From Myxococcales bacterium (GTDB lineage Bacteria; Myxococcota_A; Polyangia; Polyangiales; Houyiibacteriaceae): DNA of 64,000 nt. Location of the stretch: the NCBI GenBank assembly GCA_024640845.1, contig JAHEEE010000145.1:83193-147192 (forward strand), given 5' to 3'. The notes beneath the pieces are model-generated. The model was not told the origin of the DNA. It was given only the letters and a program-made list of their open reading frames with translations, and did no database searches. Below, piece by piece: positions 1 to 64,000 of the stretch. Each line of letters begins with the position of its first letter. The stretch's first letter is position 1. The position numbers and the translations under genes are program-made.

Positions 1-2
1 AA

Positions 3-548
3 GCTCGGAAGCAGGCGCTCGACGAGGTTGCCGACTTCGTTTCAGCGAGGCTCCGCGCGCGGCAAGAGGCAAAGCTCAACTTCATCTGCACGCACAACTC
101 GCGGCGCAGCCAGATGGGGCAACTGTGGGGGGCCGCCGGGGCCGCGCATTTCGGCATCCACGGTGTTCGAACGTATTCCGGGGGTACCGAGGCGACGACG
201 TTCGACCCGCGTGCAGTAGCCGCGGTCGAGCGTGCCGGTTTCCGCGTAGACAATCCAGGTGGCGAGAACCCCCACTATGGAGTCACGTACACCCGCGGGG
301 GCCCGGTGATCGAGTGCTTCTCGAAGACCTACGACGATCCCTCGAATCCACGAGAGGACTTCGTGGCAATAATGACTTGTGCCGAGGCGGACGAGGCGTG
401 CCCGGTCGTCCATGGCGCGACGCTGCGGGCCCCGATTCGATACGACGACCCCAAGGTTGCAGATGGCACCCCCGAGGAGGCGTCGACGTACGACCAGCGT
501 TGCCTGCAAATCGCTACCGAGATGCTCTACTTGTTTGCGCGCGTCTAG
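3..548 (+). CDS. LMW protein-tyrosine-phosphatase / arsenate-reductase-like protein (5' truncated)
   Basis: The reading frame is open from the window edge, so the N-terminus lies outside; 181 codons are visible. About 29 residues in is the phosphatase P-loop CTHNSRR, fitting Cys-X5-Arg, preceded by the beta strand LNFI typical of low-molecular-weight tyrosine phosphatases and the ArsC enzymes derived from them. Family members of this type often sit in arsenic operons, and an ACR3 arsenite exporter lies 0.9 kb downstream on the other strand, so arsenate reduction is a reasonable role but is inferred. The stop overlaps the stop of the convergent SDR by the 4 bases CTAG. Confidence 0.75.
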   Translation, partial: ARKQALDEVADFVSARLRARQEAKLNFICTHNSRRSQMGQLWGAAGAAHFGIHGVRTYSGGTEATTFDPRAVAAVERAGFRVDNPGGENPHYGVTYTRGGPVIECFSKTYDDPSNPREDFVAIMTCAEADEACPVVHGATLRAPIRYDDPKVADGTPEEASTYDQRCLQIATEMLYLFARV

Positions 549-1420
549 CGGATGACGACGGGGCTTGGCTCCGGCGGGGCGCCTAGCAAGTCGCGATTCG
601 ATTTCGGTTGCCGCCCGTCGGCCTCGCAGATGCCGAGCTCTTCGGCGATCTCCGCGGCAATCAGCACTCGCCCTGATCTGTCCATTCGCTTCTCGTCCGC
701 GTGCATCGCTCCGATCACGTGCCCGATGAATTCCGGACTCTCCGCGTTGGCGAGGAACTTTCCGTACGGACCCTTCATGGCGTCGGGATGTTGAAAGAGC
801 GGCTCGTTGCGCTCCGTGCGCACGAAGCCGAGCCAGAGACTTACCGCGGCGACATCGTGCTCGCGCAAATCGATCGCCATGTCCATCGCCATCTTGTCGA
901 TACCCGCCTTGCCTGCTCCATAGGCGGGGCCGTGCATGTAGATGCGGCCGCCATAGCTCGAAGTGAAGGCGATGAGCCCGCCGCCCGTTCGGCTCATCAG
1001 AGGAGCGGCGTAGTAGCTTGCGACGTAGTGCGAGCGTTGGCCGACGTCGAGAATGCGCAATAGGTCTAGGGATTTCTCCCAGAACGGCCCGGGCTTGGCG
1101 AGCTCACGAGGAATTGCGGTTGCGTTGTTGACCAGAATATCGAGGCGCCCTTGCTCGTTCGCGATTCGTTCGAATAGTAGGCGGACGTCTTCGTCATTGG
1201 AATGGTCGCACGGAGCGGCGAGGCCGAAGCCTCCTGCCCGGGTGACGGCCTCTGCGGTCGCATACACCGTTCCTCCGAGTGGGTGGCTTTTGCTCTCGTC
1301 GGTGCTTCGGCCGGTCACGTACACGGTGGTGCCCGACGCCCCGAGCGCAACGGCAATTCCTTTGCCGACCCCGCGGCTCGCGCCGGTGACGACGGCGACT
1401 CGTTTCTTGTCTTCGCTCAT
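545..1420 (-). CDS. SDR-family oxidoreductase (DHRS1-like)
   Basis: A 291-residue short-chain dehydrogenase. The nucleotide-binding glycine motif TGASRGVGKGIA is at about residues 12-23, the NNA motif follows the fourth strand (LVNNAT), and the catalytic region reads SSYGGRIYMHGPAYGAGKAG, with Ser and the Y-X3-K pair in place. The arrangement resembles the DHRS1-type SDRs found in bacteria and animals, whose physiological substrates are poorly defined. It starts 4 bases after the ACR3 stop on the same strand, so the two are probably co-transcribed; whether it has any arsenic-related job cannot be told from sequence. Confidence 0.85.
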   Translation of the reverse strand: MSEDKKRVAVVTGASRGVGKGIAVALGASGTTVYVTGRSTDESKSHPLGGTVYATAEAVTRAGGFGLAAPCDHSNDEDVRLLFERIANEQGRLDILVNNATAIPRELAKPGPFWEKSLDLLRILDVGQRSHYVASYYAAPLMSRTGGGLIAFTSSYGGRIYMHGPAYGAGKAGIDKMAMDMAIDLREHDVAAVSLWLGFVRTERNEPLFQHPDAMKGPYGKFLANAESPEFIGHVIGAMHADEKRMDRSGRVLIAAEIAEELGICEADGRQPKSNRDLLGAPPEPSPVVIR

Positions 1421-1424
1421 GCCG

Positions 1425-2480
1425 CTAGGCTTCTAGCACGGCATCGGGCGCGAAGTATCGCCCCCGTATCCAGAGCGCCACGTTCACGAGGCCGATCATC
1501 ACCGGGACTTCGACTAGTGGGCCAATCACAGCCGCGAAGGCGGCGCCGTGATGAATGCCGAAGGTCGCGACGGCAACGGCGATCGCGAGCTCGAAGTTGT
1601 TGGACGCCGCCGTGAAGGAGAGCGTGGTAGCCACGGCGTAGTTGGCGCCGGCGGCTTTCGAAAGCCAGAACGAGATGAAGAACATCAGCACGAAGTAAAT
1701 CAGGAGCGGGATCGCGATGCGGACGACATCGAACGGCAGCGCCACGATCGCGTCGCCTTTCAGTGAAAACATCACGACGATCGTGAAGAGTAGGGCGAAC
1801 AGCGTGATTGGGCCGATACGCGGTGCAAACGACTTGTCGTACCACTCCCGCCCCTTCGTCTTGATGAGCGAGGCGCGTGTGAGGAAGCCCGCGGCGAACG
1901 GGATACCCAAGTAGATCGCGACGCTCTTCGCGATCTCTCCGATCGTGATGTCGACGACCATCCCTGTGAGCCCGAGCTGGTCCGGAAGCCAGGTCACGAA
2001 GAACCAGGCGTAGACGGAGAAGAACAGGATCTGGAAGATCGAATTGAACGCGACCAGGCCCGCAGCAAACTCTCGATCACCGCGCGCAAGGTCGTTCCAC
2101 ACGATGACCATCGCAATGCAACGAGCGAGACCGATGATGATGAGGCCGACCATGTAGTCCGGCTTGTCAGGGAGAAACAGCACAGCGAGCGCGAACATCA
2201 GGAAGGGGCCGATGATCCAGTTCTGGATCAGTGAAAGGGTCAGCACCTTCTTGTTGGTGAAGACGCGTCCCATCTCTTCGTAGCGAACCTTCGCGAGCGG
2301 CGGGTACATCATGAGGATCAGGCCGGCGGCGATCGGTAACGACGTCGTACCAATGCTCATCGCGTCCAGCGCGGTGGCGAAGCCCGGCACCAGGTACCCG
2401 AGCGACACACCGAGCGCCATGGCGGCGAAGATCCACAGCGTGAGGTAGCGATCGAGGAATGAAAGTCGAGGGCTTCGCAT
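1425..2480 (-). CDS. acr3: ACR3-family arsenite efflux transporter
   Basis: A 351-residue polytopic membrane protein with about ten hydrophobic segments. The stretch [12 protein letters not shown] contains the conserved cysteine region of ACR3 carriers and is followed by NDLARGD and VAFNSIFQ, also typical of the family. ACR3 proteins export As(III) across the inner membrane using the proton gradient. An in-frame TTG lies two codons upstream (2486), but the ATG at 2480 is the likelier start. It heads a two-gene minus-strand unit with the SDR and diverges from the ADC-family gene across about 60 bp that must hold both promoters. Confidence 0.9.
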
Positions 2481-2539
2481 GGTCAATCCGAGCTGCTTTC
2501 CGTGGCGGAGTGGGGAAGCCTTCCATATACTCGCGCCCC

Positions 2540-3295
2540 ATGGAAGCCGAGGTTCGAGAGAAGCCGCGCCCGAACACCTATCAAATCCAAGGGCGCACGG
2601 TGACGATGCCGTGCCGCGTCAGGGACGCGTGCTCGGCGACGGCCACGTGGATGGTCAGTGCCAAGGCGGCGCAGGCGCTTCTTCCCGGACCCGAGCTGGA
2701 GATCGCCCAGGTGCTTCCGGGGCGGGGTCTCTTGAGCATCGCGTGCATCGACTACCGAGACAACGATCTCGGTGACTACAACGAGGTGTCGATCGCGTTC
2801 TTCGTTCACAAGCGGGGGGACCGTTCGGGTATTCCGTTCCTCGGGGCGATGTCAGACATGATGAGAGGGCGACTCCCGACGCACATCATTCATCTGCCGG
2901 TCAACCAGTCGTTCACGTGTGAGGCGGGGCGGGTCATCTGGGGCTTTCCGAAGACCGTGGACGAGATCGAGTTCGACACCACGGGCGATCGCGCGCGATG
3001 CGTGTGGAACAGGGATGGACAGAACGTCCTCAAGATCGGTCTGCCGATCGGCGGCACGCGTGAGTTCCCCGAACACGCGCTGAGCACGTACAGCTACATC
3101 GACGGTGCGCTTCACTCGACCTCGTTCGTGTCGAGCGCAGACAGTCTCGGAGTTCACATAGGGGGCGTTCGGCTGGCGCTTGGCGCGCACCCGATCGCGG
3201 ACGAGCTGAGGTCACTCGGCCTTCCGAAGCCGGCCATGATGAGCATGTGGCTCGGCAAGATGAGAGGGAAGTTCGAAGCCGCACGCCGTTGCTGA
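2540..3295 (+). CDS. Acetoacetate decarboxylase family protein
   Basis: 251 residues from the ATG at 2540; the frame is open further upstream, but that would run into the divergent ACR3 gene. The middle of the protein has the ADC-family pattern of a conserved hydrophobic core around [22 protein letters not shown] and [18 protein letters not shown]. True acetoacetate decarboxylases use a Schiff-base lysine; the lysine in GFPK is at the position usual for the family, but many members are not decarboxylases. Acetoacetate-related genes (CoA transferase, AtoE, BKACE) occur 18 kb away, not in the same unit. The substrate is unknown. Confidence 0.75.
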
Positions 3296-3327
3296 CCGCA
3301 GCACCATCGTTTGGAGGTTGCGTCAGG

Positions 3328-3876
3328 CTATTGCTTGGCCTGCCTGAGCCTGCTGAATCCCGTCGTGACGTATTGAACGATGCTGATGGCAATTGTGACC
3401 AGAATCGTCGCTCCGAGAGCCTCGACCACGATCATCGGCGGCCAACCGAGCCACGCATGAGCGATCGTGAGTAGGATGAACAGGATCTGGAGCACGGTGT
3501 TGAGCTTACTCGCGCGGGTAGGCTCGCCATGCACGGGCTCGACCAAGAAGTGATACACGATCGTCCCGGTGATGATGACGATGTCGCGGCCGATGACGAT
3601 CGCGGTGAACCACACCGGCACCCACCCCATCCAGGTCATTGTGACGAAGCTTGCGAACATCAAAAGCTTGTCGGCGGCGGGATCGAGGAGGCCTCCGAGC
3701 CGCGTCCGCCAGTCGAAGCGCCTCGCGAGGTAGCCATCCAAAGCGTCCGATAGGCCCGCGACTATGCTCAGGGACAGTCCCAGCCCATACCGTTCCTCCA
3801 GCAGAGCCCAGACGATCGGCGCAACCAGAATGATGCGCGCGATGCAGATCATGTTCGGGACGTACTTGAGCTTCAC
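3328..3876 (-). CDS. CDP-alcohol phosphatidyltransferase family protein
   Basis: A 182-residue integral membrane enzyme. It carries the complete CDP-alcohol phosphotransferase signature DG-X2-AR-X8-G-X3-D-X3-D, seen as DGYLARR... GGLLDPAADK. Such enzymes displace CMP from a CDP-alcohol (for example CDP-diacylglycerol) with a second alcohol to make phospholipid head groups; PgsA and cardiolipin-type synthases are relatives. Which alcohol is used cannot be read from sequence. The GTG at 3876, just before KLKYVPNMI, is chosen because the longer frame runs back into the upstream SDR, which ends 7 bases before. Probably co-transcribed with that SDR. Confidence 0.85.
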   Translation of the reverse strand: MKLKYVPNMICIARIILVAPIVWALLEERYGLGLSLSIVAGLSDALDGYLARRFDWRTRLGGLLDPAADKLLMFASFVTMTWMGWVPVWFTAIVIGRDIVIITGTIVYHFLVEPVHGEPTRASKLNTVLQILFILLTIAHAWLGWPPMIVVEALGATILVTIAISIVQYVTTGFSRLRQAKQ

Positions 3877-3883
3877 CGTGGCT

Positions 3884-4723
3884 CTATTTCGCTGTAAACC
3901 TGGCGTAGCCGACGGCGACTCGCTGATACGCGGTAGGTAGAAGCCGCACCATCCAGTCATAGACGCGGGCGTCCGGTCCCACGAGGATCCGGCGCTGGTT
4001 TCGCCTGACCCCTTCGATGATGGCCTTGGCAGCTGCGTCAGGGCTCGTAATGAAGGACTTCTCGAACTTCTTTCGGGTATCCTCTCCTTCGACCGCGAGA
4101 CCCAAGTCCTGAAGGCTGTCGTTCATACGCGAAGAACGCGCGATCGCGGTTTTGATGCCGCCAGGGTGGACGCTGCTGGCGCTCACGCCGTAGCCCAACA
4201 TGTCCAGCTCCTGGCGAAGTGATTCGGTGAACCCGCGCACCGCGAACTTGGCCGAGTTGTACGCCGACTGGCTCGGGATCCCCGCAAGCCCAAATACGCT
4301 CGAGATGTTGATGATGTGCCCTTCGCCCGTGGCCTTGAGGTGCGGAAGGAACGCCTTGGTGCCGTAAACGACGCCCCAGAAATTGATGTTCATCAACCAC
4401 TCGAAGTCCTCGTAGCTCATCTTCTCCACGGTGCTTCCGAGCGCGACGCCCGCGTTATTGAAGATGAGGTTGACCTTGCCGTGGTCCCGCGCGACTTCGT
4501 CGGCCCAAGCGTAGACCGCATCTCGGTTCGCCACGTCGACACTTTGCGAGGTCACTCGAACACCCAACCCGCTGACCTGAGCGACGGTCTCCGCAAGTCC
4601 ATCTTCGTTCACGTCGGACAATGCGAGATCGCAGTTCCGGCGGCCGAGCTCGAGGGCGAGTCCACGGCCGATCCCCGATCCCGCGCCCGTGATCGCGGCC
4701 ACCTTGCTGTCAAAGCTCTTCAT
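3884..4723 (-). CDS. SDR-family oxidoreductase
   Basis: 279 residues from the ATG at 4723, where KVAAITGAGSGIGRGLAL gives the Rossmann TGxxxGIG motif. NNAG follows, then ISSVFGLAGIPSQSAYNSAK, which supplies the catalytic Ser and the Y-X3-K pair, so it should be an active NAD(P)-dependent dehydrogenase. The C-terminal tail with RRILVGPDARVYDWMVRLLP resembles SDRs of lipid and xenobiotic metabolism in actinobacteria and myxobacteria. It is upstream of the CDP-alcohol phosphatidyltransferase on the same strand with a 7 bp gap. Confidence 0.88.
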   Translation of the reverse strand: MKSFDSKVAAITGAGSGIGRGLALELGRRNCDLALSDVNEDGLAETVAQVSGLGVRVTSQSVDVANRDAVYAWADEVARDHGKVNLIFNNAGVALGSTVEKMSYEDFEWLMNINFWGVVYGTKAFLPHLKATGEGHIINISSVFGLAGIPSQSAYNSAKFAVRGFTESLRQELDMLGYGVSASSVHPGGIKTAIARSSRMNDSLQDLGLAVEGEDTRKKFEKSFITSPDAAAKAIIEGVRRNQRRILVGPDARVYDWMVRLLPTAYQRVAVGYARFTAK

Positions 4724-4819
4724 ACGCGACGTTGGTAACCCATGATTCCTCCGGGGCCAAGCCGGATGTCCTGGGGCACCGCCATGTGGTAACGCTTCCC
4801 TGTGCGTGTCGACCCAAAA

Positions 4820-6226
4820 ATGGAAACACATGCGGTAAGCGCTTTTTGCGATGATGTCCTCGGCAACGCCGACGCCGTGGAGATCGCTCGCCGGATCGAG
4901 GACCGCGAGATCAGCGCGCATGAAGCCATCGAAGCGGCGATCGCACGGGCCGAGAAGGTCAATCCTCTGCTGAACGCAATCGCCGCCCGATCATTCGATT
5001 CGGCACGAAGGGATGCGGAGCATCCGCGTTCGGGAACGTTCGCGGGTGTACCCTCTTTCATGAAGGATAACGAGCTCGTGGAGGGCTCCTCCATGCGGTT
5101 TGGCTCGCGGGGGATACCGGACAAACCCGTGGATACGACCTCGCCGTTCGCCAAGCAGTACTTGTCGACCGGCGTCATCAACCTCGGCAAGACCACGACA
5201 CCTGAGTTCGGGCTGACCGGGACGACCGAGGCTCTGCTGCATGGACCGACACACAACCCCTGGAAGCTCGGTTTCTCGCCGGGAGGTTCATCGGGCGGCT
5301 CCGCGGCCTTGGTCGCAGCGGGAGTCGTGCCGATCGCTCACGCGAACGACGGAGGTGGGTCCACGCGGATTCCAGCCGCGTGCTGCGGGTTGGTTGGACT
5401 CAAGCCCTCGCGTGGGCGACTCGTCGAAATCGAGAGCGCAGCGCTGTTGCCCGTGAAGATCGTCCACCAGGGTATGCTCAGCCGCTCCGTGCGCGACACC
5501 GTGGCGTTCTACCAGGCTGCCGAGCGCTATCACCGCAACCCGCGATTGCCCGAGATCGGACGAGTGACAGGCCCCGGCCGTCGCTTGAGGATCGCGTTCT
5601 TCAGCGAGATCGAGGACGGTGTTCCGTCGCATCCCGAATGCGTCTCTGCGCTCATCGAGGCGGCTGCGCTCTGCGAAAGCCTCGGCCACTCGGTAGAGCG
5701 AGTACCGCCGCCGTTCGACGAGCGCTTCCACGAGGACTTTTTTCTCTTGTGGTCGACACTCGCGTTCGCGATCACCCAATTCGGCAAACAGCTCATCCAT
5801 CCCGATTTCGACAAAAGCAAAGTCGAGGACTTCACCAAAGGCCTCGTGGCACACTTCCAAGACAACGCCTGGCGCGTTCCTGCCGCTGTGTTTCGGCTAC
5901 GGAGGTTCGGGACGAAGTTTGCCCGTTCCTTCGATCGCTACGATGTGCTCATGAATCCAACCGTGGCGATGCCGGTTCCCGAGCTCGGCTTCATCGGTCC
6001 CGAGGTGGCCTTCGACACGGCGCTCGAACGCCTCAAATGGTTCATTCCGTTTTCGCCGATCCAAAACGTCTCGGGCACGCCGGCCATCTCATTGCCACTG
6101 GCCCAGAGCAAGAGCGGCCTCCCGATCGGAATTCAGCTCGGCTCCGCGATGGGAGCGGAGCGCACGCTCTTGGAGCTCGCTCTCGAGCTCGAAGAGGCGG
6201 CGCCATGGCCGACCCTCGCGAGCTAG
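4820..6226 (+). CDS. Amidase signature family hydrolase
   Basis: 468 residues from the ATG at 4820; a GTG at 4802 is an alternative. The amidase signature is clear: the catalytic lysine in GVPSFMKDN, and the Ser-rich stretch [16 protein letters not shown] containing the cis-Ser and nucleophilic Ser of the Ser-Ser-Lys triad, followed by [20 protein letters not shown]. These enzymes hydrolyse carboxylic amides or act as GatA-like transamidases. No GatB/GatC neighbour is present, so a stand-alone catabolic or processing amidase is more likely. The stop overlaps the convergent GDPD gene by CTAG. Confidence 0.9.
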
Positions 6227-7272
6227 TCGCCCAAGAGTGCCGCAAGAATGGCCGGGTCGTCGGTGATGATCGCCGTGGAACCCTTGTCGAGCTGCTGCTG
6301 CATCAACACTACGTCGTTAACGCCCCAGACGTTGACCTGCAGACCCGAGTCGAGCGCGAGCTTAACGTCAGCCTCGAGGATGGACAATAGGGGGTGGATC
6401 GCGTCGAGATTCAACCTCACGGCCCTCTCGACGAATGCGGTGTCGGGGTTGCTTGAAATCAGTGCGGAATAAAATCCAGGCTGTAGGGTCTTCACCAGCT
6501 CTGCGGCCGTTTCGTCAAACGATGAAAAGAGCGTTTGCTCTTGGCCGCCGATGCGGATCACCTCCTCGAGCACGGCTTCGACCAAGTCGGTGGGCCCCGT
6601 CGTAGCGGTTCTGCAGTCCTCTCCGAACACTTTCAGCTCGATGTTGATCAGGGCATCGCTGCCGAGCGCGGCGTAGACTTCTTCCAACGTTGGTGGGTGA
6701 AGTGACGTGAGGTCGCCGTCGCTGTCGAGGAGCAGGCATGAGCGGACCTCCTCGAGCGTCATGGCGCTCACGCAACCCGTGCAGTCGGTCGTCCGATCGA
6801 CGGTGTCGTCGTGCATCACGATGATCCGCCCATCCATCGTGATTTCGGCGTCGAGCTCGACGCCGTTGGCGCCCTCCTGCATGGCCGTCTCGAACGACGG
6901 AATCGAGTTCTCCGGGAAAGGGTTGCCCTCTCCGGTGATCCCAGTGCCACGGTGGCCCAAGTTGGCGGATGGGGCTAGAGCCGCGATTCTCGCCCTCACG
7001 ATGTCTCCTGGCGCTCGTCCCATGCAAATGTTCCGTGCCTCCCATTCTGCGGCGCAGGCGCTCTCGTCGCACGCGTTGTCGGTGACGCAACTGTAGTAGT
7101 CGCTGGTTTCGTCGGGGCAGGGCGCCATCAGCGCCGCGTTGACGACGTTTTGGCAGTTCGGCAGCTCGGAGCACGCTGCACAGTAGTCGGTGGCGACAGG
7201 GTCAATGGGCGTCGAGCTAGACGAGCCGCACGCCGCGACCCACATCAACAGCCCGAGACTCAGTTTCGGCAT
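6223..7272 (-). CDS. Glycerophosphodiester phosphodiesterase family lipoprotein
   Basis: 349 residues from the ATG at 7272. The N-terminus LSLGLLMWVAAC gives a lipobox ending in Cys15, so a lipid-anchored envelope protein is predicted. Residues about 25-85 form a Cys-rich segment (CAAC, CQNV, CPDE, YSCV, CDES, CAAE, NICM) of a kind common in myxobacterial secreted proteins. The GDPD barrel follows with the GHRG motif, ENSIPSFETA, GVELDAEITMDGRIIVMHDD and a late NVWGVND. It should release glycerol-3-phosphate from glycerophosphodiesters in the periplasm. Confidence 0.9.
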   Translation of the reverse strand: MPKLSLGLLMWVAACGSSSSTPIDPVATDYCAACSELPNCQNVVNAALMAPCPDETSDYYSCVTDNACDESACAAEWEARNICMGRAPGDIVRARIAALAPSANLGHRGTGITGEGNPFPENSIPSFETAMQEGANGVELDAEITMDGRIIVMHDDTVDRTTDCTGCVSAMTLEEVRSCLLLDSDGDLTSLHPPTLEEVYAALGSDALINIELKVFGEDCRTATTGPTDLVEAVLEEVIRIGGQEQTLFSSFDETAAELVKTLQPGFYSALISSNPDTAFVERAVRLNLDAIHPLLSILEADVKLALDSGLQVNVWGVNDVVLMQQQLDKGSTAIITDDPAILAALLGD

Positions 7273-7307
7273 GTCGATTCGCAGGCAAGCATCGTGCGAA
7301 CGATACA

Positions 7308-7721
7308 TCATGACTTCGGCAGCGTCTCGTGCATTTCGAGGTCCGAGACGTGCATGTACCAAGGCGGGCGCGACCCGTAATACACGCTGAACGCGGGGCG
7401 CTCTCCTGGGTCGTCGTCGAGGCCGCCCGCGCCGACGACCATCACTTTGCCGTTCCGAGTCATCCAAGGCACCGCGGAGCCGCACTCGGTACAGAAGGCC
7501 GTGCTCCACCACTTGGCCGTTGGAAGCTCATAGCGCTTCACCTTGCTTTCCCCGTGCTCCCAGGTGAACTGGTCGACCGGCACGAAGAGGTTGGCGCAGT
7601 TCGAGGAGCCGGTCTTCTTCCTGCACCGGCTGCAGTGGCAGTACTGGAAACCTCGGTACGGCCCTTTGATGCGGTATGCGACTTCGCCGCATACGCAGGA
7701 CCCACGAGCCGCTTTGGTCAT
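7308..7721 (-). CDS. GFA / CENP-V family zinc protein
   Basis: 137 residues. The ATG at 7721 is supported by a GGAGG nine bases upstream. Cysteines are spaced as in the GFA (glutathione-dependent formaldehyde-activating) fold: SCVCGEV, YCHCSRCRK and FCTECGSAVP. The family binds zinc; the name comes from one biochemical report on Gfa, and most members have no known function. It stands alone between the CDF transporter and the GDPD lipoprotein on the same strand, with a 115 bp upstream gap. Confidence 0.85.
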   Translation of the reverse strand: MTKAARGSCVCGEVAYRIKGPYRGFQYCHCSRCRKKTGSSNCANLFVPVDQFTWEHGESKVKRYELPTAKWWSTAFCTECGSAVPWMTRNGKVMVVGAGGLDDDPGERPAFSVYYGSRPPWYMHVSDLEMHETLPKS

Positions 7722-7836
7722 CTTCCGATCCCTCCTGGTTCGAGCGATACGAGTACCGAACTCGCCGTCCGCTTGCAAGACCACGCTTGGTTTTTTCGCA
7801 GAGACCCCCATCACGACGATGGGATCGAGAGGCTGG

Positions 7837-8838
7837 TCAGTCCGGCTCGAGATCGACGTGCTGCGCTTCCGGCACGGCGTCGGTCAGCTTCTCCTCGAGC
7901 CGGTCGATCTCCTCACCAATCGCGTCCGTGACTTTGGCTCCGAACTCGACCAGCAAACGTTCGAGGTCCTCGGGGCTTTCGAGAGCAGCCCACGTCGTGC
8001 GGAGGTTGGTTTCCGCCAACAGAGCTCTGGCGAGCTCCCTGCCATCGAAGGTGACCTCGGCTTTGAAGCGCACCGCATCAGCACCGAGTTGGGACACTTT
8101 GACGTCCTTGACCCGAGCAACGACCGGGCTCTGCTCCAACACCGACACCATGCGGGCGACCGATTCCGTCGGAGGAGTACGGCCCAAGAGGAAGCGCCGG
8201 TTTCGATTGATGAGGAAGATGGCGGATAGGCCGAGCAGCAGGCCGATCGTGATCGAGCCCGCTCCATCCCATGCAGGGTTGCCGGTCAGCACGGTCAATC
8301 CGAGCCCAAGCATTGCCACGACCACACCGATCACCGCCGAGGAATCCTCGAGCACGACTGCAACGCCCATCGGGTCGGGTCCGCTTCGAATGTACCGCCA
8401 GATGGACTGCCCGCTTTGACGCGCCGAGGCTCTCACCGCCGATGCACCAAACGCGAGGGAGACGCCTTCGGCTCCGAGTGATACGAGGAGGATGACCAGC
8501 CCTGCTCGCACGTGGCTCAGAGGCTCCGGCGCCCAGAGCTGCTGGGCACCCCGAACGACCGAGACACCACTGCCGACGAACAACACTCCGGTGGCGGACA
8601 GGAGCGCCCATATGTATCGAGCGCGCCCGAATCCGTAGGGATGCTGGCTGTCGGGGCCGCGTTTCGAGCGGCTGATGCCGACGACCAAGAGGCCCTGGTT
8701 CGTGATGTCGGCCGCGGAATGGAGCGCCTCGGCCATCACCGCCGTCGAACCCGTGAGCAGGAATGCGACGACCTTTGCGGCGCCTATCATGAAGTCCACC
8801 AGCAGGGCGATGGCCACGGCGCGTGTGCTGGTCGTCAT
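7837..8838 (-). CDS. Cation diffusion facilitator (CDF) transporter, ZnT9-like
   Basis: 333 residues with about six membrane segments. TM2 has AEALHSAADITNQ, with the His and Asp of the ZnT9-type subgroup rather than the D-x3-D of YiiP. A second polar site reads LEDSSAVIG in TM5. The cytoplasmic C-terminal domain (after NRNRRFLLGR) has the beta-alpha-beta-beta pattern of CDF regulatory domains. CDF proteins export divalent metals such as Zn, Co or Mn in exchange for protons; which metal is unknown. The HPYGFGRARY loop is also typical. Confidence 0.88.
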   Translation of the reverse strand: MTTSTRAVAIALLVDFMIGAAKVVAFLLTGSTAVMAEALHSAADITNQGLLVVGISRSKRGPDSQHPYGFGRARYIWALLSATGVLFVGSGVSVVRGAQQLWAPEPLSHVRAGLVILLVSLGAEGVSLAFGASAVRASARQSGQSIWRYIRSGPDPMGVAVVLEDSSAVIGVVVAMLGLGLTVLTGNPAWDGAGSITIGLLLGLSAIFLINRNRRFLLGRTPPTESVARMVSVLEQSPVVARVKDVKVSQLGADAVRFKAEVTFDGRELARALLAETNLRTTWAALESPEDLERLLVEFGAKVTDAIGEEIDRLEEKLTDAVPEAQHVDLEPD

Positions 8839-8995
8839 GGCCTCATCCTAAGCTCAGATCGGGCGCGGATCCTCGGTCGCATCTGGCCATCACCGGTTAC
8901 CGTGGCCTCATTCGTCTTCTCCGCCTCCACCATGGTCAGTTGTGTCATAGTTGCAGCACTGTTGCCGAGCATTTCATGAAAAGAGGGAGCCGCTC

Positions 8996-9748
8996 ATGAT
9001 CGAGGTGATGACAGATCTTCCGGACCGCGTTCTCGGACTGAGGGCACATGGCGAGGTTTCCGCCCAAGACTACAAGGCTGTGCTCGTTCCCGCGATCGAG
9101 GAGAAGCTGACGAAACACAAGAAAGCGCGGCTGCTCTACATCCTAGGCGACGATTTCGAAGGCTATACCAGCGGAGCGGCTTGGGAAGACGCGAAGGTCG
9201 GGATGAAGCACCTCACCGACTTCGAGCGTGTTGCAGTCGTGACCGACGTCGACTGGATCGAGAAGATGATCAAAGCGTTTGGCTTCGTGATTCCGGGCGA
9301 GGTTCGCGTGTTCGAGGACGATGACCTAGACGAGGCGCGCCTTTGGATTTCGGAAACGCCCTCGCCGGGGCGCTTGGCCTTCGAGCTTCTCGAGGAGCAA
9401 GGCGTGCTCATCATGCAGCCACATGGGGAGCTCGAGGCCGCAGATTTCGAGAGGTTGAGCGCGCGCGTCGATCCTTACCTGGCAGAGGCGGGTGTTCTCG
9501 GTGGCGTGATGATCATCGCCGAGCACTTCCCCGGCTGGGACGATCTTGCCGCGTTGAGCTCACACCTTCGGTTCGTCCGAGAGCATCACCGGAAGATTCG
9601 GCGGGTCGCCCTGGTTACCTCGGATCGCCTCGTGTCCACGATCCCGCGATTCGCTTCCCACTTCGTCGATGCCGAAATTCGGTCCTTTCCCCTGCAACAA
9701 AGGGACGAGGCACTGCTTTGGGTTGGCGGGGGCTCCGGTGCGATCTGA
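8996..9748 (+). CDS. Tandem SpoIIAA-like (STAS-fold) protein
   Basis: 250 residues from the ATG at 8996, preceded by AGAGGGAG. It appears to be two copies of the SpoIIAA-like fold. Copy one (about 1-120) has LGLRAHGEVSAQDYKAVLVP and FERVAVVTDVDWIEKMIKAF; copy two (about 125-250) has LIMQPHGELEAADFERLSARV and IRRVALVTSDRLVSTIPRF. Both end in an acidic DEARLW or DEALLW segment. Single-domain relatives are soluble proteins thought to bind lipophilic ligands or to mediate regulation. The stop overlaps the start of the MscS gene by one base (TGATG), implying translational coupling. Confidence 0.8.
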   Translation: MIEVMTDLPDRVLGLRAHGEVSAQDYKAVLVPAIEEKLTKHKKARLLYILGDDFEGYTSGAAWEDAKVGMKHLTDFERVAVVTDVDWIEKMIKAFGFVIPGEVRVFEDDDLDEARLWISETPSPGRLAFELLEEQGVLIMQPHGELEAADFERLSARVDPYLAEAGVLGGVMIIAEHFPGWDDLAALSSHLRFVREHHRKIRRVALVTSDRLVSTIPRFASHFVDAEIRSFPLQQRDEALLWVGGGSGAI

Positions 9749-10758
9749 TGGACCCCGCCGAGGCCCTGGAGAATACGACCGAACGAATTGATCTAGTCGG
9801 CTACAAGCTTGCTCAGCTCGGGGAACGCGCAGTCGAGCTCCTCCCGTTGCTCGCCTTGGCGCTCGGCACGGTGGTCGTTTTCTGGCTGCTCGCGAGCCTG
9901 CTCACCCGGAGCGACCTGTTTTTTCGATGGATCGACAACCGGTTTGCTCGCGACCTGGCGCGCCATTTCGTCCGAATCACAGTGATCGGGGCCGGTGTAC
10001 TCCTCGCGCTCGAGTTGCTCGACGCTGCAGCACTGGTTGGTGCCGCACTCGGAGCTGCCGGGGTCGTCGGCATCGCAGTTGGTTTTGCCTTTCGCGACAT
10101 CATCGAGAACTACCTTGCCGGACTGTTGCTCAGCATGAGGCGTCCCTTCGACGCCAATGATTTCGTCTCGATCGACGGGGCCGAAGGGAAGGTGGTGCGA
10201 CTCACGTCCCGGGCGACCGTTCTCCTGACACTTGCCGGCAACCATCTTCGCATCCCCAATGCGAAAGTATTCAAGGCGGTGTTGGTCAACTACACGCAGA
10301 ACCCGTTGCGGCGGATTGACTTCGAGGTCAGTGTGAGCAGCGACGTCGACCTGGCGACGGCGCAGAAGATTGGCGTCGGCGCTCTGTCTGCAATGCCTGC
10401 CATCATCGACGATCCCGCGCCTCTGGGCCTGATCGAGCGACTGGGAGACTCGAGCGTCTGTCTTCATTTCTATGCTTGGTTGGACCAGCGCGAGACCGAC
10501 TTTTTCAAGGCGCAGAGCGAAGCGATCCGCATCGTAAAGAGCGCGTTCGACGATGCCGGGATCGAGATGCCGGCGCCGAGCTATCAGATCACCCTGAGCC
10601 GCGACGAAGAGCCCACTGTGCCGAAAGTCGCGCGCCCTCCATCCACAGCTCTCGAGGCGGGGGACACCTCTGCCGATGTTCGCCTCGACGAGCAGGTGGA
10701 GTCCGAGCGTGCGGCACGAGGCCCCGATTTTCTCGACGACGAGGTGCCCCGCGAATGA
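9748..10758 (+). CDS. Small MscS-type mechanosensitive channel
   Basis: 336 residues starting at the ATG that overlaps the upstream stop. Two N-terminal membrane segments are followed by the pore helix AALGAAGVVGIAVGFAFRDI, the MscS TM3 pattern of small residues, then the beta domain with RRPFDANDFVSIDGAEGKV, RATVLLTLAGNHLRIPN and a C-terminal alpha/beta part. The last 60 residues are acidic and probably disordered. It should gate an osmotic or small-ion pore in the inner membrane. It is coupled to the SpoIIAA-like gene and ends 14 bp before the convergent mgtE. Confidence 0.92.
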   Translation: MDPAEALENTTERIDLVGYKLAQLGERAVELLPLLALALGTVVVFWLLASLLTRSDLFFRWIDNRFARDLARHFVRITVIGAGVLLALELLDAAALVGAALGAAGVVGIAVGFAFRDIIENYLAGLLLSMRRPFDANDFVSIDGAEGKVVRLTSRATVLLTLAGNHLRIPNAKVFKAVLVNYTQNPLRRIDFEVSVSSDVDLATAQKIGVGALSAMPAIIDDPAPLGLIERLGDSSVCLHFYAWLDQRETDFFKAQSEAIRIVKSAFDDAGIEMPAPSYQITLSRDEEPTVPKVARPPSTALEAGDTSADVRLDEQVESERAARGPDFLDDEVPRE

Positions 10759-10772
10759 GCGTTCGGCGCTCG

Positions 10773-12077
10773 CTACGTGCCGGCGAGCATGTCGGCCAGC
10801 AACGTGGCGAGCCCGAGGAACGTGAAGAAACCGACGACGTCGGTCACGGTCGTCAGGATGATCGAGGATGCGGTCGCCGGATCCCGCTTGAGCTTCACCA
10901 AGATGATGGGGATCAGTGCACCTGCCGCCGAAGCGGCCACCATCGAGATGATCATCGCGACGAACATCACCAGCGAGAGCCCGAGGTTGCGGGCCCAGAC
11001 ATAGACCCCGATCGACGTCACGACGGCGATCGCAACACCGTTGACGAGTCCGACTGTGAGCTCTTTCATCAAGACCCGAAATCCCTGAGATACTCGTATT
11101 TCGCGGAGCGCAAGGCCACGCATGGTGACGGCCAGCGCCTGGGCGCCAGTATTGCCCGACTGCCCCGCCACCACTGGCAGAAGCACCGCGACGGCCGTGA
11201 AACGCGCAATCGTGCTTTCGAACAGACCGACGACCGACGCGGCTAGAAACGCGGTGACCAGATTGATGTTCAGCCATGGTAGCCGGCTCCGCACACCGAC
11301 CCACGGCGGCGACAGGGCGCGTTCTTCGCTCGATCCACCGACCATTTGCTGCAGATCGGTGATCGCATCCTCTTGGGCAGCTTCGAGCAGGCCTGCCTGG
11401 CGAATGATGCCGACGACGTGGCCCTGTAGGTCCACGACCGGCAGGCTCGACAACCGATATTTGTTCAGAATCTCGACGACCTCTTCTCGCGGAGTCATCG
11501 GCTCGACGAAGACCGCACGCGGGCTCTTCAGCTCACCGAGCGACTGGTGCGGTAGAGCGCTGACCACGTCTTGCAGACGGACCACGCCGTCGAACGCCCC
11601 TTCTTCGTCGGTGAGAACGAGATCGGCGATCCGCCGCTCTCCGAGCTCACGAATTCGTTCCAACGCCGCTCCGGCAGTGGTCTCGCTGTCGAAAACAGCG
11701 ACCCGCGCATCCATCAGGTTGCCCGCGGTACCAGCCGGGAAGGTCAGTATGCTTGCGATCTCCTCGGCCAAGGAGCTCGGTAGGCCACCGAGCAGTCGGG
11801 TCCGTGTTTCGTCGGAAAGGCGCGCCAGCAGGTTTGCCGCAAGTGCGGGGTCGAGGACCGCAAGAAGCTGGGTGGCCTCCTCATCTCCGGCGGCGCTGAG
11901 GATCGCGGCGGCATGATCAGGCTGAATGTAGCGAAGTACTGTCGCTCCGGTTCGGGTCGGGACCCCAGCGAGCGCGCGCCCCCCTTCCTCGGGTGTTGCA
12001 CTCTCAATCTCGCGAGCCGCCTCTCCCGGATAGAGGGATAGGAACTGCTGCACGAGGCTCGCGGTTGCGCTGCTCAT
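10773..12077 (-). CDS. mgtE: MgtE-family magnesium transporter
   Basis: 434 residues from the ATG at 12077. Order of parts: MgtE N domain of helical repeats (about 1-125, DPALAANLLARLSDETRT), a CBS pair (about 130-250, including FVEPMTPREEVVEILNKYRL and SSLPVVDLQGHVVGII), then five membrane helices (about 270-434) with the pore signature PVVAGQSGNTGAQALAVTMRG. MgtE channels carry Mg2+ inwards and are closed by Mg2+ bound to the N and CBS domains. Its start overlaps the stop of the soluble MgtE-N/CBS gene by four bases, so the two are translated together. Confidence 0.95.
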   Translation of the reverse strand: MSSATASLVQQFLSLYPGEAAREIESATPEEGGRALAGVPTRTGATVLRYIQPDHAAAILSAAGDEEATQLLAVLDPALAANLLARLSDETRTRLLGGLPSSLAEEIASILTFPAGTAGNLMDARVAVFDSETTAGAALERIRELGERRIADLVLTDEEGAFDGVVRLQDVVSALPHQSLGELKSPRAVFVEPMTPREEVVEILNKYRLSSLPVVDLQGHVVGIIRQAGLLEAAQEDAITDLQQMVGGSSEERALSPPWVGVRSRLPWLNINLVTAFLAASVVGLFESTIARFTAVAVLLPVVAGQSGNTGAQALAVTMRGLALREIRVSQGFRVLMKELTVGLVNGVAIAVVTSIGVYVWARNLGLSLVMFVAMIISMVAASAAGALIPIILVKLKRDPATASSIILTTVTDVVGFFTFLGLATLLADMLAGT

Positions 12078-12937
12078 GACTTCCTCCGCGGGGTTCCCGA
12101 GGGACCCAGTAGGGCGGAAGTCGCCCACTCGAACAACCCCTTGAGGCCAAGACCGTAAAGCTCACCGAGCGCGGCAGCGGTCTCCCTACTTCCGTCGTCG
12201 AGTCGCGTCTCCAGCAGCGTTTCCTCGAGCTTGCGGACCGACTCGTAGCGGATGGCGCCGACGAAGCGTCCGTCGGCGCCCACGACCGGCAGAGCATGGA
12301 AGCGCTTCCATCCCGGATGAACGATGATCGACTCCCGACTCGCGCGCGCCGAAACCGACTCGACAGAGTGGATGGCGATCATGCCGAGAAGCTGCTCGGG
12401 CCGGGCGGCCATCAGCTCCCGGAGGTTGACGACTCCAATCAACTTCTGGTCCTCAGCCACGACGTACACGTAATACAGGGCGTGTTGCGGGCTCTGGCGC
12501 AGCCGTTCCAAAGCCTCGGCGGCCGAAGCATTTTCGGCGATCGAGAGCACTGCCGGGTCCATCAGCGCGCCCGCTGTCCCCTCTGCGTACCGCAGCAACC
12601 GCCTGAGCGCCTTCTGAGCTGTTGCCTCGAGCGAATCGACGATCGCGGAGCGGTGACGGGCATCCATCGCTCGCAGGATGGCGGCGGCTGCGTCCCGCGG
12701 GGTCTCCTCGAAGGCGGGTGCGGCTTGTGGGGCTGGCACGAAAGCCAGGGCGGTGGCCGCAGAATAGGGCGTCAACCACCGCAGCAGCTTCGATAGGGCG
12801 TCCACCGGAAGGTCGAGGATCGCTTCGGCCAGATCAGAGGCTGGCAACAATTCGAGGACGCGCGCGGCTTCGGCAGGGTGGGCCGAGACGAAACGATCTC
12901 GAAGCTTTGCCTCAAGCGCCACGGTCGGCCTCTTCAC
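12074..12937 (-). CDS. Soluble MgtE-N plus CBS-pair protein without membrane domain
   Basis: 287 residues. It contains an MgtE N-type helical domain (about 1-125) and a CBS pair (about 130-245, with GALMDPAVLSIAENASAAEAL and FHALPVVGADGRFVGAIRYE) but stops before any MgtE pore helix, so it is cytosolic. It is a paralogue of the regulatory half of the neighbouring MgtE. Start is a GTG at 12937; GTG 12922 is possible. The 5' end overlaps the upstream MscS gene by 26 bp and the 3' end overlaps mgtE by 4 bp. A regulatory partner of MgtE is inferred from this placement. Confidence 0.85.
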   Translation of the reverse strand: MKRPTVALEAKLRDRFVSAHPAEAARVLELLPASDLAEAILDLPVDALSKLLRWLTPYSAATALAFVPAPQAAPAFEETPRDAAAAILRAMDARHRSAIVDSLEATAQKALRRLLRYAEGTAGALMDPAVLSIAENASAAEALERLRQSPQHALYYVYVVAEDQKLIGVVNLRELMAARPEQLLGMIAIHSVESVSARASRESIIVHPGWKRFHALPVVGADGRFVGAIRYESVRKLEETLLETRLDDGSRETAAALGELYGLGLKGLFEWATSALLGPSGTPRRKS

Positions 12938-13751
12938 TCAGAAGCGTGCAGGGGCTCTCGGCGAAATGCCGTGCGGAGATCGAAAGCTCACCTTCCGCGT
13001 TCTCGAGCACCACCGAAGTCCTAGTCGTTCTCACGATTCTCCCTTGCTCCGTGCCGATCCGGACGACTTGCCCAATTCGGTAGGACTTGTTGACGTAGTG
13101 CATGGCCAAAATGTCGGCCACGACCTCTCGGGCGCCGAGCCCGAAAGCCAACGCCGCTGCGCCGAGCGCCGCGGATAGCACGATGAGAAACACGTTCGTG
13201 AGCAACGAGACATCGAGGCCCAGCTGGCCGGCGGCGATGAGCGCCGCGGCAGCCACGATCGACACCTGCGTCAGTCGAGCCAGGTTCCGAGCCTGCGGCG
13301 CTGCACCGCGGCTCGCCGTTTGAAGAATGGCGTTGCGGGCGAGGCGGCCCGCGACGATTCCGCCAAGGACGAGCACTGCGGCGACCGCGAGTCTCGGCAG
13401 ATAGCCGGCGAGGTTGTTCATCCACGTGCTGAAGAGAGGGACGTCCAGCCGATCGATCGCCATCACCGCAGCAACGGCTAGAACGAGCCAATACAGGCCA
13501 CTTGCAACGATTTGTCCAGCTCGCTGATCGTCGACGGTTTCGGTCCAAGCCTGTCGAGTCAGGCCGGGTGGCAGGCGGGCCGCGATCCTCCGAAACGAGC
13601 CGAGGACCGCCCTTCTCAAGACCCACGCCAGTCCCCATCCGACGACCAGAACGATGACTGCGGTCACGAGATTTGGCAGCGCGGTAATCAAGGCCTGCTT
13701 GGCGCTCGCCACCCAAGCGACGAGTTGTTCCACCGTGTCGTCGAGTCCCAT
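12912..13751 (-). CDS. MscS-like channel with conserved TM helices
   Basis: 279 residues from the ATG at 13751. The N-terminus LPNLVTAVIVLVVGWGLAWVL and the later YLPRLAVAAVLVLGGIVAGR are the paired 'conserved TM helix' segments found in MscS relatives; a third segment, LSAALGAAALAFGLGAREVV, is the pore-like helix. A short beta domain (YRIGQVVRIGTEQGRIVRTT) ends the protein, with no large C-terminal vestibule. It is the first gene of the MscS / MgtE-N-CBS / mgtE operon. Ion selectivity cannot be predicted. Confidence 0.85.
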   Translation of the reverse strand: MGLDDTVEQLVAWVASAKQALITALPNLVTAVIVLVVGWGLAWVLRRAVLGSFRRIAARLPPGLTRQAWTETVDDQRAGQIVASGLYWLVLAVAAVMAIDRLDVPLFSTWMNNLAGYLPRLAVAAVLVLGGIVAGRLARNAILQTASRGAAPQARNLARLTQVSIVAAAALIAAGQLGLDVSLLTNVFLIVLSAALGAAALAFGLGAREVVADILAMHYVNKSYRIGQVVRIGTEQGRIVRTTRTSVVLENAEGELSISARHFAESPCTLLSEEADRGA

Positions 13752-13822
13752 CAGATCCCTGCAGCCTCCTCGGGGAGTGTACCTCACCCGGGCCCTCGAT
13801 AGGGCGAGTTGTGAGTCACACT

Positions 13823-13834
13823 CGCGATATCGCG
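13823..13834. promoter_or_regulatory. Perfect 12-bp palindrome CGCGATATCGCG in divergent intergenic region
   Basis: The 123 bp between the divergent MscS and kinase genes holds this perfect palindrome. Near it are GTGAGTCAC (imperfect dyad with a central G, 13811-13819) and CACGTG just after. Such clustered dyads suit a regulator site, but no known operator consensus is recognised and no clear promoter boxes were seen. Confidence 0.3.
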
Positions 13835-13874
13835 TGCACGTGTAGGGCGGCGGTGTCAGATTCAGCGTCGATCG

Positions 13875-14735
13875 ATGAGCCGGAACCCAATGCAACGCCC
13901 GAGGTCCAGCCCTCCGAACCACGCTCTCAAGAACAGGCGCAGGCTCGGCAAGTATCGGATTCGCCGGCGTGTTGGCGCCGGTGCGTTCGCAACCGTCTAC
14001 GAAGCTTACGACACAATCGAGGGGATTTCGGTCGCACTGAAGATCCCGCATCCCGACCAGGTCGAAAAAGAGTCGCTAAATCTCATTCACAAGGAGGTCC
14101 GGCTGACGGCGCGGCTCGATCACGACAACATCCTGGCCTTGCGCAGCGCGATGATGATCGATGGCCATTTCGTGATTGCGACGCCGCTCGGTGAGCAGAC
14201 GCTGACCGACCGCCTTCACTATCGTCTCGGACCAAAGACCGCCCTCTCTTACACGGAGCAGTTGCTCGATGCTCTCGCCTATGCCCACGAGCAGCGAGTC
14301 ATTCACTGCGACATCAAACCGGACAACGTCATTCTGTTTCCCGAGAACCACGTTCGACTCGCCGACTTCGGGATTGCCAAGGTCTCACTCAGAACCCGCA
14401 CCATCGTGGGGTCGGGCCAGGGCACGGTCGGCTACATCGCGCCCGAACAGGCGATGGGTAAGCCTTCGTTTCGCTCCGATGTGTTCTCGATGGGTCTGTT
14501 GATCTACCGAATGTTTGCCGGCGTGCTTCCCGAGTGGCCCTTTGATTGGCCCCTACCAGGCGCGGAGCGCCTACGTCGAACGGTCAGCCAGGACTTCATC
14601 GCGTTCCTTCGACGATCCATCGAGGTTCGCGAGCGTAAGCGGTTTCGGGACGGAGTGCAGATGCAGCGCGCATTCGAGAAGGTTGCGCCGCGGGCACTCC
14701 GGAGTACGACGCGCGGCAGGAGAACCTCGCCATGA
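13875..14735 (+). CDS. Hanks-type serine/threonine protein kinase
   Basis: 286 residues, nearly all kinase domain. Glycine loop GAGAFATVY at 34-42, ATP-binding Lys56 in VALK, catalytic loop HCDIKPDN at 144-151 (Cys replaces the usual Arg before Asp), DFG at 164-166 and APE at 189-191. No transmembrane helix or sensor domain follows, so it is a cytosolic kinase. Lack of the Arg in the HRD motif means it would be a non-RD kinase, usually not controlled by activation-loop phosphorylation. It overlaps the PP2C gene by ATGA, forming an opposing kinase/phosphatase pair. Confidence 0.95.
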   Translation: MSRNPMQRPRSSPPNHALKNRRRLGKYRIRRRVGAGAFATVYEAYDTIEGISVALKIPHPDQVEKESLNLIHKEVRLTARLDHDNILALRSAMMIDGHFVIATPLGEQTLTDRLHYRLGPKTALSYTEQLLDALAYAHEQRVIHCDIKPDNVILFPENHVRLADFGIAKVSLRTRTIVGSGQGTVGYIAPEQAMGKPSFRSDVFSMGLLIYRMFAGVLPEWPFDWPLPGAERLRRTVSQDFIAFLRRSIEVRERKRFRDGVQMQRAFEKVAPRALRSTTRGRRTSP

Positions 14736-15550
14736 GCGAGACCCACATCTTTACGGATGTGGACATGCCACACGGCGAATGTTTCGAGTTTTCCGGCCTG
14801 CGTGCGGGAGTGCTCAGCATGCGCAAGCCCGGTCGCGACGGACCTAACGAGGATGCTGCCGCTCTGATTCGCCTAGGCGACGCCGCCATCGTCGCGGTGC
14901 TCTCCGATGGAGCCGGAGGGCACCCGGGCGGGGCCGAGGCCGCTGGGCTCGCAGTTCGGGCGGTCTGCGATGCGGTCGCGAAGCTCGGTGATGATCCGAC
15001 GGAGCTCCGCAGCGCGATCATCAACGGGTTCGAATCCGCGGATCGCGCTATCGCGGGGCTCGGTACCGGCGCGGCGGCCACCTTGGCGGCGGTCGAGATC
15101 CAAGGCTCCCGAATGCGCGCCTATCACGCCGGCGATTCGATGGTTCTCGTGACCGGGCAGCGCGGGCGCATCAAATGGCTCACCATTCCTCATTCCCCGG
15201 TCGGCTACGCCGTCGAAGCCGGGCTCATCGACAGGAGCGATGCGCTTCATCACGAGGACTTACACCTCGTTTCCAATCTCTTGGGCGGGCAAGACATGCG
15301 CATCGAGCTCGGCGCAACGCTGAGCTTGGCTCCCCGAGATCGCATCGTCGTCGCCAGCGACGGTCTCAGCGACAACGTGCACCTGGGCGAGATCGTCGAG
15401 GCCGTGCGAAAGGGGCCGCTTGACCGGGCGGTCAATACGCTGGGCGCTCTTGGTAGAACGAGGATGGAAGCGCCTGCCGAAGGGGTGCCCTCGAAACCGG
15501 ACGACCTCACGCTGATCGCGATTGGCCAACGCGAGGGTTCGATCTCGTGA
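14732..15550 (+). CDS. PP2C-family serine/threonine phosphatase
   Basis: 272 residues. Metal-binding and core PP2C motifs are present in order: PNEDAAALI (about 38-46), VLSDGAGGHPGG (57-68), GAAATLAAVEI, YHAGDSM, a late VASDGLSDN and KPDDLTLIAI near the end. It should reverse Ser/Thr phosphorylation, most directly that made by the kinase whose gene it overlaps by 4 bp. The next gene starts 37 bp downstream, so the aspartoacylase-like enzyme and ATP-grasp ligase may share the transcript. Confidence 0.93.
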   Translation: MSETHIFTDVDMPHGECFEFSGLRAGVLSMRKPGRDGPNEDAAALIRLGDAAIVAVLSDGAGGHPGGAEAAGLAVRAVCDAVAKLGDDPTELRSAIINGFESADRAIAGLGTGAAATLAAVEIQGSRMRAYHAGDSMVLVTGQRGRIKWLTIPHSPVGYAVEAGLIDRSDALHHEDLHLVSNLLGGQDMRIELGATLSLAPRDRIVVASDGLSDNVHLGEIVEAVRKGPLDRAVNTLGALGRTRMEAPAEGVPSKPDDLTLIAIGQREGSIS

Positions 15551-15587
15551 TGGCCGAGGGCCTCGCGCGCACTCAGGACGGTGCGGT

Positions 15588-16655
15588 ATGATGGCTACAC
15601 CAGCGACCATGGAACGAAATCTACACAATGGCGCGGCGGGACCGGTGCATCGGCGACGCGAGCTCGTGATCGGGGATTTCCCCCGGGGAGAGCTCTCGCG
15701 CCTCTACATCGATTTAGTCGCAAACGGCCTGGCGCAGGACATTCTGCTGCCACTCCTCGTCGCGCGTGGGAAGAAGGACGGCCCTGTGTTCGGGTTGACG
15801 GCTGCCGTGCACGGAAACGAGCTCAATGGCATTCGCGTCATCCACGATCTCATGCATCACATCGAGCCGCAGCAGCTGAGCGGCACCGTCGTCGCATTGG
15901 TCGTCGTGAACGTGCCGGGGCTTCACCGCCATCAGCGCGAATTCGTCGACGGCGGCGACCTCAACCACATCTTTCCCGGCCGTCGCGACGGAAACGTTGC
16001 CGAAGTCTACGCACAGCGAATCCTCGATCGAATCGTCAGCCGCTTCGACTACTTGGTCGACCTGCACACCGCGAGCTTCGGCCGCGTGAACTCCGTGTAC
16101 GTCCGTGCGGACATGACGCACGCTACCACTGCGACCATGGCCTACCTGCAGCGTCCGCAGATCATCGTTCACAACCCACCATCCGACTACACGCTGCGTG
16201 GTGCCGCGATGGATCTCGGGATTCCGTCGATCACGCTCGAGATCGGCGATCCACAAAGATTTCAACCCGGCTACGTTCGCTCTTCGCGCATCGGTCTGCG
16301 AAGAGTGCTGGCGGCTGCAGGCATGCTGGCTCGACGCCCCGTCTCCGAGGGACCAGAACCGGTCCTGTGCGAGCGCTCGGGTTGGATGTATACCGATCGC
16401 GGAGGGCTCCTCGAAGTGCTCCCCAAGTCGACCGACATGGTCCGCAAGGGCGAGCGGGTGGCCGTGTTGCGGAACGCGTTTGGCGACGTGATTCGCGAGT
16501 ATGATGCTCCACGCGATGGCATCGTCATCGGCAAGAGCGTGAACCCAGTTGGGCAGACGGGCGCCCGCATTCTGCATCTAGGCTCGGTGGCGCCGGACCA
16601 GCACGGCTTCGTAAGGCGCGCCGAGGGGCGGCCCAACTTGAGGGCGGACGCGTGA
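15588..16655 (+). CDS. Succinylglutamate desuccinylase / aspartoacylase family zinc hydrolase
   Basis: 355 residues from the ATG at 15588. The zinc site is intact: AAVHGNELNG gives H75 and E78 (H-x2-E) and VDLHTASFGR gives H160. GDLNHIFPG matches the family's DLNR-FPG box with His in place of the usual Arg, which contacts the substrate carboxylate, so substrate choice may differ. A C-terminal beta domain (about 265-345) with RSGWMYTDRGGLLEVL and PRDGIVIGKS is typical of the stand-alone AstE/AspA-like hydrolases. It cleaves an N-acyl or peptide amide. The stop overlaps the ATP-grasp start by one base. Confidence 0.88.
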   Translation: MMATPATMERNLHNGAAGPVHRRRELVIGDFPRGELSRLYIDLVANGLAQDILLPLLVARGKKDGPVFGLTAAVHGNELNGIRVIHDLMHHIEPQQLSGTVVALVVVNVPGLHRHQREFVDGGDLNHIFPGRRDGNVAEVYAQRILDRIVSRFDYLVDLHTASFGRVNSVYVRADMTHATTATMAYLQRPQIIVHNPPSDYTLRGAAMDLGIPSITLEIGDPQRFQPGYVRSSRIGLRRVLAAAGMLARRPVSEGPEPVLCERSGWMYTDRGGLLEVLPKSTDMVRKGERVAVLRNAFGDVIREYDAPRDGIVIGKSVNPVGQTGARILHLGSVAPDQHGFVRRAEGRPNLRADA

Positions 16656-17632
16656 TGCAAATCGCGTTTGTCGTAAACGAGTGGCGAGAGCCAAGCGCCG
16701 AGCAAACGACGACTCTGCTGATGAGCTCGGCGATTCAGCGCGGGCATGGTGTCTTCGTGTGCGGTGTCGGCGACCTAACGGAGAACGAAGAAGGCAAGCT
16801 GTCCGCGACCGGCTGTGCACTGGAGACCGGCCCAGGGCCCGCCGTGAGTGAACAACTGGCGAATCTGAGCGCGACTGCGCAGACCATCGACGACTACGAT
16901 TTGTGCGTCGTTCGTACGAACCCGAGTCGAGACCACGATCGCCGGACGCAGCATGTCGCTGTGCTCCGTCTTCTCGAGCGACTCGAAGAGCGTGGCGTTC
17001 GTGTGGTCAACCGCCCCCGTGGGTTGTCGCGCGCTCTCACCAAACTGTCGTTGCTCGACCTACCGAAAGAGCTCCGGCCCATCACCATCGTAACGCGAGA
17101 TCCCGACGAGGTTGCAGAGTTCGTGCGCCGAAGACCCGGCCGTTCGGTGATCAAGCCGCTCGAAGGAACACGAGGCCGGGACGTCTTCGTGCTGGGGCCT
17201 GACGACGCTGGGGTGAACTCGAAGCAGATCGTCGATGTCGTGCTTCGGCAAGGCTATGCGGTCGTGCAGGAGTTCGCAGCGGGCGCGGAGAACGGCGACG
17301 TCCGGGTGACAGTGGTCAACGGGAAGATTCTCGAAGTCGACGGTGAGCCCGCTGCGGTGGCTCGCGTGCCCGGCCGAGGCGACTTCCGTAGCAACCTCCA
17401 CGCCGGTGGTTCCGCAAGTGCGGCTACGGTAACGCAGGAAATGCGGACGGCTGTCGAGCGCATCGCGCCTCTCCTCTCGCGCGAGGGCTTGTTTCATGTC
17501 GGTGTGGATTTCGTGGGTGGGCAGATTCTCGAGCTCAACGTATTCAGTCCTGGCGGGCTCTTCCCTGCCGAGCGTATCTACAAGCGCGATTTCGGCGGCG
17601 CGGTCATCGAGGCGCTCGAGCAGCTTCGCTGA
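16655..17632 (+). CDS. ATP-grasp ligase, glutathione-synthetase/RimK-like
   Basis: 325 residues; the ATG at 16655 overlaps the upstream stop (TGATG), and a GTG one codon earlier is possible. N-terminal pre-ATP-grasp domain with VVRTNPSRDHDRRTQHVA, then VVNRPRGLSRALTKLSLL, the nucleotide loop SVIKPLEGTRGRDVFVL, AVVQEF, RSNLHAGG and the metal-binding end ILELNVFSPGGL. This is the glutathione-synthetase layout and should form an amide bond with ATP. No GshA is nearby and the partner gene is a deacylase, so glutathione synthesis is not the obvious role. It is clearly paralogous to the C-terminal half of the fusion protein at 37.8 kb. Confidence 0.88.
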   Translation: MQIAFVVNEWREPSAEQTTTLLMSSAIQRGHGVFVCGVGDLTENEEGKLSATGCALETGPGPAVSEQLANLSATAQTIDDYDLCVVRTNPSRDHDRRTQHVAVLRLLERLEERGVRVVNRPRGLSRALTKLSLLDLPKELRPITIVTRDPDEVAEFVRRRPGRSVIKPLEGTRGRDVFVLGPDDAGVNSKQIVDVVLRQGYAVVQEFAAGAENGDVRVTVVNGKILEVDGEPAAVARVPGRGDFRSNLHAGGSASAATVTQEMRTAVERIAPLLSREGLFHVGVDFVGGQILELNVFSPGGLFPAERIYKRDFGGAVIEALEQLR

Positions 17633-17635
17633 AGC

Positions 17636-19147
17636 TCAGGAACGGGGTGGTTCCGCCAAAACGGCCTTGCCGCCGCGGGAACCACGCTTGATCTCCTCTA
17701 GAAGTGCCGGGTCGTCGTCGAGCGAACGAAACAAGCCGAGACGCAGCCCCCCCTTTTGTGTGAGCAGGGTCGCTGTCATCTTGTCGATCGCGACGGCTGC
17801 GAGCACGCTCTGGATGTAGGCTTCGATGAGGTCGTCGGCGCCGATGCCGATCGTGTTGAAATCTCTACGGTCCATGAGGAGAAGCCGTTCGGTCGAGGCG
17901 GCCCACGATCCGTCGGAATGGCGTTCCGATAGGTTCGTTCCGAGGACTTCCCAGGAAGAATCACTGCCGTCGAGCTCCGAGGGCAGCGGCCGCCTCGAGC
18001 GCCGTGCATAGATCGCCAAGGGGCGAAAGCCGTTGGAGCCGCCGCACACCATCATTCGAAGGTCGGCTACGTAGATGTGTCCACGTCGATCGGGAATGGT
18101 CCCCACGTGGTAGAAACGGCCCGCGCGTTCAACCGAGCTCCACGTGTAGTTGCCGATTAGACTTTGCACGACGTAACGGTCGTAGGGGTGCTCCATCTCC
18201 ATGAAGCGGTCGAGCTCCCTTTGGTTGACGATCGTGAATACGCCCTGGCCCGCATTGCTATATGGAATCTTCACGACTGCGTGTCCGCCAAATCGCTTCA
18301 CCCAAAGTGGCACCTCTCGTTTGGCGACGTCACCGATGGTTTGAGGGGTTCTGATCTGGAGCCCGGATGCCTCGAGCTCGGCGTTGTAGATGTCGTATGC
18401 TTTCATGGCGACGAGCTTGTTTCGTCCACCAGCGAGACAGGTTGCCACCGGGTTCAAGATGCGCGTCCGCGTGCGAATTGGTATGCGATTCCAGGGCCTC
18501 TGCGTGACGTATCGAAACGCGGCGCGCATCGCTCGCCAGCTGCCGGTCTCGTCTCTGATCTCGAGCAATCCGTCCGTGAAACGTGCCGGGGGGTTGCTAC
18601 TGTCGGCGGGAAACGGCGTGAGAAACACGCTTTCCCCCGTGAGGTCCGCGATGGCGGCCGCGTAACCGGATGCCTCCATGTAGTTCTTGTCGAAGAGCAC
18701 TGCTAGGTCGCCCGACGCGGCCCCGCGTTTGGCGATCAGCGGTAGGAAGGCCGTCTCGATGAGTCTCCGATAACCGGCCTGCTCGTCGTCGTCCGACTGG
18801 ATCGGCATCGACTTATTGCCGGAGGGACAGGAGTTGGTCTCGACGACGACGAGCCGACGGTTACCTGCGGCAGTCGTCGTGCAGAATAGGTCTGCACCCG
18901 CCCACCGAAAATGCTTCGGCACGTACGCGAGGACTTCTTCCAGGAATGCCGGATCGACGCGAGGGTTCAAGTGGCAATAGCGATTGATGATCCTGTTGTT
19001 CGACATCCGCAGAAAGAACGAGACGAGCGGATGAATCTGAGCGTTGAGCACGCGGGCATAGAAGTGGTTGCGTGGCTCGAAAGAACCGGGAGCGATCACG
19101 GCGGCATGCTGACTGTCTAGCGAAGCGCGAGAGGCGGTGATGTCCAT
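17636..19147 (-). CDS. Probable circularly permuted ATP-grasp-like protein, unknown substrate
   Basis: 503 residues from the ATG at 19147 (a start at 19189 is possible). No exact family name is recalled, but the motif order is telling. LVVVETNSCPSGNKS (about 99-113), like the metal-binding E-x-N plus PSG box of circularly permuted ATP-grasp enzymes, comes before RILNPVATCLAGGRNKLVAM (229-248) and the ATP loop VVKIPYSNAGQGVFTI (291-306), then VVQSLIGNYTW. In ordinary ATP-grasps the E-x-N box is last. It is convergent with the standard ATP-grasp gene, 3 bp apart, and lies downstream of an alpha/beta hydrolase on its own strand. Amide or ester ligation is inferred. Confidence 0.6.
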   Translation of the reverse strand: MDITASRASLDSQHAAVIAPGSFEPRNHFYARVLNAQIHPLVSFFLRMSNNRIINRYCHLNPRVDPAFLEEVLAYVPKHFRWAGADLFCTTTAAGNRRLVVVETNSCPSGNKSMPIQSDDDEQAGYRRLIETAFLPLIAKRGAASGDLAVLFDKNYMEASGYAAAIADLTGESVFLTPFPADSSNPPARFTDGLLEIRDETGSWRAMRAAFRYVTQRPWNRIPIRTRTRILNPVATCLAGGRNKLVAMKAYDIYNAELEASGLQIRTPQTIGDVAKREVPLWVKRFGGHAVVKIPYSNAGQGVFTIVNQRELDRFMEMEHPYDRYVVQSLIGNYTWSSVERAGRFYHVGTIPDRRGHIYVADLRMMVCGGSNGFRPLAIYARRSRRPLPSELDGSDSSWEVLGTNLSERHSDGSWAASTERLLLMDRRDFNTIGIGADDLIEAYIQSVLAAVAIDKMTATLLTQKGGLRLGLFRSLDDDPALLEEIKRGSRGGKAVLAEPPRS

Positions 19148-19215
19148 GATTGAGGCCGCGATGCTGCGCCTGGAACAGAGGCCTTGCAAGCGAGAAAGCT
19201 GAGAGTCACCGCTTT

Positions 19216-20166
19216 TCAGCGCGAAGGTCTCGACGCTGTCCCCGTCAAGAACGCTACGAGTCTCCGATTCACCTCGTCTCGTGCCTGGACAGCGACCCCG
19301 TGACCCGCCCCCTCGATCTCCACGTAGGTGAGGTTCTCGAGCTTCGTGCGGAGAAAATCAATGTGCGCTTTTGGAATCTCGAGATCGGCATTTCCCCAGA
19401 TCAGCAACTTCGGTTGCTCGCCAAGCCCGGAGTACGTCGCTCGGTAGCTCTCGAGAGCGTCGGTTCGGGAGAACGACAGGAGCGCGCGTTCGAATCCAGC
19501 GAACCGGGTTTGTTCGTTGAAGCGTTCCGCGTAACTCGGATCTGCGTTCGATTCTTGGAAGAACCCAGTCGCTCGGTTCACGGCACGACGCACTGCGAAG
19601 ACCCGCGCGTACCACTCGGCCACCACCGGAACCTTGGCCAAACTAAATAGCGCTTTGCCTTCGGCATAGTCGACTACGGGCGCGATGAAGACGAGCTTCG
19701 AGACGCGTTCTGCATGTGCTTCGGCGAACGTCGCGGCGACGGCGCCGCCAAAGGAGACGCCGACGAGGACGATCGGGCCGTCGATACGGAGTGCTTCCAG
19801 CAGATCCCCGAGCTGGCGCTGATAGAGGGGGCGATCGTAGTCGATCTCGGGTCGGTCGGAGTAGCCACGCCCGAATTGTGTATACCGCAAGACCCGAAAG
19901 CCGGCGTCGAGCAGTGCCGGCACTTGGGCGTCCCACGCATAGAAGGGGATCGTCCCCCCATGGATCAGTACCACCGTCGGCGCACTTGCGGGCCCGCTGA
20001 GCTCGTAGTGCGTGACACCGTCTGACAAGGTCACGTAGGCCCCGCCGCGCGCCTCGCGCGCAGCAGCATCGAGCGTCTTGGTCTCACGTTGGCGTGCGAC
20101 GTAGGGCACGAGGACCGCGATCGTCAGCAGCGCAACCGCCGCGATCCAGAGGTAGGCGTCCTGCAT
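19216..20166 (-). CDS. Alpha/beta hydrolase, membrane-anchored
   Basis: 316 residues from the ATG at 20166. The first 25 residues (YLWIAAVALLTIAVLVPYVA) form one membrane anchor or uncleaved signal. The hydrolase core follows: oxyanion loop LIHGGTIPF, nucleophile elbow GVSFGG, acid in WGNADLEIP and His in EGAGHG, giving a full Ser-Asp-His triad. Substrate is unknown; lipid or ester hydrolysis is usual for the fold. It starts opposite the AtoE gene and reads toward the permuted ATP-grasp-like gene, 68 bp away. Confidence 0.88.
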   Translation of the reverse strand: MQDAYLWIAAVALLTIAVLVPYVARQRETKTLDAAAREARGGAYVTLSDGVTHYELSGPASAPTVVLIHGGTIPFYAWDAQVPALLDAGFRVLRYTQFGRGYSDRPEIDYDRPLYQRQLGDLLEALRIDGPIVLVGVSFGGAVAATFAEAHAERVSKLVFIAPVVDYAEGKALFSLAKVPVVAEWYARVFAVRRAVNRATGFFQESNADPSYAERFNEQTRFAGFERALLSFSRTDALESYRATYSGLGEQPKLLIWGNADLEIPKAHIDFLRTKLENLTYVEIEGAGHGVAVQARDEVNRRLVAFLTGTASRPSR

Positions 20167-20191
20167 GTCCACCGTTCTAGCACTTGGTGGT

Positions 20192-21499
20192 ATGGTTCGC
20201 GCCATGCTGGCGCGGCTTGGCGAGATTTTTAGTCGGTGGGCTGAACGTTGGGTGCCCGACCCGTTCGTTCTGGCCCTGATCTTGACGATGATCGCGCTAG
20301 TTGGCGGCTTTGGTCTCAGCGGTTCCACGGGCGAAGTTCTCCAGGGTTGGTACGCGGGATTTTCGAGCACGCCGTTGCTCGCGTTTGCTCTGCAGATGTG
20401 TCTCATCCTCGTGACGGGTCAGGCGCTCGCGTCGAGTCCTCCGGTACAGAAGCTCGTACGCGCCGTCGCCCGTTGGCCGAAGACCACCCCCGCAGCCGCC
20501 GGTCTAGTCGCGCTCATCGCGTGCGTGACGGGGCTCATCCAATGGGGTCTCGGCGCGGTCGTTGCCGCGTTCGTCGTTCGTGAGATCGCGACGAGCGCGG
20601 CTGAAGACCGCCGCGCGATGGACATCCCCGTCCTAGGGGCGGCATCCTACACGGGTTTGGCGGTCTGGCATGGTGGTCTCAGTGGCTCGGCGCCGCTCAA
20701 GGCTGCGGAGTCGGCTCAGTTCACGCAGGGTGCAGGTGAAGCGATAGCCGTCGGAGACACGCTCTTCTCCTCGCTCAACTTCGTCGTCAGTGGCGGGCTC
20801 CTGATCTTGTTGCCGCTCATGTGCATCGCGCTCGCCCCGAGGGATGCGTCCATCCCGGATGCCGCTGAGGCGCCGAGCGTTGTTCGGAGCCGACCCAAGC
20901 GGTCCGTCCTCGGCGTGCTCGTCGGAGGGAGCGCGGTGTTTTTGGTTCTGATGAGTTGGGTCCGAGGCGAGCTCGCGTTCGACCTCAACTCGGTGAACCT
21001 CTTCTTCCTCGCCCTCGCGCTCGCCGCGCACGGATCCATTCGGGGCTTTCTCGATTCCGTATCCGACGCCGCCCGCGGCGCGGGCTCGATCATCGTTCAG
21101 TTCCCGCTCTACTTCGGGATCCTCGGGGTGATGCAAGCGAGCGGGATGATCGAGCGCCTCTCGAGCGCCATGGCGTCAGTCGCATCGCCGGCGACGTTTC
21201 CTCTTTTGACCTTCTTGAGCGCGGGCCTCGTAAACTTCTTCGTGCCGTCCGGGGGCGGGCAATGGGCGCTCCAGAGCGACGTGCTCTTGACCACCGCCGA
21301 TACTCTCGGGCTCGATCCTGCGGGCACCGTAATGGCTTTTTCTTTCGGCGACGAATGGACCAATCTCTTGCAGCCGTTCTGGGCGCTGCCATTGCTCGCG
21401 ATCACCGGCCTCAAGGCGCGTCAGATCGCTGGATACACGGCAGTTCTCGCGATCGGGATGGGTCTCTACGTCGGACTCGTCTTGCTGGTGCTCGGCTAG
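20192..21499 (+). CDS. atoE: AtoE-family short-chain fatty acid transporter
   Basis: 435 residues from the ATG at 20192 (ATG 20204 also possible). About a dozen hydrophobic segments. Family motifs include [13 protein letters not shown] near the start, [29 protein letters not shown] in the middle and [13 protein letters not shown] near the end. AtoE-type carriers take up acetoacetate and short-chain fatty acids. The gene converges with the CoA-transferase subunits, whose B-subunit stop overlaps its stop by CTAG, so uptake and activation of acetoacetate lie back to back. Confidence 0.9.
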
Positions 21500-22143
21500 A
21501 GCCCTGGCGCCACGCTGTACGTAGCTTCCGTGCTTCGTGCGATCTCATCGAGGGTCGCTCCGTCGGCGAGCTCGACCAAAGTCATGCCCCCGTTGCCCTT
21601 CTTGTCGATCTCAAACACGCCCAAGTCGGTGATCACCAAGTCCACCACGTGCGTACCCGTGAGGGGCAGTGTGCATTCCTTCAATAGCTTCGGCTTGCCC
21701 TTAGCCGTGTGCTCCATCACGACGACGACGCGCGGGACGCCCGCGACGAGATCCATCGCGCCACCCATCCCCTTGACCATTTTGCCCGGGATCATCCAGT
21801 TCGCGAGGTCGCCGTTCTCCGCCACCTGCATCGCTCCGAGGATCGATAGGTTGATGTGTCCGCCGCGAATCATCGCAAACGAGTCGGCGCTCGAAAAGAA
21901 GCTCGTCGTCGGAAGCTCAGTCACCGTTTGCTTGCCAGCATTGATGAGATCTGCATCTTCGTCGCCTTCGTAGGGGAACGGTCCCATGCCGAGCATGCCG
22001 TTCTCGCTCTGGAGAATCACGCTCATACCTTCGGGAATGTAGTTCGAGACCAGCGTTGGGATTCCGATGCCTAAATTCACGTAAAAGCCGTCGCGAAGCT
22101 CTTTCGCGGCGCGTTCTGCCATTTGGTCGCGGGTCCAAGCCAT
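21496..22143 (-). CDS. scoB: 3-oxoacid CoA-transferase subunit B
   Basis: 215 residues, full length for the B (beta) subunit. [14 protein letters not shown] and [14 protein letters not shown] are diagnostic; Glu47 in SENG is the residue that forms the covalent glutamyl-CoA intermediate. Later boxes are [14 protein letters not shown] and [14 protein letters not shown]. With subunit A it should move CoA from succinyl-CoA to acetoacetate or a similar 3-oxoacid. The ATG is preceded by GAGGAG, and the gap to subunit A is 10 bp. Confidence 0.95.
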
Positions 22144-22153
22144 CGTCGTCTCC

Positions 22154-22858
22154 TCAGGGGCGCGGACGGGTTGTCCGCTGCTCGATGTGCTTCGAGGCGT
22201 TGGGGAAGTGGATGATGCGGTTTACGTAAATGCCGGGTGTCATGATCTGATCCGGATCGAGCTCGCCAGGTTCGACCAGCTCCTCCACCTCAGCGACCGT
22301 CACCTTGGCTGCTGTCGCCATCATTGGATTGAAGTTTCGGGCCGTCTTTCGATAGATCAGGTTGCCTTCGGTGTCGCCCTTCCACGCATGCACGATGGCG
22401 ACGTCGGCAAACAGTCCACGCTCCATCACGTAGAGCTCCCCGTCGAACTCGCGAACCTCCTTGCCTTCCGCCACGCTCGTTCCGACTCCCGTCTTCGTAT
22501 AGAAGGCGGGAATGCCTGCACCCCCAGCGCGAATCCGCTCGGCTAGAGTGCCCTGCGGGTTGAACTCCACGCTGAGGTCGCCGTCGAGGAACTGCTTTGC
22601 GAAGAGCTTGTTCTCCCCTACATATGACGAAACCATTTTCGAGATCTGCCGGGTCTCCAGCATGACCCCGAGGCCGATCCCATCGACGCCCGCGTTGTTG
22701 GAAACGACAGTCAGGTCTTTGACCCCCGACTTGGCGACCGCCTCGATCAACGATTCGGGGATTCCGCACAGGCCGAAACCGCCCGACATCAGCATCATGC
22801 CGTCTCTGAGCAGGCCGTCGAGGGCTGCCGTCGCGTCCGGGTACACCTTTTTGGCCAT
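22154..22858 (-). CDS. scoA: 3-oxoacid CoA-transferase subunit A
   Basis: 234 residues, full length for the A (alpha) subunit. The glycine motif [18 protein letters not shown] is at about 24-41, [12 protein letters not shown] follows, then [21 protein letters not shown] and [15 protein letters not shown]. It pairs with the B subunit immediately downstream. The BKACE gene lies 35 bp upstream on the same strand; together they look like one operon that makes and then activates acetoacetate. AtoD/AtoA naming would serve equally well. Confidence 0.95.
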
Positions 22859-22893
22859 GGTTCGTCTTTACCTTCCGCTCGGGTCGCTGACAA

Positions 22894-23751
22894 TCAGTTG
22901 AAACCGAGCATCTCTCGAGCCTCGGCTGGCGAAGCGACCTCCCGGCCTGCATTGCGAGCGCACTGAGCGAGGGCTTCGATGAGCTGCCCGTTGCCGGTCG
23001 TCTTGTCGCCACTCGGCAAATAGAAGGTGTCCTCCACGCCTGTTCGCAGCATGCCCCCGAGGTCGGCCGCCTTCTGGTGCGTTTCCCAGATCTCTTCGCG
23101 ACCGATCAGCGTGGCCTGCCAATGTGCGTCGCCGCTCTTGTATTTCATGAGGAGCTCGAGCAGGTCGGGGTCGCACGGCATCCCAGAGGCGACGCCCATG
23201 ACGAAGTTGTAGTGCATCTCCTTTGCCATCCCAGCTTGGAGGTAGAGGCCGACCGAGCGAACGATGCCGACGTCGAAGCATTCCATTTCGGGGATCGTGT
23301 TCGTCTCCTCCATTACGTCGATCATCTTTTGTACCTTCTCGACGCTGTTCAGAAACACCATTGGCGGCCAGGCCCAGGTGCCGTCCTTCTTGAGCTTGAG
23401 GTAGTTCAGGCTGCCTGCGTTGCAGGCAGCGATCTCGGGCTTGATGCGCCGAAGGCAGGCCGTGGGGCCGGACACGTCGTCGTCGATCACACCGGTCGTC
23501 TGATTCACGATGATGCCCGGGCACGCTTCGCGAATCGCATCACTTGCGGCGGCGGCTACATCGGGATCCCAAGAAGGGAAATGACCCATGCCCGGCTCCT
23601 GCCGTCGAAAGTGAATGTGCACGATTGACGCCCCCGCGTTGTACGCATCACGCGCCGACGCGGCCATCTCTTCCGGAGTGACTGGAACCGGGTGCTGCTT
23701 CGGGTTCGTGAGCACGCCATTGAGCGCGCAAGTGAGAATCGCCTTGTCCAT
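22894..23751 (-). CDS. BKACE (beta-keto acid cleavage enzyme, DUF849)
   Basis: 285 residues; the ATG at 23751 has an AGGAG seven bases upstream. The N-terminus KAILTCALNGVLTNP and the zinc motif IVHIHFRR (H45, H47) identify the BKACE family, which condenses a beta-keto acid with acetyl-CoA to give acetoacetate and a new acyl-CoA, as Kce does in lysine fermentation. Other family blocks are INQTTG-like IVNQTTGV, PEMECFDVG and RTGVEDTFYLPSGDK. Many members have HIHVRD; here FRR replaces VRD. The real substrate is unknown. It leads the CoA-transferase operon and diverges from a MerR regulator. Confidence 0.9.
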   Translation of the reverse strand: MDKAILTCALNGVLTNPKQHPVPVTPEEMAASARDAYNAGASIVHIHFRRQEPGMGHFPSWDPDVAAAASDAIREACPGIIVNQTTGVIDDDVSGPTACLRRIKPEIAACNAGSLNYLKLKKDGTWAWPPMVFLNSVEKVQKMIDVMEETNTIPEMECFDVGIVRSVGLYLQAGMAKEMHYNFVMGVASGMPCDPDLLELLMKYKSGDAHWQATLIGREEIWETHQKAADLGGMLRTGVEDTFYLPSGDKTTGNGQLIEALAQCARNAGREVASPAEAREMLGFN

Positions 23752-23795
23752 CGCCGTTCTCCTATTCGTCGGGCAGAGAGTTTCGTAGGATAGGC

Positions 23796-23830
23796 TTACG
23801 TATACGTCAAGTGAATCGTGTATACGTAAA
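23796..23830. promoter_or_regulatory. Symmetric operator in BKACE/merR intergenic region
   Basis: TTACGTATAC at 23796-23805 and its exact reverse complement GTATACGTAA at 23820-23829 form a perfect 10-bp inverted repeat with a 14-bp spacer. The same DNA also reads as the direct repeat GTATACGTMAA at 23800 and 23820, exactly 20 bp (two helical turns) apart. The region is the 122-bp divergent gap between the BKACE operon and a MerR-type regulator, so auto-regulation plus operon control by that regulator is the natural reading. The ACGTATACGT core recalls LiuR-type sites, from memory. Confidence 0.65.
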
Positions 23831-23873
23831 CAATCTGTTGTTGTTGCAGCAATGCTCGGCTATCGTGGCCTCG

Positions 23874-24323
23874 ATGGTAACGGCCTCTCGAAAAGACGCA
23901 GCCAAAGCCCGTGTCGAGGCTCATGGCCAGGGCGATGCGCCCGATTTCTTTTCGATTTCTGACCTTGCCGACGAATTCGACGTCACCCATCGGGCGATCC
24001 GCTTCTACGAAGCCAAGGGTCTCCTCTCACCCAAGCGGCTCAACGGTGCGCGCATATACTCGCGCCGCGACAGGGCGAGGTTGCACATCATCATTCGGGC
24101 CAAGTCGTTTGGCTACACCCTCGAAGAAACCAAACGCTACCTCGAGCTCTACGGGCGCCACGGCGAAGGTCGTATCAAGCAGCTGGAGCTTTCCGCTGCT
24201 CGCAGCGCCGAGATGATTCAGGAGCTAGAGGCCAAGAAGCGCCAAATCGACGAACAGATCGAGGAGCTTCGCTTGATCAACAAGGTTTGCCGACAGAAGA
24301 TCGCAAAAAAGAAGGACCGCTGA
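23874..24323 (+). CDS. MerR-family transcriptional regulator
   Basis: 149 residues from the ATG at 23874. The winged HTH reads FSISDLADEFDVTHRAIRFY, EAKGLLSPKRLNGARIYSRR and IIRAKSFGYTLEET, then a coiled-coil dimerisation helix (about 105-149) rich in Glu, Lys and Gln. It lacks metal-binding cysteines of the MerR/ZntR type and ends in a Lys-rich tail. The form is close to LiuR-like regulators that control acyl-CoA and branched-chain amino acid catabolism, fitting the BKACE, CoA-transferase and acyl-CoA dehydrogenase neighbours. An earlier start at 23811 would lie inside the operator. Confidence 0.88.
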   Translation: MVTASRKDAAKARVEAHGQGDAPDFFSISDLADEFDVTHRAIRFYEAKGLLSPKRLNGARIYSRRDRARLHIIIRAKSFGYTLEETKRYLELYGRHGEGRIKQLELSAARSAEMIQELEAKKRQIDEQIEELRLINKVCRQKIAKKKDR

Positions 24324-24326
24324 CAC

Positions 24327-26111
24327 TCAGAACCAACTGGGCTTGGCCTTGATATACGAGTCTTCATTCGCGCGACAGAGGTTTGCGAGCAGCGCGATTC
24401 GCGGAATCTCGGTTCGAATCCAGTATTGCGTCGCTGCATCGATCGCTTGCTTTCGCTCCTCGGAGAGGCGCGCCGTCTTCGCTGAGGCGGCCATGTTGAG
24501 CCACTGCCAACCAATGACGAGGGTGGCAAACATGTCCAGGTAGTCCCAACTGTGACCCAGCATCGCGTCGGCATCGCCGCTCATGCCGCGTTGACCGAGC
24601 TCGATCGTGATCGCCCCAACGATGCCAACTGCCTCTTCGAGTGCAGCGCAGAGCTCGGCGTCGCATCCTGCTTCCCTCGCGCGGGCGAGCGTCGACCGGA
24701 TCTCTTCTCCGAGAGCGTGTAGTGGTGCGCCGCCCTTGCTCATCACCTTTCGGCCGAGCAGGTCCATGCTCTGGATTCCGTTGGTCCCCTCATGAAGGGT
24801 GTTGAGCTTCTGGTCGCGCATGTACGCCTCGGGCAGGTACTCGCTCGTATAGCCGTAGCCGCCGAGAATCTGCACTGCTAAGGTGTTGGCCTCGAAGCCC
24901 TTGTCGGCTGGAAACGTCTTGGCGATGGGAGTGAGGAGATCGAGAAGAAGCTGCGCGCGCTCGCGCACCTCGTCGGTCGCTCCGTGCGCCGCGACGTCGG
25001 TGTAGCGGGATACAGTTGCAAGTAGGGCCAGGCTCCCCTCGACGATTGTCTTCTGCCGCAAGAGCATTCGGCGAACGTCGGCATGCTCGATGATCGGCAC
25101 CATGTCTCCGCCGCGCGAGCCGAGCTTTCGCCCTTGCTTGCGTTCGCGCGCGTAGGCCAGCGACTCGTAGTACGCGACCGACGCAGTCGCTGCGCCGTTG
25201 ACGCCAACCATGATGCGGGCCTCGTTCATCATCTGGAACATGTAGCGGAGGCCCTGGTGCGGCTCGCCTACGAGCCAGCCGTGGCAGTCGCCTTCATCGC
25301 CGAACTCGAGCGCGAGGCTCGGGAGGCCTTTCCACCCGATCTTGTGGATGAGACCCGCGACAGTGACATCGTTCGACACGAGCTCGTCTCTCTCTACGCG
25401 AAGGCGGGGGATGGCGAAGAGCGATATCCCCTTTGTTCCGTCCGGCGCGCCCTGGATGCGCGCCAGGGTGAGGTTCACGACGTTCTCGGTGACTTGATGG
25501 TCCGCGCCCGAGATGAAGATCTTGCTGCCCTTTATCAGGTAGTGCCCATCATCCGTCGGCGTGGCCGTGGTGGTGATGTCGCCCAGGCTGCTGCCGGCGT
25601 GCGGCTCCGTGAGTGCCATCGTGCCAGTCCACTTGCCTTCGTACATCTTGGTCATGAACCGCTCTTTGACCTCGTCGGAGCCGAACGCTTCGATGAGGTG
25701 CGCAGCGCCATGCGTGAGGCCAATGAGCCCGTATGCGCTGAGGTTCGCCGCCATGAGGTAAGAGCTCGCCAATGTGTAGACGAGCATCGGGATCTGTTGT
25801 CCGCCGACGGATTCGGGCCGGGTTGCGGTGAGCACGCCGAGCTCGATCATCGTCTCGTACAACTCCGGTAGGGCAGGGTGCGTGTGAATCCGACCGTTTT
25901 GGAAGACCGGCGGCTCCTCGTCCATCGGCTTGTAGGTCGGCAGCAGGTCCTGTCGCGCGAAGCGTCGGACGCTATCGATGAACATATCGAACGTCTCTTT
26001 GCTGTGCTGCCGGTAGGCGTCGAGCTCGCAAAGCGACTCGGCGTCCAAAACGGAATAAAGAAGGAAATCGACTAACCCGTCATCGATCAACGGATTGCTT
26101 GATGCTGCCAT
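24327..26111 (-). CDS. Acyl-CoA dehydrogenase, long FadE5-like form
   Basis: 594 residues, longer than the usual 380-400. After an N-terminal helical extension come the flavin-site box [25 protein letters not shown], the middle beta domain, then the C-terminal helices with [29 protein letters not shown] and [16 protein letters not shown], and a further C-terminal domain. This is the layout of the long acyl-CoA dehydrogenases with an extra C-terminal region. It oxidises an acyl-CoA to the enoyl-CoA using FAD. Convergent with the merR gene, with 3 bp between stops. Confidence 0.92.
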
Positions 26112-26201
26112 GCTCTAGGACTCCCGTGCCGCCGAACCTAGCACCAGAACAGCCCACTTCCCGGGTGAAATCTGCAGAGTCATGCGGTATGACCGACACG
26201 T

Positions 26202-27410
26202 ATGGACTTTCAGCATTCTGAGCGCGCCCAAAATGTCATGGCCCAGGTCCAACGTTTCCTGAACGAGCGCATCTTGCCGAACGAGCAGACCTACCTCGAC
26301 CAACTCGTCGGAACCGAGGATTGGCGGGAGTGGAAGATCCCTCCGATCATGGAAGAGCTGAAGGCCGAGGCGAAAGAGCTCGGTCTCTGGAACCTGTTCC
26401 TGCCTGACGAGGGGTATGGCGCCGGTCTGGACAATCGCGACTATGCGCCCATTGCAGAAATCACGGGGCGGAGCTTCATCGCCCCCGAGGTGTTCAACTG
26501 CAATGCACCAGACACCGGCAATGCCGAGGTTCTCGTCAAGTACGGCTCTGACGAGCAGAAGCAGCAATGGCTCGAGCCTCTGTTAGCCGGAGAGATTCGG
26601 TCCGGCTTTGCGATGACGGAGCCCGCAGTCGCATCGAGCGACGCCACCAACATGCAAGCTACGTGCGAGATCGTCGGCGACGAGGTCGTGTTGAACGGCC
26701 AGAAGTGGTGGACGAGCGGCGCCGGCGACCCCCGCTGCGGGTTCTTCATATTCATGGGCGTCACCAACCCCGACGCGAATCGCCACGAGAGGCACTCGAT
26801 GGTGCTTTGTCCGGTCGATGCGCCCGGAGTGAAGATCTTGCGAATGCTTCCCGTCTTCGGTCACCTCGACGAGCCGCACGGCCATGCGGAGATTCTCTTC
26901 GACGACGTACGCCTTCCGGTTAGCAGCATCATCGCGGGCCCCGGCCGCGGCTTCGAGATCGCCCAAGGGCGCCTCGGCCCCGGCCGTATCCACCACTGCA
27001 TGCGCGCCATCGGTGCATCGGAGCGCGCGCTGCAGCGCCTGTGTGAGCGCGCCGTGCACCGTGTCGCGTTCGGCAAACCGCTCTCCAACCTCGGAGGCAA
27101 CCGCGACATCATCGCGAACTCGAGAATGGCGATCGACCAGGCGCGGCTTTTGACCATGAAGGCCGCGTGGGCCCTCGATACGATGGGCACCTTTGGCGCT
27201 CTGGTCGATATCTCCGCCATCAAGGTGATCGCGCCGAACGTGCTGCAGGCCGTGACCGACGCTGCGATTCAGATTCACGGCGGTGAGGGGATGTCCGATC
27301 CGGAGCTCTCCCGGCTCATGGGCATGGCCCGCGCGCTTCGCATCGCGGACGGGCCAGACGAGGTCCACCGCGGCATGGTCGCGCGGCTCGAGCTGAAGAA
27401 ATACGTCTGA
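26202..27410 (+). CDS. Acyl-CoA dehydrogenase, ACAD10/11-like
   Basis: 402 residues. N-terminal helical domain, then GFAMTEPAVASSDATNM and LNGQKWWTSGAGDPRC at the flavin site, and C-terminal RVAFGKPL, QIHGGEGMSD and RIADGPDEVH. The closing ADGPDEVH and the KWWTSGAGD box are typical of the ACAD10/11 group, which act on long or 4-hydroxy acyl-CoAs in animals. It diverges from the long dehydrogenase over 90 bp and is followed 11 bp later by the GST-like gene, starting a rightward run of four genes. Confidence 0.92.
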   Translation: MDFQHSERAQNVMAQVQRFLNERILPNEQTYLDQLVGTEDWREWKIPPIMEELKAEAKELGLWNLFLPDEGYGAGLDNRDYAPIAEITGRSFIAPEVFNCNAPDTGNAEVLVKYGSDEQKQQWLEPLLAGEIRSGFAMTEPAVASSDATNMQATCEIVGDEVVLNGQKWWTSGAGDPRCGFFIFMGVTNPDANRHERHSMVLCPVDAPGVKILRMLPVFGHLDEPHGHAEILFDDVRLPVSSIIAGPGRGFEIAQGRLGPGRIHHCMRAIGASERALQRLCERAVHRVAFGKPLSNLGGNRDIIANSRMAIDQARLLTMKAAWALDTMGTFGALVDISAIKVIAPNVLQAVTDAAIQIHGGEGMSDPELSRLMGMARALRIADGPDEVHRGMVARLELKKYV

Positions 27411-27421
27411 ACCAACAGCCA

Positions 27422-28582
27422 ATGGACCAATCACCACAGTTGCCGATGACGGTCTACCTCGCGGACATGTCCTACTTCAGTGGGAAGATGGAGGCATACC
27501 TGCGATACAAGGAGATCCCTTACCAAAGGCGTTTGGCCACCAGCAAGACGATGCGCGAGGAGGTGTTGCCGGCGACCGGGCTCATGAAAGTCCCGGTGAT
27601 TCGCCTTCCGGACGGCCGATGGCTCAAGGACACGACTCCCATGATCGACTGGTTCGAATCGCAGTACCCCGATCCGCCGGTCATTCCGAAGGACCCGGTT
27701 CTCCGCTTCATGTCCAAGCTCGTCGAGGACTACGCGGACGAGTGGTGCTGGCGCGCGGCGCTCTACTGGCGATGGAAGCCGGCGGCGACGCGAAGGCTGT
27801 TGATGCGGCGCATCGGCAAGGAGGTGCTGCCCGACTTCCCGATGCCGACCTGGCTCAGTGGGTGGTACTACGGCCGACGCCAGATCGCGACGTATCTGAC
27901 CGGCGACGGACTGAGCGCCGAGACCGAGCCGGTGATCAGACAACAGTACGTCGACCTTCTCGACGCGATGAGCGCCCTTCTCGAAGACCAACCATTCTTG
28001 CTCGGGAGCCACCCGACCCTCGTCGATATTGGGTTGTTTGGGCCGATGTTCCGTCACTACGCCCAAGATCCAGCGCCGAGCATCGTCATGGAGCGCAGAG
28101 CGCCGTCGGTCTACGCGTGGGTCGGCCGGCTCTGGAACGCTCGTGCTCGCCGCTATTCGAACGAGCCTTCGTTGACCGACTTCCGTCATCGGGGCTGGGC
28201 GTATTTCCTCGAAGACATCGTGAGGAGCTACTGGCCTTTCCTGGTGGCGACGGCGCGCGCCTGGGCCGAAGGGAAGCCCCGGTTGGACCACGAGGCACAC
28301 GGCGTGACCTACCGCGACCTCAAGGTGGTGCACTACCGCGTTTTTTGTCTCGAATTGCTTCAGAACCAGTATCTGGGCCTGGGCGCAGAAGCCCGAAGCA
28401 CGGTCGACGCACTGTTGGCTCCCTACGGCCGGCTCGAGCTCATCGATGGGCTCGACTCGGGATTGATGGAGGAGCACGAGCTGCCGCTTGCGCCGGGGCG
28501 TCCGCAGCTCAGCAGGTTGCAGCGGTTCCAGTTGGCGCTCACGGGAACGCCCTGGGACATGCCAGTCACACCGGAGCGGTAG
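27422..28582 (+). CDS. Glutathione S-transferase-like protein, extended
   Basis: 386 residues, almost twice a normal GST. The thioredoxin-like N-terminal domain has YLADMSYFSGKMEAYLRYKE, GLMKVPVIRLPDGRWLKDTTPMIDW with the cis-Pro of MKVPV and the DTTPMIDW box that binds the gamma-glutamyl moiety. A helical C-terminal domain includes FLLGSHPTLVDIGLFGP. The last 130 residues are an additional helical part of unknown job. It lies 11 bp after the ACAD gene and 14 bp before the AGPS-like gene, so it should be co-expressed with them; catalytic activity is not certain. Confidence 0.8.
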   Translation: MDQSPQLPMTVYLADMSYFSGKMEAYLRYKEIPYQRRLATSKTMREEVLPATGLMKVPVIRLPDGRWLKDTTPMIDWFESQYPDPPVIPKDPVLRFMSKLVEDYADEWCWRAALYWRWKPAATRRLLMRRIGKEVLPDFPMPTWLSGWYYGRRQIATYLTGDGLSAETEPVIRQQYVDLLDAMSALLEDQPFLLGSHPTLVDIGLFGPMFRHYAQDPAPSIVMERRAPSVYAWVGRLWNARARRYSNEPSLTDFRHRGWAYFLEDIVRSYWPFLVATARAWAEGKPRLDHEAHGVTYRDLKVVHYRVFCLELLQNQYLGLGAEARSTVDALLAPYGRLELIDGLDSGLMEEHELPLAPGRPQLSRLQRFQLALTGTPWDMPVTPER

Positions 28583-28596
28583 AGGGAGCGAGCGGA

Positions 28597-30312
28597 ATGT
28601 CGGGCAAGGATTCGTTCACACCTGAGTGGTTCGAGGGAGCGCTTCCCGAGCGGTCCTACCGATCAGCATTCAAATGGGGCGCTCCGGACGGGTTCAAGCA
28701 TCCGAATCCGCGGCTTTATGCGTTGATGAAGGACATCTTTTCACTGGACGACGCGTATTTCGCCGAGCCCCAGAAGTTGGGTCTCGAGGAGGTCGTTGCG
28801 GACGCACCGATCTCGTTGGACGCCGATCAAGTGGCCTTCTTTCGGAATCTGCTCGGCCCCGATGACGTCAGTGACGATGTCTACGCCCGTCTTCGGGTTT
28901 CCTACGGCAAGACGATGATCGATGCGCTGAGGCTGCGAGATCACAAAGTGGAGAACCTGCCCGACCTCGTGCTCCACCCGCGTGACCGCGACGACGTCGA
29001 AAAGATCGTACGTTACTGCCACGAGCAAGAGATTCCGCTCTACACCTACGGCGCGGGCTCGAGTGTGACCCGCGGCACGGAATGCGTGAAAGGGGGCGTT
29101 TCCATTCACCTCGGCACGCACATGAACCGCATCCTCGCGGTCAACCCCGTCAACCAAACCGTTACGGTCGAGCCGGGGATCCTAGGACCGGTGCTCGAAG
29201 AGGCGCTCAACCAGGCGAAGGAGCGCTTCAATGCCCCGCACGCCTATACATGCGGACATTTCCCTCAGTCGTTCGAGTACTCGTCCGCCGGTGGCTGGGT
29301 CGTGACTCGAGGTGCCGGCCAAAACTCCACGTACTACGGCAAAGCAGAGCACTTGGTGCTCAGCCAAGAGTACGTGACTCCCGTCGGCAACATTCGAACG
29401 GTCGACGTTCCTGCGTACGCTACCGGACCCAACCTAGATCAGATCATGATCGGCAGCGAAGGCGCGTACGGGATTCTCGTCGCTGTGACACTGAAGATCT
29501 TCCGGCACCAGCCCGAGAACACGGCGCGCTTTAGCTTCATTTTCCCAGACTGGACACGTGCCTGTGCTGCCGCGCGGGAGGTCACCCAGGGCGAGTTTGG
29601 GCTGCCATCGGTGTTTCGTTTGTCAGACCCGGAAGAAACCGACGTTGCCTTCAAGCTCTACGGAGTCGAGGGCACGCCGATCGACGCGTTCGTGACGATG
29701 CGTGGCTGCAAGAAGGGCGAGCGCTGTTTGATGCTTGGCACGGTCGACGGAGATCGCGCGTACACTTCGATGGTCAAACGCCGAATTAAGCAGGTCTGCC
29801 GGGCGCACGGCGGCATGTACTCGACCGGCCTCATCACCAAGAAGTGGGAACACGGTCGATTCACCGACCCCTACATGCGCGAAGATCTACAGGATTTTGG
29901 TATTCTCATCGACACCCTCGAATGCGCAACGAACTGGGAAGACTTGCCAAAGGTTCACGAGCACGTTCGTGCGTTCATCAAAGCCCGGCCGCAGACGGTC
30001 TGCATGACGCACATGTCGCACTGCTACCCGCAGGGCGCGAATCTCTACTTCATTTTCATTGCCAAGATGGGCGCCGAGGAGTTCTTCGAGTTCCACAAAG
30101 GCGTCCTCGATGCCGTTCAAACGTCTGGCGCGACGATGAGCCATCACCATGGCATCGGAAAGATGACCGCGCCGTGGCTGGAAGGGCAGCTCGGGGGCAA
30201 TGAGCTCGAGGTCTTCCGCGCGTTGAAACGTCACTTCGATCCAAAGAACGTGCTCAACCCCGGCGGCACGCTCGCGCTCGACTTGCCGGACGAAGACCGC
30301 CGCCTGCCTTGA
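28597..30312 (+). CDS. FAD-binding alkylglycerone-phosphate (alkyl-DHAP) synthase-like enzyme
   Basis: 571 residues from the ATG at 28597, after AGAGGGAG. A VAO-type FAD domain has LPDLVLHPRDRDDVEKIVRY, the phosphate loop PLYTYGAGSSVTRGTE, VEPGILGPVLEEAL and GSEGAYGILVAVTLKIF. The C-terminal cap carries MSHHHGIGK with three consecutive His (516-518), as in alkyl-DHAP synthase where the triplet is essential, and ends FDPKNVLNPGGTL. Family knowledge: the enzyme swaps the acyl chain of acyl-DHAP for a fatty alcohol, the first ether bond in ether lipids. Myxobacteria are known to make ether lipids by such an enzyme. Neighbouring SDR and PlsC-like genes support this role. Confidence 0.85.
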   Translation: MSGKDSFTPEWFEGALPERSYRSAFKWGAPDGFKHPNPRLYALMKDIFSLDDAYFAEPQKLGLEEVVADAPISLDADQVAFFRNLLGPDDVSDDVYARLRVSYGKTMIDALRLRDHKVENLPDLVLHPRDRDDVEKIVRYCHEQEIPLYTYGAGSSVTRGTECVKGGVSIHLGTHMNRILAVNPVNQTVTVEPGILGPVLEEALNQAKERFNAPHAYTCGHFPQSFEYSSAGGWVVTRGAGQNSTYYGKAEHLVLSQEYVTPVGNIRTVDVPAYATGPNLDQIMIGSEGAYGILVAVTLKIFRHQPENTARFSFIFPDWTRACAAAREVTQGEFGLPSVFRLSDPEETDVAFKLYGVEGTPIDAFVTMRGCKKGERCLMLGTVDGDRAYTSMVKRRIKQVCRAHGGMYSTGLITKKWEHGRFTDPYMREDLQDFGILIDTLECATNWEDLPKVHEHVRAFIKARPQTVCMTHMSHCYPQGANLYFIFIAKMGAEEFFEFHKGVLDAVQTSGATMSHHHGIGKMTAPWLEGQLGGNELEVFRALKRHFDPKNVLNPGGTLALDLPDEDRRLP

Positions 30313-30328
30313 CCCCGGAGGATCGCTG

Positions 30329-31246
30329 ATGAGCAATACTGAGAACGACGCCCTGCGCGAATGCGTGACGGGACGCGTCGTCGTAGTCACCGGCGCATCG
30401 AGTGGCATCGGCGAGGCGCTTGCCCGGCGACTGGGCGATGCCGGCGCCAAGGTTCTCCTAGTTGCGCGGTCCACCGAAAAGCTCGACGAGTTGAAACAGG
30501 CCATCGAAACACGGGGTGGAGCGGCCTTCGCATATGCCGCCGACCTGTCGAGCGCCGAAGACACCAAGCGAGCCATCGACACGATCCTGGCCGACCACGG
30601 ACACGTCGACATCCTCGTGAACAACGCGGGCATGTCGATTCGCCGGAGCGTTGCGAAATCCTACGATCGTCTACACGACTTCGAACGGACGCTTTCGCTC
30701 AATTTCCTCGGCGCCGTGCGCCTGATCATGGGCTTTCTGCCGGGGATGCGCGCTCAGAAGCGGGGCCAGATCATCAACGTGTCCACCATCGGAGTGCAGG
30801 TGAACGTTCCGCGCTATGGTGCCTACATCGCGAGCAAGGCGGCGCTCGACGCGTTCAGTCGCGTGCTCGCGGTGGAGGTTTTGCAAGAGGGCGTCAAAGT
30901 CACCACCGTCTACATGCCCCTCGTCAAGACCCCGATGATGGAGTCGACCACGATCTACCAGTCGTTCCCGATGAGGAGCGCAGACGCGGCGGCCGACTTG
31001 ATCGTCGAGGGGATCGTTCATCAGCCGAAACGTGTTGCTGTCCCGGTTGGAAACCTCTTCGAGTTTGCATACGGCGTCGCGCCGAAGGCGATCGACAGAG
31101 TCTTGAACGCCGCATATCAGCTCTACCCTGAATCCGGAGACAAGAAAGATCAGCGCGAGCCGCTTTCGAAGGACGCGGCGATGTTTCAGCGGGTCTTCAA
31201 AGCAGTCACACGACGTGCGCGCCGCCGCGCCCCCAAAGCCGACTAG
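30329..31246 (+). CDS. SDR-family oxidoreductase, candidate acyl/alkyl-DHAP reductase
   Basis: 305 residues; the ATG at 30329 has GGAGG seven bases upstream. TGASSGIGEALAR, LVNNAGMS and INVSTIGVQ ... YGAYIASKAAL supply the cofactor and catalytic Ser and Y-X3-K motifs. A C-terminal hydrophobic segment (about 235-260) suggests membrane association. It starts 16 bp after the AGPS-like gene, so it may reduce alkyl-DHAP to alkyl-glycerol-3-phosphate, but sequence alone only shows a generic SDR. Its stop overlaps that of the convergent acyltransferase by CTAG. Confidence 0.85.
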   Translation: MSNTENDALRECVTGRVVVVTGASSGIGEALARRLGDAGAKVLLVARSTEKLDELKQAIETRGGAAFAYAADLSSAEDTKRAIDTILADHGHVDILVNNAGMSIRRSVAKSYDRLHDFERTLSLNFLGAVRLIMGFLPGMRAQKRGQIINVSTIGVQVNVPRYGAYIASKAALDAFSRVLAVEVLQEGVKVTTVYMPLVKTPMMESTTIYQSFPMRSADAAADLIVEGIVHQPKRVAVPVGNLFEFAYGVAPKAIDRVLNAAYQLYPESGDKKDQREPLSKDAAMFQRVFKAVTRRARRRAPKAD

Positions 31247-31989
31247 GCTTTCGAGTCGAAGTAGGCGTCCACTCGCCCGGAGATCACGTCCCGGACTTGG
31301 TCCCGAAGCGGGCCGACGTCGCCTTCGCTGAGTCCTTCGGTCAGGATCGGTTGCTCCACGAACACCGTAATTACGTTCCCGGGCCGGATGACGAGAGATC
31401 CCTTGTGGAGGACGTCGTAGAGGCCCGTGACGGCGACGGGTACGACGGGAACCCCGAGCTCGATCGCGATTCGGAAGATTCCCTCGTAGAACTTCCCGAC
31501 GCGGCCGGTGCTCGTTCGATGCCCCTCGGGGAAGCCCAGAATGGAATGACCTTTGTCGACCTCCGCTCGAACCGCGATTCGCAGCGCCTCGAGGGCGCCC
31601 TGTCGGTCCTTCGGCACGGGAATCGTTCCGCGCGCCTTCATGAACCAACCGTAAAACGGGTAGTCGAAGTGCGTCTCGAGCTCGATCCCTTGCTTGAAAT
31701 GCGGAGTCGCGTTGTACAACGCCACGTGGTCGAGGTGACTCGTGTGGTTCTGGATGAAGATGTACTCGGTTGACGGGTCCACGTCGGGATGCACGTGATG
31801 GACCTGCTTGTTGAACGTGAGTGCAAGCTGGGTCCGTGCATAGAATCGATCCAAAAATTGCACGCGGTCGGGCCCGAAGACGCGATGACAGAGCGTGAGC
31901 AAGGGGAGCATGAGGACGAGAAAACCGCCTGCGACGACCCAGATGACGAGGCTGACGATCCGATCCCGCGTTGTCGTTTCGTCTTTCAT
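31243..31989 (-). CDS. PlsC-like 1-acyl-glycerol-3-phosphate acyltransferase
   Basis: 248 residues from the ATG at 31989. N-terminal membrane helix (VSLVIWVVAGGFLVLMLPLL), then the acyltransferase blocks: IQNHTSHLDHV with the H-X4-D active site, GTIPVPKDRQGA, LGFPEGHRTSTGRVGKF and VPVVPVAVTGLYD. It should acylate the sn-2 position of lysophosphatidic acid or its alkyl analogue. The start overlaps the upstream kinase-like gene by ATGA, and it faces the AGPS/SDR pair, placing synthesis of the ether backbone and its acylation side by side. Confidence 0.9.
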   Translation of the reverse strand: MKDETTTRDRIVSLVIWVVAGGFLVLMLPLLTLCHRVFGPDRVQFLDRFYARTQLALTFNKQVHHVHPDVDPSTEYIFIQNHTSHLDHVALYNATPHFKQGIELETHFDYPFYGWFMKARGTIPVPKDRQGALEALRIAVRAEVDKGHSILGFPEGHRTSTGRVGKFYEGIFRIAIELGVPVVPVAVTGLYDVLHKGSLVIRPGNVITVFVEQPILTEGLSEGDVGPLRDQVRDVISGRVDAYFDSKA

Positions 31990-32879
31990 GCGATCAGGCG
32001 TATCGCCGCCGGCAGGACATCGATCGCGATGGGGGTGAGGTGAAAGAGATCGCCATCGATGAGAACGGCTTGGCGGGTAGGGCGGACGAACTCCACGCGA
32101 TCGACTTGCCGCGTCCAGACCTGTTGGAGCTGCGTGTGTGTTCCCTTGAAGATCTTGGCGAAGGCCGCAGCGAGCTCCCCTCTTCCGAGGCGGCCCGCGC
32201 GGATGACGTCGAGCAAGCCGTCGCTCGCGTCTGCGTCGGGCGCCATCCACATCGAGCCCCCGGTGTACTGGCTGTTTGAAAAAGACGTGAGGACGGTCTC
32301 GGCGTCGTCGAGCTCATCCCCGCACCTCAGCGGGTTTCGTTCGTAGCGAAGGCGAGCGATGCATATGAGGACGGCGGCGACGTAACCTGCCGCGCCTAGG
32401 AACTTGAAATGCGCGTTGGTGAGCTCGCCGGCGCTTGCGACGAAGCCCGTGCCCATCGTGTTGATGAAATGAATCTTGCCGTCGCTGTGTTCGAGGCGCA
32501 GCACGTCTACTAAACGGCCCTCGCCCCGAATGATGGCCCGGGATGCGGCATCGGCGTCGGCGATTCCGAAGTCGCGAAGAAAGGAGTTCCCGGTGCCGAC
32601 CGGAAGCATGGCGAGCTCGCATTCCGCGGCTACCCCGGCGCTGATCAACCCGTTGACGACTTCCGATGCGGTTCCGTCTCCGCCGACTGATAGAAATCTT
32701 CGCCTCCCCGCCAACGCCGCCTCGCGCGCGAGAACGCTTGCGTGCTTGGGGGCTTCGGTGAACGCCACTTCGAGCGATACGCCACTGCGCTTCAATGCGG
32801 AGAGCGCCTCGGGTGCCCTGCGCGCGGCGCGTCCACCGCCCGCTGCTTGGTTGACGATCGCGTAGAAGCCGGCGTTCAC
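31986..32879 (-). CDS. Diacylglycerol kinase / lipid kinase family protein
   Basis: 297 residues from a GTG at 32879, chosen because family members begin just before the ATP loop; GTG 32897 and TTG 32939 are alternatives. AIVNQAAGGGRA and FLSVGGDGTASEVVNGL are the catalytic-domain loops, with LPVGTGNSFLRDFG next. The C-terminal beta-rich domain includes ALLIDGD-like AVLIDGDLFH. It would phosphorylate diacylglycerol or a related lipid alcohol in the cytosol or at the membrane. Translationally coupled to the PlsC-like gene. Confidence 0.9.
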   Translation of the reverse strand: MNAGFYAIVNQAAGGGRAARRAPEALSALKRSGVSLEVAFTEAPKHASVLAREAALAGRRRFLSVGGDGTASEVVNGLISAGVAAECELAMLPVGTGNSFLRDFGIADADAASRAIIRGEGRLVDVLRLEHSDGKIHFINTMGTGFVASAGELTNAHFKFLGAAGYVAAVLICIARLRYERNPLRCGDELDDAETVLTSFSNSQYTGGSMWMAPDADASDGLLDVIRAGRLGRGELAAAFAKIFKGTHTQLQQVWTRQVDRVEFVRPTRQAVLIDGDLFHLTPIAIDVLPAAIRLIA

Positions 32880-32992
32880 TTGATGTCGAGGCTCCACATT
32901 GGATCCGTGCAAAGCACGCAACCTTCGCCCTCGAACCAACTGGCGCCCGCGGGGTCGTCATCGCTCATCGGTTTCTCATTCCGCTTGACGGT

Positions 32993-34249
32993 CTAGTCGG
33001 CCGGAACCGGCGTGACACGCAGGACCCGATCGCCGTCGTTGTGTCGGTCGGTAGTGATGTAGAGCAGGCCGTCGGGGCCCTGACGCGCCGTTCTGAGCCT
33101 GCCTTCGTCCTCGATGAAGCGACCGCGGCTCGTCACGTTGCCCTCCGAATCGACGTCGTAGATGTGGAGGTGCGACGCCTTCAGGGTGGCCACCGCGAGG
33201 ACGCCGTTCCAGTTCCCCCACTCCGCGCCCTCGATGAAGGTCGCGCCGCCGAGCGCGAGGGTCGGCGAGCCGGTCGACCAAGCAGCCTCGATTGCTTCCG
33301 GGAACTTGTCGAGGTCGGTCATCGGGACCGATTCGTTGTACCCGGGAACGGGATCCCAGCCGAAGTTGCCGGCGACCAGAGGGTTGATCTCGTCGTCGAC
33401 CGACGGGCCGTGCTCTGCAGACATACCGATTCCGTCGGAGCGGAACGCAATGCCTTGGATGTTGCGGTGCCCCTTCGAATACCAGAGGCGGCCGCCGGAG
33501 TTGCCGTCAGCAGCGGTTCCGTCGCGGTTGACGCGCAACACCTTGCCACCCAGCGAGTCGTCGTCTTGAGGCGTGGTTCCAAACGCCGCGTCGCCGGTTC
33601 CGATCCACAACACGTCGTCGGGACCGAAGCGCGGGCGGCAACCGCTGTGCCGACCATTGCTCCCATCGTTGTGCGGCATCCCCGTGACGATATCGAGTCG
33701 ATCTTCCACCGACGCCGCGTTCGGGCGACTCATCGTCAGCCGTACTACGCGTACGTCGTTCTCCGCGCCGGCACTCGATGCCATGCAGATGTAGATGTAC
33801 CCGTTGTCGTTGAAGTTCGGATCGACCTCGAGCCCAAGCATCCCGCCTTCGCCGCCGGTCGAGACCACGTCGGTGAGCGGGATGACGGTGGGGTCGGCAC
33901 CAACTCCATCGACGTAGACTTTGAGCTGGCCCGGTCGCTCGGTCACCAACACGGTCTCGTTTGGAAGCCAGGCGATGTCCCACGGCCGTTCGAGCCCGGT
34001 GATGTAGTCGTCCACTTGAAGCTCGATTTCAGTGACGCCTCCGCCAACTCCGCCACCCCCGGACGAGCCTCCGGTTCCGGCAGAGCCTCCGGTTCCGGCA
34101 GAGCCTCCGGTTCCGGCAGAGCCTCCGGTTCCGGCAGAGCCTCCGGTTCCGGCAGCGCCGCAGCCGCTTCCGCTGCAACCCTCCTCACCGCACCCTGCGA
34201 TCATCAAGCAAAGAAAAGCGACCCCCAAGAAACCATTTCGCAAGGACAT
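32993..34249 (-). CDS. PQQ-dependent sugar dehydrogenase-like lipoprotein (GSDH family)
   Basis: 418 residues. Signal peptide with lipobox LMIAGC, then a Gly-rich linker built from six-residue GTGGSA repeats, then a six-bladed propeller from about residue 75. Propeller motifs: GLERPWDIAWLPNETVLVTER, GEGGMLGLEVDPNFNDNGYIY, NGRHSGCRPRFGPDD, RNIQGIAFRSDG and AEHGPSVDDEINPL, the standard glucose/sorbosone dehydrogenase blocks. NGRHSG contains the His that acts as base in soluble glucose dehydrogenase. It likely acts in the periplasm or on the outer surface; its sugar is unknown. Confidence 0.92.
   Translation of the reverse strand: MSLRNGFLGVAFLCLMIAGCGEEGCSGSGCGAAGTGGSAGTGGSAGTGGSAGTGGSAGTGGSSGGGGVGGGVTEIELQVDDYITGLERPWDIAWLPNETVLVTERPGQLKVYVDGVGADPTVIPLTDVVSTGGEGGMLGLEVDPNFNDNGYIYICMASSAGAENDVRVVRLTMSRPNAASVEDRLDIVTGMPHNDGSNGRHSGCRPRFGPDDVLWIGTGDAAFGTTPQDDDSLGGKVLRVNRDGTAADGNSGGRLWYSKGHRNIQGIAFRSDGIGMSAEHGPSVDDEINPLVAGNFGWDPVPGYNESVPMTDLDKFPEAIEAAWSTGSPTLALGGATFIEGAEWGNWNGVLAVATLKASHLHIYDVDSEGNVTSRGRFIEDEGRLRTARQGPDGLLYITTDRHNDGDRVLRVTPVPAD
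34065..34154. repeat. Five perfect 18-bp tandem repeats in lipoprotein linker
   Basis: The unit GAGCCTCCGGTTCCGGCA occurs five times in a row without change. On the coding (minus) strand each copy adds the six residues Thr-Gly-Gly-Ser-Ala-Gly (frame-shifted reading of GTGGSA). Identity at the DNA level, not just protein level, shows recent expansion by slippage or unequal crossover. The linker spaces the propeller from the lipid anchor. Confidence 0.95.
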
Positions 34250-34278
34250 ATTTCCTATGTTACCCCGTTTTTAGGACG

Positions 34279-35700
34279 ATGCCCGAAAGCTACTACGAGC
34301 GCCTGTCTGCCCTCGACGCGTCGTTCTTGGGGTTTGAAGAACGCAACGCCCGCTGGCACGAGGCTGCGGTCATGGTGTTCGACGCGAAGCCACTGCGCAA
34401 CGGGGGTGGCGGCCTCGACTTCGAGCGCATCCTCAACAACTACGAGTGGTCGTTCGAGACCGTGCCGCGGTATCGGCAGCGGATCGCCAAGATCCCGTTT
34501 CTCGACCATCCGGTCTGGGTCGATGATCCGAGCTTCAACGTTCGCTATCACATCCGCCAGATCGCGCTGCCGCAGCCGGCCGACGAGCGGATCCTTAAGC
34601 GCGTTTGCGGCTACTTGCTGGAGATCCCCCTCGACATGGAGAAGCCGCCCTGGGAGGTCTGGATCGTAGACGGCCTGGAAAACGACCAGTTCGCCATCGT
34701 CACGAAGATCCACCACTGCATGGCGGACGGGATCTCCGGCCTCGGGATCATCCAGACGCTGCTCGGAGTCCAACCTTTCTCGCGCAAGGGGACCCCTCCG
34801 ACATGGACTGCTCGACCTGCGCCTGGCGGTCTCGAGCTCGTGAGAGCCGAGGTGAACCGTCGCCTTCGGGCGCCACTCGAGCTACTCGCCGCGTTGAAGA
34901 CAACAGACGAAGCGCTCGACAACGCGCGTGACGTACTGGAGGGGCTGATCGAGGCGTCGAAGCTAGGCTGGCGACCCGCCTCGAACACGCCTTTCAATCC
35001 CAAGAGCATCGGACCGCACCGCCGCTTCGACTGGACTGCTCTCTCTCTCGCCCGGATCAAGGAAGCCAAAGCCCGCCTTGGCGGAACGATCAACGACGTC
35101 GTGCTCGCCACGGCCGCTGGTGCGCTCGGTCACTTCCTGCGTGAACATCGAACCTCGACCACTGACATCGATTTTCGCACGTTGATTCCGGTCAGCGTCC
35201 GCAGCAAAAAGGAAAAGAAGCTTGGCAATCAGGTCGCGATGGTCATGGCGAAGCTTCCAGTGGGCGAACACGATCCGGTCGCCCGCCTTCAACAGGTCAT
35301 CGAGACGACCCAAAGGCTCAAAGCGTCGAAGCAGGCGCTCGGGGTCGCTTGGCTCGAGGGGTTGGCCGACAAAATAGGGGGCCGTCTTTTCACGGAGCTC
35401 AGCCGCTCTGCGACCCGCAGCCGCCCGTTCAACGTAGCGGTCACCAATGTTCCAGGACCGCAGTTCCCGCTCTACTTCCTCGAATCGAAGATGAACGCGA
35501 TCTACCCGATGATGCCGCTCTTCCCGAACCAAGCGCTCGCGATCGCCGTCCTGAGCTACGACGGCCGCGTCTTTTGGGGCTTCAACTCCGACTGGGACGC
35601 ACTCCCCGACGTGCACAGCCTGGTCGAAGCCATCGGCGAGCAGTTCGCCAAGCTTCACGCCGCAGCAACGGGGACAGGCTCCACCCACCTAACTATCTGA
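34279..35700 (+). CDS. Wax ester synthase / diacylglycerol acyltransferase (WS/DGAT)
   Basis: 473 residues, the usual length. The catalytic HHxxxDG motif reads HHCMADG at 145-151. Other family blocks are LSALDASFLGFE at the start, PRYRQRI, NDVVLATAAGALGHFL, VPVS-like LIPVSVRSKKEKKLGNQV and the late NVAVTNVPGPQFPLYF. It esterifies acyl-CoA to a fatty alcohol or diacylglycerol for storage lipid. A supply of fatty alcohol is also what the AGPS-like enzyme 4 kb away would need. It is divergent from the sugar dehydrogenase, with only 29 bp between. Confidence 0.95.
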   Translation: MPESYYERLSALDASFLGFEERNARWHEAAVMVFDAKPLRNGGGGLDFERILNNYEWSFETVPRYRQRIAKIPFLDHPVWVDDPSFNVRYHIRQIALPQPADERILKRVCGYLLEIPLDMEKPPWEVWIVDGLENDQFAIVTKIHHCMADGISGLGIIQTLLGVQPFSRKGTPPTWTARPAPGGLELVRAEVNRRLRAPLELLAALKTTDEALDNARDVLEGLIEASKLGWRPASNTPFNPKSIGPHRRFDWTALSLARIKEAKARLGGTINDVVLATAAGALGHFLREHRTSTTDIDFRTLIPVSVRSKKEKKLGNQVAMVMAKLPVGEHDPVARLQQVIETTQRLKASKQALGVAWLEGLADKIGGRLFTELSRSATRSRPFNVAVTNVPGPQFPLYFLESKMNAIYPMMPLFPNQALAIAVLSYDGRVFWGFNSDWDALPDVHSLVEAIGEQFAKLHAAATGTGSTHLTI

Positions 35701-35719
35701 ATTCACAGCGTTCCCCCGG

Positions 35720-35768
35720 CAAAGATCGCAGCGCGAAAAGCCCTGTGATTTCCTCGCTGCGATCTTTG
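35720..35768. terminator. Long perfect inverted repeat between convergent genes
   Basis: CAAAGATCGCAGCG at 35720-35733 pairs exactly with CGCTGCGATCTTTG at 35755-35768, a 14-bp stem with a 21-nt loop, between the convergent WS/DGAT and DUF1704 genes. Position suggests a bidirectional terminator, but no T-tract follows on either side, so an RNA-processing hairpin or a dispersed palindromic element are alternatives. Confidence 0.5.
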
Positions 35769-35819
35769 GCTGAGAAAGCGTTGGATGTCGCGGACTTGGA
35801 TGCCTGGAACGTGTCCCCT

Positions 35820-37802
35820 CTATTCGAGGAGCTCGTAGACGTTGAGGCCCTGGCGTACCAGCTCCAGACGTTCCTGACACTCTGGGCGGGTGACGAAACG
35901 TGGCAAGAACTTCGGCGGGTCGAGCACGTGACGGCTCTGCAGCTCGCGCACGATCGGAATGTGTTTGGCCGCGATCTTTCCGACGAAGAGCGGCTCGAAC
36001 TCGCCCCCGTTTCGCAAATATTCGAGGACGGTCAGGAGCCCTCGTAGGTAGATGCAGTCCTTGACGAGGCCGCCGCCGCGGAAGACACGGATCGTGATGT
36101 TGAACGCCTGTTGCCGAGAGAAGCCGTATCGACACAACAGCCGAAACACATCGATGAACGACGCACCATTGGTGAGCGCGTCGACACCAATCACCCGCGC
36201 CGCAAGGGTACGTAGCCTTGCGGGGGTCATTCCGCCGGCAAGGTACTCGGCGAGGACTGCGATTCCCTCTTGGAGCTCTTCGTACCCTGCGAAACCGTTC
36301 TGAAGCTGCTTGAAACGCTGTGCCTTGCCGTTGAAATACGTGACTAAGTGCGTTCCGATCTCATGCTGGATCAACGCATCGACGCGGTTGAGTGGAATCC
36401 TCGAGCGCGAGGGAACTAACAAACGCCCCTTCGATACCATCAGGCCCGAGCTGACACCGGGTACGACTTCGACCGTCCCATCGACCCCGTCCCAGATCTC
36501 GCGATAGTAGGCGACTTCCTCCCTTGCTTGCTTCGCGAACTCCTCGACCGGAATCGTGCCGCCGCCAGTAGGGGATCGCGTCGTGCTGGAGATCTGCTCC
36601 AGAATCCCTTCAGCGGAGCGCAAGAGCTCCTTCGAGACCCGCCCGTAGAGCAAGATGCTTCCTAGAAGAAACCTTGGGGTGCCACGGTCGTGCAGCATCG
36701 TGAGCTGCCGATCGAGCTCCTCTTGCTTCTGGCTGAAGAGGAACGAGATCGTCGGGTCCTCAATTTTCTCTAGCGGAATCGAGTAAAGCTTGCGCTTTGC
36801 GATGATCGGGTCGACGGAAAGAGGGCGATACCGAAACGGCGGCACCTTTTCGAAGTGGCTCTTGCGAAAACCATTCCACACCGCCTCGGTGTTGATCGGG
36901 TTCACTTCGAGCAGCAGATCGAAACGAGATGCGACCTCGTCGAGTCGGGCGTCGACATCCCACACGGCTCTCACGAGCGCGCGGCGCCCCAACGACTGGA
37001 AGTTTTTCGGCCGAAGGCTCGTGTCACGCTCGGCGAAATGAAAGAAAGCGTGCTTCAGGGCCGGACCGAGTCGACGCCGGAGATTCTTGAGGATGGTAGG
37101 GTAGACTTCGCCCCCACCCACCATCTGGTACACCGGCTCGACCTCGATCGTGATCTGAGCGCAGCCAAGCCGTCGCATCGCCTCGCTCTTCAGGAGGGGG
37201 CGTTCACGATGAGGAAATTCGCGGACGTTCTGGACGACTTCGACAGCAGCGCGCCGTCCACCGACTTCGATCGCTTTGAGATGCCGTTCCAGCACCTCGA
37301 TGATGGAGTCGATGTTGTAGCCTGGCGCCGAGCTGAACAACCGAAACGCGGGATGGGGATTGTCCTTCGAGCTCTCGACGACCGGAGGATGCTCCGGCGG
37401 ACGAGAACAGATCGCAACGATCAAGAATTGGTTCCCAAACGCCGGACGAACCGTCTCGGCCAGCGTTCGGACCAGCATCGCCGCCCGTTTTCGGCCGCCT
37501 TTCGCCGCAGAGGTGTAGAGATAGGAGGCCTCTGTGGTCACTAGCTGATTCGTGCCGGCGTCCCGTCGGTCTTCAGGCTCTACGTGCACGGCGATGAATG
37601 GCAGCGGCCGGTCGACGTGGAGCCTTCCATAGCCAGGCAGGGTTCGTCGCAATCGTGCCCCGCTCGCGACTCGCTCTCCGATGGCTTCAACGATCGCCTT
37701 GGTTTTCGAAGCGGCGGTCTTGTCCGACAGAGGCGCCGACTCCTTCTTCGCTCTCGGGCCCGACTTGTCGGGGCGTGCCGCTCGGGATCCCTTGCCGTCC
37801 AT
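35820..37802 (-). CDS. DUF1704 / QEGLA-motif zinc metallopeptidase-like protein
   Basis: 660 residues. The C-terminal half has the metal site HEIGTH (480-485, HEXXXH) followed by LQEGIAVLAEYLAGG (510-524), the motif behind the name 'flavohemoglobin expression-modulating QEGLA protein'. The DUF1704 domain is the same as in the mammalian tubulin carboxypeptidase MATCAP, so a carboxypeptidase-type activity is plausible. The N-terminal half (about 60-330) has FGase-like acid and His patches but no sure assignment. It follows the formylglutamate-hydrolase::ATP-grasp gene by 4 bp, so the two are one operon. Confidence 0.85.
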   Translation of the reverse strand: MDGKGSRAARPDKSGPRAKKESAPLSDKTAASKTKAIVEAIGERVASGARLRRTLPGYGRLHVDRPLPFIAVHVEPEDRRDAGTNQLVTTEASYLYTSAAKGGRKRAAMLVRTLAETVRPAFGNQFLIVAICSRPPEHPPVVESSKDNPHPAFRLFSSAPGYNIDSIIEVLERHLKAIEVGGRRAAVEVVQNVREFPHRERPLLKSEAMRRLGCAQITIEVEPVYQMVGGGEVYPTILKNLRRRLGPALKHAFFHFAERDTSLRPKNFQSLGRRALVRAVWDVDARLDEVASRFDLLLEVNPINTEAVWNGFRKSHFEKVPPFRYRPLSVDPIIAKRKLYSIPLEKIEDPTISFLFSQKQEELDRQLTMLHDRGTPRFLLGSILLYGRVSKELLRSAEGILEQISSTTRSPTGGGTIPVEEFAKQAREEVAYYREIWDGVDGTVEVVPGVSSGLMVSKGRLLVPSRSRIPLNRVDALIQHEIGTHLVTYFNGKAQRFKQLQNGFAGYEELQEGIAVLAEYLAGGMTPARLRTLAARVIGVDALTNGASFIDVFRLLCRYGFSRQQAFNITIRVFRGGGLVKDCIYLRGLLTVLEYLRNGGEFEPLFVGKIAAKHIPIVRELQSRHVLDPPKFLPRFVTRPECQERLELVRQGLNVYELLE

Positions 37803-37806
37803 GCTG

Positions 37807-39690
37807 CTACATGATCGCCATGCTGGCGTTATCGAACTGGCGTCCGTAGTACTCCATCGCGCGCGTCTTGCGCTCGAGGGCCTGCATCACCGCCTCGGAG
37901 AAGTTCACGTTCTCGAACTTCTGTGCACTTCCAAGCCCGCCTGGGCTGAACACGTTGATCTCCATCAACTTGTCACCGACGATGTCGAGGCCAACCAAGA
38001 ACATCCCATCACGCATGAGCTTCGGCCTGACGATCTCCACGAGCCTGAGCGCTTCCGGGCCGATTTCGGCGCGCGCCAGGCGCCCGCCTGCGTGTATGTT
38101 CGATCGCATGTCGCCACCTTGACGCACGCGCCGGAAGGCAGCGTACTTTCCGCGATGACGAAGGGCCTCGCCATTCATCACGAACAAGCGCGTATCGCCC
38201 TTCGCCGCCTCGGGTAGGTACTCCTGGGCGATCATGAAGCCATCGCGTGAGACGGAGTCGATCATTTGGTTCAGGTTGGGCACGTCGTCCGGTCGGACGA
38301 GAAAGACCCCGGCTCCCCCCGAGCCTTGGAGGGGCTTGAGCACGATGGTCCCACGATCCTTGGCGAAGGCTTTGATGTCCGCGCGATCTCGAGAAATGAC
38401 GGTCAACGGGCGGACTTCTGCCGGAAAGGTCTGGAAGTACATCTTGCTCGTCGCTCTCGACAGTCCGTCGGGATCGTTCAGAACGACCACTCCATGGCGC
38501 ATGGCTACCCGGCCGAACTGGATGCCGATGTTGGCCGCCCACGGTCGAGCGATTGCATCGGTCGAAGGGTCGTTCCGAAGCATGAGGACGTCGAGGTCAT
38601 CCACGGTCACCCGCTTTTCAATCGCGGCTTTCCCCTGAAGGTCCTTCAGGAACGATGCCCCGTTCTTGTAAATCTGCTTCGGGACCGACCTCGCGTTGGC
38701 GCGGATCTTCTCGTCAGCGTCATACGCGAAGTCGCCGACGCCCATGAGCCACACATCGTGCCCCATCTGGCGTGCCCGCATCGCGAGACGAACCGTGGTG
38801 TATCCCGCTTGCTCCGTCATCACATCGTTGACTACGAAACCGAGGCGCATCGCGCGGTGGGGCGCGCCTGTGCCCTTCTTCAGCTTCTTCTTCGGCTTCT
38901 TCATGGCTTTGAGTGCCGCCAGGACCGGCTCAACCGTGGATGCGAGCGCTCGCTTGATCTCTTCCATCGCCTCGCGGTCGGGTTCTCCGGTCCATTCATC
39001 CATGAAGAATTTCTTCACTTCGATGGCGAGGACACAGCCGGTATCCGGGAAATTCTCATGAACCCACTGTGGGAGCTGTCGTCCGACGAACTTCACGTTC
39101 TCTCGCACGTCCAGCCGTCGCCCTTGAAAGTCGTACTTGGAGAGAGCCTCCATGAATGCATCGACGACGGGCGCCCACTGGGCCCGGTTCATCGTGCCGG
39201 TGCCGACATTGACCTCCGGGTTCTTCTCGGGGTCGGCCGCCGGACCGTCCGATCCGTCTCGACGATGGTTGTAGCTGTGGAGGTCGAAGACTACGAAGCC
39301 GCCATATTCTCGCTCGAGACCGACCAGCACCTCTCTGAGCGCCGTATAGTATGCATCGTATTGGGCCAGGGATCGGTCGACGATGGCTTGTGGGAGGGGT
39401 TCTTTCCAAATATCGAGACCCCATGCATCATCCGGACCGAGATAGACCGCTTCGTGTCGTGCCCGGTTGAGGTCGACTTCGAAGCGAGAGTGCTGGGCGA
39501 TGAAGCGGGTCGGCGCAATCGACGTCCATTCGCCGGTAAACGGATCCTCTTCGCGGAGGCGATCTTGATCCGAGAGCTTGGCCAGGTCGCGCACCTCCGG
39601 GCGAAGCTCATGTCCGTTGTGTGACGCAACGGCCACGAAGGGGCCTTCACCCAATACTTGAGTCCATGCGCGTTCAAAGGCCTCCTGCAT
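37807..39690 (-). CDS. N-formylglutamate amidohydrolase::ATP-grasp ligase fusion
   Basis: 627 residues from the ATG at 39690, which has GGAGG eight bases upstream; an ATG at 39723 is weaker. Residues about 1-265 are an N-formylglutamate-amidohydrolase-like domain: SHNGHE, RFEVDLNRAR and VVFDLHSYNHRR. A Lys-rich linker (KKPKKKLKKG) leads to a glutathione-synthetase-like ATP-grasp (about 280-605): LRNDPSTDAIARPWAANIG, IVLKPLQGSGGAGVFLV, MIAQEYLP, MRSNIHAGG and LMEINVFSPGGLGSA. One chain therefore carries an amide-cleaving and an amide-forming domain. The ligase half is a paralogue of the 16.7 kb gene. Confidence 0.88.
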   Translation of the reverse strand: MQEAFERAWTQVLGEGPFVAVASHNGHELRPEVRDLAKLSDQDRLREEDPFTGEWTSIAPTRFIAQHSRFEVDLNRARHEAVYLGPDDAWGLDIWKEPLPQAIVDRSLAQYDAYYTALREVLVGLEREYGGFVVFDLHSYNHRRDGSDGPAADPEKNPEVNVGTGTMNRAQWAPVVDAFMEALSKYDFQGRRLDVRENVKFVGRQLPQWVHENFPDTGCVLAIEVKKFFMDEWTGEPDREAMEEIKRALASTVEPVLAALKAMKKPKKKLKKGTGAPHRAMRLGFVVNDVMTEQAGYTTVRLAMRARQMGHDVWLMGVGDFAYDADEKIRANARSVPKQIYKNGASFLKDLQGKAAIEKRVTVDDLDVLMLRNDPSTDAIARPWAANIGIQFGRVAMRHGVVVLNDPDGLSRATSKMYFQTFPAEVRPLTVISRDRADIKAFAKDRGTIVLKPLQGSGGAGVFLVRPDDVPNLNQMIDSVSRDGFMIAQEYLPEAAKGDTRLFVMNGEALRHRGKYAAFRRVRQGGDMRSNIHAGGRLARAEIGPEALRLVEIVRPKLMRDGMFLVGLDIVGDKLMEINVFSPGGLGSAQKFENVNFSEAVMQALERKTRAMEYYGRQFDNASMAIM

Positions 39691-39861
39691 ACTTCGCTCC
39701 TCCCCGATCAAAAAATCAGACATCTGTTGTCCCCGATCGCCGCTGACTTCGCAACCACATTACTGCGCAACGCCTTCTCTATCGCGCGGACAATTCCGCT
39801 GGGGCCGTGTTAGCGTCGCGCCATGGCGACTCAGTCTGACCAAGTGTTCTAGGAGGCGAGC

Positions 39862-41394
39862 GTGACGATGAGCCCGCACACACTCACCCGTAGCCTGGTG
39901 ATGGTGCTCGTCTTCGGGTCGAGCGTGTTCGGCCTTGCATCCGTTGGGACTGCTCAGACACTTCCTCAAATCGACCTCAACCAGTTTCGACCCTCCGAGC
40001 TCACAACCGACGGGTTCGCGGTCAGCCAACCGGATGGACAAGGGCACCTGCGGTTTGGCGTCCAGGTCTATTTCGACTTCGCGCGGGACCCATTGGAGCT
40101 ACGGGTCACCAACGGGCCGATTCCCGATCAGCGATTGCAGCTCGTTCACTCGCAGCTCACCGGTCATCTCGTCTGGAGTCTCGGTTTGTGGGAGCGATTG
40201 GTGATTTTCATGGACCTGCCGTACACGTTCATGCTCAACGACAGCCTGAACGATTCCCAGTTGGCGTTTCTCGATTCCATCGGACAGAGCGTGCTGGTTC
40301 CACGTGGCCGGGGCCTCGGGGACCTCTACGTTGGTGCTCGCGGCGTGCTGTACGGGACGCGCGAAGACATCTTCCAGATCGCCGCACAGGCGACGCTGAC
40401 GACCAACACGGCGTCTGCCTCGCGACCCGAGCAGAGCTATCTCGGCGAGCCAAACCAAGCTCCCAACATTGGCGGCTGGTTCGAGGTGCTGGCGAATTTC
40501 AACGCCGGGGACTACATCCGGATTCCGCTGAACGTTGGCTACAAGACCAACTTTCAGCAAGACCTGCCGTCCCTCGGCGTCGGCAACCAGCTCACGTTTG
40601 GCGCAGCCGTCCAAGCCCTGCTCGGGCAAGACCGATTCATGCTGACCGTTGAGACTTTCGGGCGCACCTCTGCGGATCGAACGAACGGATTTGGCGGCAT
40701 CCAGGAGTCGCCGGTTGAGATCCTCGGCGGGTTCAAGTTCCTGCATTCAAAGGGCTTTGCGACGGGCTTCGCCGGTACGGGGGGAGTGACGGCGGGCTAC
40801 GGAAATCCTGATTGGCGCCTGATCGGCATGATCGGATACACGATGCCGGGCAAGCAAGCGCCCGCCGCGCAGGAGCCAGAGCCCCGCCGCGAACAGGACA
40901 CCGACGGCGACGGCATTCTCGATCTGGACGATGCTTGTCCCAACGAACCCGGGCCGCCGGAGAACGACGGTTGCCCCGTGGAGCAGCAAGTAGTCATCGA
41001 GTCCGGAAGCCTCGAGATCGTCGACAAGATCTATTTCGACTTCGACAGCGCGAGGCTTCTGGAACAATCGTATCCCGTGCTGGACGGCATTGCCGAAGTG
41101 CTCATCGAACACCCCGAGATCGTGAACGTTCGCGTCGAAGGGCACACCGATTCGCGTGGCTCCGCCGAATACAACATGAAGCTCTCGCAGCGACGCGCGG
41201 AATCCGTGGTGCGATACCTCGTTCAACATGGAGGGGTCAGCAACGAGCGCATGGTTGCGCAGGGCTTCGGGGAGAGGCAACCGCTCTTACCCGACGCCCG
41301 AACCGAGGAAGAGCATGCTCGGAATCGGCGCGTGGAGTTCCATCTCACCGAGGAGGAAGGCACGGCCGGCGCTGAGGAAGAGACCGCGCCGTAG
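39862..41394 (+). CDS. OmpA-family outer membrane protein with TSP3-type calcium loop
   Basis: 510 residues from a GTG five bases after AGGAGG (ATG 39868 is the alternative). Signal peptide to about residue 33 (VFGLASVGTAQT). A beta-barrel-like region (about 40-335) is followed by a thrombospondin type-3 loop, DTDGDGILDLDDACPNEPG, then the OmpA peptidoglycan-binding domain: KIYFDFDSARLLEQSYPVL, VRVEGHTDSRGSAEYNMKLS and QRRAESVVRYL. It should link the outer membrane to the cell wall. A short Glu/Ala-rich tail closes it. Confidence 0.92.
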   Translation: MTMSPHTLTRSLVMVLVFGSSVFGLASVGTAQTLPQIDLNQFRPSELTTDGFAVSQPDGQGHLRFGVQVYFDFARDPLELRVTNGPIPDQRLQLVHSQLTGHLVWSLGLWERLVIFMDLPYTFMLNDSLNDSQLAFLDSIGQSVLVPRGRGLGDLYVGARGVLYGTREDIFQIAAQATLTTNTASASRPEQSYLGEPNQAPNIGGWFEVLANFNAGDYIRIPLNVGYKTNFQQDLPSLGVGNQLTFGAAVQALLGQDRFMLTVETFGRTSADRTNGFGGIQESPVEILGGFKFLHSKGFATGFAGTGGVTAGYGNPDWRLIGMIGYTMPGKQAPAAQEPEPRREQDTDGDGILDLDDACPNEPGPPENDGCPVEQQVVIESGSLEIVDKIYFDFDSARLLEQSYPVLDGIAEVLIEHPEIVNVRVEGHTDSRGSAEYNMKLSQRRAESVVRYLVQHGGVSNERMVAQGFGERQPLLPDARTEEEHARNRRVEFHLTEEEGTAGAEEETAP

Positions 41395-41417
41395 CTCGGT
41401 GACCGGCCGGGTCCCGT

Positions 41418-42512
41418 TCACGATCCAGTGAGCGTTACCGTGATCTCGCAGGCGTCGCCGGACCCACCGCCGCCGGAGGTTCCGCCGACACCGCCCGCGC
41501 CGCCGGTTGCACCCGCGCCGCCCGTTGCGCCGGACCCACCGAAGCCACCCATGCCGCCGGACGCGCCGGCACCGCCCGTGCCACCGGACCCACCGAAGCC
41601 ACCCATGCCGCCGGACGCGCCGGCACCGCCCGTGCCGCCGGACCCAGCGAAGCCGCCCATGCCGCCGGTCGCGCCGGCACCGCCTGTGCCGCCGGACCCA
41701 CCCGCGCCGCCGGTCGCGCCGGCACCGCCCGTGCCGCCGGACCCACCGAAGCCACCGACGCCGCCCGCGCCGCCTGTGCCACCGCCCGTGCCTCCCGTTC
41801 CTCCATCGTGAACGCAGCGAATCGCGACCGTCCAATCGTCGACGCAATGCTGAAAGCCGTCGTCACTTATCGAGATCGTCAGCGGATGGTCACCGAGCTC
41901 TTCACACGTATAGGAGGTTGCCGCATCCGAGGGCGCTGCGAAACTTCCACTGTCGGCGGTCCAGGCGTACTCGATGGTATCACCCTCTTCGTCTTCCGCT
42001 TGCGCGCGAACGTCGATCGTGTTGCCGATCGACGTCTGAAGCGGCGCCACGACCACCTTCGTGAGCTCGGCGCAGACGTTGCGCTTTCCGTTCACGCGAA
42101 CAGCACCGAAGCGCTTCCCTGGCGAGCATCGAAGGAGCACGCCGACCTCCGTCGACACGCCCTCCGTCACGTCGAACGAAGCAGAACCCCGGCACCTCGT
42201 CTCGCTATCCACGGAAGTCGCTGCGAGATCGACGGTATAGCCACCTGGCGGAAGACCGAATACCTCCACCGAAGGGGTTGTGCCGGGCGCCTGGGTGTTG
42301 ATCGCACCCACCATCGGGTCCATCCCGCCGCCGCTGATCAACCAGCTCACTTCGTCGATGACCACATCAGGTCGATCCGGGTCGATCTCAATTTGCAGAT
42401 CGACCTGCAGTGCGACCACACAAGGAACCCCCTTCAAGTTGGACTCACATGCGGCCGCCAGCAGGGCGGCGCCGGCCAATAGCGGTAGGACTAGCTTGTT
42501 GTGAAGGGCCAA
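41418..42512 (-). CDS. Gly-rich repeat lipoprotein, function unknown
   Basis: 364 residues. No family is recognised. It begins at a TTG with a signal peptide ending LLAAAC, so lipid attachment at Cys22 is predicted. Residues about 25-235 form two beta-rich segments: one with a PPGGYTVDLAATS strand pair and several Cys, the other resembling a PKD/Ig-like fold (IDVRAQAEDEEGDTIEYAWT). The last 115 residues are almost wholly Gly with Thr, Ala, Ser, Phe and Met, built from an 18-residue repeat, and end in CEITVTLTGS. Usually the Gly linker follows the lipobox; here it is C-terminal. The start codon lacks a good ribosome site. Confidence 0.7.
   Translation of the reverse strand: MALHNKLVLPLLAGAALLAAACESNLKGVPCVVALQVDLQIEIDPDRPDVVIDEVSWLISGGGMDPMVGAINTQAPGTTPSVEVFGLPPGGYTVDLAATSVDSETRCRGSASFDVTEGVSTEVGVLLRCSPGKRFGAVRVNGKRNVCAELTKVVVAPLQTSIGNTIDVRAQAEDEEGDTIEYAWTADSGSFAAPSDAATSYTCEELGDHPLTISISDDGFQHCVDDWTVAIRCVHDGGTGGTGGGTGGAGGVGGFGGSGGTGGAGATGGAGGSGGTGGAGATGGMGGFAGSGGTGGAGASGGMGGFGGSGGTGGAGASGGMGGFGGSGATGGAGATGGAGGVGGTSGGGGSGDACEITVTLTGS
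41460..41800. repeat. 54-bp tandem repeats encoding Gly-rich tail
   Basis: GAAGCC-phased copies start at 41541, 41595 and 41649, exactly 54 bp (18 codons) apart, with a further degenerate copy near 41748 after a 99-bp step and shorter derivatives on both sides. The unit encodes the pattern Gly-Gly-Phe-Gly-Gly-Ser-Gly-Gly-Thr-Gly-Gly-Ala-Gly-Ala-Ser-Gly-Gly-Met on the minus strand. Copies differ by few bases, so length variation between strains is likely. Confidence 0.9.
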
Positions 42513-42587
42513 GGGGTCGGAGGCTACCTCGGAAGCGCGTCCTTGGTAAACCCCGTCCAGACGTTCAATGAGGCGTTGAGCTCCGCG

Positions 42588-43541
42588 TCAGGCGACCATC
42601 TTGCGAAGGACACTCCCGTACCCTCGCTCGATGCACGCATGCTCGAGAAGCCCCCGCTCGTTCAACATCCGATGGAAGCGTGGAAGCTTGTAGTAGGGCA
42701 CGGTGATGACCAGATGGTGTTCGAGATGGTAGCCGACGTTGTGCGGCGCGAGGAGGGCGCGCTCCCACCAGCGAGTGAGGGTCGTGCGCGTGTTCCCAAA
42801 CGGGTCTCCCGGGTGCGGCGACGGGACCGCCGAGTGCTCCGCCATCGAACGAAGTCGAACGACCACTTTGTTCGTGGTGAGCCACGCGCCGAACCAAAGG
42901 AGGTACAGCATTGGATGTCCGACCGACCATAGAATCCCGAACAGGATGCCGTTCGTCACGAGTGTGCCGAGGACCATGCGTATCATGCGTTCCCGATTGA
43001 GGCGCATGGGTAGCGTCCCTTGCCCCACATCCTGCCTGCGAATCACCTTGTACGCGATATAGCTGGTGCCGATCAGCTGCTTCAGCCCAGTTAGGCCGAA
43101 AAGATCCCTCGCGATCTTGCGTGCCATGCTCGCCTTCGAGACGGGAAAGCCCTCGGCCAGTCCGCGATCCGGGTCGGTGTCGCCCCAGGTCTTGCCATGG
43201 TGGTCGAGGTGGTGGGGTCGATACATGTCAGCGCTCAGGTAGAGCGGATAGGCCGCAAGCCAGTTGCCCACCCAGTCGTTGAGCTTGCGGTTGTTGAAGA
43301 GGGTCCGATGCGACGCTTCGTGAAGGACGACGGCCAAGCCGAGTTGGCGAGTGCCAATCACGACCAAGGCGAAGAGTATCGTGAAGACGTTCGGGAAATA
43401 AGCGACGATTCCCATCGCTGCAGCGATCGTGCCGTAGTCCACCACGAGCGTCAGCCAGCCCCGCCAATCGCTGTGCTCCCGCAGGTCCGCGATTTCTTCC
43501 TTGGTGAACGCTTGTCGCCAATCCGAGGTCGACGTGCTCAT
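42588..43541 (-). CDS. Membrane fatty acid desaturase
   Basis: 317 residues with four hydrophobic segments and the three histidine boxes of membrane di-iron desaturases: HEASH, HHLDHH and HNVGYHLEHH. The enzyme would insert a double bond in a fatty acyl chain, using oxygen and an electron donor; no reductase is encoded next to it. Its ATG overlaps the stop of the PaaX-family regulator by ATGA, so regulator and enzyme are translated from one message. The Gly-rich lipoprotein gene follows 75 bp downstream on the same strand. Confidence 0.93.
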   Translation of the reverse strand: MSTSTSDWRQAFTKEEIADLREHSDWRGWLTLVVDYGTIAAAMGIVAYFPNVFTILFALVVIGTRQLGLAVVLHEASHRTLFNNRKLNDWVGNWLAAYPLYLSADMYRPHHLDHHGKTWGDTDPDRGLAEGFPVSKASMARKIARDLFGLTGLKQLIGTSYIAYKVIRRQDVGQGTLPMRLNRERMIRMVLGTLVTNGILFGILWSVGHPMLYLLWFGAWLTTNKVVVRLRSMAEHSAVPSPHPGDPFGNTRTTLTRWWERALLAPHNVGYHLEHHLVITVPYYKLPRFHRMLNERGLLEHACIERGYGSVLRKMVA

Positions 43542-44347
43542 GCTGCTACCTCACTTTCAGTGAGACCGAGATACCGCCACCACAATCTCCGTCCGTTTTC
43601 GTCATACCGAACCATTTCTTCGACCAGCGCATCGCGCTCGGCGGCAGGCACCATTTGCGCGGGGAGCAACGGATCGAGCGCGACCCAGCGAATCACTTCT
43701 CGCCCGAGAAGAAACGCCTCGCGCATCGATTCCTCGAGAGGGAGCTCTTCTCGTCGCCGCATGCTGTCGCGGAGCCGGAGTCGGAGGTCCTGGTAGCCTA
43801 CGATGATCGCTTTGCAGTCCCACAAGCCAAGCGCGCGCGCAGTATCCTCTTCCGCGAGCTCGTCGAGACGCGTCACCAGTGCGCGCGACTCCAAACCGAG
43901 GCGCTCTAGCGTCGCCCTCGCTTCGTCCACCCCGCCGACCAGGTTGTTCGGGCGCACGTAGAGGCCGTCCTCGAGGCTGCGAAAGCCGAGAAGACGCAGG
44001 GCACGGCCCCGGCGTCCGAGCGCGGGTCGGTCGGTGCGACTCAGATGTCCGGTGACGACGCCGATCCACGACCCGTCCCATGCGGTCATTCGCTCGGCGA
44101 CCCGGCGCCATCCCATGACACGGTCGCTGAGATCCCGTGAACGCGGGCCGAGGCGGTAGAGCCCGCGAGATGGCGAATCGACGTCACCCGCAGCGCGCAT
44201 CTTGGCCAAGGTCACCCGCACGGTGTTGGCGCTGAAGCCAAAGAGCGCGCAGGCATCGATGAGCAGCGACACGCGAACCGACGGCTGTCGACCTGCGCGC
44301 GCGACAGACAACACCTCTGTCACGAGGCTCTTGGCGGTGACCTGCAT
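43538..44347 (-). CDS. PaaX-family transcriptional regulator
   Basis: 269 residues. N-terminal winged HTH with SLLIDACALFGFSANTVRVTLAKMRAAGDV and a wing LYRLGPRSRDLSDRV, the PaaX arrangement. The middle and C-terminal domains include MTAWDGSWIGVVTGHL, LLGFRSLEDGLYVRPNNL and RYDENGRRLWWRYLGL. PaaX itself represses phenylacetate catabolism and binds phenylacetyl-CoA. No paa genes are here; coupling to a desaturase suggests an acyl-CoA or fatty-acid ligand instead, which is inference. Confidence 0.88.
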   Translation of the reverse strand: MQVTAKSLVTEVLSVARAGRQPSVRVSLLIDACALFGFSANTVRVTLAKMRAAGDVDSPSRGLYRLGPRSRDLSDRVMGWRRVAERMTAWDGSWIGVVTGHLSRTDRPALGRRGRALRLLGFRSLEDGLYVRPNNLVGGVDEARATLERLGLESRALVTRLDELAEEDTARALGLWDCKAIIVGYQDLRLRLRDSMRRREELPLEESMREAFLLGREVIRWVALDPLLPAQMVPAAERDALVEEMVRYDENGRRLWWRYLGLTESEVAA

Positions 44348-44355
44348 CCGTCGAG

Positions 44356-44383
44356 ATATTAATTGAGATTACAGATTATGCAA
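44356..44383 (-). promoter_or_regulatory. Sigma-70-like promoter candidate for the PaaX/desaturase operon
   Basis: On the minus strand TTGCAT (44378-44383) and TAATAT (44356-44361) are separated by 16 bp, and the ATG of the PaaX-family gene starts 8 bp after the -10 box. The 67-bp gap is strikingly AT-rich for this genome. It also holds the direct repeat GATTA-CA-GATTA (44367-44378), possibly an operator overlapping the promoter. Confidence 0.45.
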
Positions 44384-44414
44384 ATTTTGACTAATAACAA
44401 ACGAGCTCCTCCGA

Positions 44415-45215
44415 ATGGAACGTCGGTGCGTGATACGGTTCGGAGTGGTTGATCGACGACGTCTGGTATGCGCTACGATTGCCATCTGCCTGGTCGGAAT
44501 GGTGGGCAGCGGGGCGGCCGCAGATGAGGAGAAGGGCCCTGTGCTCGACGTCGACGCACGACGGGTGTTGCTCGGGCAATGGCTCGATGCGCAGGCGGTG
44601 CAGCAGCGAAAGGAACGCCGGTTCACCGGAGGGTCGGTTCTTGCGGTTGGTGCGGCGGGGCTCGGCTTCGGACTGGCTCTCCTCGCGAAGGCGCCCAACA
44701 ACGAGCTGTCGAAAGGTGGTGGCGTAGCGCTCACCGCGGCAGGAGCGTTCGGAACCGCGCTCGGCATCTTTCGGCTGGTCGTAGAAAGCGAGTCCGAGAA
44801 GGTTGCACGTCGGTACGCCCTCGCGAATCGGGCTGGGTTGAATGAGGTCGAGCTGGCGCGGTTCGAAGGTGAGTTTCACTCCGCTTCGCAGCATGCACAC
44901 CGCATACAGCTCTTGGCGCGGTGGCTAGGCTTTGCCACTGTAGCGGCAGGCGTCGCGGTTCTCATTGCAACGCCGCTTGCCGACCTCTCGCGCGGCGGAA
45001 GAGTGGCGGGCTACGTGTCCGGAGGCCTTCTCGCGCTCGGCGGCGGCGTCAACTTCGCTAGCTCGTTTGGCACGCCGCCTCCGATCAAGTCGTGGGAGGG
45101 CTATCAACGCGGACAGGCTCCGACTTCGCGTAGTCGAAAGCTGTTTGGCTTCGCGCCGACGATTGGAAAGGGGCACGCAGGCGTTGCGCTCATGTGGACG
45201 CCTCGCGCCTACTGA
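44415..45215 (+). CDS. Exported/membrane protein of unknown function
   Basis: 266 residues, family not recognised. A signal peptide is likely (LVCATIAICLVGMVGSGAAA, about residues 17-36). After a charged helical segment there are four short hydrophobic helices: SVLAVGAAGLGFGLALLA, GVALTAAGAFGTALGIF, WLGFATVAAGVAVLIAT and VAGYVSGGLLALGGGV, arranged as two hairpins. It ends IGKGHAGVALMWTPRAY, a closing aromatic residue as in some envelope proteins. Diverges from the PaaX operon over 67 bp. No function can be given. Confidence 0.65.
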   Translation: MERRCVIRFGVVDRRRLVCATIAICLVGMVGSGAAADEEKGPVLDVDARRVLLGQWLDAQAVQQRKERRFTGGSVLAVGAAGLGFGLALLAKAPNNELSKGGGVALTAAGAFGTALGIFRLVVESESEKVARRYALANRAGLNEVELARFEGEFHSASQHAHRIQLLARWLGFATVAAGVAVLIATPLADLSRGGRVAGYVSGGLLALGGGVNFASSFGTPPPIKSWEGYQRGQAPTSRSRKLFGFAPTIGKGHAGVALMWTPRAY

Positions 45216-45310
45216 CGCATTCGCAGTGGAGGCGCTCCCCTGTCTCTCACATCCCCCTCCTTCAATTTCGTTCCTCCTTCATGTACCGTGGCAACCCGAA
45301 GGAGGTGAAA

Positions 45311-47134
45311 ATGCGCTACTCGTCGCGATGCTGCGGCATCGTTGCCATCTTGTTCTGGATTGCTGCCTGCAGCTCGGGTGGGGGCGACGGCGGCGGGGGT
45401 GGCCCCGGCGGAATGAGTGGCACGGGCGGCTCAGCGGGAAGCGGAGGCGCTGCCGGAACTGGGGGCGGCGTCGGCGGAACCGGAGGGGCGGCGAGCAACA
45501 ACGGCCCGGTCATCGACTATGCGGGGACCGTCGGTACACAGGGTGGGGTGATCGAGGCACATCGGGGTCGCGTCGTGCTCGAGTTCTCCGAGGGAGCCGT
45601 CTCCGAAGACACCTTCATCCGCGTCAGCCCGCTCGCAAACGTGGGTGTGCCCGGGATGGTGACGCCCACCGCCTTCGATTTCGGTCCGGATGGAGCGGTC
45701 TTCGATGCCCCCGTCACGCTTACGCTTGCTTACAATCAGTCCGAGGTTCCCGACGGCTTCGACGAGACCCAGTTCGTCCTGCTCGGGACCTCGCACGAGA
45801 CCGGCGAGCTGGTTCCGGTGCCCGGCAGCACGGTCGACCCGGACGCCAACACCATCTCGGCGACGATATCGGGCTTCAGCACCTACGGCATGGCGATTTC
45901 GAACTGCACCCTCGAAGGCAACCCCCTTCTGCCCTGGTGTCCTCCGCGATGTGGGCTCGTCCCACCGACTTACCCAGACGATCCCGGTGGTGAGCTCGAC
46001 CCGTCGTTTGGAACCGACGGTACGTTCACCGTCGACCTCGGCGCCAACGCGGGCAACACGGACGTGAGAGATCTGATCATCGACGACGAAGATCGGCTCC
46101 TGATTGCCGCGCAGGTGGTCCGAGCGAGCGTGATCGGCGTCTTGCCCGACGGTGAGGGGCTCGACCCGAGCTTCGGGGACGAGGGTGTCGCGCGTTACAC
46201 CGACACCACCAACAGTCTCGTCATGTCGATGGCACTTCGGACCGACGGCCGGATCCTGCTGTACGGTCTGCGCCAACCCGCCGGCGGCGGTCTCAATCTG
46301 CTGCTCGCTCGTTTTCTCCGCAACGGCGAGCTCGATCCCTCGTTCGGCGAAGATGGCGTCGTCCTCGACCTGCGTCAGGAACGACTCTCCGGGGGCGGCG
46401 ATGTCGCCACGCTTCCAGACGGGCGCGTCCTCGTCTTTGATGCGTTCGGCCTCTATCGTTTCTTGGAAGACGGGTCCGCCGACCCGAGCTTTGGCATTGA
46501 AGGCCTCGTCGTTCCGGAGAATTTCGGAACGGTCAGCAACGTGCTGCGCCGCGCGAACGATGAATGGATTGGTACTTGGGCCCAGAACATACAGGTCATC
46601 AATTCCGACGGCAGCGCGGGACCTCTTTACAGGGGCCAGCTGGGTGGCGCATCCGTAGGAGGTTTCGAGGAGATCGGCGGTGGGCTCTACGTGCTGGGGG
46701 GCAGCCGGCGATCGGGGAGCGGTCCGGATGCAACCTCCGAGGTCTACGCGGCTCGCGTGCGTCCCGGTGACGAGCCCGGATCGCTCGAGTTCGACCCCTG
46801 TTTCGGCGGCACTGGTTCTCGAACCTACAGCTTCGGCGAGAGTGCGGCCGGGGCCGACTCGGCGGTCCAAGCCGACGGCCGGGTCGTCATCGTGGGGGGC
46901 GCGAGCACCGACCGCGGTGACTCAGACCTCGTCGTGGTCCGCATTCGACCCGACGGCGAGATCGACCGAGGCTTCGGGAACGACGGAATCGTTTACCTCG
47001 ACTTCGGCGGTGATGATACAGGCCGGGCCGTGGCGATCGACGACGAAGGCCGCATCGTCGTGGTTGGAACCTCCCTCGTGGGCGACCGCCTCTTGGGCGA
47101 GCGAACTGTCGTCATGGCGAGGCTTCTGCCCTGA
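45311..47134 (+). CDS. Delta-60-repeat lipoprotein
   Basis: 607 residues from the ATG at 45311, with GGAGG five bases upstream. Lipobox FWIAAC, then a Gly-rich linker of GTGGSAGSGG type (about 24-65). Residues 70-205 form a ZU5-like beta domain (GGVIEAHRGRVVLEFSEGAV, FSTYGMAIS). From about 230 to the end are delta-60 repeats marked by LDPSFGxDG and DGRILLYG/DGRVLVFD pairs, which should fold as a beta-propeller on the cell surface. Such proteins are common in myxobacteria; their ligands are unknown. Confidence 0.88.
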   Translation: MRYSSRCCGIVAILFWIAACSSGGGDGGGGGPGGMSGTGGSAGSGGAAGTGGGVGGTGGAASNNGPVIDYAGTVGTQGGVIEAHRGRVVLEFSEGAVSEDTFIRVSPLANVGVPGMVTPTAFDFGPDGAVFDAPVTLTLAYNQSEVPDGFDETQFVLLGTSHETGELVPVPGSTVDPDANTISATISGFSTYGMAISNCTLEGNPLLPWCPPRCGLVPPTYPDDPGGELDPSFGTDGTFTVDLGANAGNTDVRDLIIDDEDRLLIAAQVVRASVIGVLPDGEGLDPSFGDEGVARYTDTTNSLVMSMALRTDGRILLYGLRQPAGGGLNLLLARFLRNGELDPSFGEDGVVLDLRQERLSGGGDVATLPDGRVLVFDAFGLYRFLEDGSADPSFGIEGLVVPENFGTVSNVLRRANDEWIGTWAQNIQVINSDGSAGPLYRGQLGGASVGGFEEIGGGLYVLGGSRRSGSGPDATSEVYAARVRPGDEPGSLEFDPCFGGTGSRTYSFGESAAGADSAVQADGRVVIVGGASTDRGDSDLVVVRIRPDGEIDRGFGNDGIVYLDFGGDDTGRAVAIDDEGRIVVVGTSLVGDRLLGERTVVMARLLP

Positions 47135-47139
47135 CGCAA

Positions 47140-48423
47140 TCAGGCCGCGAATGGCGTTCGAAGTGGTGAACGCCGTGCGTCCGGACGCGCCAGCAGGAGT
47201 TGCGCCACGCCGCAGTGGCGTTCGAGGAACGCGCCTTCGCACGAAGCCAGATAGAAGTCCCACATTCGCCGAAAGCGTGGTGGATAGCCGAGTGCCTCGA
47301 TCTCGGGCAGGCGCGCATGAAACCGGCGACGCCATTCGTGGAGGGTTCGCCCATAGTCGTCGCCGAAATCCTCGAAGTGAAGCAGCCGCAGATCGGTTTG
47401 TTTGCGCCATGCCGTGCTCATCGCATCGACGCTTGGCAGTTGTCCGCCTGGAAAGATGTAGCGCTTGATGAAGTCCATCCGTCCTACGCTCTCCGCGAAG
47501 CGATCGTCAGGGGTCGTGATCGCTTGGATGAGCGCGAGCCCGTCGGGCGAGAGCAAACGTCCGACCTGCGCGAAGTAGGTCTCGAAGTACTCGGCGCCGA
47601 CGGCCTCGATCATCTCGATCGAGACGAGCTTGTCGTACGAGCCTCGAAGGTCTCGGTAGTCTTCGAGGAGGACGCTGACTCGGTCATTGAGACCTGCTTC
47701 GCGGATGCGCTCCACAGCGAGGTCGTATTGCCTGCGGGAAATCGTAGTGGTCGTCACTCGGCAGCCGGTTCGCGAGGCTGCGTGAATCGCCATGCCCCCC
47801 CAACCCGTCCCGATCTCGAGCAGATGATCGTCGCGCGTGAGCTCGAGCTTGCGGCAGATTCGATCGAGGCGCGTTTGCTGAGCTTCCTCGAGTGTCATGT
47901 CGTCGCGCTCCCACATCGCGGACGAATACATCATCGAGGGGTCGAGCCAGAGCTGGTAGAACTCGTTGCCTAGATCGTAATGGTCGGCGATGTTCCGGCG
48001 GCTTCCGTCCTTCGTATTTCGCCGGATCCGGTGATACATACCTTCCAGCGTGCTCCGGACCAGGCCGAGGCCGCTCCCATCGAGGTTGCTCAAGCGAGTC
48101 GAGGTGCGAAGCAAGATCCGAACCGTCGCGACCAGGTCATCGGTGGACCAGAGTCCGTCCATGTACGTTTCACCGGCGCCGAGGCTGCCTCCGAGCGCGA
48201 TGGCCGTCCACGCGTTGGGGTGATGCATCTGCACCGTGGCGTGCGGCCCGGCGCCGCCGCGTCCAAAGACGTGGGAAAGGCCGTCTTCGATCAACGTCAG
48301 CTTGCCGAAGGAAATCTCCTCGAGCCTGCTCATGACGAGACTGCGCGCAATTCTCGAAGGGAGCTCGGAAGCGAGCTCCGCCCAAGGCGAGAGCGGAACA
48401 CTCAACGAGGAGGGTTCATTCAT
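47140..48423 (-). CDS. Cyclopropane-fatty-acyl-phospholipid synthase family methyltransferase
   Basis: 427 residues from the ATG at 48423. An N-terminal domain is followed by RRNIADHYDLGNEFYQLWLD, MMYSSAMW, and the SAM-binding motif LLEIGTGWGGMAIHAASRTG; ISRRQYDLAVERI and SIEMIEAVGAEYFETYF follow, all as in Cfa. It transfers a methyl(ene) from S-adenosylmethionine to an unsaturated chain in membrane phospholipid. Relatives in this gene order with DUF1365 and a FAD oxidoreductase are not always true cyclopropane formers. Gap to the upstream DUF1365 gene is 4 bp. Confidence 0.92.
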   Translation of the reverse strand: MNEPSSLSVPLSPWAELASELPSRIARSLVMSRLEEISFGKLTLIEDGLSHVFGRGGAGPHATVQMHHPNAWTAIALGGSLGAGETYMDGLWSTDDLVATVRILLRTSTRLSNLDGSGLGLVRSTLEGMYHRIRRNTKDGSRRNIADHYDLGNEFYQLWLDPSMMYSSAMWERDDMTLEEAQQTRLDRICRKLELTRDDHLLEIGTGWGGMAIHAASRTGCRVTTTTISRRQYDLAVERIREAGLNDRVSVLLEDYRDLRGSYDKLVSIEMIEAVGAEYFETYFAQVGRLLSPDGLALIQAITTPDDRFAESVGRMDFIKRYIFPGGQLPSVDAMSTAWRKQTDLRLLHFEDFGDDYGRTLHEWRRRFHARLPEIEALGYPPRFRRMWDFYLASCEGAFLERHCGVAQLLLARPDARRSPLRTPFAA

Positions 48424-48427
48424 GAGG

Positions 48428-49195
48428 TCATCCAATGCTGCGCGCGAGTCGCGTTGGGTGAGGGTGGTAGGGAGCACCTTTCCACCAGAGGTGTGCTGCC
48501 TGCGCGTAGATTCCTCCGAGGACGGTGATGGCCATCGCCGGGTGACGGATGAGCGCCAGCGCGGCGTTCTTTCGGGTAAGTGCCTTTCGTCTCAGCGTCA
48601 GAGTCGCATCGCCGATGACGGTCTCTGACTCCAAGTTCTCCATGTGCACGACGAGGGAGCGCCCAGGCTCCGTGAAGCGCCATTCGTACTCTTGCGTCAT
48701 CGGATGAAACGGCGATACGTGAAATGCCTTCGGGACCCTGAATCGCATCGCCCGGCCTTCCCCGAGGTTATCGCGCTCGACGTCGACGGCGTAGCAGTGC
48801 CGCTCTCCCCAAGGTGTGTTGTCGACTTCCGCAAGGATGTGACTGAGCGAGCCGTCTCTGCGAAAGCAGTAATAGAAACTGACCGGATTGAAGGCGACGC
48901 CGAGCGTGCGCGGCAGAGCCAGTAATCGAATCGCACCGCTTGGGCGGCTGCCGCACTGCGACTCGACCACGTCACGAACCGCTTCTTCGAGGGAGATCGA
49001 GGGGTTGCCGAGATGGTCTTGGCGCGCGAAACGAGCGATCGCGGGCCCTCTTCCGGACCAGCCGGGAAGCCGGTCTAGAGCTTCCGGGGCTTCGTCGAGG
49101 TCGAGGTACATGTAGAAGATGCGGTACTCGAACGCATGCGAGACCGGCGAGAACCGCCGATGCCGTACCGTGCCTTCGTAGATGGCGCTTTTCAC
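48428..49195 (-). CDS. DUF1365 family protein
   Basis: 255 residues, GTG start overlapping the upstream stop. It begins SAIYEGTVRHRRFSPVSHAFEYRIFYMYLDLDE and contains LGVAFNPVSFYYCFRRDGSL and FHVSPFHPM, the standard DUF1365 blocks. Function is not established. The domain nearly always lies between a FAD-dependent amine-oxidase-like protein and a CFA-type methyltransferase, as here, so it is taken to act on modified membrane fatty acids. Confidence 0.9.
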   Translation of the reverse strand: MKSAIYEGTVRHRRFSPVSHAFEYRIFYMYLDLDEAPEALDRLPGWSGRGPAIARFARQDHLGNPSISLEEAVRDVVESQCGSRPSGAIRLLALPRTLGVAFNPVSFYYCFRRDGSLSHILAEVDNTPWGERHCYAVDVERDNLGEGRAMRFRVPKAFHVSPFHPMTQEYEWRFTEPGRSLVVHMENLESETVIGDATLTLRRKALTRKNAALALIRHPAMAITVLGGIYAQAAHLWWKGAPYHPHPTRLARSIG

Positions 49196-50469
49196 GCTGC
49201 GACCTCCGCCGCCGTTTCCGGAATGGGCGTGTCGAGGGTGACGCCGAGCTTCTTCGCGACGGCAAGGGCGCTAACGACGCCGTCCTCGTGAAAGCCGTAG
49301 CGCCAGTATGCGCCGCAGTAGTAGGTGTTTCGTGGTCCATTCACTTCGTCGAAGCGAGTCTGGGCGGCGACGGACTCGGCTGTGTACAGCGGATGTGCGT
49401 ACGTGGTTCGATAAAGGACCCGCGACGGGTCGACACGGTCTCCGGGGTTCAGCGATACACAGAAAGTCGCTCGGGCCCCGTCGATTCGCTGAAGCGCGTT
49501 CATGTCGTAGGTAACGATGACCTTCTCGTCCGCGCGCGACGGGACCACATAGTTCCAGCTGGCCCAGGCCCGCTTCGTCGACGGCAGGAGCGACGTGTCG
49601 GTGTGAAGGACCGCGTCATTTTCCTTGTAACGAATGTTGCCCAACACCTCTCGTTCAGCGTCGCTCGGGTCGTCGAGCATGCGCAGGGCCTGATCGCTGT
49701 GAGCGGCAATGACTACGCGATCGAACGTTTCGGGCGGGAAACCGCGAACGGCTACGTCCACGCCGCCTGCGTGTCGCGCGATGCGTTCGACGGGCGATGA
49801 GAGCCGGATGCGGTCCGAGAAGGGCGCGATCATTCGCTCCACGTAAGCTCGCGAGCCGCCTTCGACAACGAACCATTGCGGCCGGTCGAGCAGCCTCGTG
49901 AGACCGTGATTGATCAAGAATCGAACGAAGGTATGAGCCGGAAAACCCATCATACTCTGAGGGTCGGTGGACCAAATCGACGCGCCCATCGGGACGATGT
50001 AGAGATCGATGAAGGGCCGTGAATAGCCCTGCGCCTCGAGGAGCTCGCCGAGGGTCGTCGATTGGTCGCCCTCCGACAAGAGCTGCTCCGCGGCTCGATT
50101 GAACCGAAGAATATCCCGTGTCATCCGGAGCACGCGCGGATTTAACGCGTTGCGGCGTCGCGCCATAAGGGACCGACTCGAATATTCGAGCCCCGTGCGA
50201 TCCTCGCGGACGCTAAAGCTCATACCCGTCGCCTTCGTTCGCACGCCCAGCTCGGAGAAGATGCGCTGAAGGTTCGGGTAGGTGCGGTCGTTGTGAACGA
50301 TGAAACCTGTGTCGATCGCGTACGAGGCTCCGCCCACCCGTACATCCACGGTGTTGGTGTGACCGCCGATCCGGTCTCGTGCCTCGAAGACGGTGACTCG
50401 GTGCTCACGCTGCAGCAGCCAGGCTGAGACGAGGCCGCTAATGCCAGTTCCGACGACTGCGATTTTCAC
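49192..50469 (-). CDS. FAD-dependent oxidoreductase (amine-oxidase-like, CFA-cluster type)
   Basis: 425 residues, GTG start. FAD-binding dinucleotide motif IAVVGTGISGLVSAWLL and ARDRIGGHTNTV at the N-terminus; the middle has IWSTDPQSMMGFPAHTFVRFL and a closing GAYWRYGFHEDGVVSAL. Start of a three-gene operon with 4-bp overlap to DUF1365. In Rhodobacter such genes belong to the singlet-oxygen (RpoE-ChrR) response; that regulon link is recalled, not shown here. Its substrate is probably a lipid acyl chain. Confidence 0.9.
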   Translation of the reverse strand: MKIAVVGTGISGLVSAWLLQREHRVTVFEARDRIGGHTNTVDVRVGGASYAIDTGFIVHNDRTYPNLQRIFSELGVRTKATGMSFSVREDRTGLEYSSRSLMARRRNALNPRVLRMTRDILRFNRAAEQLLSEGDQSTTLGELLEAQGYSRPFIDLYIVPMGASIWSTDPQSMMGFPAHTFVRFLINHGLTRLLDRPQWFVVEGGSRAYVERMIAPFSDRIRLSSPVERIARHAGGVDVAVRGFPPETFDRVVIAAHSDQALRMLDDPSDAEREVLGNIRYKENDAVLHTDTSLLPSTKRAWASWNYVVPSRADEKVIVTYDMNALQRIDGARATFCVSLNPGDRVDPSRVLYRTTYAHPLYTAESVAAQTRFDEVNGPRNTYYCGAYWRYGFHEDGVVSALAVAKKLGVTLDTPIPETAAEVAA

Positions 50470-50685
50470 AGCAGCTCTACCGGGGAATGATCTACACGCA
50501 TGTTTTCGCTCTCTACTGCTCCCCGGTCTCCCCTTCCCTTTGACCCGATGTGCCGAGCGTCAAGGAAGCGCAAAACGGATATTCGAGCGAGCGCTGGTCT
50601 TTGGAATTGCCGAGATCGGTAGACTCGATCGTGTTTGCCACCAAACGGGCAACGGATCGGTCACGGATTATGGGCTTCCAGCGCT
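50470..50685. other. Non-coding gap before the FAD/DUF1365/CFA operon
   Basis: 216 bp with no plausible gene on either strand. It must hold the promoter of the three-gene operon unless transcription continues from the photolyase gene. No ECF-sigma, MerR or CarH-type site was recognised. Confidence 0.5.
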
Positions 50686-52215
50686 TCACCTCGTGACGCG
50701 TTCGATGAACGAGTCGGCCAGCGCGAAGATGTGCTCTTTTCGGTCGTCGGCGAGTCGATCGAGGGTCCGGGTCATCATCTTGCTGCGCGGGTTTGCCTCG
50801 AAGAAATCACGATGATCGCGGACGAACGACCAGTACAAGCCATCGACGACGTCGCACCAGTCGCCCTTTGGGTAATCGCTCATCTTCCGAAGGTAGTTGG
50901 AGCCACATATGTAGGGCTTGGTCGTGAACGCACCGCCTTCGCTATGAAGGGCCATGCCGTAGACGTTCGGCGCCATCACCCAGTCGGCCGAATCCACGAA
51001 CATCTCCATGAACCAATCGTAGGCTTGGCGCGGTTCGACCCGGCAGAGCAGCATCATGTTGCCCAGCACCATCAGTCTTTCAATGTGATGGTTGTAGCCA
51101 TGAGAACCCGCTCGGCGAATCGCATCGTCGAGCGGAGGAATGCCGGTGGTTCCTGCATACCAGTGTTCAGTGAGCCGGCGCGCATGACCCCAAAAATTCT
51201 GCTTCCAGTGGTCGGTGGGAAGTGCGTGCCAAACCCCGCGGATGAACTCGCGCCACCCGATGATCTGTCGGACGAAACCCTCGAGTGAGTTGATCCGAAC
51301 CCCATCGTGCTCTGCCTTCTCGAGCGCGAGATCGAGGACCCGTGCAGGAGTCAGCAGTCCGACGTTGAGCAGAGGGCTGAGCGTCGAGTGAAACAAGAAC
51401 GCGTGCTCTTTGCTGAGGGCGTCTTCGTAGTCGCCGAAAAGCTCGAAACGCTCGTCGAGAAAGGCGCGGAGCGCGGCCTCCGCTTGTGGCTCGGTCGTCG
51501 GGAGCCAGAGCTCGCTTGGATCACCGGGATGATCGGAGAAGTCCGCCGCCACGAGCTCGACGACATCGTGCGTGTGCTTGGTCCAGGAAGCCTTGGGCAG
51601 CGGCGGGGGCTCGAGGTCTTTCGGGAGCTTCTTGCGGTTCTCTTCGTCGTAGCTCCATTGGCCTCCGGTAGGATTGCCGTCGGTATCGACCATGACGTTC
51701 AAGCGTTTTCGCTGCCATCGATAGAAGTCCGCCATGAAGAGGCGCTTGTGGTTCTCTCGATACTCTTCGAACGCCGCTCGACTCGTCAGGAACATCGGGC
51801 TCTCGAAAGTCTCGCGCGCCATATCGTGTACCTTCGCAATCGATTCGAGCCGTGATTCCATCTCGTGAGATTCCGTTTCGAAGTGAACGAGCTCCTCGTA
51901 GGAATGCTCGGCCAAATGCTCTTCGAGAATTGCCGAGAAGGATTGACCTCGGGCGTCTTCGAGCCTCGTGTAGGCGACAGCGTGGCCTTCCTGTTCGAGC
52001 GCGTCCGCCTTGGAGCGCATCGCGCTCAGGATGAAAACGAGCTTCTGCGTGTGGGCCCGATAGCGCCGGCACATTCGCTCCGATTCGGCCATGAAGACGA
52101 GAGTCGGCTTCGCGCGAGCGATCAGCTCGTTCGTAAAAAGCTGGTTGCCGAGCAGCACGAGCAGCCGTTTTTGTTTCTTTCCCACGAGACCTTTCGAGCG
52201 ATCCTGAGCGGTCAC
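50686..52215 (-). CDS. Cryptochrome/photolyase-related protein (FeS-BCP-like) lacking canonical Cys pair
   Basis: 509 residues from a GTG at 52215 (GTG 52185 possible). N-terminal Rossmann-like domain (LLVLLGNQLF, VFMAESERMCRRY) and a helical FAD domain with GFVRQIIGWREFIRGVWH, GYNHHIERLMVLGNMML and NVYGMALHSEGGAFTTKPY. This is the bacterial (6-4)-photolyase-type family that usually carries a 4Fe-4S cluster. Around residue 446 it reads KMSDYPKGDWCDV, where cluster-bearing members have YCxxC plus a longer loop and ACPF. Two ligands are thus missing, so the cluster may be lost. It sits 216 bp upstream of the FAD/DUF1365/CFA operon. Confidence 0.85.
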   Translation of the reverse strand: MTAQDRSKGLVGKKQKRLLVLLGNQLFTNELIARAKPTLVFMAESERMCRRYRAHTQKLVFILSAMRSKADALEQEGHAVAYTRLEDARGQSFSAILEEHLAEHSYEELVHFETESHEMESRLESIAKVHDMARETFESPMFLTSRAAFEEYRENHKRLFMADFYRWQRKRLNVMVDTDGNPTGGQWSYDEENRKKLPKDLEPPPLPKASWTKHTHDVVELVAADFSDHPGDPSELWLPTTEPQAEAALRAFLDERFELFGDYEDALSKEHAFLFHSTLSPLLNVGLLTPARVLDLALEKAEHDGVRINSLEGFVRQIIGWREFIRGVWHALPTDHWKQNFWGHARRLTEHWYAGTTGIPPLDDAIRRAGSHGYNHHIERLMVLGNMMLLCRVEPRQAYDWFMEMFVDSADWVMAPNVYGMALHSEGGAFTTKPYICGSNYLRKMSDYPKGDWCDVVDGLYWSFVRDHRDFFEANPRSKMMTRTLDRLADDRKEHIFALADSFIERVTR

Positions 52216-52376
52216 CGAAGATTCCGCGACCTCAAGGCACAGGATGCACGCATCGAACCATACTCGCGGCGCGTCGGCGAGCAGAGTCGACGCGAATTTT
52301 CATCCCTAAGATAATTACGCCCGTCTTGGTCATGCATTCATAGAGATCGATTGCCTTGGCGCGTCTCGTGGCTCAG

Positions 52377-53285
52377 CTATTCCGACCCAGAACCCACTGC
52401 AACGGGCGGCCGAAGAATCCGCTTCTGGGACACCTTGATCCGAGCGGGCCGCGTGGACTCGATGAACTCGGTCAGCGCTGTCACGAAGCGATCGGGTGCC
52501 TCGCAGTGCGAGTAGTGGCCCACCCCTTCGATGATCTCGAGCCAACTTCCGGGGATCGCTGCGTGGGCTGCATAGGCGTGCTCGACAGGAATGATCCGGT
52601 CCTGCTCACCCCAAATGATGAGCGTCGGGATTCCTGCAGCCATGTAGAGCTTGTCATTTGCGCTCACCGCCTGACCGCGCGGGTCGATGACCGCCCGCAG
52701 CGTGCGTAAGAACGCGCGCCGCGCCTCCACGTCGCCGAGCGAAGAATAGCTCCGCCAGAGCTCGGGAATCACGGTTGCCTTTTCGAGCTTTTTCCGAAAC
52801 AAAAACCGGCCGATCGCTTCGGCGAAGCGCCTCGCGGGCGGCGCGCAGGCGATGAGCAGCACCGCTTCGGAGCCAGGAAGTGTCAGCATCCGAAGAAGCC
52901 GGTTGACTTCCTTCCCTAGACCGCCTGCATCGGCGAGCACCAGTCGCTCACAGAGCTCGGGGTACTGATAGGCGAACTGCATCGCAACCCCGCCTCCGTA
53001 CGATTGCCCGACCACCGTGGCGCGTTTGTACCCCAGGCCCACGATCAAATCGCGCAGCGTCGAAGCCATCGAGCCAAGCGAGTAGTCGCCCTTGGTCTTT
53101 TCCGACTCGCCATGGCCCAAGAGGTCCGGGGCCAGAACGGTGAAGTGTTCGCTCAGCGCCGGCATGACCTGCTTCCAAGTCGTCGCACTGCCGGCCATGC
53201 CGTGAATCAGCAAAACGAGCGGTCCTTTGCCGCCTAGTCGGTACTTCAGACGCTTGCCATGGATTAGGATCTCTTTTTGCTCCAT
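52377..53285 (-). CDS. Alpha/beta hydrolase
   Basis: 302 residues from the ATG at 53285. LLIHGMAGSATTWKQVMPAL, DLLGHGESEKTKGDYSLGSM, nucleophile elbow VVGQSYGGGVAMQFA, acid in IIWGEQDRIIPV and His in EGVGHYSHCEAP give a complete triad. The HxxPxxxP-free, lid-bearing layout resembles esterases and C-C hydrolases; the natural substrate is unknown. A basic C-terminal tail (RIKVSQKRILRPP) may contact membranes. It diverges from the protease gene over 160 bp. Confidence 0.9.
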   Translation of the reverse strand: MEQKEILIHGKRLKYRLGGKGPLVLLIHGMAGSATTWKQVMPALSEHFTVLAPDLLGHGESEKTKGDYSLGSMASTLRDLIVGLGYKRATVVGQSYGGGVAMQFAYQYPELCERLVLADAGGLGKEVNRLLRMLTLPGSEAVLLIACAPPARRFAEAIGRFLFRKKLEKATVIPELWRSYSSLGDVEARRAFLRTLRAVIDPRGQAVSANDKLYMAAGIPTLIIWGEQDRIIPVEHAYAAHAAIPGSWLEIIEGVGHYSHCEAPDRFVTALTEFIESTRPARIKVSQKRILRPPVAVGSGSE

Positions 53286-53445
53286 CGCACCGAGTTCCTG
53301 CCACGGGAAGTCACTCCGCTCAACCCCGGCTGTTTTGACGCGGCTGATGACCAATTCACGCGTTGCGCCACTGCGCGGAGACGGGGAGGATTGCCTCGTT
53401 GGAAACGGATGCAATAGGTACCTTTCGACATAGTAGGCCACTCCG

Positions 53446-54177
53446 ATGATCGAACCCCTGCTGCTCACTGCAGCAAACATCCTCACCTTCAAGCAGCAAC
53501 GGCCGCTGACCAATGCCAGCGGCTTCTTCTTCGAGCGCGACGAACGGTTGTTTCTAGTGACGAGCCGACACGTGGTGATCGACGAACCGAGCAAGCACTT
53601 CCCGGATCGCATCGAGATCGAACTGCACATCGATCCGGACAACTTGGCGAGATCCACCGGATTCTCGATTCCGCTGTACCGCGACGGCGAGAGTATCTGG
53701 CGCCAGGGCCTCGACACCGCTGGGGAGATCGATGTAGCGGTGATCGAAATCCGCCGCTCCGCACTCCCCGACACGAGCGTCTACCGTGCCTTCACACCCG
53801 ATCACCTGCACCGCCCGCCCGACTTGGTCGAGGTCGGCACCGCTACACTGATCGTCGGATTTCCGCTGGGTTTCCACGACGCCCTGCACCACATGCCGGT
53901 CGTGCGCCACGCGGTCGTTGCATCTTCATTCGGACTACGCTTTCAGGGCGAGGGCTACTTCCTCACCGATGCGCGCACTCACCGGGGCACCAGCGGCGCG
54001 CCGGTCGTGGTGCGCGTTTCGGAAGAAGAGCCGAAGCTCGGAGATCTGCCGTGGATGTTGCTCGGAGTGCACTCGGCGCGGCTCGATCTAGCCAACCGTG
54101 ACCTAGTGCTGGATGAGGCGCTCGGGCTGAACTGCGCTTGGTACGCCGACATCTTGACGACGCTGACCGAGCGCTAA
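53446..54177 (+). CDS. Trypsin-like serine protease, cytoplasmic
   Basis: 243 residues without a signal peptide. The chymotrypsin-fold triad is visible: His in LVTSRHVVID (about 42), Asp in AGEIDVAVIEI (about 96) and Ser in HRGTSGAPVVV (about 186). VGFPLGFHDALHHMPVVRHA lies between. The compact protease with no PDZ or transmembrane part differs from DegP/HtrA. Similar stand-alone trypsin-like proteins occur in bacterial stress and defence loci, but no partner gene is adjacent here, so its role is open. Confidence 0.85.
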   Translation: MIEPLLLTAANILTFKQQRPLTNASGFFFERDERLFLVTSRHVVIDEPSKHFPDRIEIELHIDPDNLARSTGFSIPLYRDGESIWRQGLDTAGEIDVAVIEIRRSALPDTSVYRAFTPDHLHRPPDLVEVGTATLIVGFPLGFHDALHHMPVVRHAVVASSFGLRFQGEGYFLTDARTHRGTSGAPVVVRVSEEEPKLGDLPWMLLGVHSARLDLANRDLVLDEALGLNCAWYADILTTLTER

Positions 54178-54347
54178 GCACCCATCGAACACGGCGAGCG
54201 GTCCGTCAGGCGTTCCTCGAGGATCCCGAAGGCTCGTTGCAAGGGACAGAAACGCAACTCCCACCCAAGAGATGGGCTCCGCGTATGTGGCAGCCGCTTG
54301 GATGTCTCGAAGCGAACGGCGCAATCATTCGACGTACGAGCCACTCG

Positions 54348-55271
54348 CTAAAAGAGCGGACGCGTATTGAAGGCGACGCCGACGAAGATATCCCAGATGC
54401 CGCCGTCGAAGGTGCTGCGACTGGTTCCAGCCTCAATCAACGCCGGGAATGCAAATCCAGCAAAGAGGTCGATGATTTGTTTGTCGGGTTTCTTCCAGGC
54501 ACCTCCGGCGCGGAAGCCGACTGGGATGACGGTTCCTTCGCGATCGTCCCCCGCGGTGTCGTAGCTCTTGCCCAAGTTGACGAACCACACTCCGGTCTCC
54601 CCAGCAATGAACGCGTGGTCGGAGAAGTTGAAGTTGACGATCGCTGGAATTCGAATGTCTGCGTACCTGTCGGAACCAAACGTTCCGCGCACTTCAATCC
54701 CTGTGTCGACCGAGAGCCTGTCGTTGGGTTTGATACGAAACGGCAAGTCGACCTCGAACGCGAATGAGCTGTTGACCGGGATCACGAAGATGAGGTCGCC
54801 CGCAAAGTCGAGCTTTTCTCGGTGCAAGAAACGATACCGTCCATACACGGGGATGTCGCCGTAGCCGAAATCAGGCGTGAACTCGAGCGCGACCAGGCCC
54901 TCGTAGTTCTGTTGCAGCGATGAGCCGACGCGATAGTTGTTGATGCCGAGCTCCAAGTCGTCCGTCACGCCGATCGACCCACCAAGCGTCAGCCCCACGA
55001 GCGTGTCGACCCCGTCATCCCAAACGGTCACGATCCCATTCGCGCGAACCATTCCCTTCTGGAGCGTGAGCGGGCGCACCGAATAGCTCTTCGGGTAGGT
55101 CCACGCAGTGTCGTTCGCTCCCTCGACGTCCGGCGAGTCGGCTTCGGTTGAAACGACATCGCCCTTCGGGGTGCTATCGGGGCTCACTTCATCTTGCGCG
55201 AGCGCAATGCACGGCAACGAGGCAAGAGCTGCAAGCCATAGCCATGCAATTTGGATCTTGAACTGTTTCAT
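54348..55271 (-). CDS. Outer-membrane beta-barrel-like protein, unknown function
   Basis: 307 residues; GAGGAGG precedes the ATG. Signal peptide to about residue 25 (LWLAALASLPCIALA). After an acidic segment (about 26-52) come alternating amphipathic strands such as MVRANGIVTVWDDGV, DLELGINNYRVG and GIEVRGTFGSDRYADIRIP, ending VGVAFNTRPLF with the terminal Phe of outer-membrane barrels. No named family is recognised. It may be a pore or a structural barrel. Confidence 0.7.
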   Translation of the reverse strand: MKQFKIQIAWLWLAALASLPCIALAQDEVSPDSTPKGDVVSTEADSPDVEGANDTAWTYPKSYSVRPLTLQKGMVRANGIVTVWDDGVDTLVGLTLGGSIGVTDDLELGINNYRVGSSLQQNYEGLVALEFTPDFGYGDIPVYGRYRFLHREKLDFAGDLIFVIPVNSSFAFEVDLPFRIKPNDRLSVDTGIEVRGTFGSDRYADIRIPAIVNFNFSDHAFIAGETGVWFVNLGKSYDTAGDDREGTVIPVGFRAGGAWKKPDKQIIDLFAGFAFPALIEAGTSRSTFDGGIWDIFVGVAFNTRPLF

Positions 55272-55450
55272 AGGGCCTCCTCCGCCGGCTGCCCGGGCAT
55301 CAGCTGCTCTTCACGAGAAGCCGAGCGTGGTGGCAAGAGCCGCACGTCGCGACACTGCTCAGTCGGCGCCTTACCCCTCTCACGACGGTCTGTCGACCGG
55401 AACGGAAGACGATCCCAGGAAACCACTGATCACGCTGATCGAGTTCGCGC

Positions 55451-56551
55451 TCACTGGTTGGGATCCTCGGTGCGCTTCGATTCGAAGTCGGGGGGAGGGG
55501 AGGTTCCTATCCATCCGCGGCGTTTGAAGTAGTACGCCATACCGAGGGCCACGCTGATCATGACGCCCCAAACGACGAAGTATCCATTTCGGCTGCGCAG
55601 TTCGGGCATGTACTCGAAGTTCATTCCGTAGATGCCCGCGACGAACGTGAGTGGGATGAACGTGCTTGCCATCAAGGTGAGCACCTTCATGATCTCGTTC
55701 GTGCGGTGGCTGACGTTTGAGAGGTACGCCTCCGCCAGGTCGGAGGCCATGTCTCTCGATGAATCGATCAGCTCGGCGATTTGTGCGATGTGGTCGTACG
55801 TATCGCGAAGGTAGACGCGCTCTTGCTCGTCGAAGAACGTGGTCTGCTCGCGGAGCATCGCATTGAGCGCCTCGCGTTGAGGCCACGCGACCCTCCGTAG
55901 CGCGACCAGCTTGCGTCGGAGCTCCCGAATCCGATCGAGGACGTCAGGATGAGGGTTCTCGAGCACAATCTCTTCGAGCTCCTCGAGCGCGTCTGAAAGG
56001 CCCTGTACGATCGGGTAGTAGCGGTCGATCATCGCGTCCATGAGTGCGTAGGCGAGATAGCCTGGGCCTCTCAAACGGATGGCTCCGAGGCCAGCGTTGA
56101 TCCGCTCACGAATCGGATCGAAGAACCCGAAGTACCGTTCCTGGAAAGTGAGCAGATAGTGTTCGCCGAGGATGAAACAGACCTGTGGGGTGCGCATGTT
56201 TCCCTCATCGTCGATGCGAGGGGTGCGTGCGATGATCAACTGATGCTTTTCGTACGACTCTGTTTTCGCTCGCTGCGGCACGTTCACCGCGTTCTCGAGC
56301 GCCAAGGGATGCAGTCCGAACGCGTCACCGATCGCGCGAAGGGTCGCCTCGTCGCCCAGCCCCTGGACGTCGACCCAAGTCGTTCGACCGTCATCGTGCA
56401 GCGCCTTCAGCTCAGACGGCGTCTGGATTTCGATTCGCTCGACCGACTGCTCGTCGTATCGAACCACCGTGATCTTCGGAAACGGAGAGTCAGGTGGGAT
56501 CGCCAACGTTCCCGGGCGCGAGCCGATTTCGGGGTTGTGCTTCTCGAACAA
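55451..56551 (-). CDS. corA: CorA-family divalent cation (magnesium) transporter
   Basis: 366 residues from a TTG at 56551, with GAGAGG about six bases upstream. Cytoplasmic alpha/beta funnel domain with a long helix (about 215-290), then TM1 and the signature YGMNFEYMPEL, TM2 and a basic KRRGW end. GMN is the selectivity motif of CorA pentamers that import Mg2+ (or Co2+). It follows the MscK-like channel gene by 10 bp on the same strand, so the two are an operon. Confidence 0.95.
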   Translation of the reverse strand: MFEKHNPEIGSRPGTLAIPPDSPFPKITVVRYDEQSVERIEIQTPSELKALHDDGRTTWVDVQGLGDEATLRAIGDAFGLHPLALENAVNVPQRAKTESYEKHQLIIARTPRIDDEGNMRTPQVCFILGEHYLLTFQERYFGFFDPIRERINAGLGAIRLRGPGYLAYALMDAMIDRYYPIVQGLSDALEELEEIVLENPHPDVLDRIRELRRKLVALRRVAWPQREALNAMLREQTTFFDEQERVYLRDTYDHIAQIAELIDSSRDMASDLAEAYLSNVSHRTNEIMKVLTLMASTFIPLTFVAGIYGMNFEYMPELRSRNGYFVVWGVMISVALGMAYYFKRRGWIGTSPPPDFESKRTEDPNQ

Positions 56552-56561
56552 GGGTGCCTCT

Positions 56562-58811
56562 CTACGTCGCGTCGTCTGTCGGTCCGGATGTTGCTTTTCC
56601 GTTTGCGGTCAGTACTCGCACCTCCAACGGTGCCGAGCTGTCAATGTGAACGTCGCGTTGTGGGAATGCAATCACGAGCTCGTGTTGCCGGAACAGGTCG
56701 TCGATCCGAAAGCGAACACGACTTTGTACCCTCCGCACCTCCATGGGTGAGCGCGCCTTCACCCAAAAGTAAGCGTCGAAAATCAGAGCGTTGTCGCCGA
56801 ACTCCTCGAATACGAGCACCGGCTCGGGGACTTGCAGAATCTGATCATCCTCGTCGATGACCTGCCGTATCAGCTGTTCGACCAGGCGAGTCGGTGATCC
56901 ATAAATCACGCCCACACTGACTTTCGCGCGTATGAGGTCATCCGACAGCGTCCAGTTCACGACGTTGCTCTCCAAAAAGAAGCTGTTCGGCACGATGATG
57001 TGGCGACCGTCAACAGACCGAATCTGCGTGCTGCGCGCGCCAATCTTTTCGATCGTTCCGTGATTGCCGTCCACCTCCACGACGTCGTGGGCCCGCACGG
57101 GGCGTTCGAGCATGAGAATCAGCCCGCTGATGAAGTTGTTCATCACGTTCTGACTCCCGAACCCAACCCCTATCGCCAAAGCGCCGCCCAAGACGGTAAA
57201 CGCGGTGAGCGGAAAGTGAATGGCGCGAAGAGCGAGCAGCGTGAATGCAACCAGCAGCGCGTAGAAGCTCAGAGTTCGGAGCGCATGTGCAGCTCCCGCA
57301 TCGAGCTTGAAGCGGCGACGCATCGTCTGCGCCACGAAGCTCGAGCCGTGCCGCGCCGCCCAAAGCCCGAGGAGGAAGAGCAAGATCGCAAGAACGATCG
57401 ACCCAGTCGTGATCGACGCATCGTCGACCGTCGTAATCTCGTAGTTCCACAAGTCGCTCGCCGACTGTACGGCTAGGGCGGCATACTCTCGCCAATCGAT
57501 GAGCTCCGTTTGATCGCGGATCTCGGCGAGCACGCGCTCGGTCATCCGGAGGTCAGCCGCAGCCGCCGCGGCTTCTGCCTGCTGCTCGTCGTACAATCGA
57601 GAGAGGGTTTCGACGTGCTCCAAGAGAGTTCGGTGGAGGTTCGAGTCGGCAGGTGCCGTCGCGAGTTGGCGTCGGACCCCGTCCAGGCTGCGCCCAAGCT
57701 CCGGGAGCCTCGCCGCGACCTCGAACTCGACGTCGCGAAGCGCAGCGATCTGTTCTTGGGTTGACGCTTCCCAGGCACCGAGGTCGCCCCGAGGGGCCTC
57801 TCCTCGAACCAGGGAGTCCCAATAGCTCCATATCTGGCGCCGTTCCTGCTGACGCGCGATCTGGGCATGGGTCAGCGCGACCTGTCGACGCAGTAGATCA
57901 CGAAGGCCGGTGAGCGCCTCGACCTCGGCGAGCAACTCGGTCGACGGCTCGGCGCGACGGAGATAGCGGTTTTGTGCCGCTTCGAGCGCGAGCTCGACAC
58001 TTGCGAGACGCCGCTCGGCCGCCTGACGCCGCCGCACGAGATTTCCTTCGCGCTCAGTCGCCGGGCTGATGCCGGGAGTCGAGCTTCCTCCACCTTTCGA
58101 AAGTACGTCGCGCATCTCCGCGATACGACGTTCGAGCTCGACGCGAGCTTCTGCGTCCGCCAGCTCTTGCAGGGCGCGCGTCTCGGTTCGACGCAGGTAC
58201 ACCTCTTCCTGCGCCAGGCGGCTCTCCAATTCCCGAAGCGCGAGCACTCTCGCAGCGCCCGCCTTGGCGCCGGGCTCGGCCTCGGCAAGCACGTCCCGCG
58301 CCCTCCGGCGCTCCTTTTCAGCCCGGTCGAGCCGGTCCTTTGCGGCCTCGAGCGCGTGACGGGCTTCCCGGAGAAGCGCGTCGCGTTGCTCACCTTCCGA
58401 GGCAATCGTGAAGTGCAGCTCGTAGAGCGCGTTCAACGCTAGTGGCGAAGGTGCCTCCGGCGCGGGCAGCTGGAGCGCTTCTGCTGCTGGAGGTGGCCGC
58501 GCGAGGATCGCGGCATGATCATCGAGGAGCTCAGCGAGTTTGCGAAGCTTGTCTTCGATGGCGCGCAGGTGTTCGAAGTCTGCTCCGTTCGCGTCGCGCA
58601 GCCTCTCCTCCAAAGCCCGAAGCTCGGAAGCCACCTCCGACCGGCGCGATGCGATTGCGGCGGGGCTGCTCGGGTCCTGCGCCTCTGCGCCTTCGTCCCT
58701 CGGTCCGCCGGGCAGCGCCGGAAACTCCTGCGCATCCGCGGGTGCGCCGAACAGCAGCAAGAAGGCGGCAGTCAAGATCCGGCCCGATGCCGATCGTGGG
58801 AACGTGCTCAT
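56562..58811 (-). CDS. Large MscK/KefA-like mechanosensitive channel
   Basis: 749 residues from the ATG at 58811. A signal peptide (AAFLLLFGAPADA) is followed by a long periplasmic coiled-coil region (about 45-420) rich in Glu, Arg, Ala and Leu. Membrane helices start near 445; the pore helix is LGGALAIGVGFGSQNVMNNF, then the beta domain RPVRAHDVVEVDGNHGTIEK, RHIIVPNSFFLESNVVNW and a C-terminal alpha/beta part. This is the DUF3772/MscK-type build. It should relieve osmotic pressure; the coiled coil might sense the envelope. Co-transcribed with corA. Confidence 0.92.
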   Translation of the reverse strand: MSTFPRSASGRILTAAFLLLFGAPADAQEFPALPGGPRDEGAEAQDPSSPAAIASRRSEVASELRALEERLRDANGADFEHLRAIEDKLRKLAELLDDHAAILARPPPAAEALQLPAPEAPSPLALNALYELHFTIASEGEQRDALLREARHALEAAKDRLDRAEKERRRARDVLAEAEPGAKAGAARVLALRELESRLAQEEVYLRRTETRALQELADAEARVELERRIAEMRDVLSKGGGSSTPGISPATEREGNLVRRRQAAERRLASVELALEAAQNRYLRRAEPSTELLAEVEALTGLRDLLRRQVALTHAQIARQQERRQIWSYWDSLVRGEAPRGDLGAWEASTQEQIAALRDVEFEVAARLPELGRSLDGVRRQLATAPADSNLHRTLLEHVETLSRLYDEQQAEAAAAAADLRMTERVLAEIRDQTELIDWREYAALAVQSASDLWNYEITTVDDASITTGSIVLAILLFLLGLWAARHGSSFVAQTMRRRFKLDAGAAHALRTLSFYALLVAFTLLALRAIHFPLTAFTVLGGALAIGVGFGSQNVMNNFISGLILMLERPVRAHDVVEVDGNHGTIEKIGARSTQIRSVDGRHIIVPNSFFLESNVVNWTLSDDLIRAKVSVGVIYGSPTRLVEQLIRQVIDEDDQILQVPEPVLVFEEFGDNALIFDAYFWVKARSPMEVRRVQSRVRFRIDDLFRQHELVIAFPQRDVHIDSSAPLEVRVLTANGKATSGPTDDAT

Positions 58812-58907
58812 GGCGACCCTTCGTGTACCACGATCGCGTCGAAGCCACGAACCCGTTTCCACACGCCTCGATCGCACGCGAGCAAAGCATGACCTAGGCT
58901 GCCATCC

Positions 58908-59356
58908 ATGAATGCATGGATTTCCCGGTGCATGGCCTTGGCGATGCTCGCGGCCGTTTTCGGAGGCGGTTGTAGCTCGAGCGAGTCATCGACAGACTCG
59001 GACCCGCTCCGTGTTCGCGTCGCGGACGGCGAGATCGAGGGTGAACTCTTCTACGACGGGGAGACGATTGTCGAGACGCATGATGTCGTGGTGGTGAGCG
59101 CCAACTACCGCTTGGGCGCACTGGGCTCACCGCCTATGCCTACAACTTCGACTACCCCTGGGCCGCCCCGGCGTTGCGCGATCTACTCGGGAAGTCTCAT
59201 GGCGCCGAGCTCAACTACGTCTTTGGCTCCTCGATTGAGACCGTCGACGAGGAGTCACGAGGCGTAAGCGCGCTCATGCAACGCGACTGGACCCGCTTTG
59301 CCATCGCCGGAGATCCCGGGTCTTCTCTCCCTTTTTGCTACGCTTCGGGCTTGTAG
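58908..59356 (+). pseudogene. Decayed type-B carboxylesterase lipoprotein
   Basis: The frame starting at 58908 has a good signal and lipobox (MLAAVFGGGC), then RVRVADGEIEGELFYDGET and VVVVSANYRLGALG, the latter a carboxylesterase block. From 59123 the matching C-terminal pieces continue in another frame: AYAYNFDYPWA, LGKSHGAELNYVFGSS and MQRDWTRFAIAGDP. The central 300-plus residues with the Ser elbow and His are absent. Only the two ends remain with a frameshift at about 59126, so this is a dead gene. Its end overlaps the next gene's stop by 19 bp. Confidence 0.82.
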
Positions 59357-60402
59357 AGCCCCTTGCCGGTGATCAGGGGCAAGTCGAGCGCGGAAAGCAG
59401 TCCCGGCGCGGCCTCGCATACAGATGGAATCGCATTGACGATGCGTGTCGCCGTGAGCAGAACCCCGCCCACGGCGTGGTCGCCATGCTCGTCTTGAAAC
59501 TCGTACTCCACTTGCATGCTCGGCACGCCCTGAATCAGGATTCGGTAGGAGCCGTTGCTTTTCGGCCACTCGGGCGCGAGGTCGTCGTCCAGTCGAGTGA
59601 CGTGCTCGACGACGACGGCTGGCTTGCCATCGACAATTCCCTGCACCTCGAAGCGGAGCGCCGCCGTGGTGCCTTCCTCGATGGGGTACGGGCCTATTTG
59701 AAGAGGCTTGATAGCGGGTCGTCGCTCGTGGACCTCTCGAATTTCGTCGAGCTCGATGCCTAGGCCTTCGGCAAGAAGTCGCAGAGTCCCACCCCATGCG
59801 AATCCGAGCATCCCCGGCATCAGTAGCACGGGCGTGTGATCGAGCGGCTTTCCGAAGCCCATAATGTCGACGATGGTCTCGGGCTGGTTGTAGGTCGCGT
59901 AGTTGATGATCTCTTGGATCCGAATCTCGCTCCAATGTTGGGACAGACCCGAAAGAACCAGGGGCAGCGTGTCGTTGGCGAACCCAGGATCGATGCCGGA
60001 CGTGAGGAACGACGTGCCGCCCGCCTGACACGCTTCTGTGAGCTGCTTGGTGAACATGTCGTTGAGCGTGGTCGGGTGAACGAGGCCGACCATCGAGCAC
60101 GAAACGACGTTCTTACCCGACGCGAGAAGCCTCGCCATGTCGTCGACCGCATCCCCGGGTCGCATAGAAGCGTCCGCTGTGTAGCAAACGCAGTCGGCGT
60201 CTAGAGCGAGAAGAGCGTCCATGTCGCGGGTTGCAGCGACGCCAACCGGGTCGAGGCCGCAGAGCTCCCCGGCGTCCTTTCCTTCTTTGGTCTCGCTGCT
60301 CACGAACAGGCCGACGAGCTCGAGCTCCGGATGATCGATGATCGCGCGCAGGGCGTAGCGCCCGACGTTCCCCGTGCTCCACTGGATGACTTTCAACGGC
60401 AT
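59338..60402 (-). CDS. Dihydrodipicolinate-reductase-like NAD(P)-binding protein
   Basis: 354 residues. N-terminal Rossmann motif KVIQWSTGNVGRYALRAII at about 4-22, then VSCSMVGLVHP and the block SGIDPGFANDTLPLVLSGL. The rest is an alpha/beta dimerisation domain. Related proteins in actinobacteria are annotated as dihydrodipicolinate reductase but sit in catabolic contexts and lack other lysine genes; amino-ketone dehydrogenases such as 2,4-diaminopentanoate dehydrogenase share this fold. Reaction is unknown; oxidoreduction of a keto or amino acid is inferred. Confidence 0.8.
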   Translation of the reverse strand: MPLKVIQWSTGNVGRYALRAIIDHPELELVGLFVSSETKEGKDAGELCGLDPVGVAATRDMDALLALDADCVCYTADASMRPGDAVDDMARLLASGKNVVSCSMVGLVHPTTLNDMFTKQLTEACQAGGTSFLTSGIDPGFANDTLPLVLSGLSQHWSEIRIQEIINYATYNQPETIVDIMGFGKPLDHTPVLLMPGMLGFAWGGTLRLLAEGLGIELDEIREVHERRPAIKPLQIGPYPIEEGTTAALRFEVQGIVDGKPAVVVEHVTRLDDDLAPEWPKSNGSYRILIQGVPSMQVEYEFQDEHGDHAVGGVLLTATRIVNAIPSVCEAAPGLLSALDLPLITGKGLYKPEA

Positions 60403-60588
60403 GCCAGAGGTTCTAGTGCTGCGGCGCGGCCCTGGCAGCCCCTCCGCTCATAAGAATTGCGTCCGGCTCGCGCGCAGACAGGCAGTTGTGGGATACTACG
60501 AGATGGAGTGGTGCTGCAGATCGGCAATCCGAACGCGGCCTGTGGAGCGCTGTAGGTCGACATGACGAGCTAGTCCCGCGCGATTCGG

Positions 60589-61623
60589 CTAGGCAATCGC
60601 TTGGAAGGCGCGGAGCCTTTCGACGAGTTGTGCTCGGTTTTGCACACCGAGCTTGCGCATGGCGGATCGCAGTGTGGAAGACACGGTAGATTGGCTGATG
60701 CCGAGTCGATAGCTGATGAGCTTGTTGGTTTCGCCGAGTGCGGCATAGGTGCAAACCTGGGATTCTCGCTCCGTCAGCCCGCGGGGATCCTTCATCGGCG
60801 GTTGGTTGGGATGGGCCAAAACGAACCGACGGCCGTCGCTGTCGAACCAGTCGACCATGGACCAGCGCCCGTCTACGAGGCTTTTCCAGATCTGGAGCGC
60901 CTGTTCGGGATCGCGCCTGCGCAGTCGACCTCGAGCCCGGTCGATTTGAATGGCCGCCTCGCGGAGAAACTTGCCCGCGCCCCGGATCTTTGCGCGACCG
61001 ATCGCATCGGTCACTTCGAACGACTTGGGGTCGAGCACGGCTTCCGCGCGGTCGGGCAGGGGCGAATGCTCGATGGTCTCTTGCTCCTGCTCGACCAATC
61101 CCCGGCGCAAGCGAAAACCGGAGACCAAATGGGCTCCGATCATCTTCCAGTGTTCGCGATCGCGGCCGATGAGCTTCGTGACCTCCGGTAGCGGTGCGGC
61201 TACGCTCAGGCCGATGCCGTTGGGATCGAGAGCGGTGAGCGCGAGCATGTCCTTTGCACCAGCCAGGTACTTCTGGAACTCCGTGAGCGGCGCCGCCCCG
61301 TCTGTAAATTCCTTCAGTGTCTCGGAGAGTGTCGTCACCACCCCACACCGATTGATCTCCCTGAGCGTCCTCTCATCGGCCATGGTCGAGGCTTCGAGAA
61401 TTCGCTCATTGAGATCGGGCGGGCCGGACGCCTGGTAGAACTTGGTCGGAAATGGCATCCCACCCTCGACCGGACGGACGTAGGTCGCGGCAGACACGCC
61501 GTATCCGTGATCAAACAGGGGGAGCCCGACTTCGAGCAAGGATGGAATCCAGAGATCGCGATCGACGTCCAGGTCATAGACGAACTCCACGAGGTCGATT
61601 GTGTTTGACGTGACCGGATTCAC
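60589..61623 (-). CDS. LuxR-type HTH transcriptional regulator
   Basis: 344 residues from a GTG at 61623; an upstream GTG (61674) would lie inside the neighbouring repeat. The first 260 residues are a sensor-like region with no named domain. The C-terminal GerE/LuxR HTH is clear: LTERESQVCTYAALGETNKL, ISYRLGISQSTVSSTLRSAM and RKLGVQNRAQLVERL. It binds DNA as a dimer. Whether it regulates the reductase-like gene downstream is not known; 186 bp of non-coding sequence separate them. Confidence 0.85.
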   Translation of the reverse strand: MNPVTSNTIDLVEFVYDLDVDRDLWIPSLLEVGLPLFDHGYGVSAATYVRPVEGGMPFPTKFYQASGPPDLNERILEASTMADERTLREINRCGVVTTLSETLKEFTDGAAPLTEFQKYLAGAKDMLALTALDPNGIGLSVAAPLPEVTKLIGRDREHWKMIGAHLVSGFRLRRGLVEQEQETIEHSPLPDRAEAVLDPKSFEVTDAIGRAKIRGAGKFLREAAIQIDRARGRLRRRDPEQALQIWKSLVDGRWSMVDWFDSDGRRFVLAHPNQPPMKDPRGLTERESQVCTYAALGETNKLISYRLGISQSTVSSTLRSAMRKLGVQNRAQLVERLRAFQAIA

Positions 61624-61664
61624 AACCTCGTCGCGACGGTAGCAGACTTTCGTCAGCCGCAGCA

Positions 61665-61884
61665 GCAACCTCACCCAGCAGCAACCTCACCCAGGTTGGC
61701 GTCCGTCATCGGGTTAGCAACCTCACCCAGGTTGGCGTCCGTCATCGGGTTCGACGATATCCGCCCATTGCACTGTCGGAACGAGTTGAATTCACTGGCA
61801 GCAACCTCACCCAGGTTGGCGTCCGTCATCGGGTTCGACGATATCCGCCCATCGCACTGCCGGAACGCGTTGAATTCACTGGCG
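61665..61884. repeat. 84-bp direct repeats with embedded hairpins, RAYT-associated
   Basis: Unit A, 35 bp starting GCAACCTCACCCAGGTTG, occurs at 61681-61715, 61717-61751 and 61801-61835, with a partial copy at 61665. Unit B, 49 bp starting CGACGATATCCGCCCA, occurs at 61752-61800 and 61836-61884 with few mismatches, so A+B repeats with an 84-bp period. Each A begins with a hairpin CAACCT-CACCC-AGGTTG (6-bp stem). The array lies between the LuxR gene and the Y1 transposase and ends 35 bp before the latter. Confidence 0.9.
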
Positions 61885-61919
61885 GACACGACGGCCTGAT
61901 TCGTGCTCCATCCGTGCCC

Positions 61920-62828
61920 ATGACCCAACCACGCTGCGTGCTGCGGGGCGACACCGTGATGATCACCCGACGCACCCTTCGCCGCCATCACCTGTTCCGT
62001 CCCGACCCGATCATCCGTCAGCTCTACCTCTACACGCTCGCCGTGTGCGCTGCGCGCTTCGGCGTCCTTGTGCACGCCGTCACCCTCATGAGTACGCATG
62101 AGCATTTGGTCGTGACCGATACGCAGGGCCGCCTTCCTCTTTTCATCCGGGAGCTCCATCGCTTGGTGTCGCTGGGCACCAAGATACTTCGCAAGTGGGA
62201 AGGCCCTACCTGGGACTCCGAGCAGACCTCGGTCGTTCGGTTGCTGACCGACCAAGCCATCGTGGAGAAGCTCGCCTACGTGATGGCCAATCCCGTCCAG
62301 GCAGGTCTGGTTCGCCATGCGCGTGACTGGCCCGGCATCACCACGCTTCCGAAGGAGCTCGGGCGCCGCACGTGGACCCTAGACCGCCCCGATGTGTACT
62401 TCCGTCCGGGCAATCCGCAGTGGCCCGAGACCGCTACACTTTCGCTCACGATGCCGCCCGGATTGGCCGCGCGCTATGGGGTCGCGCAGATGCGGGATGC
62501 GGTGGCCGAAGAGCTCGAGCGCCTTGAGCGGCACGCCCATGGGGAGGTTGCAAAACGCGGTTGGCGCTTCCTCGGTGCCCAGCGTGTCCGTCAGCTCTCC
62601 CCCTATCGGCGCGCAACGAGCTTCGAGCGTTTTCGAGACCGAAACCCGACCCTCGCGGCCGGGCGGGGCCACAAGCGGGTGTTGTTTCAGGCGATGGCAG
62701 AGCTTCGTGCCTTCCGCAGAGTGTACCGAGACGCGCTCGAGCAGTGGCGTGCGGGGCTACGGCGCGTGGTATTCCCCCACGGCACGTGGTGCATGTGCCA
62801 GGTGCACGGCGTCCTCGTGCAGACCTAG
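61920..62828 (+). mobile_element. REP-associated tyrosine (Y1/IS200-like) transposase, RAYT type
   Basis: 302 residues from the ATG at 61920 (a GTG at 61914 is possible). The HUH motif is STHEHLV (His-Glu-His) and the catalytic tyrosine is in KLAYVMANPVQAGLV, the hallmark block of RAYT proteins. Long Arg-rich C-terminal extension. RAYTs cut and join single-stranded DNA at hairpin (REP-like) sites. Hairpin repeats directly upstream and a hairpin 36 bp downstream (62864-62879) fit a resident RAYT/REP unit. No IS200-type end pairs or target duplication could be verified. Confidence 0.88.
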
Positions 62829-62863
62829 CGATGTGGCTCAAGAGTGTCCGAGCAAGCCGAATC

Positions 62864-62886
62864 TGCAACGGTTGTTGCACCGGTGC
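62864..62886. repeat. Hairpin and palindrome downstream of the transposase
   Basis: TGCAAC-GGTT-GTTGCA (62864-62879) is a perfect 6-bp stem with a four-base loop; it runs into the perfect palindrome GCACCGGTGC (62877-62886). It lies 35 bp after the transposase stop. It could be a transcription terminator or the right-end hairpin of the element; the left-side repeat hairpins also begin GCAAC. The remaining 140 bp to the P450 gene show nothing notable. Confidence 0.55.
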
Positions 62887-63026
62887 GTCGCTGATCACCC
62901 ACAAGCGCCAAATCGGCCGCTGCAGCGCGTAAACGCTGCCCCGCACTGCACTCGCGCTTCGCGTGACCTGCCTACGACACCCCCCGAATGTGGTTTGAGG
63001 AGACTCAGCCCTATGCGCCCAAAGGC

Positions 63027-64000
63027 TCAACCTCGGTGGGGTTGGCCAGCTGTCTTTTTGGGATAGAGCTTGATCGGCAAGCGTTCGAGGGTACGAACGA
63101 AGACGCTTTGCCGATGCGGGAAGTCATCGCCGTTGAGCTCGACCCAATCTGTGCGTTCGAGCAGCTGTTCGAGCGCAATGCGCCCCTCCATGCGGCCAAT
63201 GGGGGCCCCCAAGCAGAGATGAATGCCGTGCCCGAAGCCGAGGTGCTGGCGAGCACCCGCACGCTGGAGATCGATCTTGTCTGGATCAGGCCACTTGCGC
63301 GGGTCGCGATTGCCGGACGCCCATAAGAGCATCACGCGCGCGTTGACGGGCAGTGTCTCTCCGTGGAGCTCCACTGGGACCTTCGTCTTGCGAAAATGAC
63401 CCTGGAACGGCGACTCGAGTCGGAGCGTCTCCTCCACGAAGTTGGGGACGAGCGCCGGGTTTGCGCGAAGCTCTTCTTGGACATTCGGATTCTGCGCGAG
63501 CAGCCTGACCATACTTCCCATCAAGCTCGCAGAGGAGTCGCTCCCGGCGATGATGATCTGCAGCACTGTGGCGGCGGCTTCCTCACGGGTCATGGCGCCC
63601 TCGCGTACCGCGTCGATGAGCGCCCCCATCATGAACCCGGGTTGCGGGCTTCGCTTGGCCGCCTCATCGAACTGCGTGCGGCACCACTTTACGAAACGAA
63701 AGCCGTTGAGCACCTTCAGAGCGAGCTGCCATTTGGTGTTTACCCCGCTCAACAAGGAGATCGATTCGTCGGCCCAGGTCTTGACCCTCATCGCGTCGTC
63801 GCGCGGGATGGATAGAATGTCGAGCGTGAGCGCGATCGGAATCCGAAAGGCAAACGCGTCCATCCAGTCGACTTCGCGCGCTCGGAGGACCTCGTCCATG
63901 TGCTGATCGACCAGCTCGCGCACCTGCGGCTCTAAGACCTGGACGAAGCCCTTGCCGAGGCCGGCCGTTGCGATCTTGCGTTGCGCCCGATGAATCGGCG
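63027..64000 (-). CDS. Cytochrome P450 (N-terminus beyond window)
   Basis: The frame is open to the right edge, so the start lies outside; 323 codons are visible. I-helix IIIAGSDSSASLM (A-G-x-D-x-S), the ExxR motif EETLRLESPF and the haem loop FGHGIHLCLGAPIGRMEG with the cysteine ligand are all present. Upstream residues PIHRAQRKIATAGLG at the edge match the conserved P450 B/C-helix region. It is a soluble bacterial class P450 that would need a ferredoxin, not seen here. Substrate unknown; nearby reductase-like and LuxR genes are separated by the transposase. Confidence 0.93.
   Translation of the reverse strand, partial: PIHRAQRKIATAGLGKGFVQVLEPQVRELVDQHMDEVLRAREVDWMDAFAFRIPIALTLDILSIPRDDAMRVKTWADESISLLSGVNTKWQLALKVLNGFRFVKWCRTQFDEAAKRSPQPGFMMGALIDAVREGAMTREEAAATVLQIIIAGSDSSASLMGSMVRLLAQNPNVQEELRANPALVPNFVEETLRLESPFQGHFRKTKVPVELHGETLPVNARVMLLWASGNRDPRKWPDPDKIDLQRAGARQHLGFGHGIHLCLGAPIGRMEGRIALEQLLERTDWVELNGDDFPHRQSVFVRTLERLPIKLYPKKTAGQPHRG

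What the first reader, a model, noticed from the sequence alone, without database searches (positions are those of the whole stretch)
13875..17632. Kinase, PP2C phosphatase, zinc deacylase and ATP-grasp ligase in one tight run
Four same-strand genes with junctions of -4, +37 and -1 bp encode opposing kinase/phosphatase and opposing amide-cleaving/amide-forming enzymes. The aspartoacylase-like enzyme keeps its zinc ligands but has His for the substrate-binding Arg. This looks like a reversible amide modification under phosphorylation control, with unknown substrate.
Basis: partly seen in the sequence, partly recalled or inferred. Interest (0 to 1): 0.65.

Follow-up and report, generated by a model that had tools for sequence, protein, structure and literature searches.

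The report
Amide-bond ligase–hydrolase module, missing fifth gene
Four neighbouring genes in a myxobacterial genome are the edge of a module, found across many bacterial phyla, in which one or two ATP-driven ligases would make an amide bond and a zinc enzyme could cut one; its central ligase belongs to a family that Pfam and NCBIfam do not recognise, and its product is unknown.

Summary
The four genes are there as described, but the run is not the conserved unit. No Pfam or NCBIfam model names it. AlphaFold (pLDDT 91) and its motif order make it a circularly permuted ATP-grasp ligase, nearest in fold to a putative gamma-glutamylcysteine synthetase, glutathionylspermidine synthetases and eukaryotic glutathione synthetase. 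P517 relatives occur in at least seven phyla. Of 113 loci examined, 92 carry the zinc deacylase beside P517 and 48 also the glutathione-synthetase-like ligase. The exact four-gene order was found only in this genus (2 genomes; one has a SET-domain gene inserted). Kinase and PP2C sit beside the deacylase in a second phylum too (Halobacteriovorax), so phosphorylation control is plausible but optional. The His-for-Arg change is real and tracks the glutathione-synthetase-like partner (22/25 with, 2/32 without; hold-out 20/21 against 1/3), though mostly by descent. Best reading: an amide synthesis/hydrolysis module for a small peptide-like or amine conjugate, not glutathione. The substrate is not identified.

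The parts
13875..14735 (+). KIN: Ser/Thr protein kinase domain protein, 286 aa (HCD in place of HRD, DFG present); optional regulator
   Evidence: Pfam Pkinase 132.8 bits; sequence; orthologue in G001 (78% identical), none beside the block in G004
14732..15550 (+). PP2C: PP2C-type phosphatase, 272 aa, metal-site motifs present; optional regulator
   Evidence: Pfam PP2C_2 57 bits; kin of solved bacterial PP2C enzymes; 80% identical in G001
15588..16655 (+). DEAC: AspA/AstE-type zinc amidohydrolase, 355 aa; zinc ligands H75, E78, H160, catalytic E218
   Evidence: Pfam AstE_AspA_cat 110.8 bits; nearest NCBIfam model DoeB 71.5 bits, far under its cut-off; profile finds DoeB and 3cdx structures
15966..15968 (+). 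codon of residue 127 of DEAC, His at the place of ASPA Arg71
   Evidence: ASPA numbering from PMC10998430
16652..17632 (+). GRASP: glutathione-synthetase-like ATP-grasp ligase, 326 aa (start GTG 16652 or ATG 16655)
   Evidence: Pfam GSH-S_ATP 130.2 bits; PRK12458 280.6 bits, cut-off 408; E. coli GshB 1gsa E 3e-26
17636..19189 (-). P517: circularly permuted ATP-grasp ligase, the conserved core gene; true start may lie downstream of the TTG at 19189 (homology is firm from about residue 32)
   Evidence: no Pfam or NCBIfam hit; weak ATP-grasp hits among relatives; AlphaFold pLDDT 91.4, pTM 0.92; fold matches 3k1t Z 16.5, eukaryotic GSHS, GspS

Best explanation
The conserved unit is an amide synthesis and hydrolysis module. 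P517, a circularly permuted ATP-grasp ligase, activates a carboxylate with ATP and joins it to an amine (fold and motifs shown by prediction; reaction inferred). In many genomes a second ATP-grasp ligase (GSHS-like here, RimK-like elsewhere) adds a further amine or amino acid to that product (inferred). DEAC, with a complete zinc site, cuts an amide in the same compound, either to recycle it or to trim a precursor (inferred). DEACs without a second ligase mostly keep the Arg that in ASPA contacts the substrate; those with the GSHS-like ligase mostly have His, as expected if the carboxylate next to the cut bond is itself capped by the second ligase (inferred from covariation). Here and in Halobacteriovorax a kinase and a PP2C phosphatase were added, probably to stop ligase and hydrolase from running against each other (inferred). 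The product is not glutathione, since separate gshA- and gshB-type genes exist in this genome. I think a small peptide-like or amine (perhaps polyamine) conjugate is the likeliest product.
For: P517 profile finds 259 loci in genomes of many phyla. Of 113 P517 loci, 92 have DEAC within 6 kb, 80 on the same strand, 48 have all three. In 57 relatives 14 genomes carry full-length P517, 14 carry class I DEAC, 13 carry both. P517 model: pLDDT 91; Foldseek's 12 matches under E 0.001 are all of the ATP-grasp or GSHS/GspS type; best VIA match 3k1t Z 16.5, 329 residues. P517 has E-T-N-S-x-P-S-G near the N-terminus, before K307, N312-A-G-Q-G and D376-L-R; RimK has E-V-N-S-S-P-G at its C-terminal end, so the order is permuted. 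Residue 127 against GSHS-type partner: 22/25 and 2/32, p = 1.5e-10 uncorrected for descent; hold-out with the prediction written first: 20/21 and 1/3 (p = 0.03). gshA- and gshB-type genes elsewhere. Kinase-PP2C beside DEAC in L099 and L128.
Against: The residue-127 association is mostly shared descent: His falls in a few clades and the test on independent pairs has too few pairs to be significant. P517 occurs without DEAC near it in 21 of 113 loci, some cut by contig ends. No substrate follows from the fold; ATP-grasp enzymes are diverse. The kinase-phosphatase link rests on few lineages and was counted after the fact. In the window P517 is on the other strand, so co-transcription with the run is excluded here, and no promoter or terminator could be called.
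Confidence: 0.55

Rival explanations
1. The module modifies proteins: the ligases add amino acids to a protein side chain or C-terminus, as RimK does to ribosomal protein S6, and DEAC removes them. A SET-domain protein methyltransferase and the kinase-phosphatase pair act on the same or a linked target.
For: RimK-like partners in 12 loci that lack the GSHS type. SET-domain genes, about 0.1 per Mb here, lie within 4.1 kb of P517 in 6 loci of four named phyla, none further out; about 0.1 expected; five of these genomes hold only one SET gene. The window genome also carries a GSHS-like ligase next to a MATCAP-family peptidase.
Against: No candidate target protein is shared by the neighbourhoods. 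SET is absent from most P517 genomes of this family and could act on another molecule. P517 resembles small-molecule ligases of the glutathione type most.
Confidence: 0.2
2. A polyamine conjugate cycle like glutathionylspermidine synthetase/amidase: P517 joins a peptide or acid to a polyamine and DEAC is the amidase.
For: GspS, YgiC and YjfC are among the fold matches. The module is followed by an agmatine-deiminase-family gene in L038 and by an agmatine-deiminase-SET fusion in L057, and lies beside a GNAT-CN-hydrolase gene with some likeness to N-carbamoylputrescine amidase in L099 and L113.
Against: Only two of 113 loci have the deiminase and two the hydrolase. P517 hits no Pfam model of GspS. 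Most DEACs without a second ligase keep the Arg, which suits an amino acid rather than a polyamine.
Confidence: 0.2
3. It makes or degrades a compatible solute (small peptide or N-acyl amino acid) for salt stress.
For: Named cultured hosts are largely marine or saline genera such as Enhygromyxa, Plesiocystis, Saprospira, Neolewinella and Halobacteriovorax (habitats from my own knowledge). DEAC is nearest to DoeB of ectoine breakdown. MscS, MgtE and CorA genes lie near in some loci.
Against: Channel genes are scattered at varying distance and not clearly enriched; habitat was not tested against a control set.
Confidence: 0.15
4. The four genes form a real regulatory operon and P517 is a bystander.
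For: Tight junctions in the window; same order in G001.
Against: Order not found outside the genus; G004 has P517-GRASP-DEAC without kinase and PP2C; P517 and DEAC stay together across phyla.
Confidence: 0.05

Closest known systems
Glutathionylspermidine synthetase/amidase (Gss) and its kin YgiC, YjfC
   Same: Permuted ATP-grasp ligase coupled to an amide hydrolase; fold match
   Different: Hydrolase here is an AspA/AstE-type zinc enzyme, a separate gene; P517 hits no Pfam model of that family; product unknown
Putative gamma-glutamylcysteine synthetase 3k1t (Methylobacillus) and eukaryotic glutathione synthetase
   Same: Best fold match of P517, Z 16.5 over 329 residues; a GSHS-like gene often follows
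   Different: 12% identity; no NCBIfam hit for the window protein; gshA- and gshB-type genes are elsewhere in the genome
N-formylglutamate amidohydrolase / GSHS-like ligase / MATCAP-family (QEGLA) operon
   Same: A GSHS-like ligase paired with an amide hydrolase; one copy lies in this window at 35820-37802 and 37807-39723
   Different: No P517 and no AspA/AstE enzyme; different hydrolase families
DoeB, N-acetyl-diaminobutyrate deacetylase of ectoine breakdown
   Same: Closest NCBIfam model of DEAC; same zinc site
   Different: 71.5 bits against a cut-off of 402.7; DoeB keeps the Arg (LNR) where DEAC has His
GAK-system ATP-grasp enzyme
   Same: Weak likeness of GRASP (29 bits)
   Different: Far under the cut-off of 300

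Membership tests
ATP-grasp ligases (P517) | ATP-grasp fold | tested here: met
   AlphaFold model pLDDT 91; Foldseek and VIA matches are ATP-grasp enzymes
ATP-grasp ligases (P517) | Mg/ATP residues: E-x-N, Lys, Gly-rich loop, D-x-R | tested here: met
   E117, N119, K307, N312-G316, D376, R378 invariant or nearly so in 66 sequences
ATP-grasp ligases (P517) | ligase activity | not testable with these tools
   needs an assay
Any named Pfam or NCBIfam ATP-grasp family (P517) | curated model match over cut-off | tested here: not met
   no family for the window protein; relatives give only weak hits, best E 0.00025
AspA/AstE superfamily (DEAC) | catalytic domain model and zinc ligands H-x-x-E and H, catalytic E | tested here: met
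   PF24827 110.8 bits; invariant residues
DoeB, AstE or AspA equivalogs (DEAC) | curated equivalog cut-off and Arg71 equivalent | tested here: not met
   71.5, 24.5 and 25.3 bits against 402.7, 305.65 and 180; His at 127
Glutathione synthetase (GRASP) | equivalog cut-off | tested here: not met
   TIGR01380 172 against 299, PRK05246 187 against 272, PRK12458 280.6 against 408; a gshB-type gene elsewhere scores 195 bits with PF02955
Bacterial PP2C phosphatase | domain model | tested here: met
   PF13672 57 bits, cut-off 24
Ser/Thr protein kinase | domain model | tested here: met
   PF00069 132.8 bits, cut-off 31.7; PASTA-kinase equivalog cut-off not met
Anti-phage defence system | defence models for the core enzymes | tested here: not met
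   none for DEAC, GRASP, P517; the kinase's hits (best PD-T4-6, 164 bits) follow the kinase domain

The most novel reading that the evidence does not exclude
P517 founds an unrecognised ATP-grasp ligase family that, with DEAC and a second ligase, makes and turns over an undescribed amide-linked metabolite or protein tag in many phyla, at times under kinase-phosphatase control and linked to SET-domain methylation.
Probability: 0.4. Interest if true: 0.8.

Novelty: new variant of a known kind. Interest (0 to 1): 0.6.

Why it matters
A ligase family conserved at about 55-60% identity across phyla, without a Pfam or NCBIfam model and tied to one hydrolase, points to an undescribed compound or modification that a few enzyme assays could identify. 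It also gives the case a concrete handle: one residue of the hydrolase predicts which second ligase is present.

Tried and rejected
Four-gene order as the conserved unit: rejected. His127 as a mark of P517 linkage: my first idea from about 15 sequences, rejected with 69; it tracks the GSHS-type partner instead. GRASP as this organism's glutathione synthetase: rejected. PP2C and kinase enrichment by comparing near and far flanks: not significant (p = 0.20 and 0.22); only the comparison with genome density is. My written prediction that PP2C lies within 5 kb was broken once, by a weak hit in L174. Plasmid copies: none. Defence system: no support. Papers on ATP-grasp with aspartoacylase, desuccinylase or DUF1704: none in the library; the amidoligase review that I recalled is not held, so whether it describes this module is unchecked. 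No PDB sequence match for P517 (best E 0.41).
Full report
Observation. The four genes are present as reported and their domains are well over curated cut-offs. Junctions are as given if the ligase starts at ATG 16655. The window is from a Myxococcota genome of the same genus as the metagenome bin Myxococcales bacterium SG8_38: G001's contig C10 has the length of LJTN01000004.1.

The missing gene. Next to the ligase and convergent with it, with 3 bp between, lies a 517-aa ORF without any family hit. A search of 58 relatives with the deacylase showed that this ORF, not the kinase or PP2C, is the steady neighbour. Its profile finds 259 loci in the genome collection, at 53-84% identity for the best 80, in Myxococcota, Bdellovibrionota, Bacteroidota, Cyanobacteria, Chloroflexota, Acidobacteriota and Firmicutes. 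In 379 genomes of the window's phylum 58 carry it, with a sharp gap between hits and non-hits. Among 57 relatives, 14 have full-length P517, 14 have class I deacylase, 13 both; the exceptions are G009, a draft of 80% completeness, and G020.

What P517 is. The AlphaFold model (pLDDT 91.4, pTM 0.92, 66 sequences) matches ATP-grasp proteins: by Foldseek, glutathionylspermidine synthase-like 3n6x and eukaryotic glutathione synthetases; by VIA-align, 3k1t at Z 16.5 over 329 residues, clear of LysX/ArgX, D-Ala ligases, eukaryotic GSHS and GspS at about 12-13.6. Sequence motifs agree: the E-x-N motif stands before the ATP-binding lysine and glycine-rich loop, whereas in RimK it closes the domain. So P517 is a circularly permuted ATP-grasp protein by fold and motif; its reaction is inferred.

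The module. The Bacteroidota version of the second ligase is also of the GSH-S_ATP family. The commonest Myxococcota order is P517-DEAC-GSHS. In the window the P517 gene is on the other strand.

The substituted residue. Position 127 of the deacylase is the place of ASPA Arg71, one of the residues said to interact with the substrate (PMC10998430). It is His in 22 of 25 deacylases with a GSHS-type partner and in 2 of 32 without. A prediction written beforehand held in 20 of 21 new loci with the partner, against 1 of 3 without, one edge-cut locus left aside. A tree shows His in the main Myxococcota/Cyanobacteria clade, a Saprospira/Neolewinella clade and one lone row; independent pairs mostly point the same way but are too few for significance. 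I read it as a link between hydrolase specificity and second ligase, with shared descent as the main caveat.

Kinase and phosphatase. The pair lies beside the deacylase in the window, in G001, and in two Halobacteriovorax-group loci, L099 and L128, with overlapping or abutting genes; Pfam confirms both in L099. PP2C fused to a cyclic-nucleotide-binding domain follows the module in L059 and L066. PP2C density in 12 of these genomes is about 1 per Mb, so about one PP2C is expected in the 0.98 Mb searched and five genera have one (p = 0.003). This count was made after seeing the cases, and near-against-far flanks give p = 0.2.

SET-domain genes. In G001 the gap between PP2C and deacylase holds a SET-domain gene on the other strand. 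Six loci from Myxococcota, Bdellovibrionota, Bacteroidota and Chloroflexota have one within 4.1 kb of P517 and none lies further out. At 0.1 SET genes per Mb about 0.1 were expected. One is fused to an agmatine deiminase and ends a P517-DEAC-RimK run (L057). This is unexplained and is the best argument for a protein target.

Not glutathione. The window genome and 24 relatives, with or without P517, all have gshA-type (PF04107) and GSH-S_ATP (PF02955) genes; the window genome's gshB-type gene is on another contig.

Verdict. The core is P517 plus deacylase, usually with a second ligase; kinase and phosphatase are add-ons. The parts belong to known superfamilies; the combination and the P517 family are not named in the libraries searched, hence a new variant of a known kind (ligase-hydrolase modules).

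Noticed in passing
window 35820-39723 (-): A second ligase-hydrolase operon: N-formylglutamate amidohydrolase fused to a GSHS-like ATP-grasp ligase, followed by a MATCAP-family (QEGLA) peptidase-like gene, about 20 kb from the finding.
   Followed up: partly
L032:8092-8745; L099:8093-8566; L061, L069, L089, L057: SET-domain genes within 4.1 kb of P517 in several phyla, far above their genomic density.
   Followed up: partly
L178, L179, L181: GNAT-CN-hydrolase fusion genes lie directly beside SET-domain genes even where no P517 is near.
   Followed up: partly
L030, L031, L017, L018 and L032:14971-17185: A second deacylase class (about 33% identical) paired with a RimK-type ligase; near the P517 block in G001 and G004 but not found in the window genome.
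   Followed up: partly
window 10773-14051 (-) against L033:1750-4734: Two MgtE-type genes and a mechanosensitive-channel gene flank the kinase side here but the P517 side in G004, so the block looks inverted between the two genomes.
   Followed up: no
window 12074-12937 and 10773-12128 (-): Two overlapping MgtE-like genes, the first holding only the N-terminal and CBS domains and no transporter domain.
   Followed up: no
L097, L099, L111, L114, L124, L128, L130: A LysR-type regulator directly upstream of P517 in Bdellovibrionota.
   Followed up: partly
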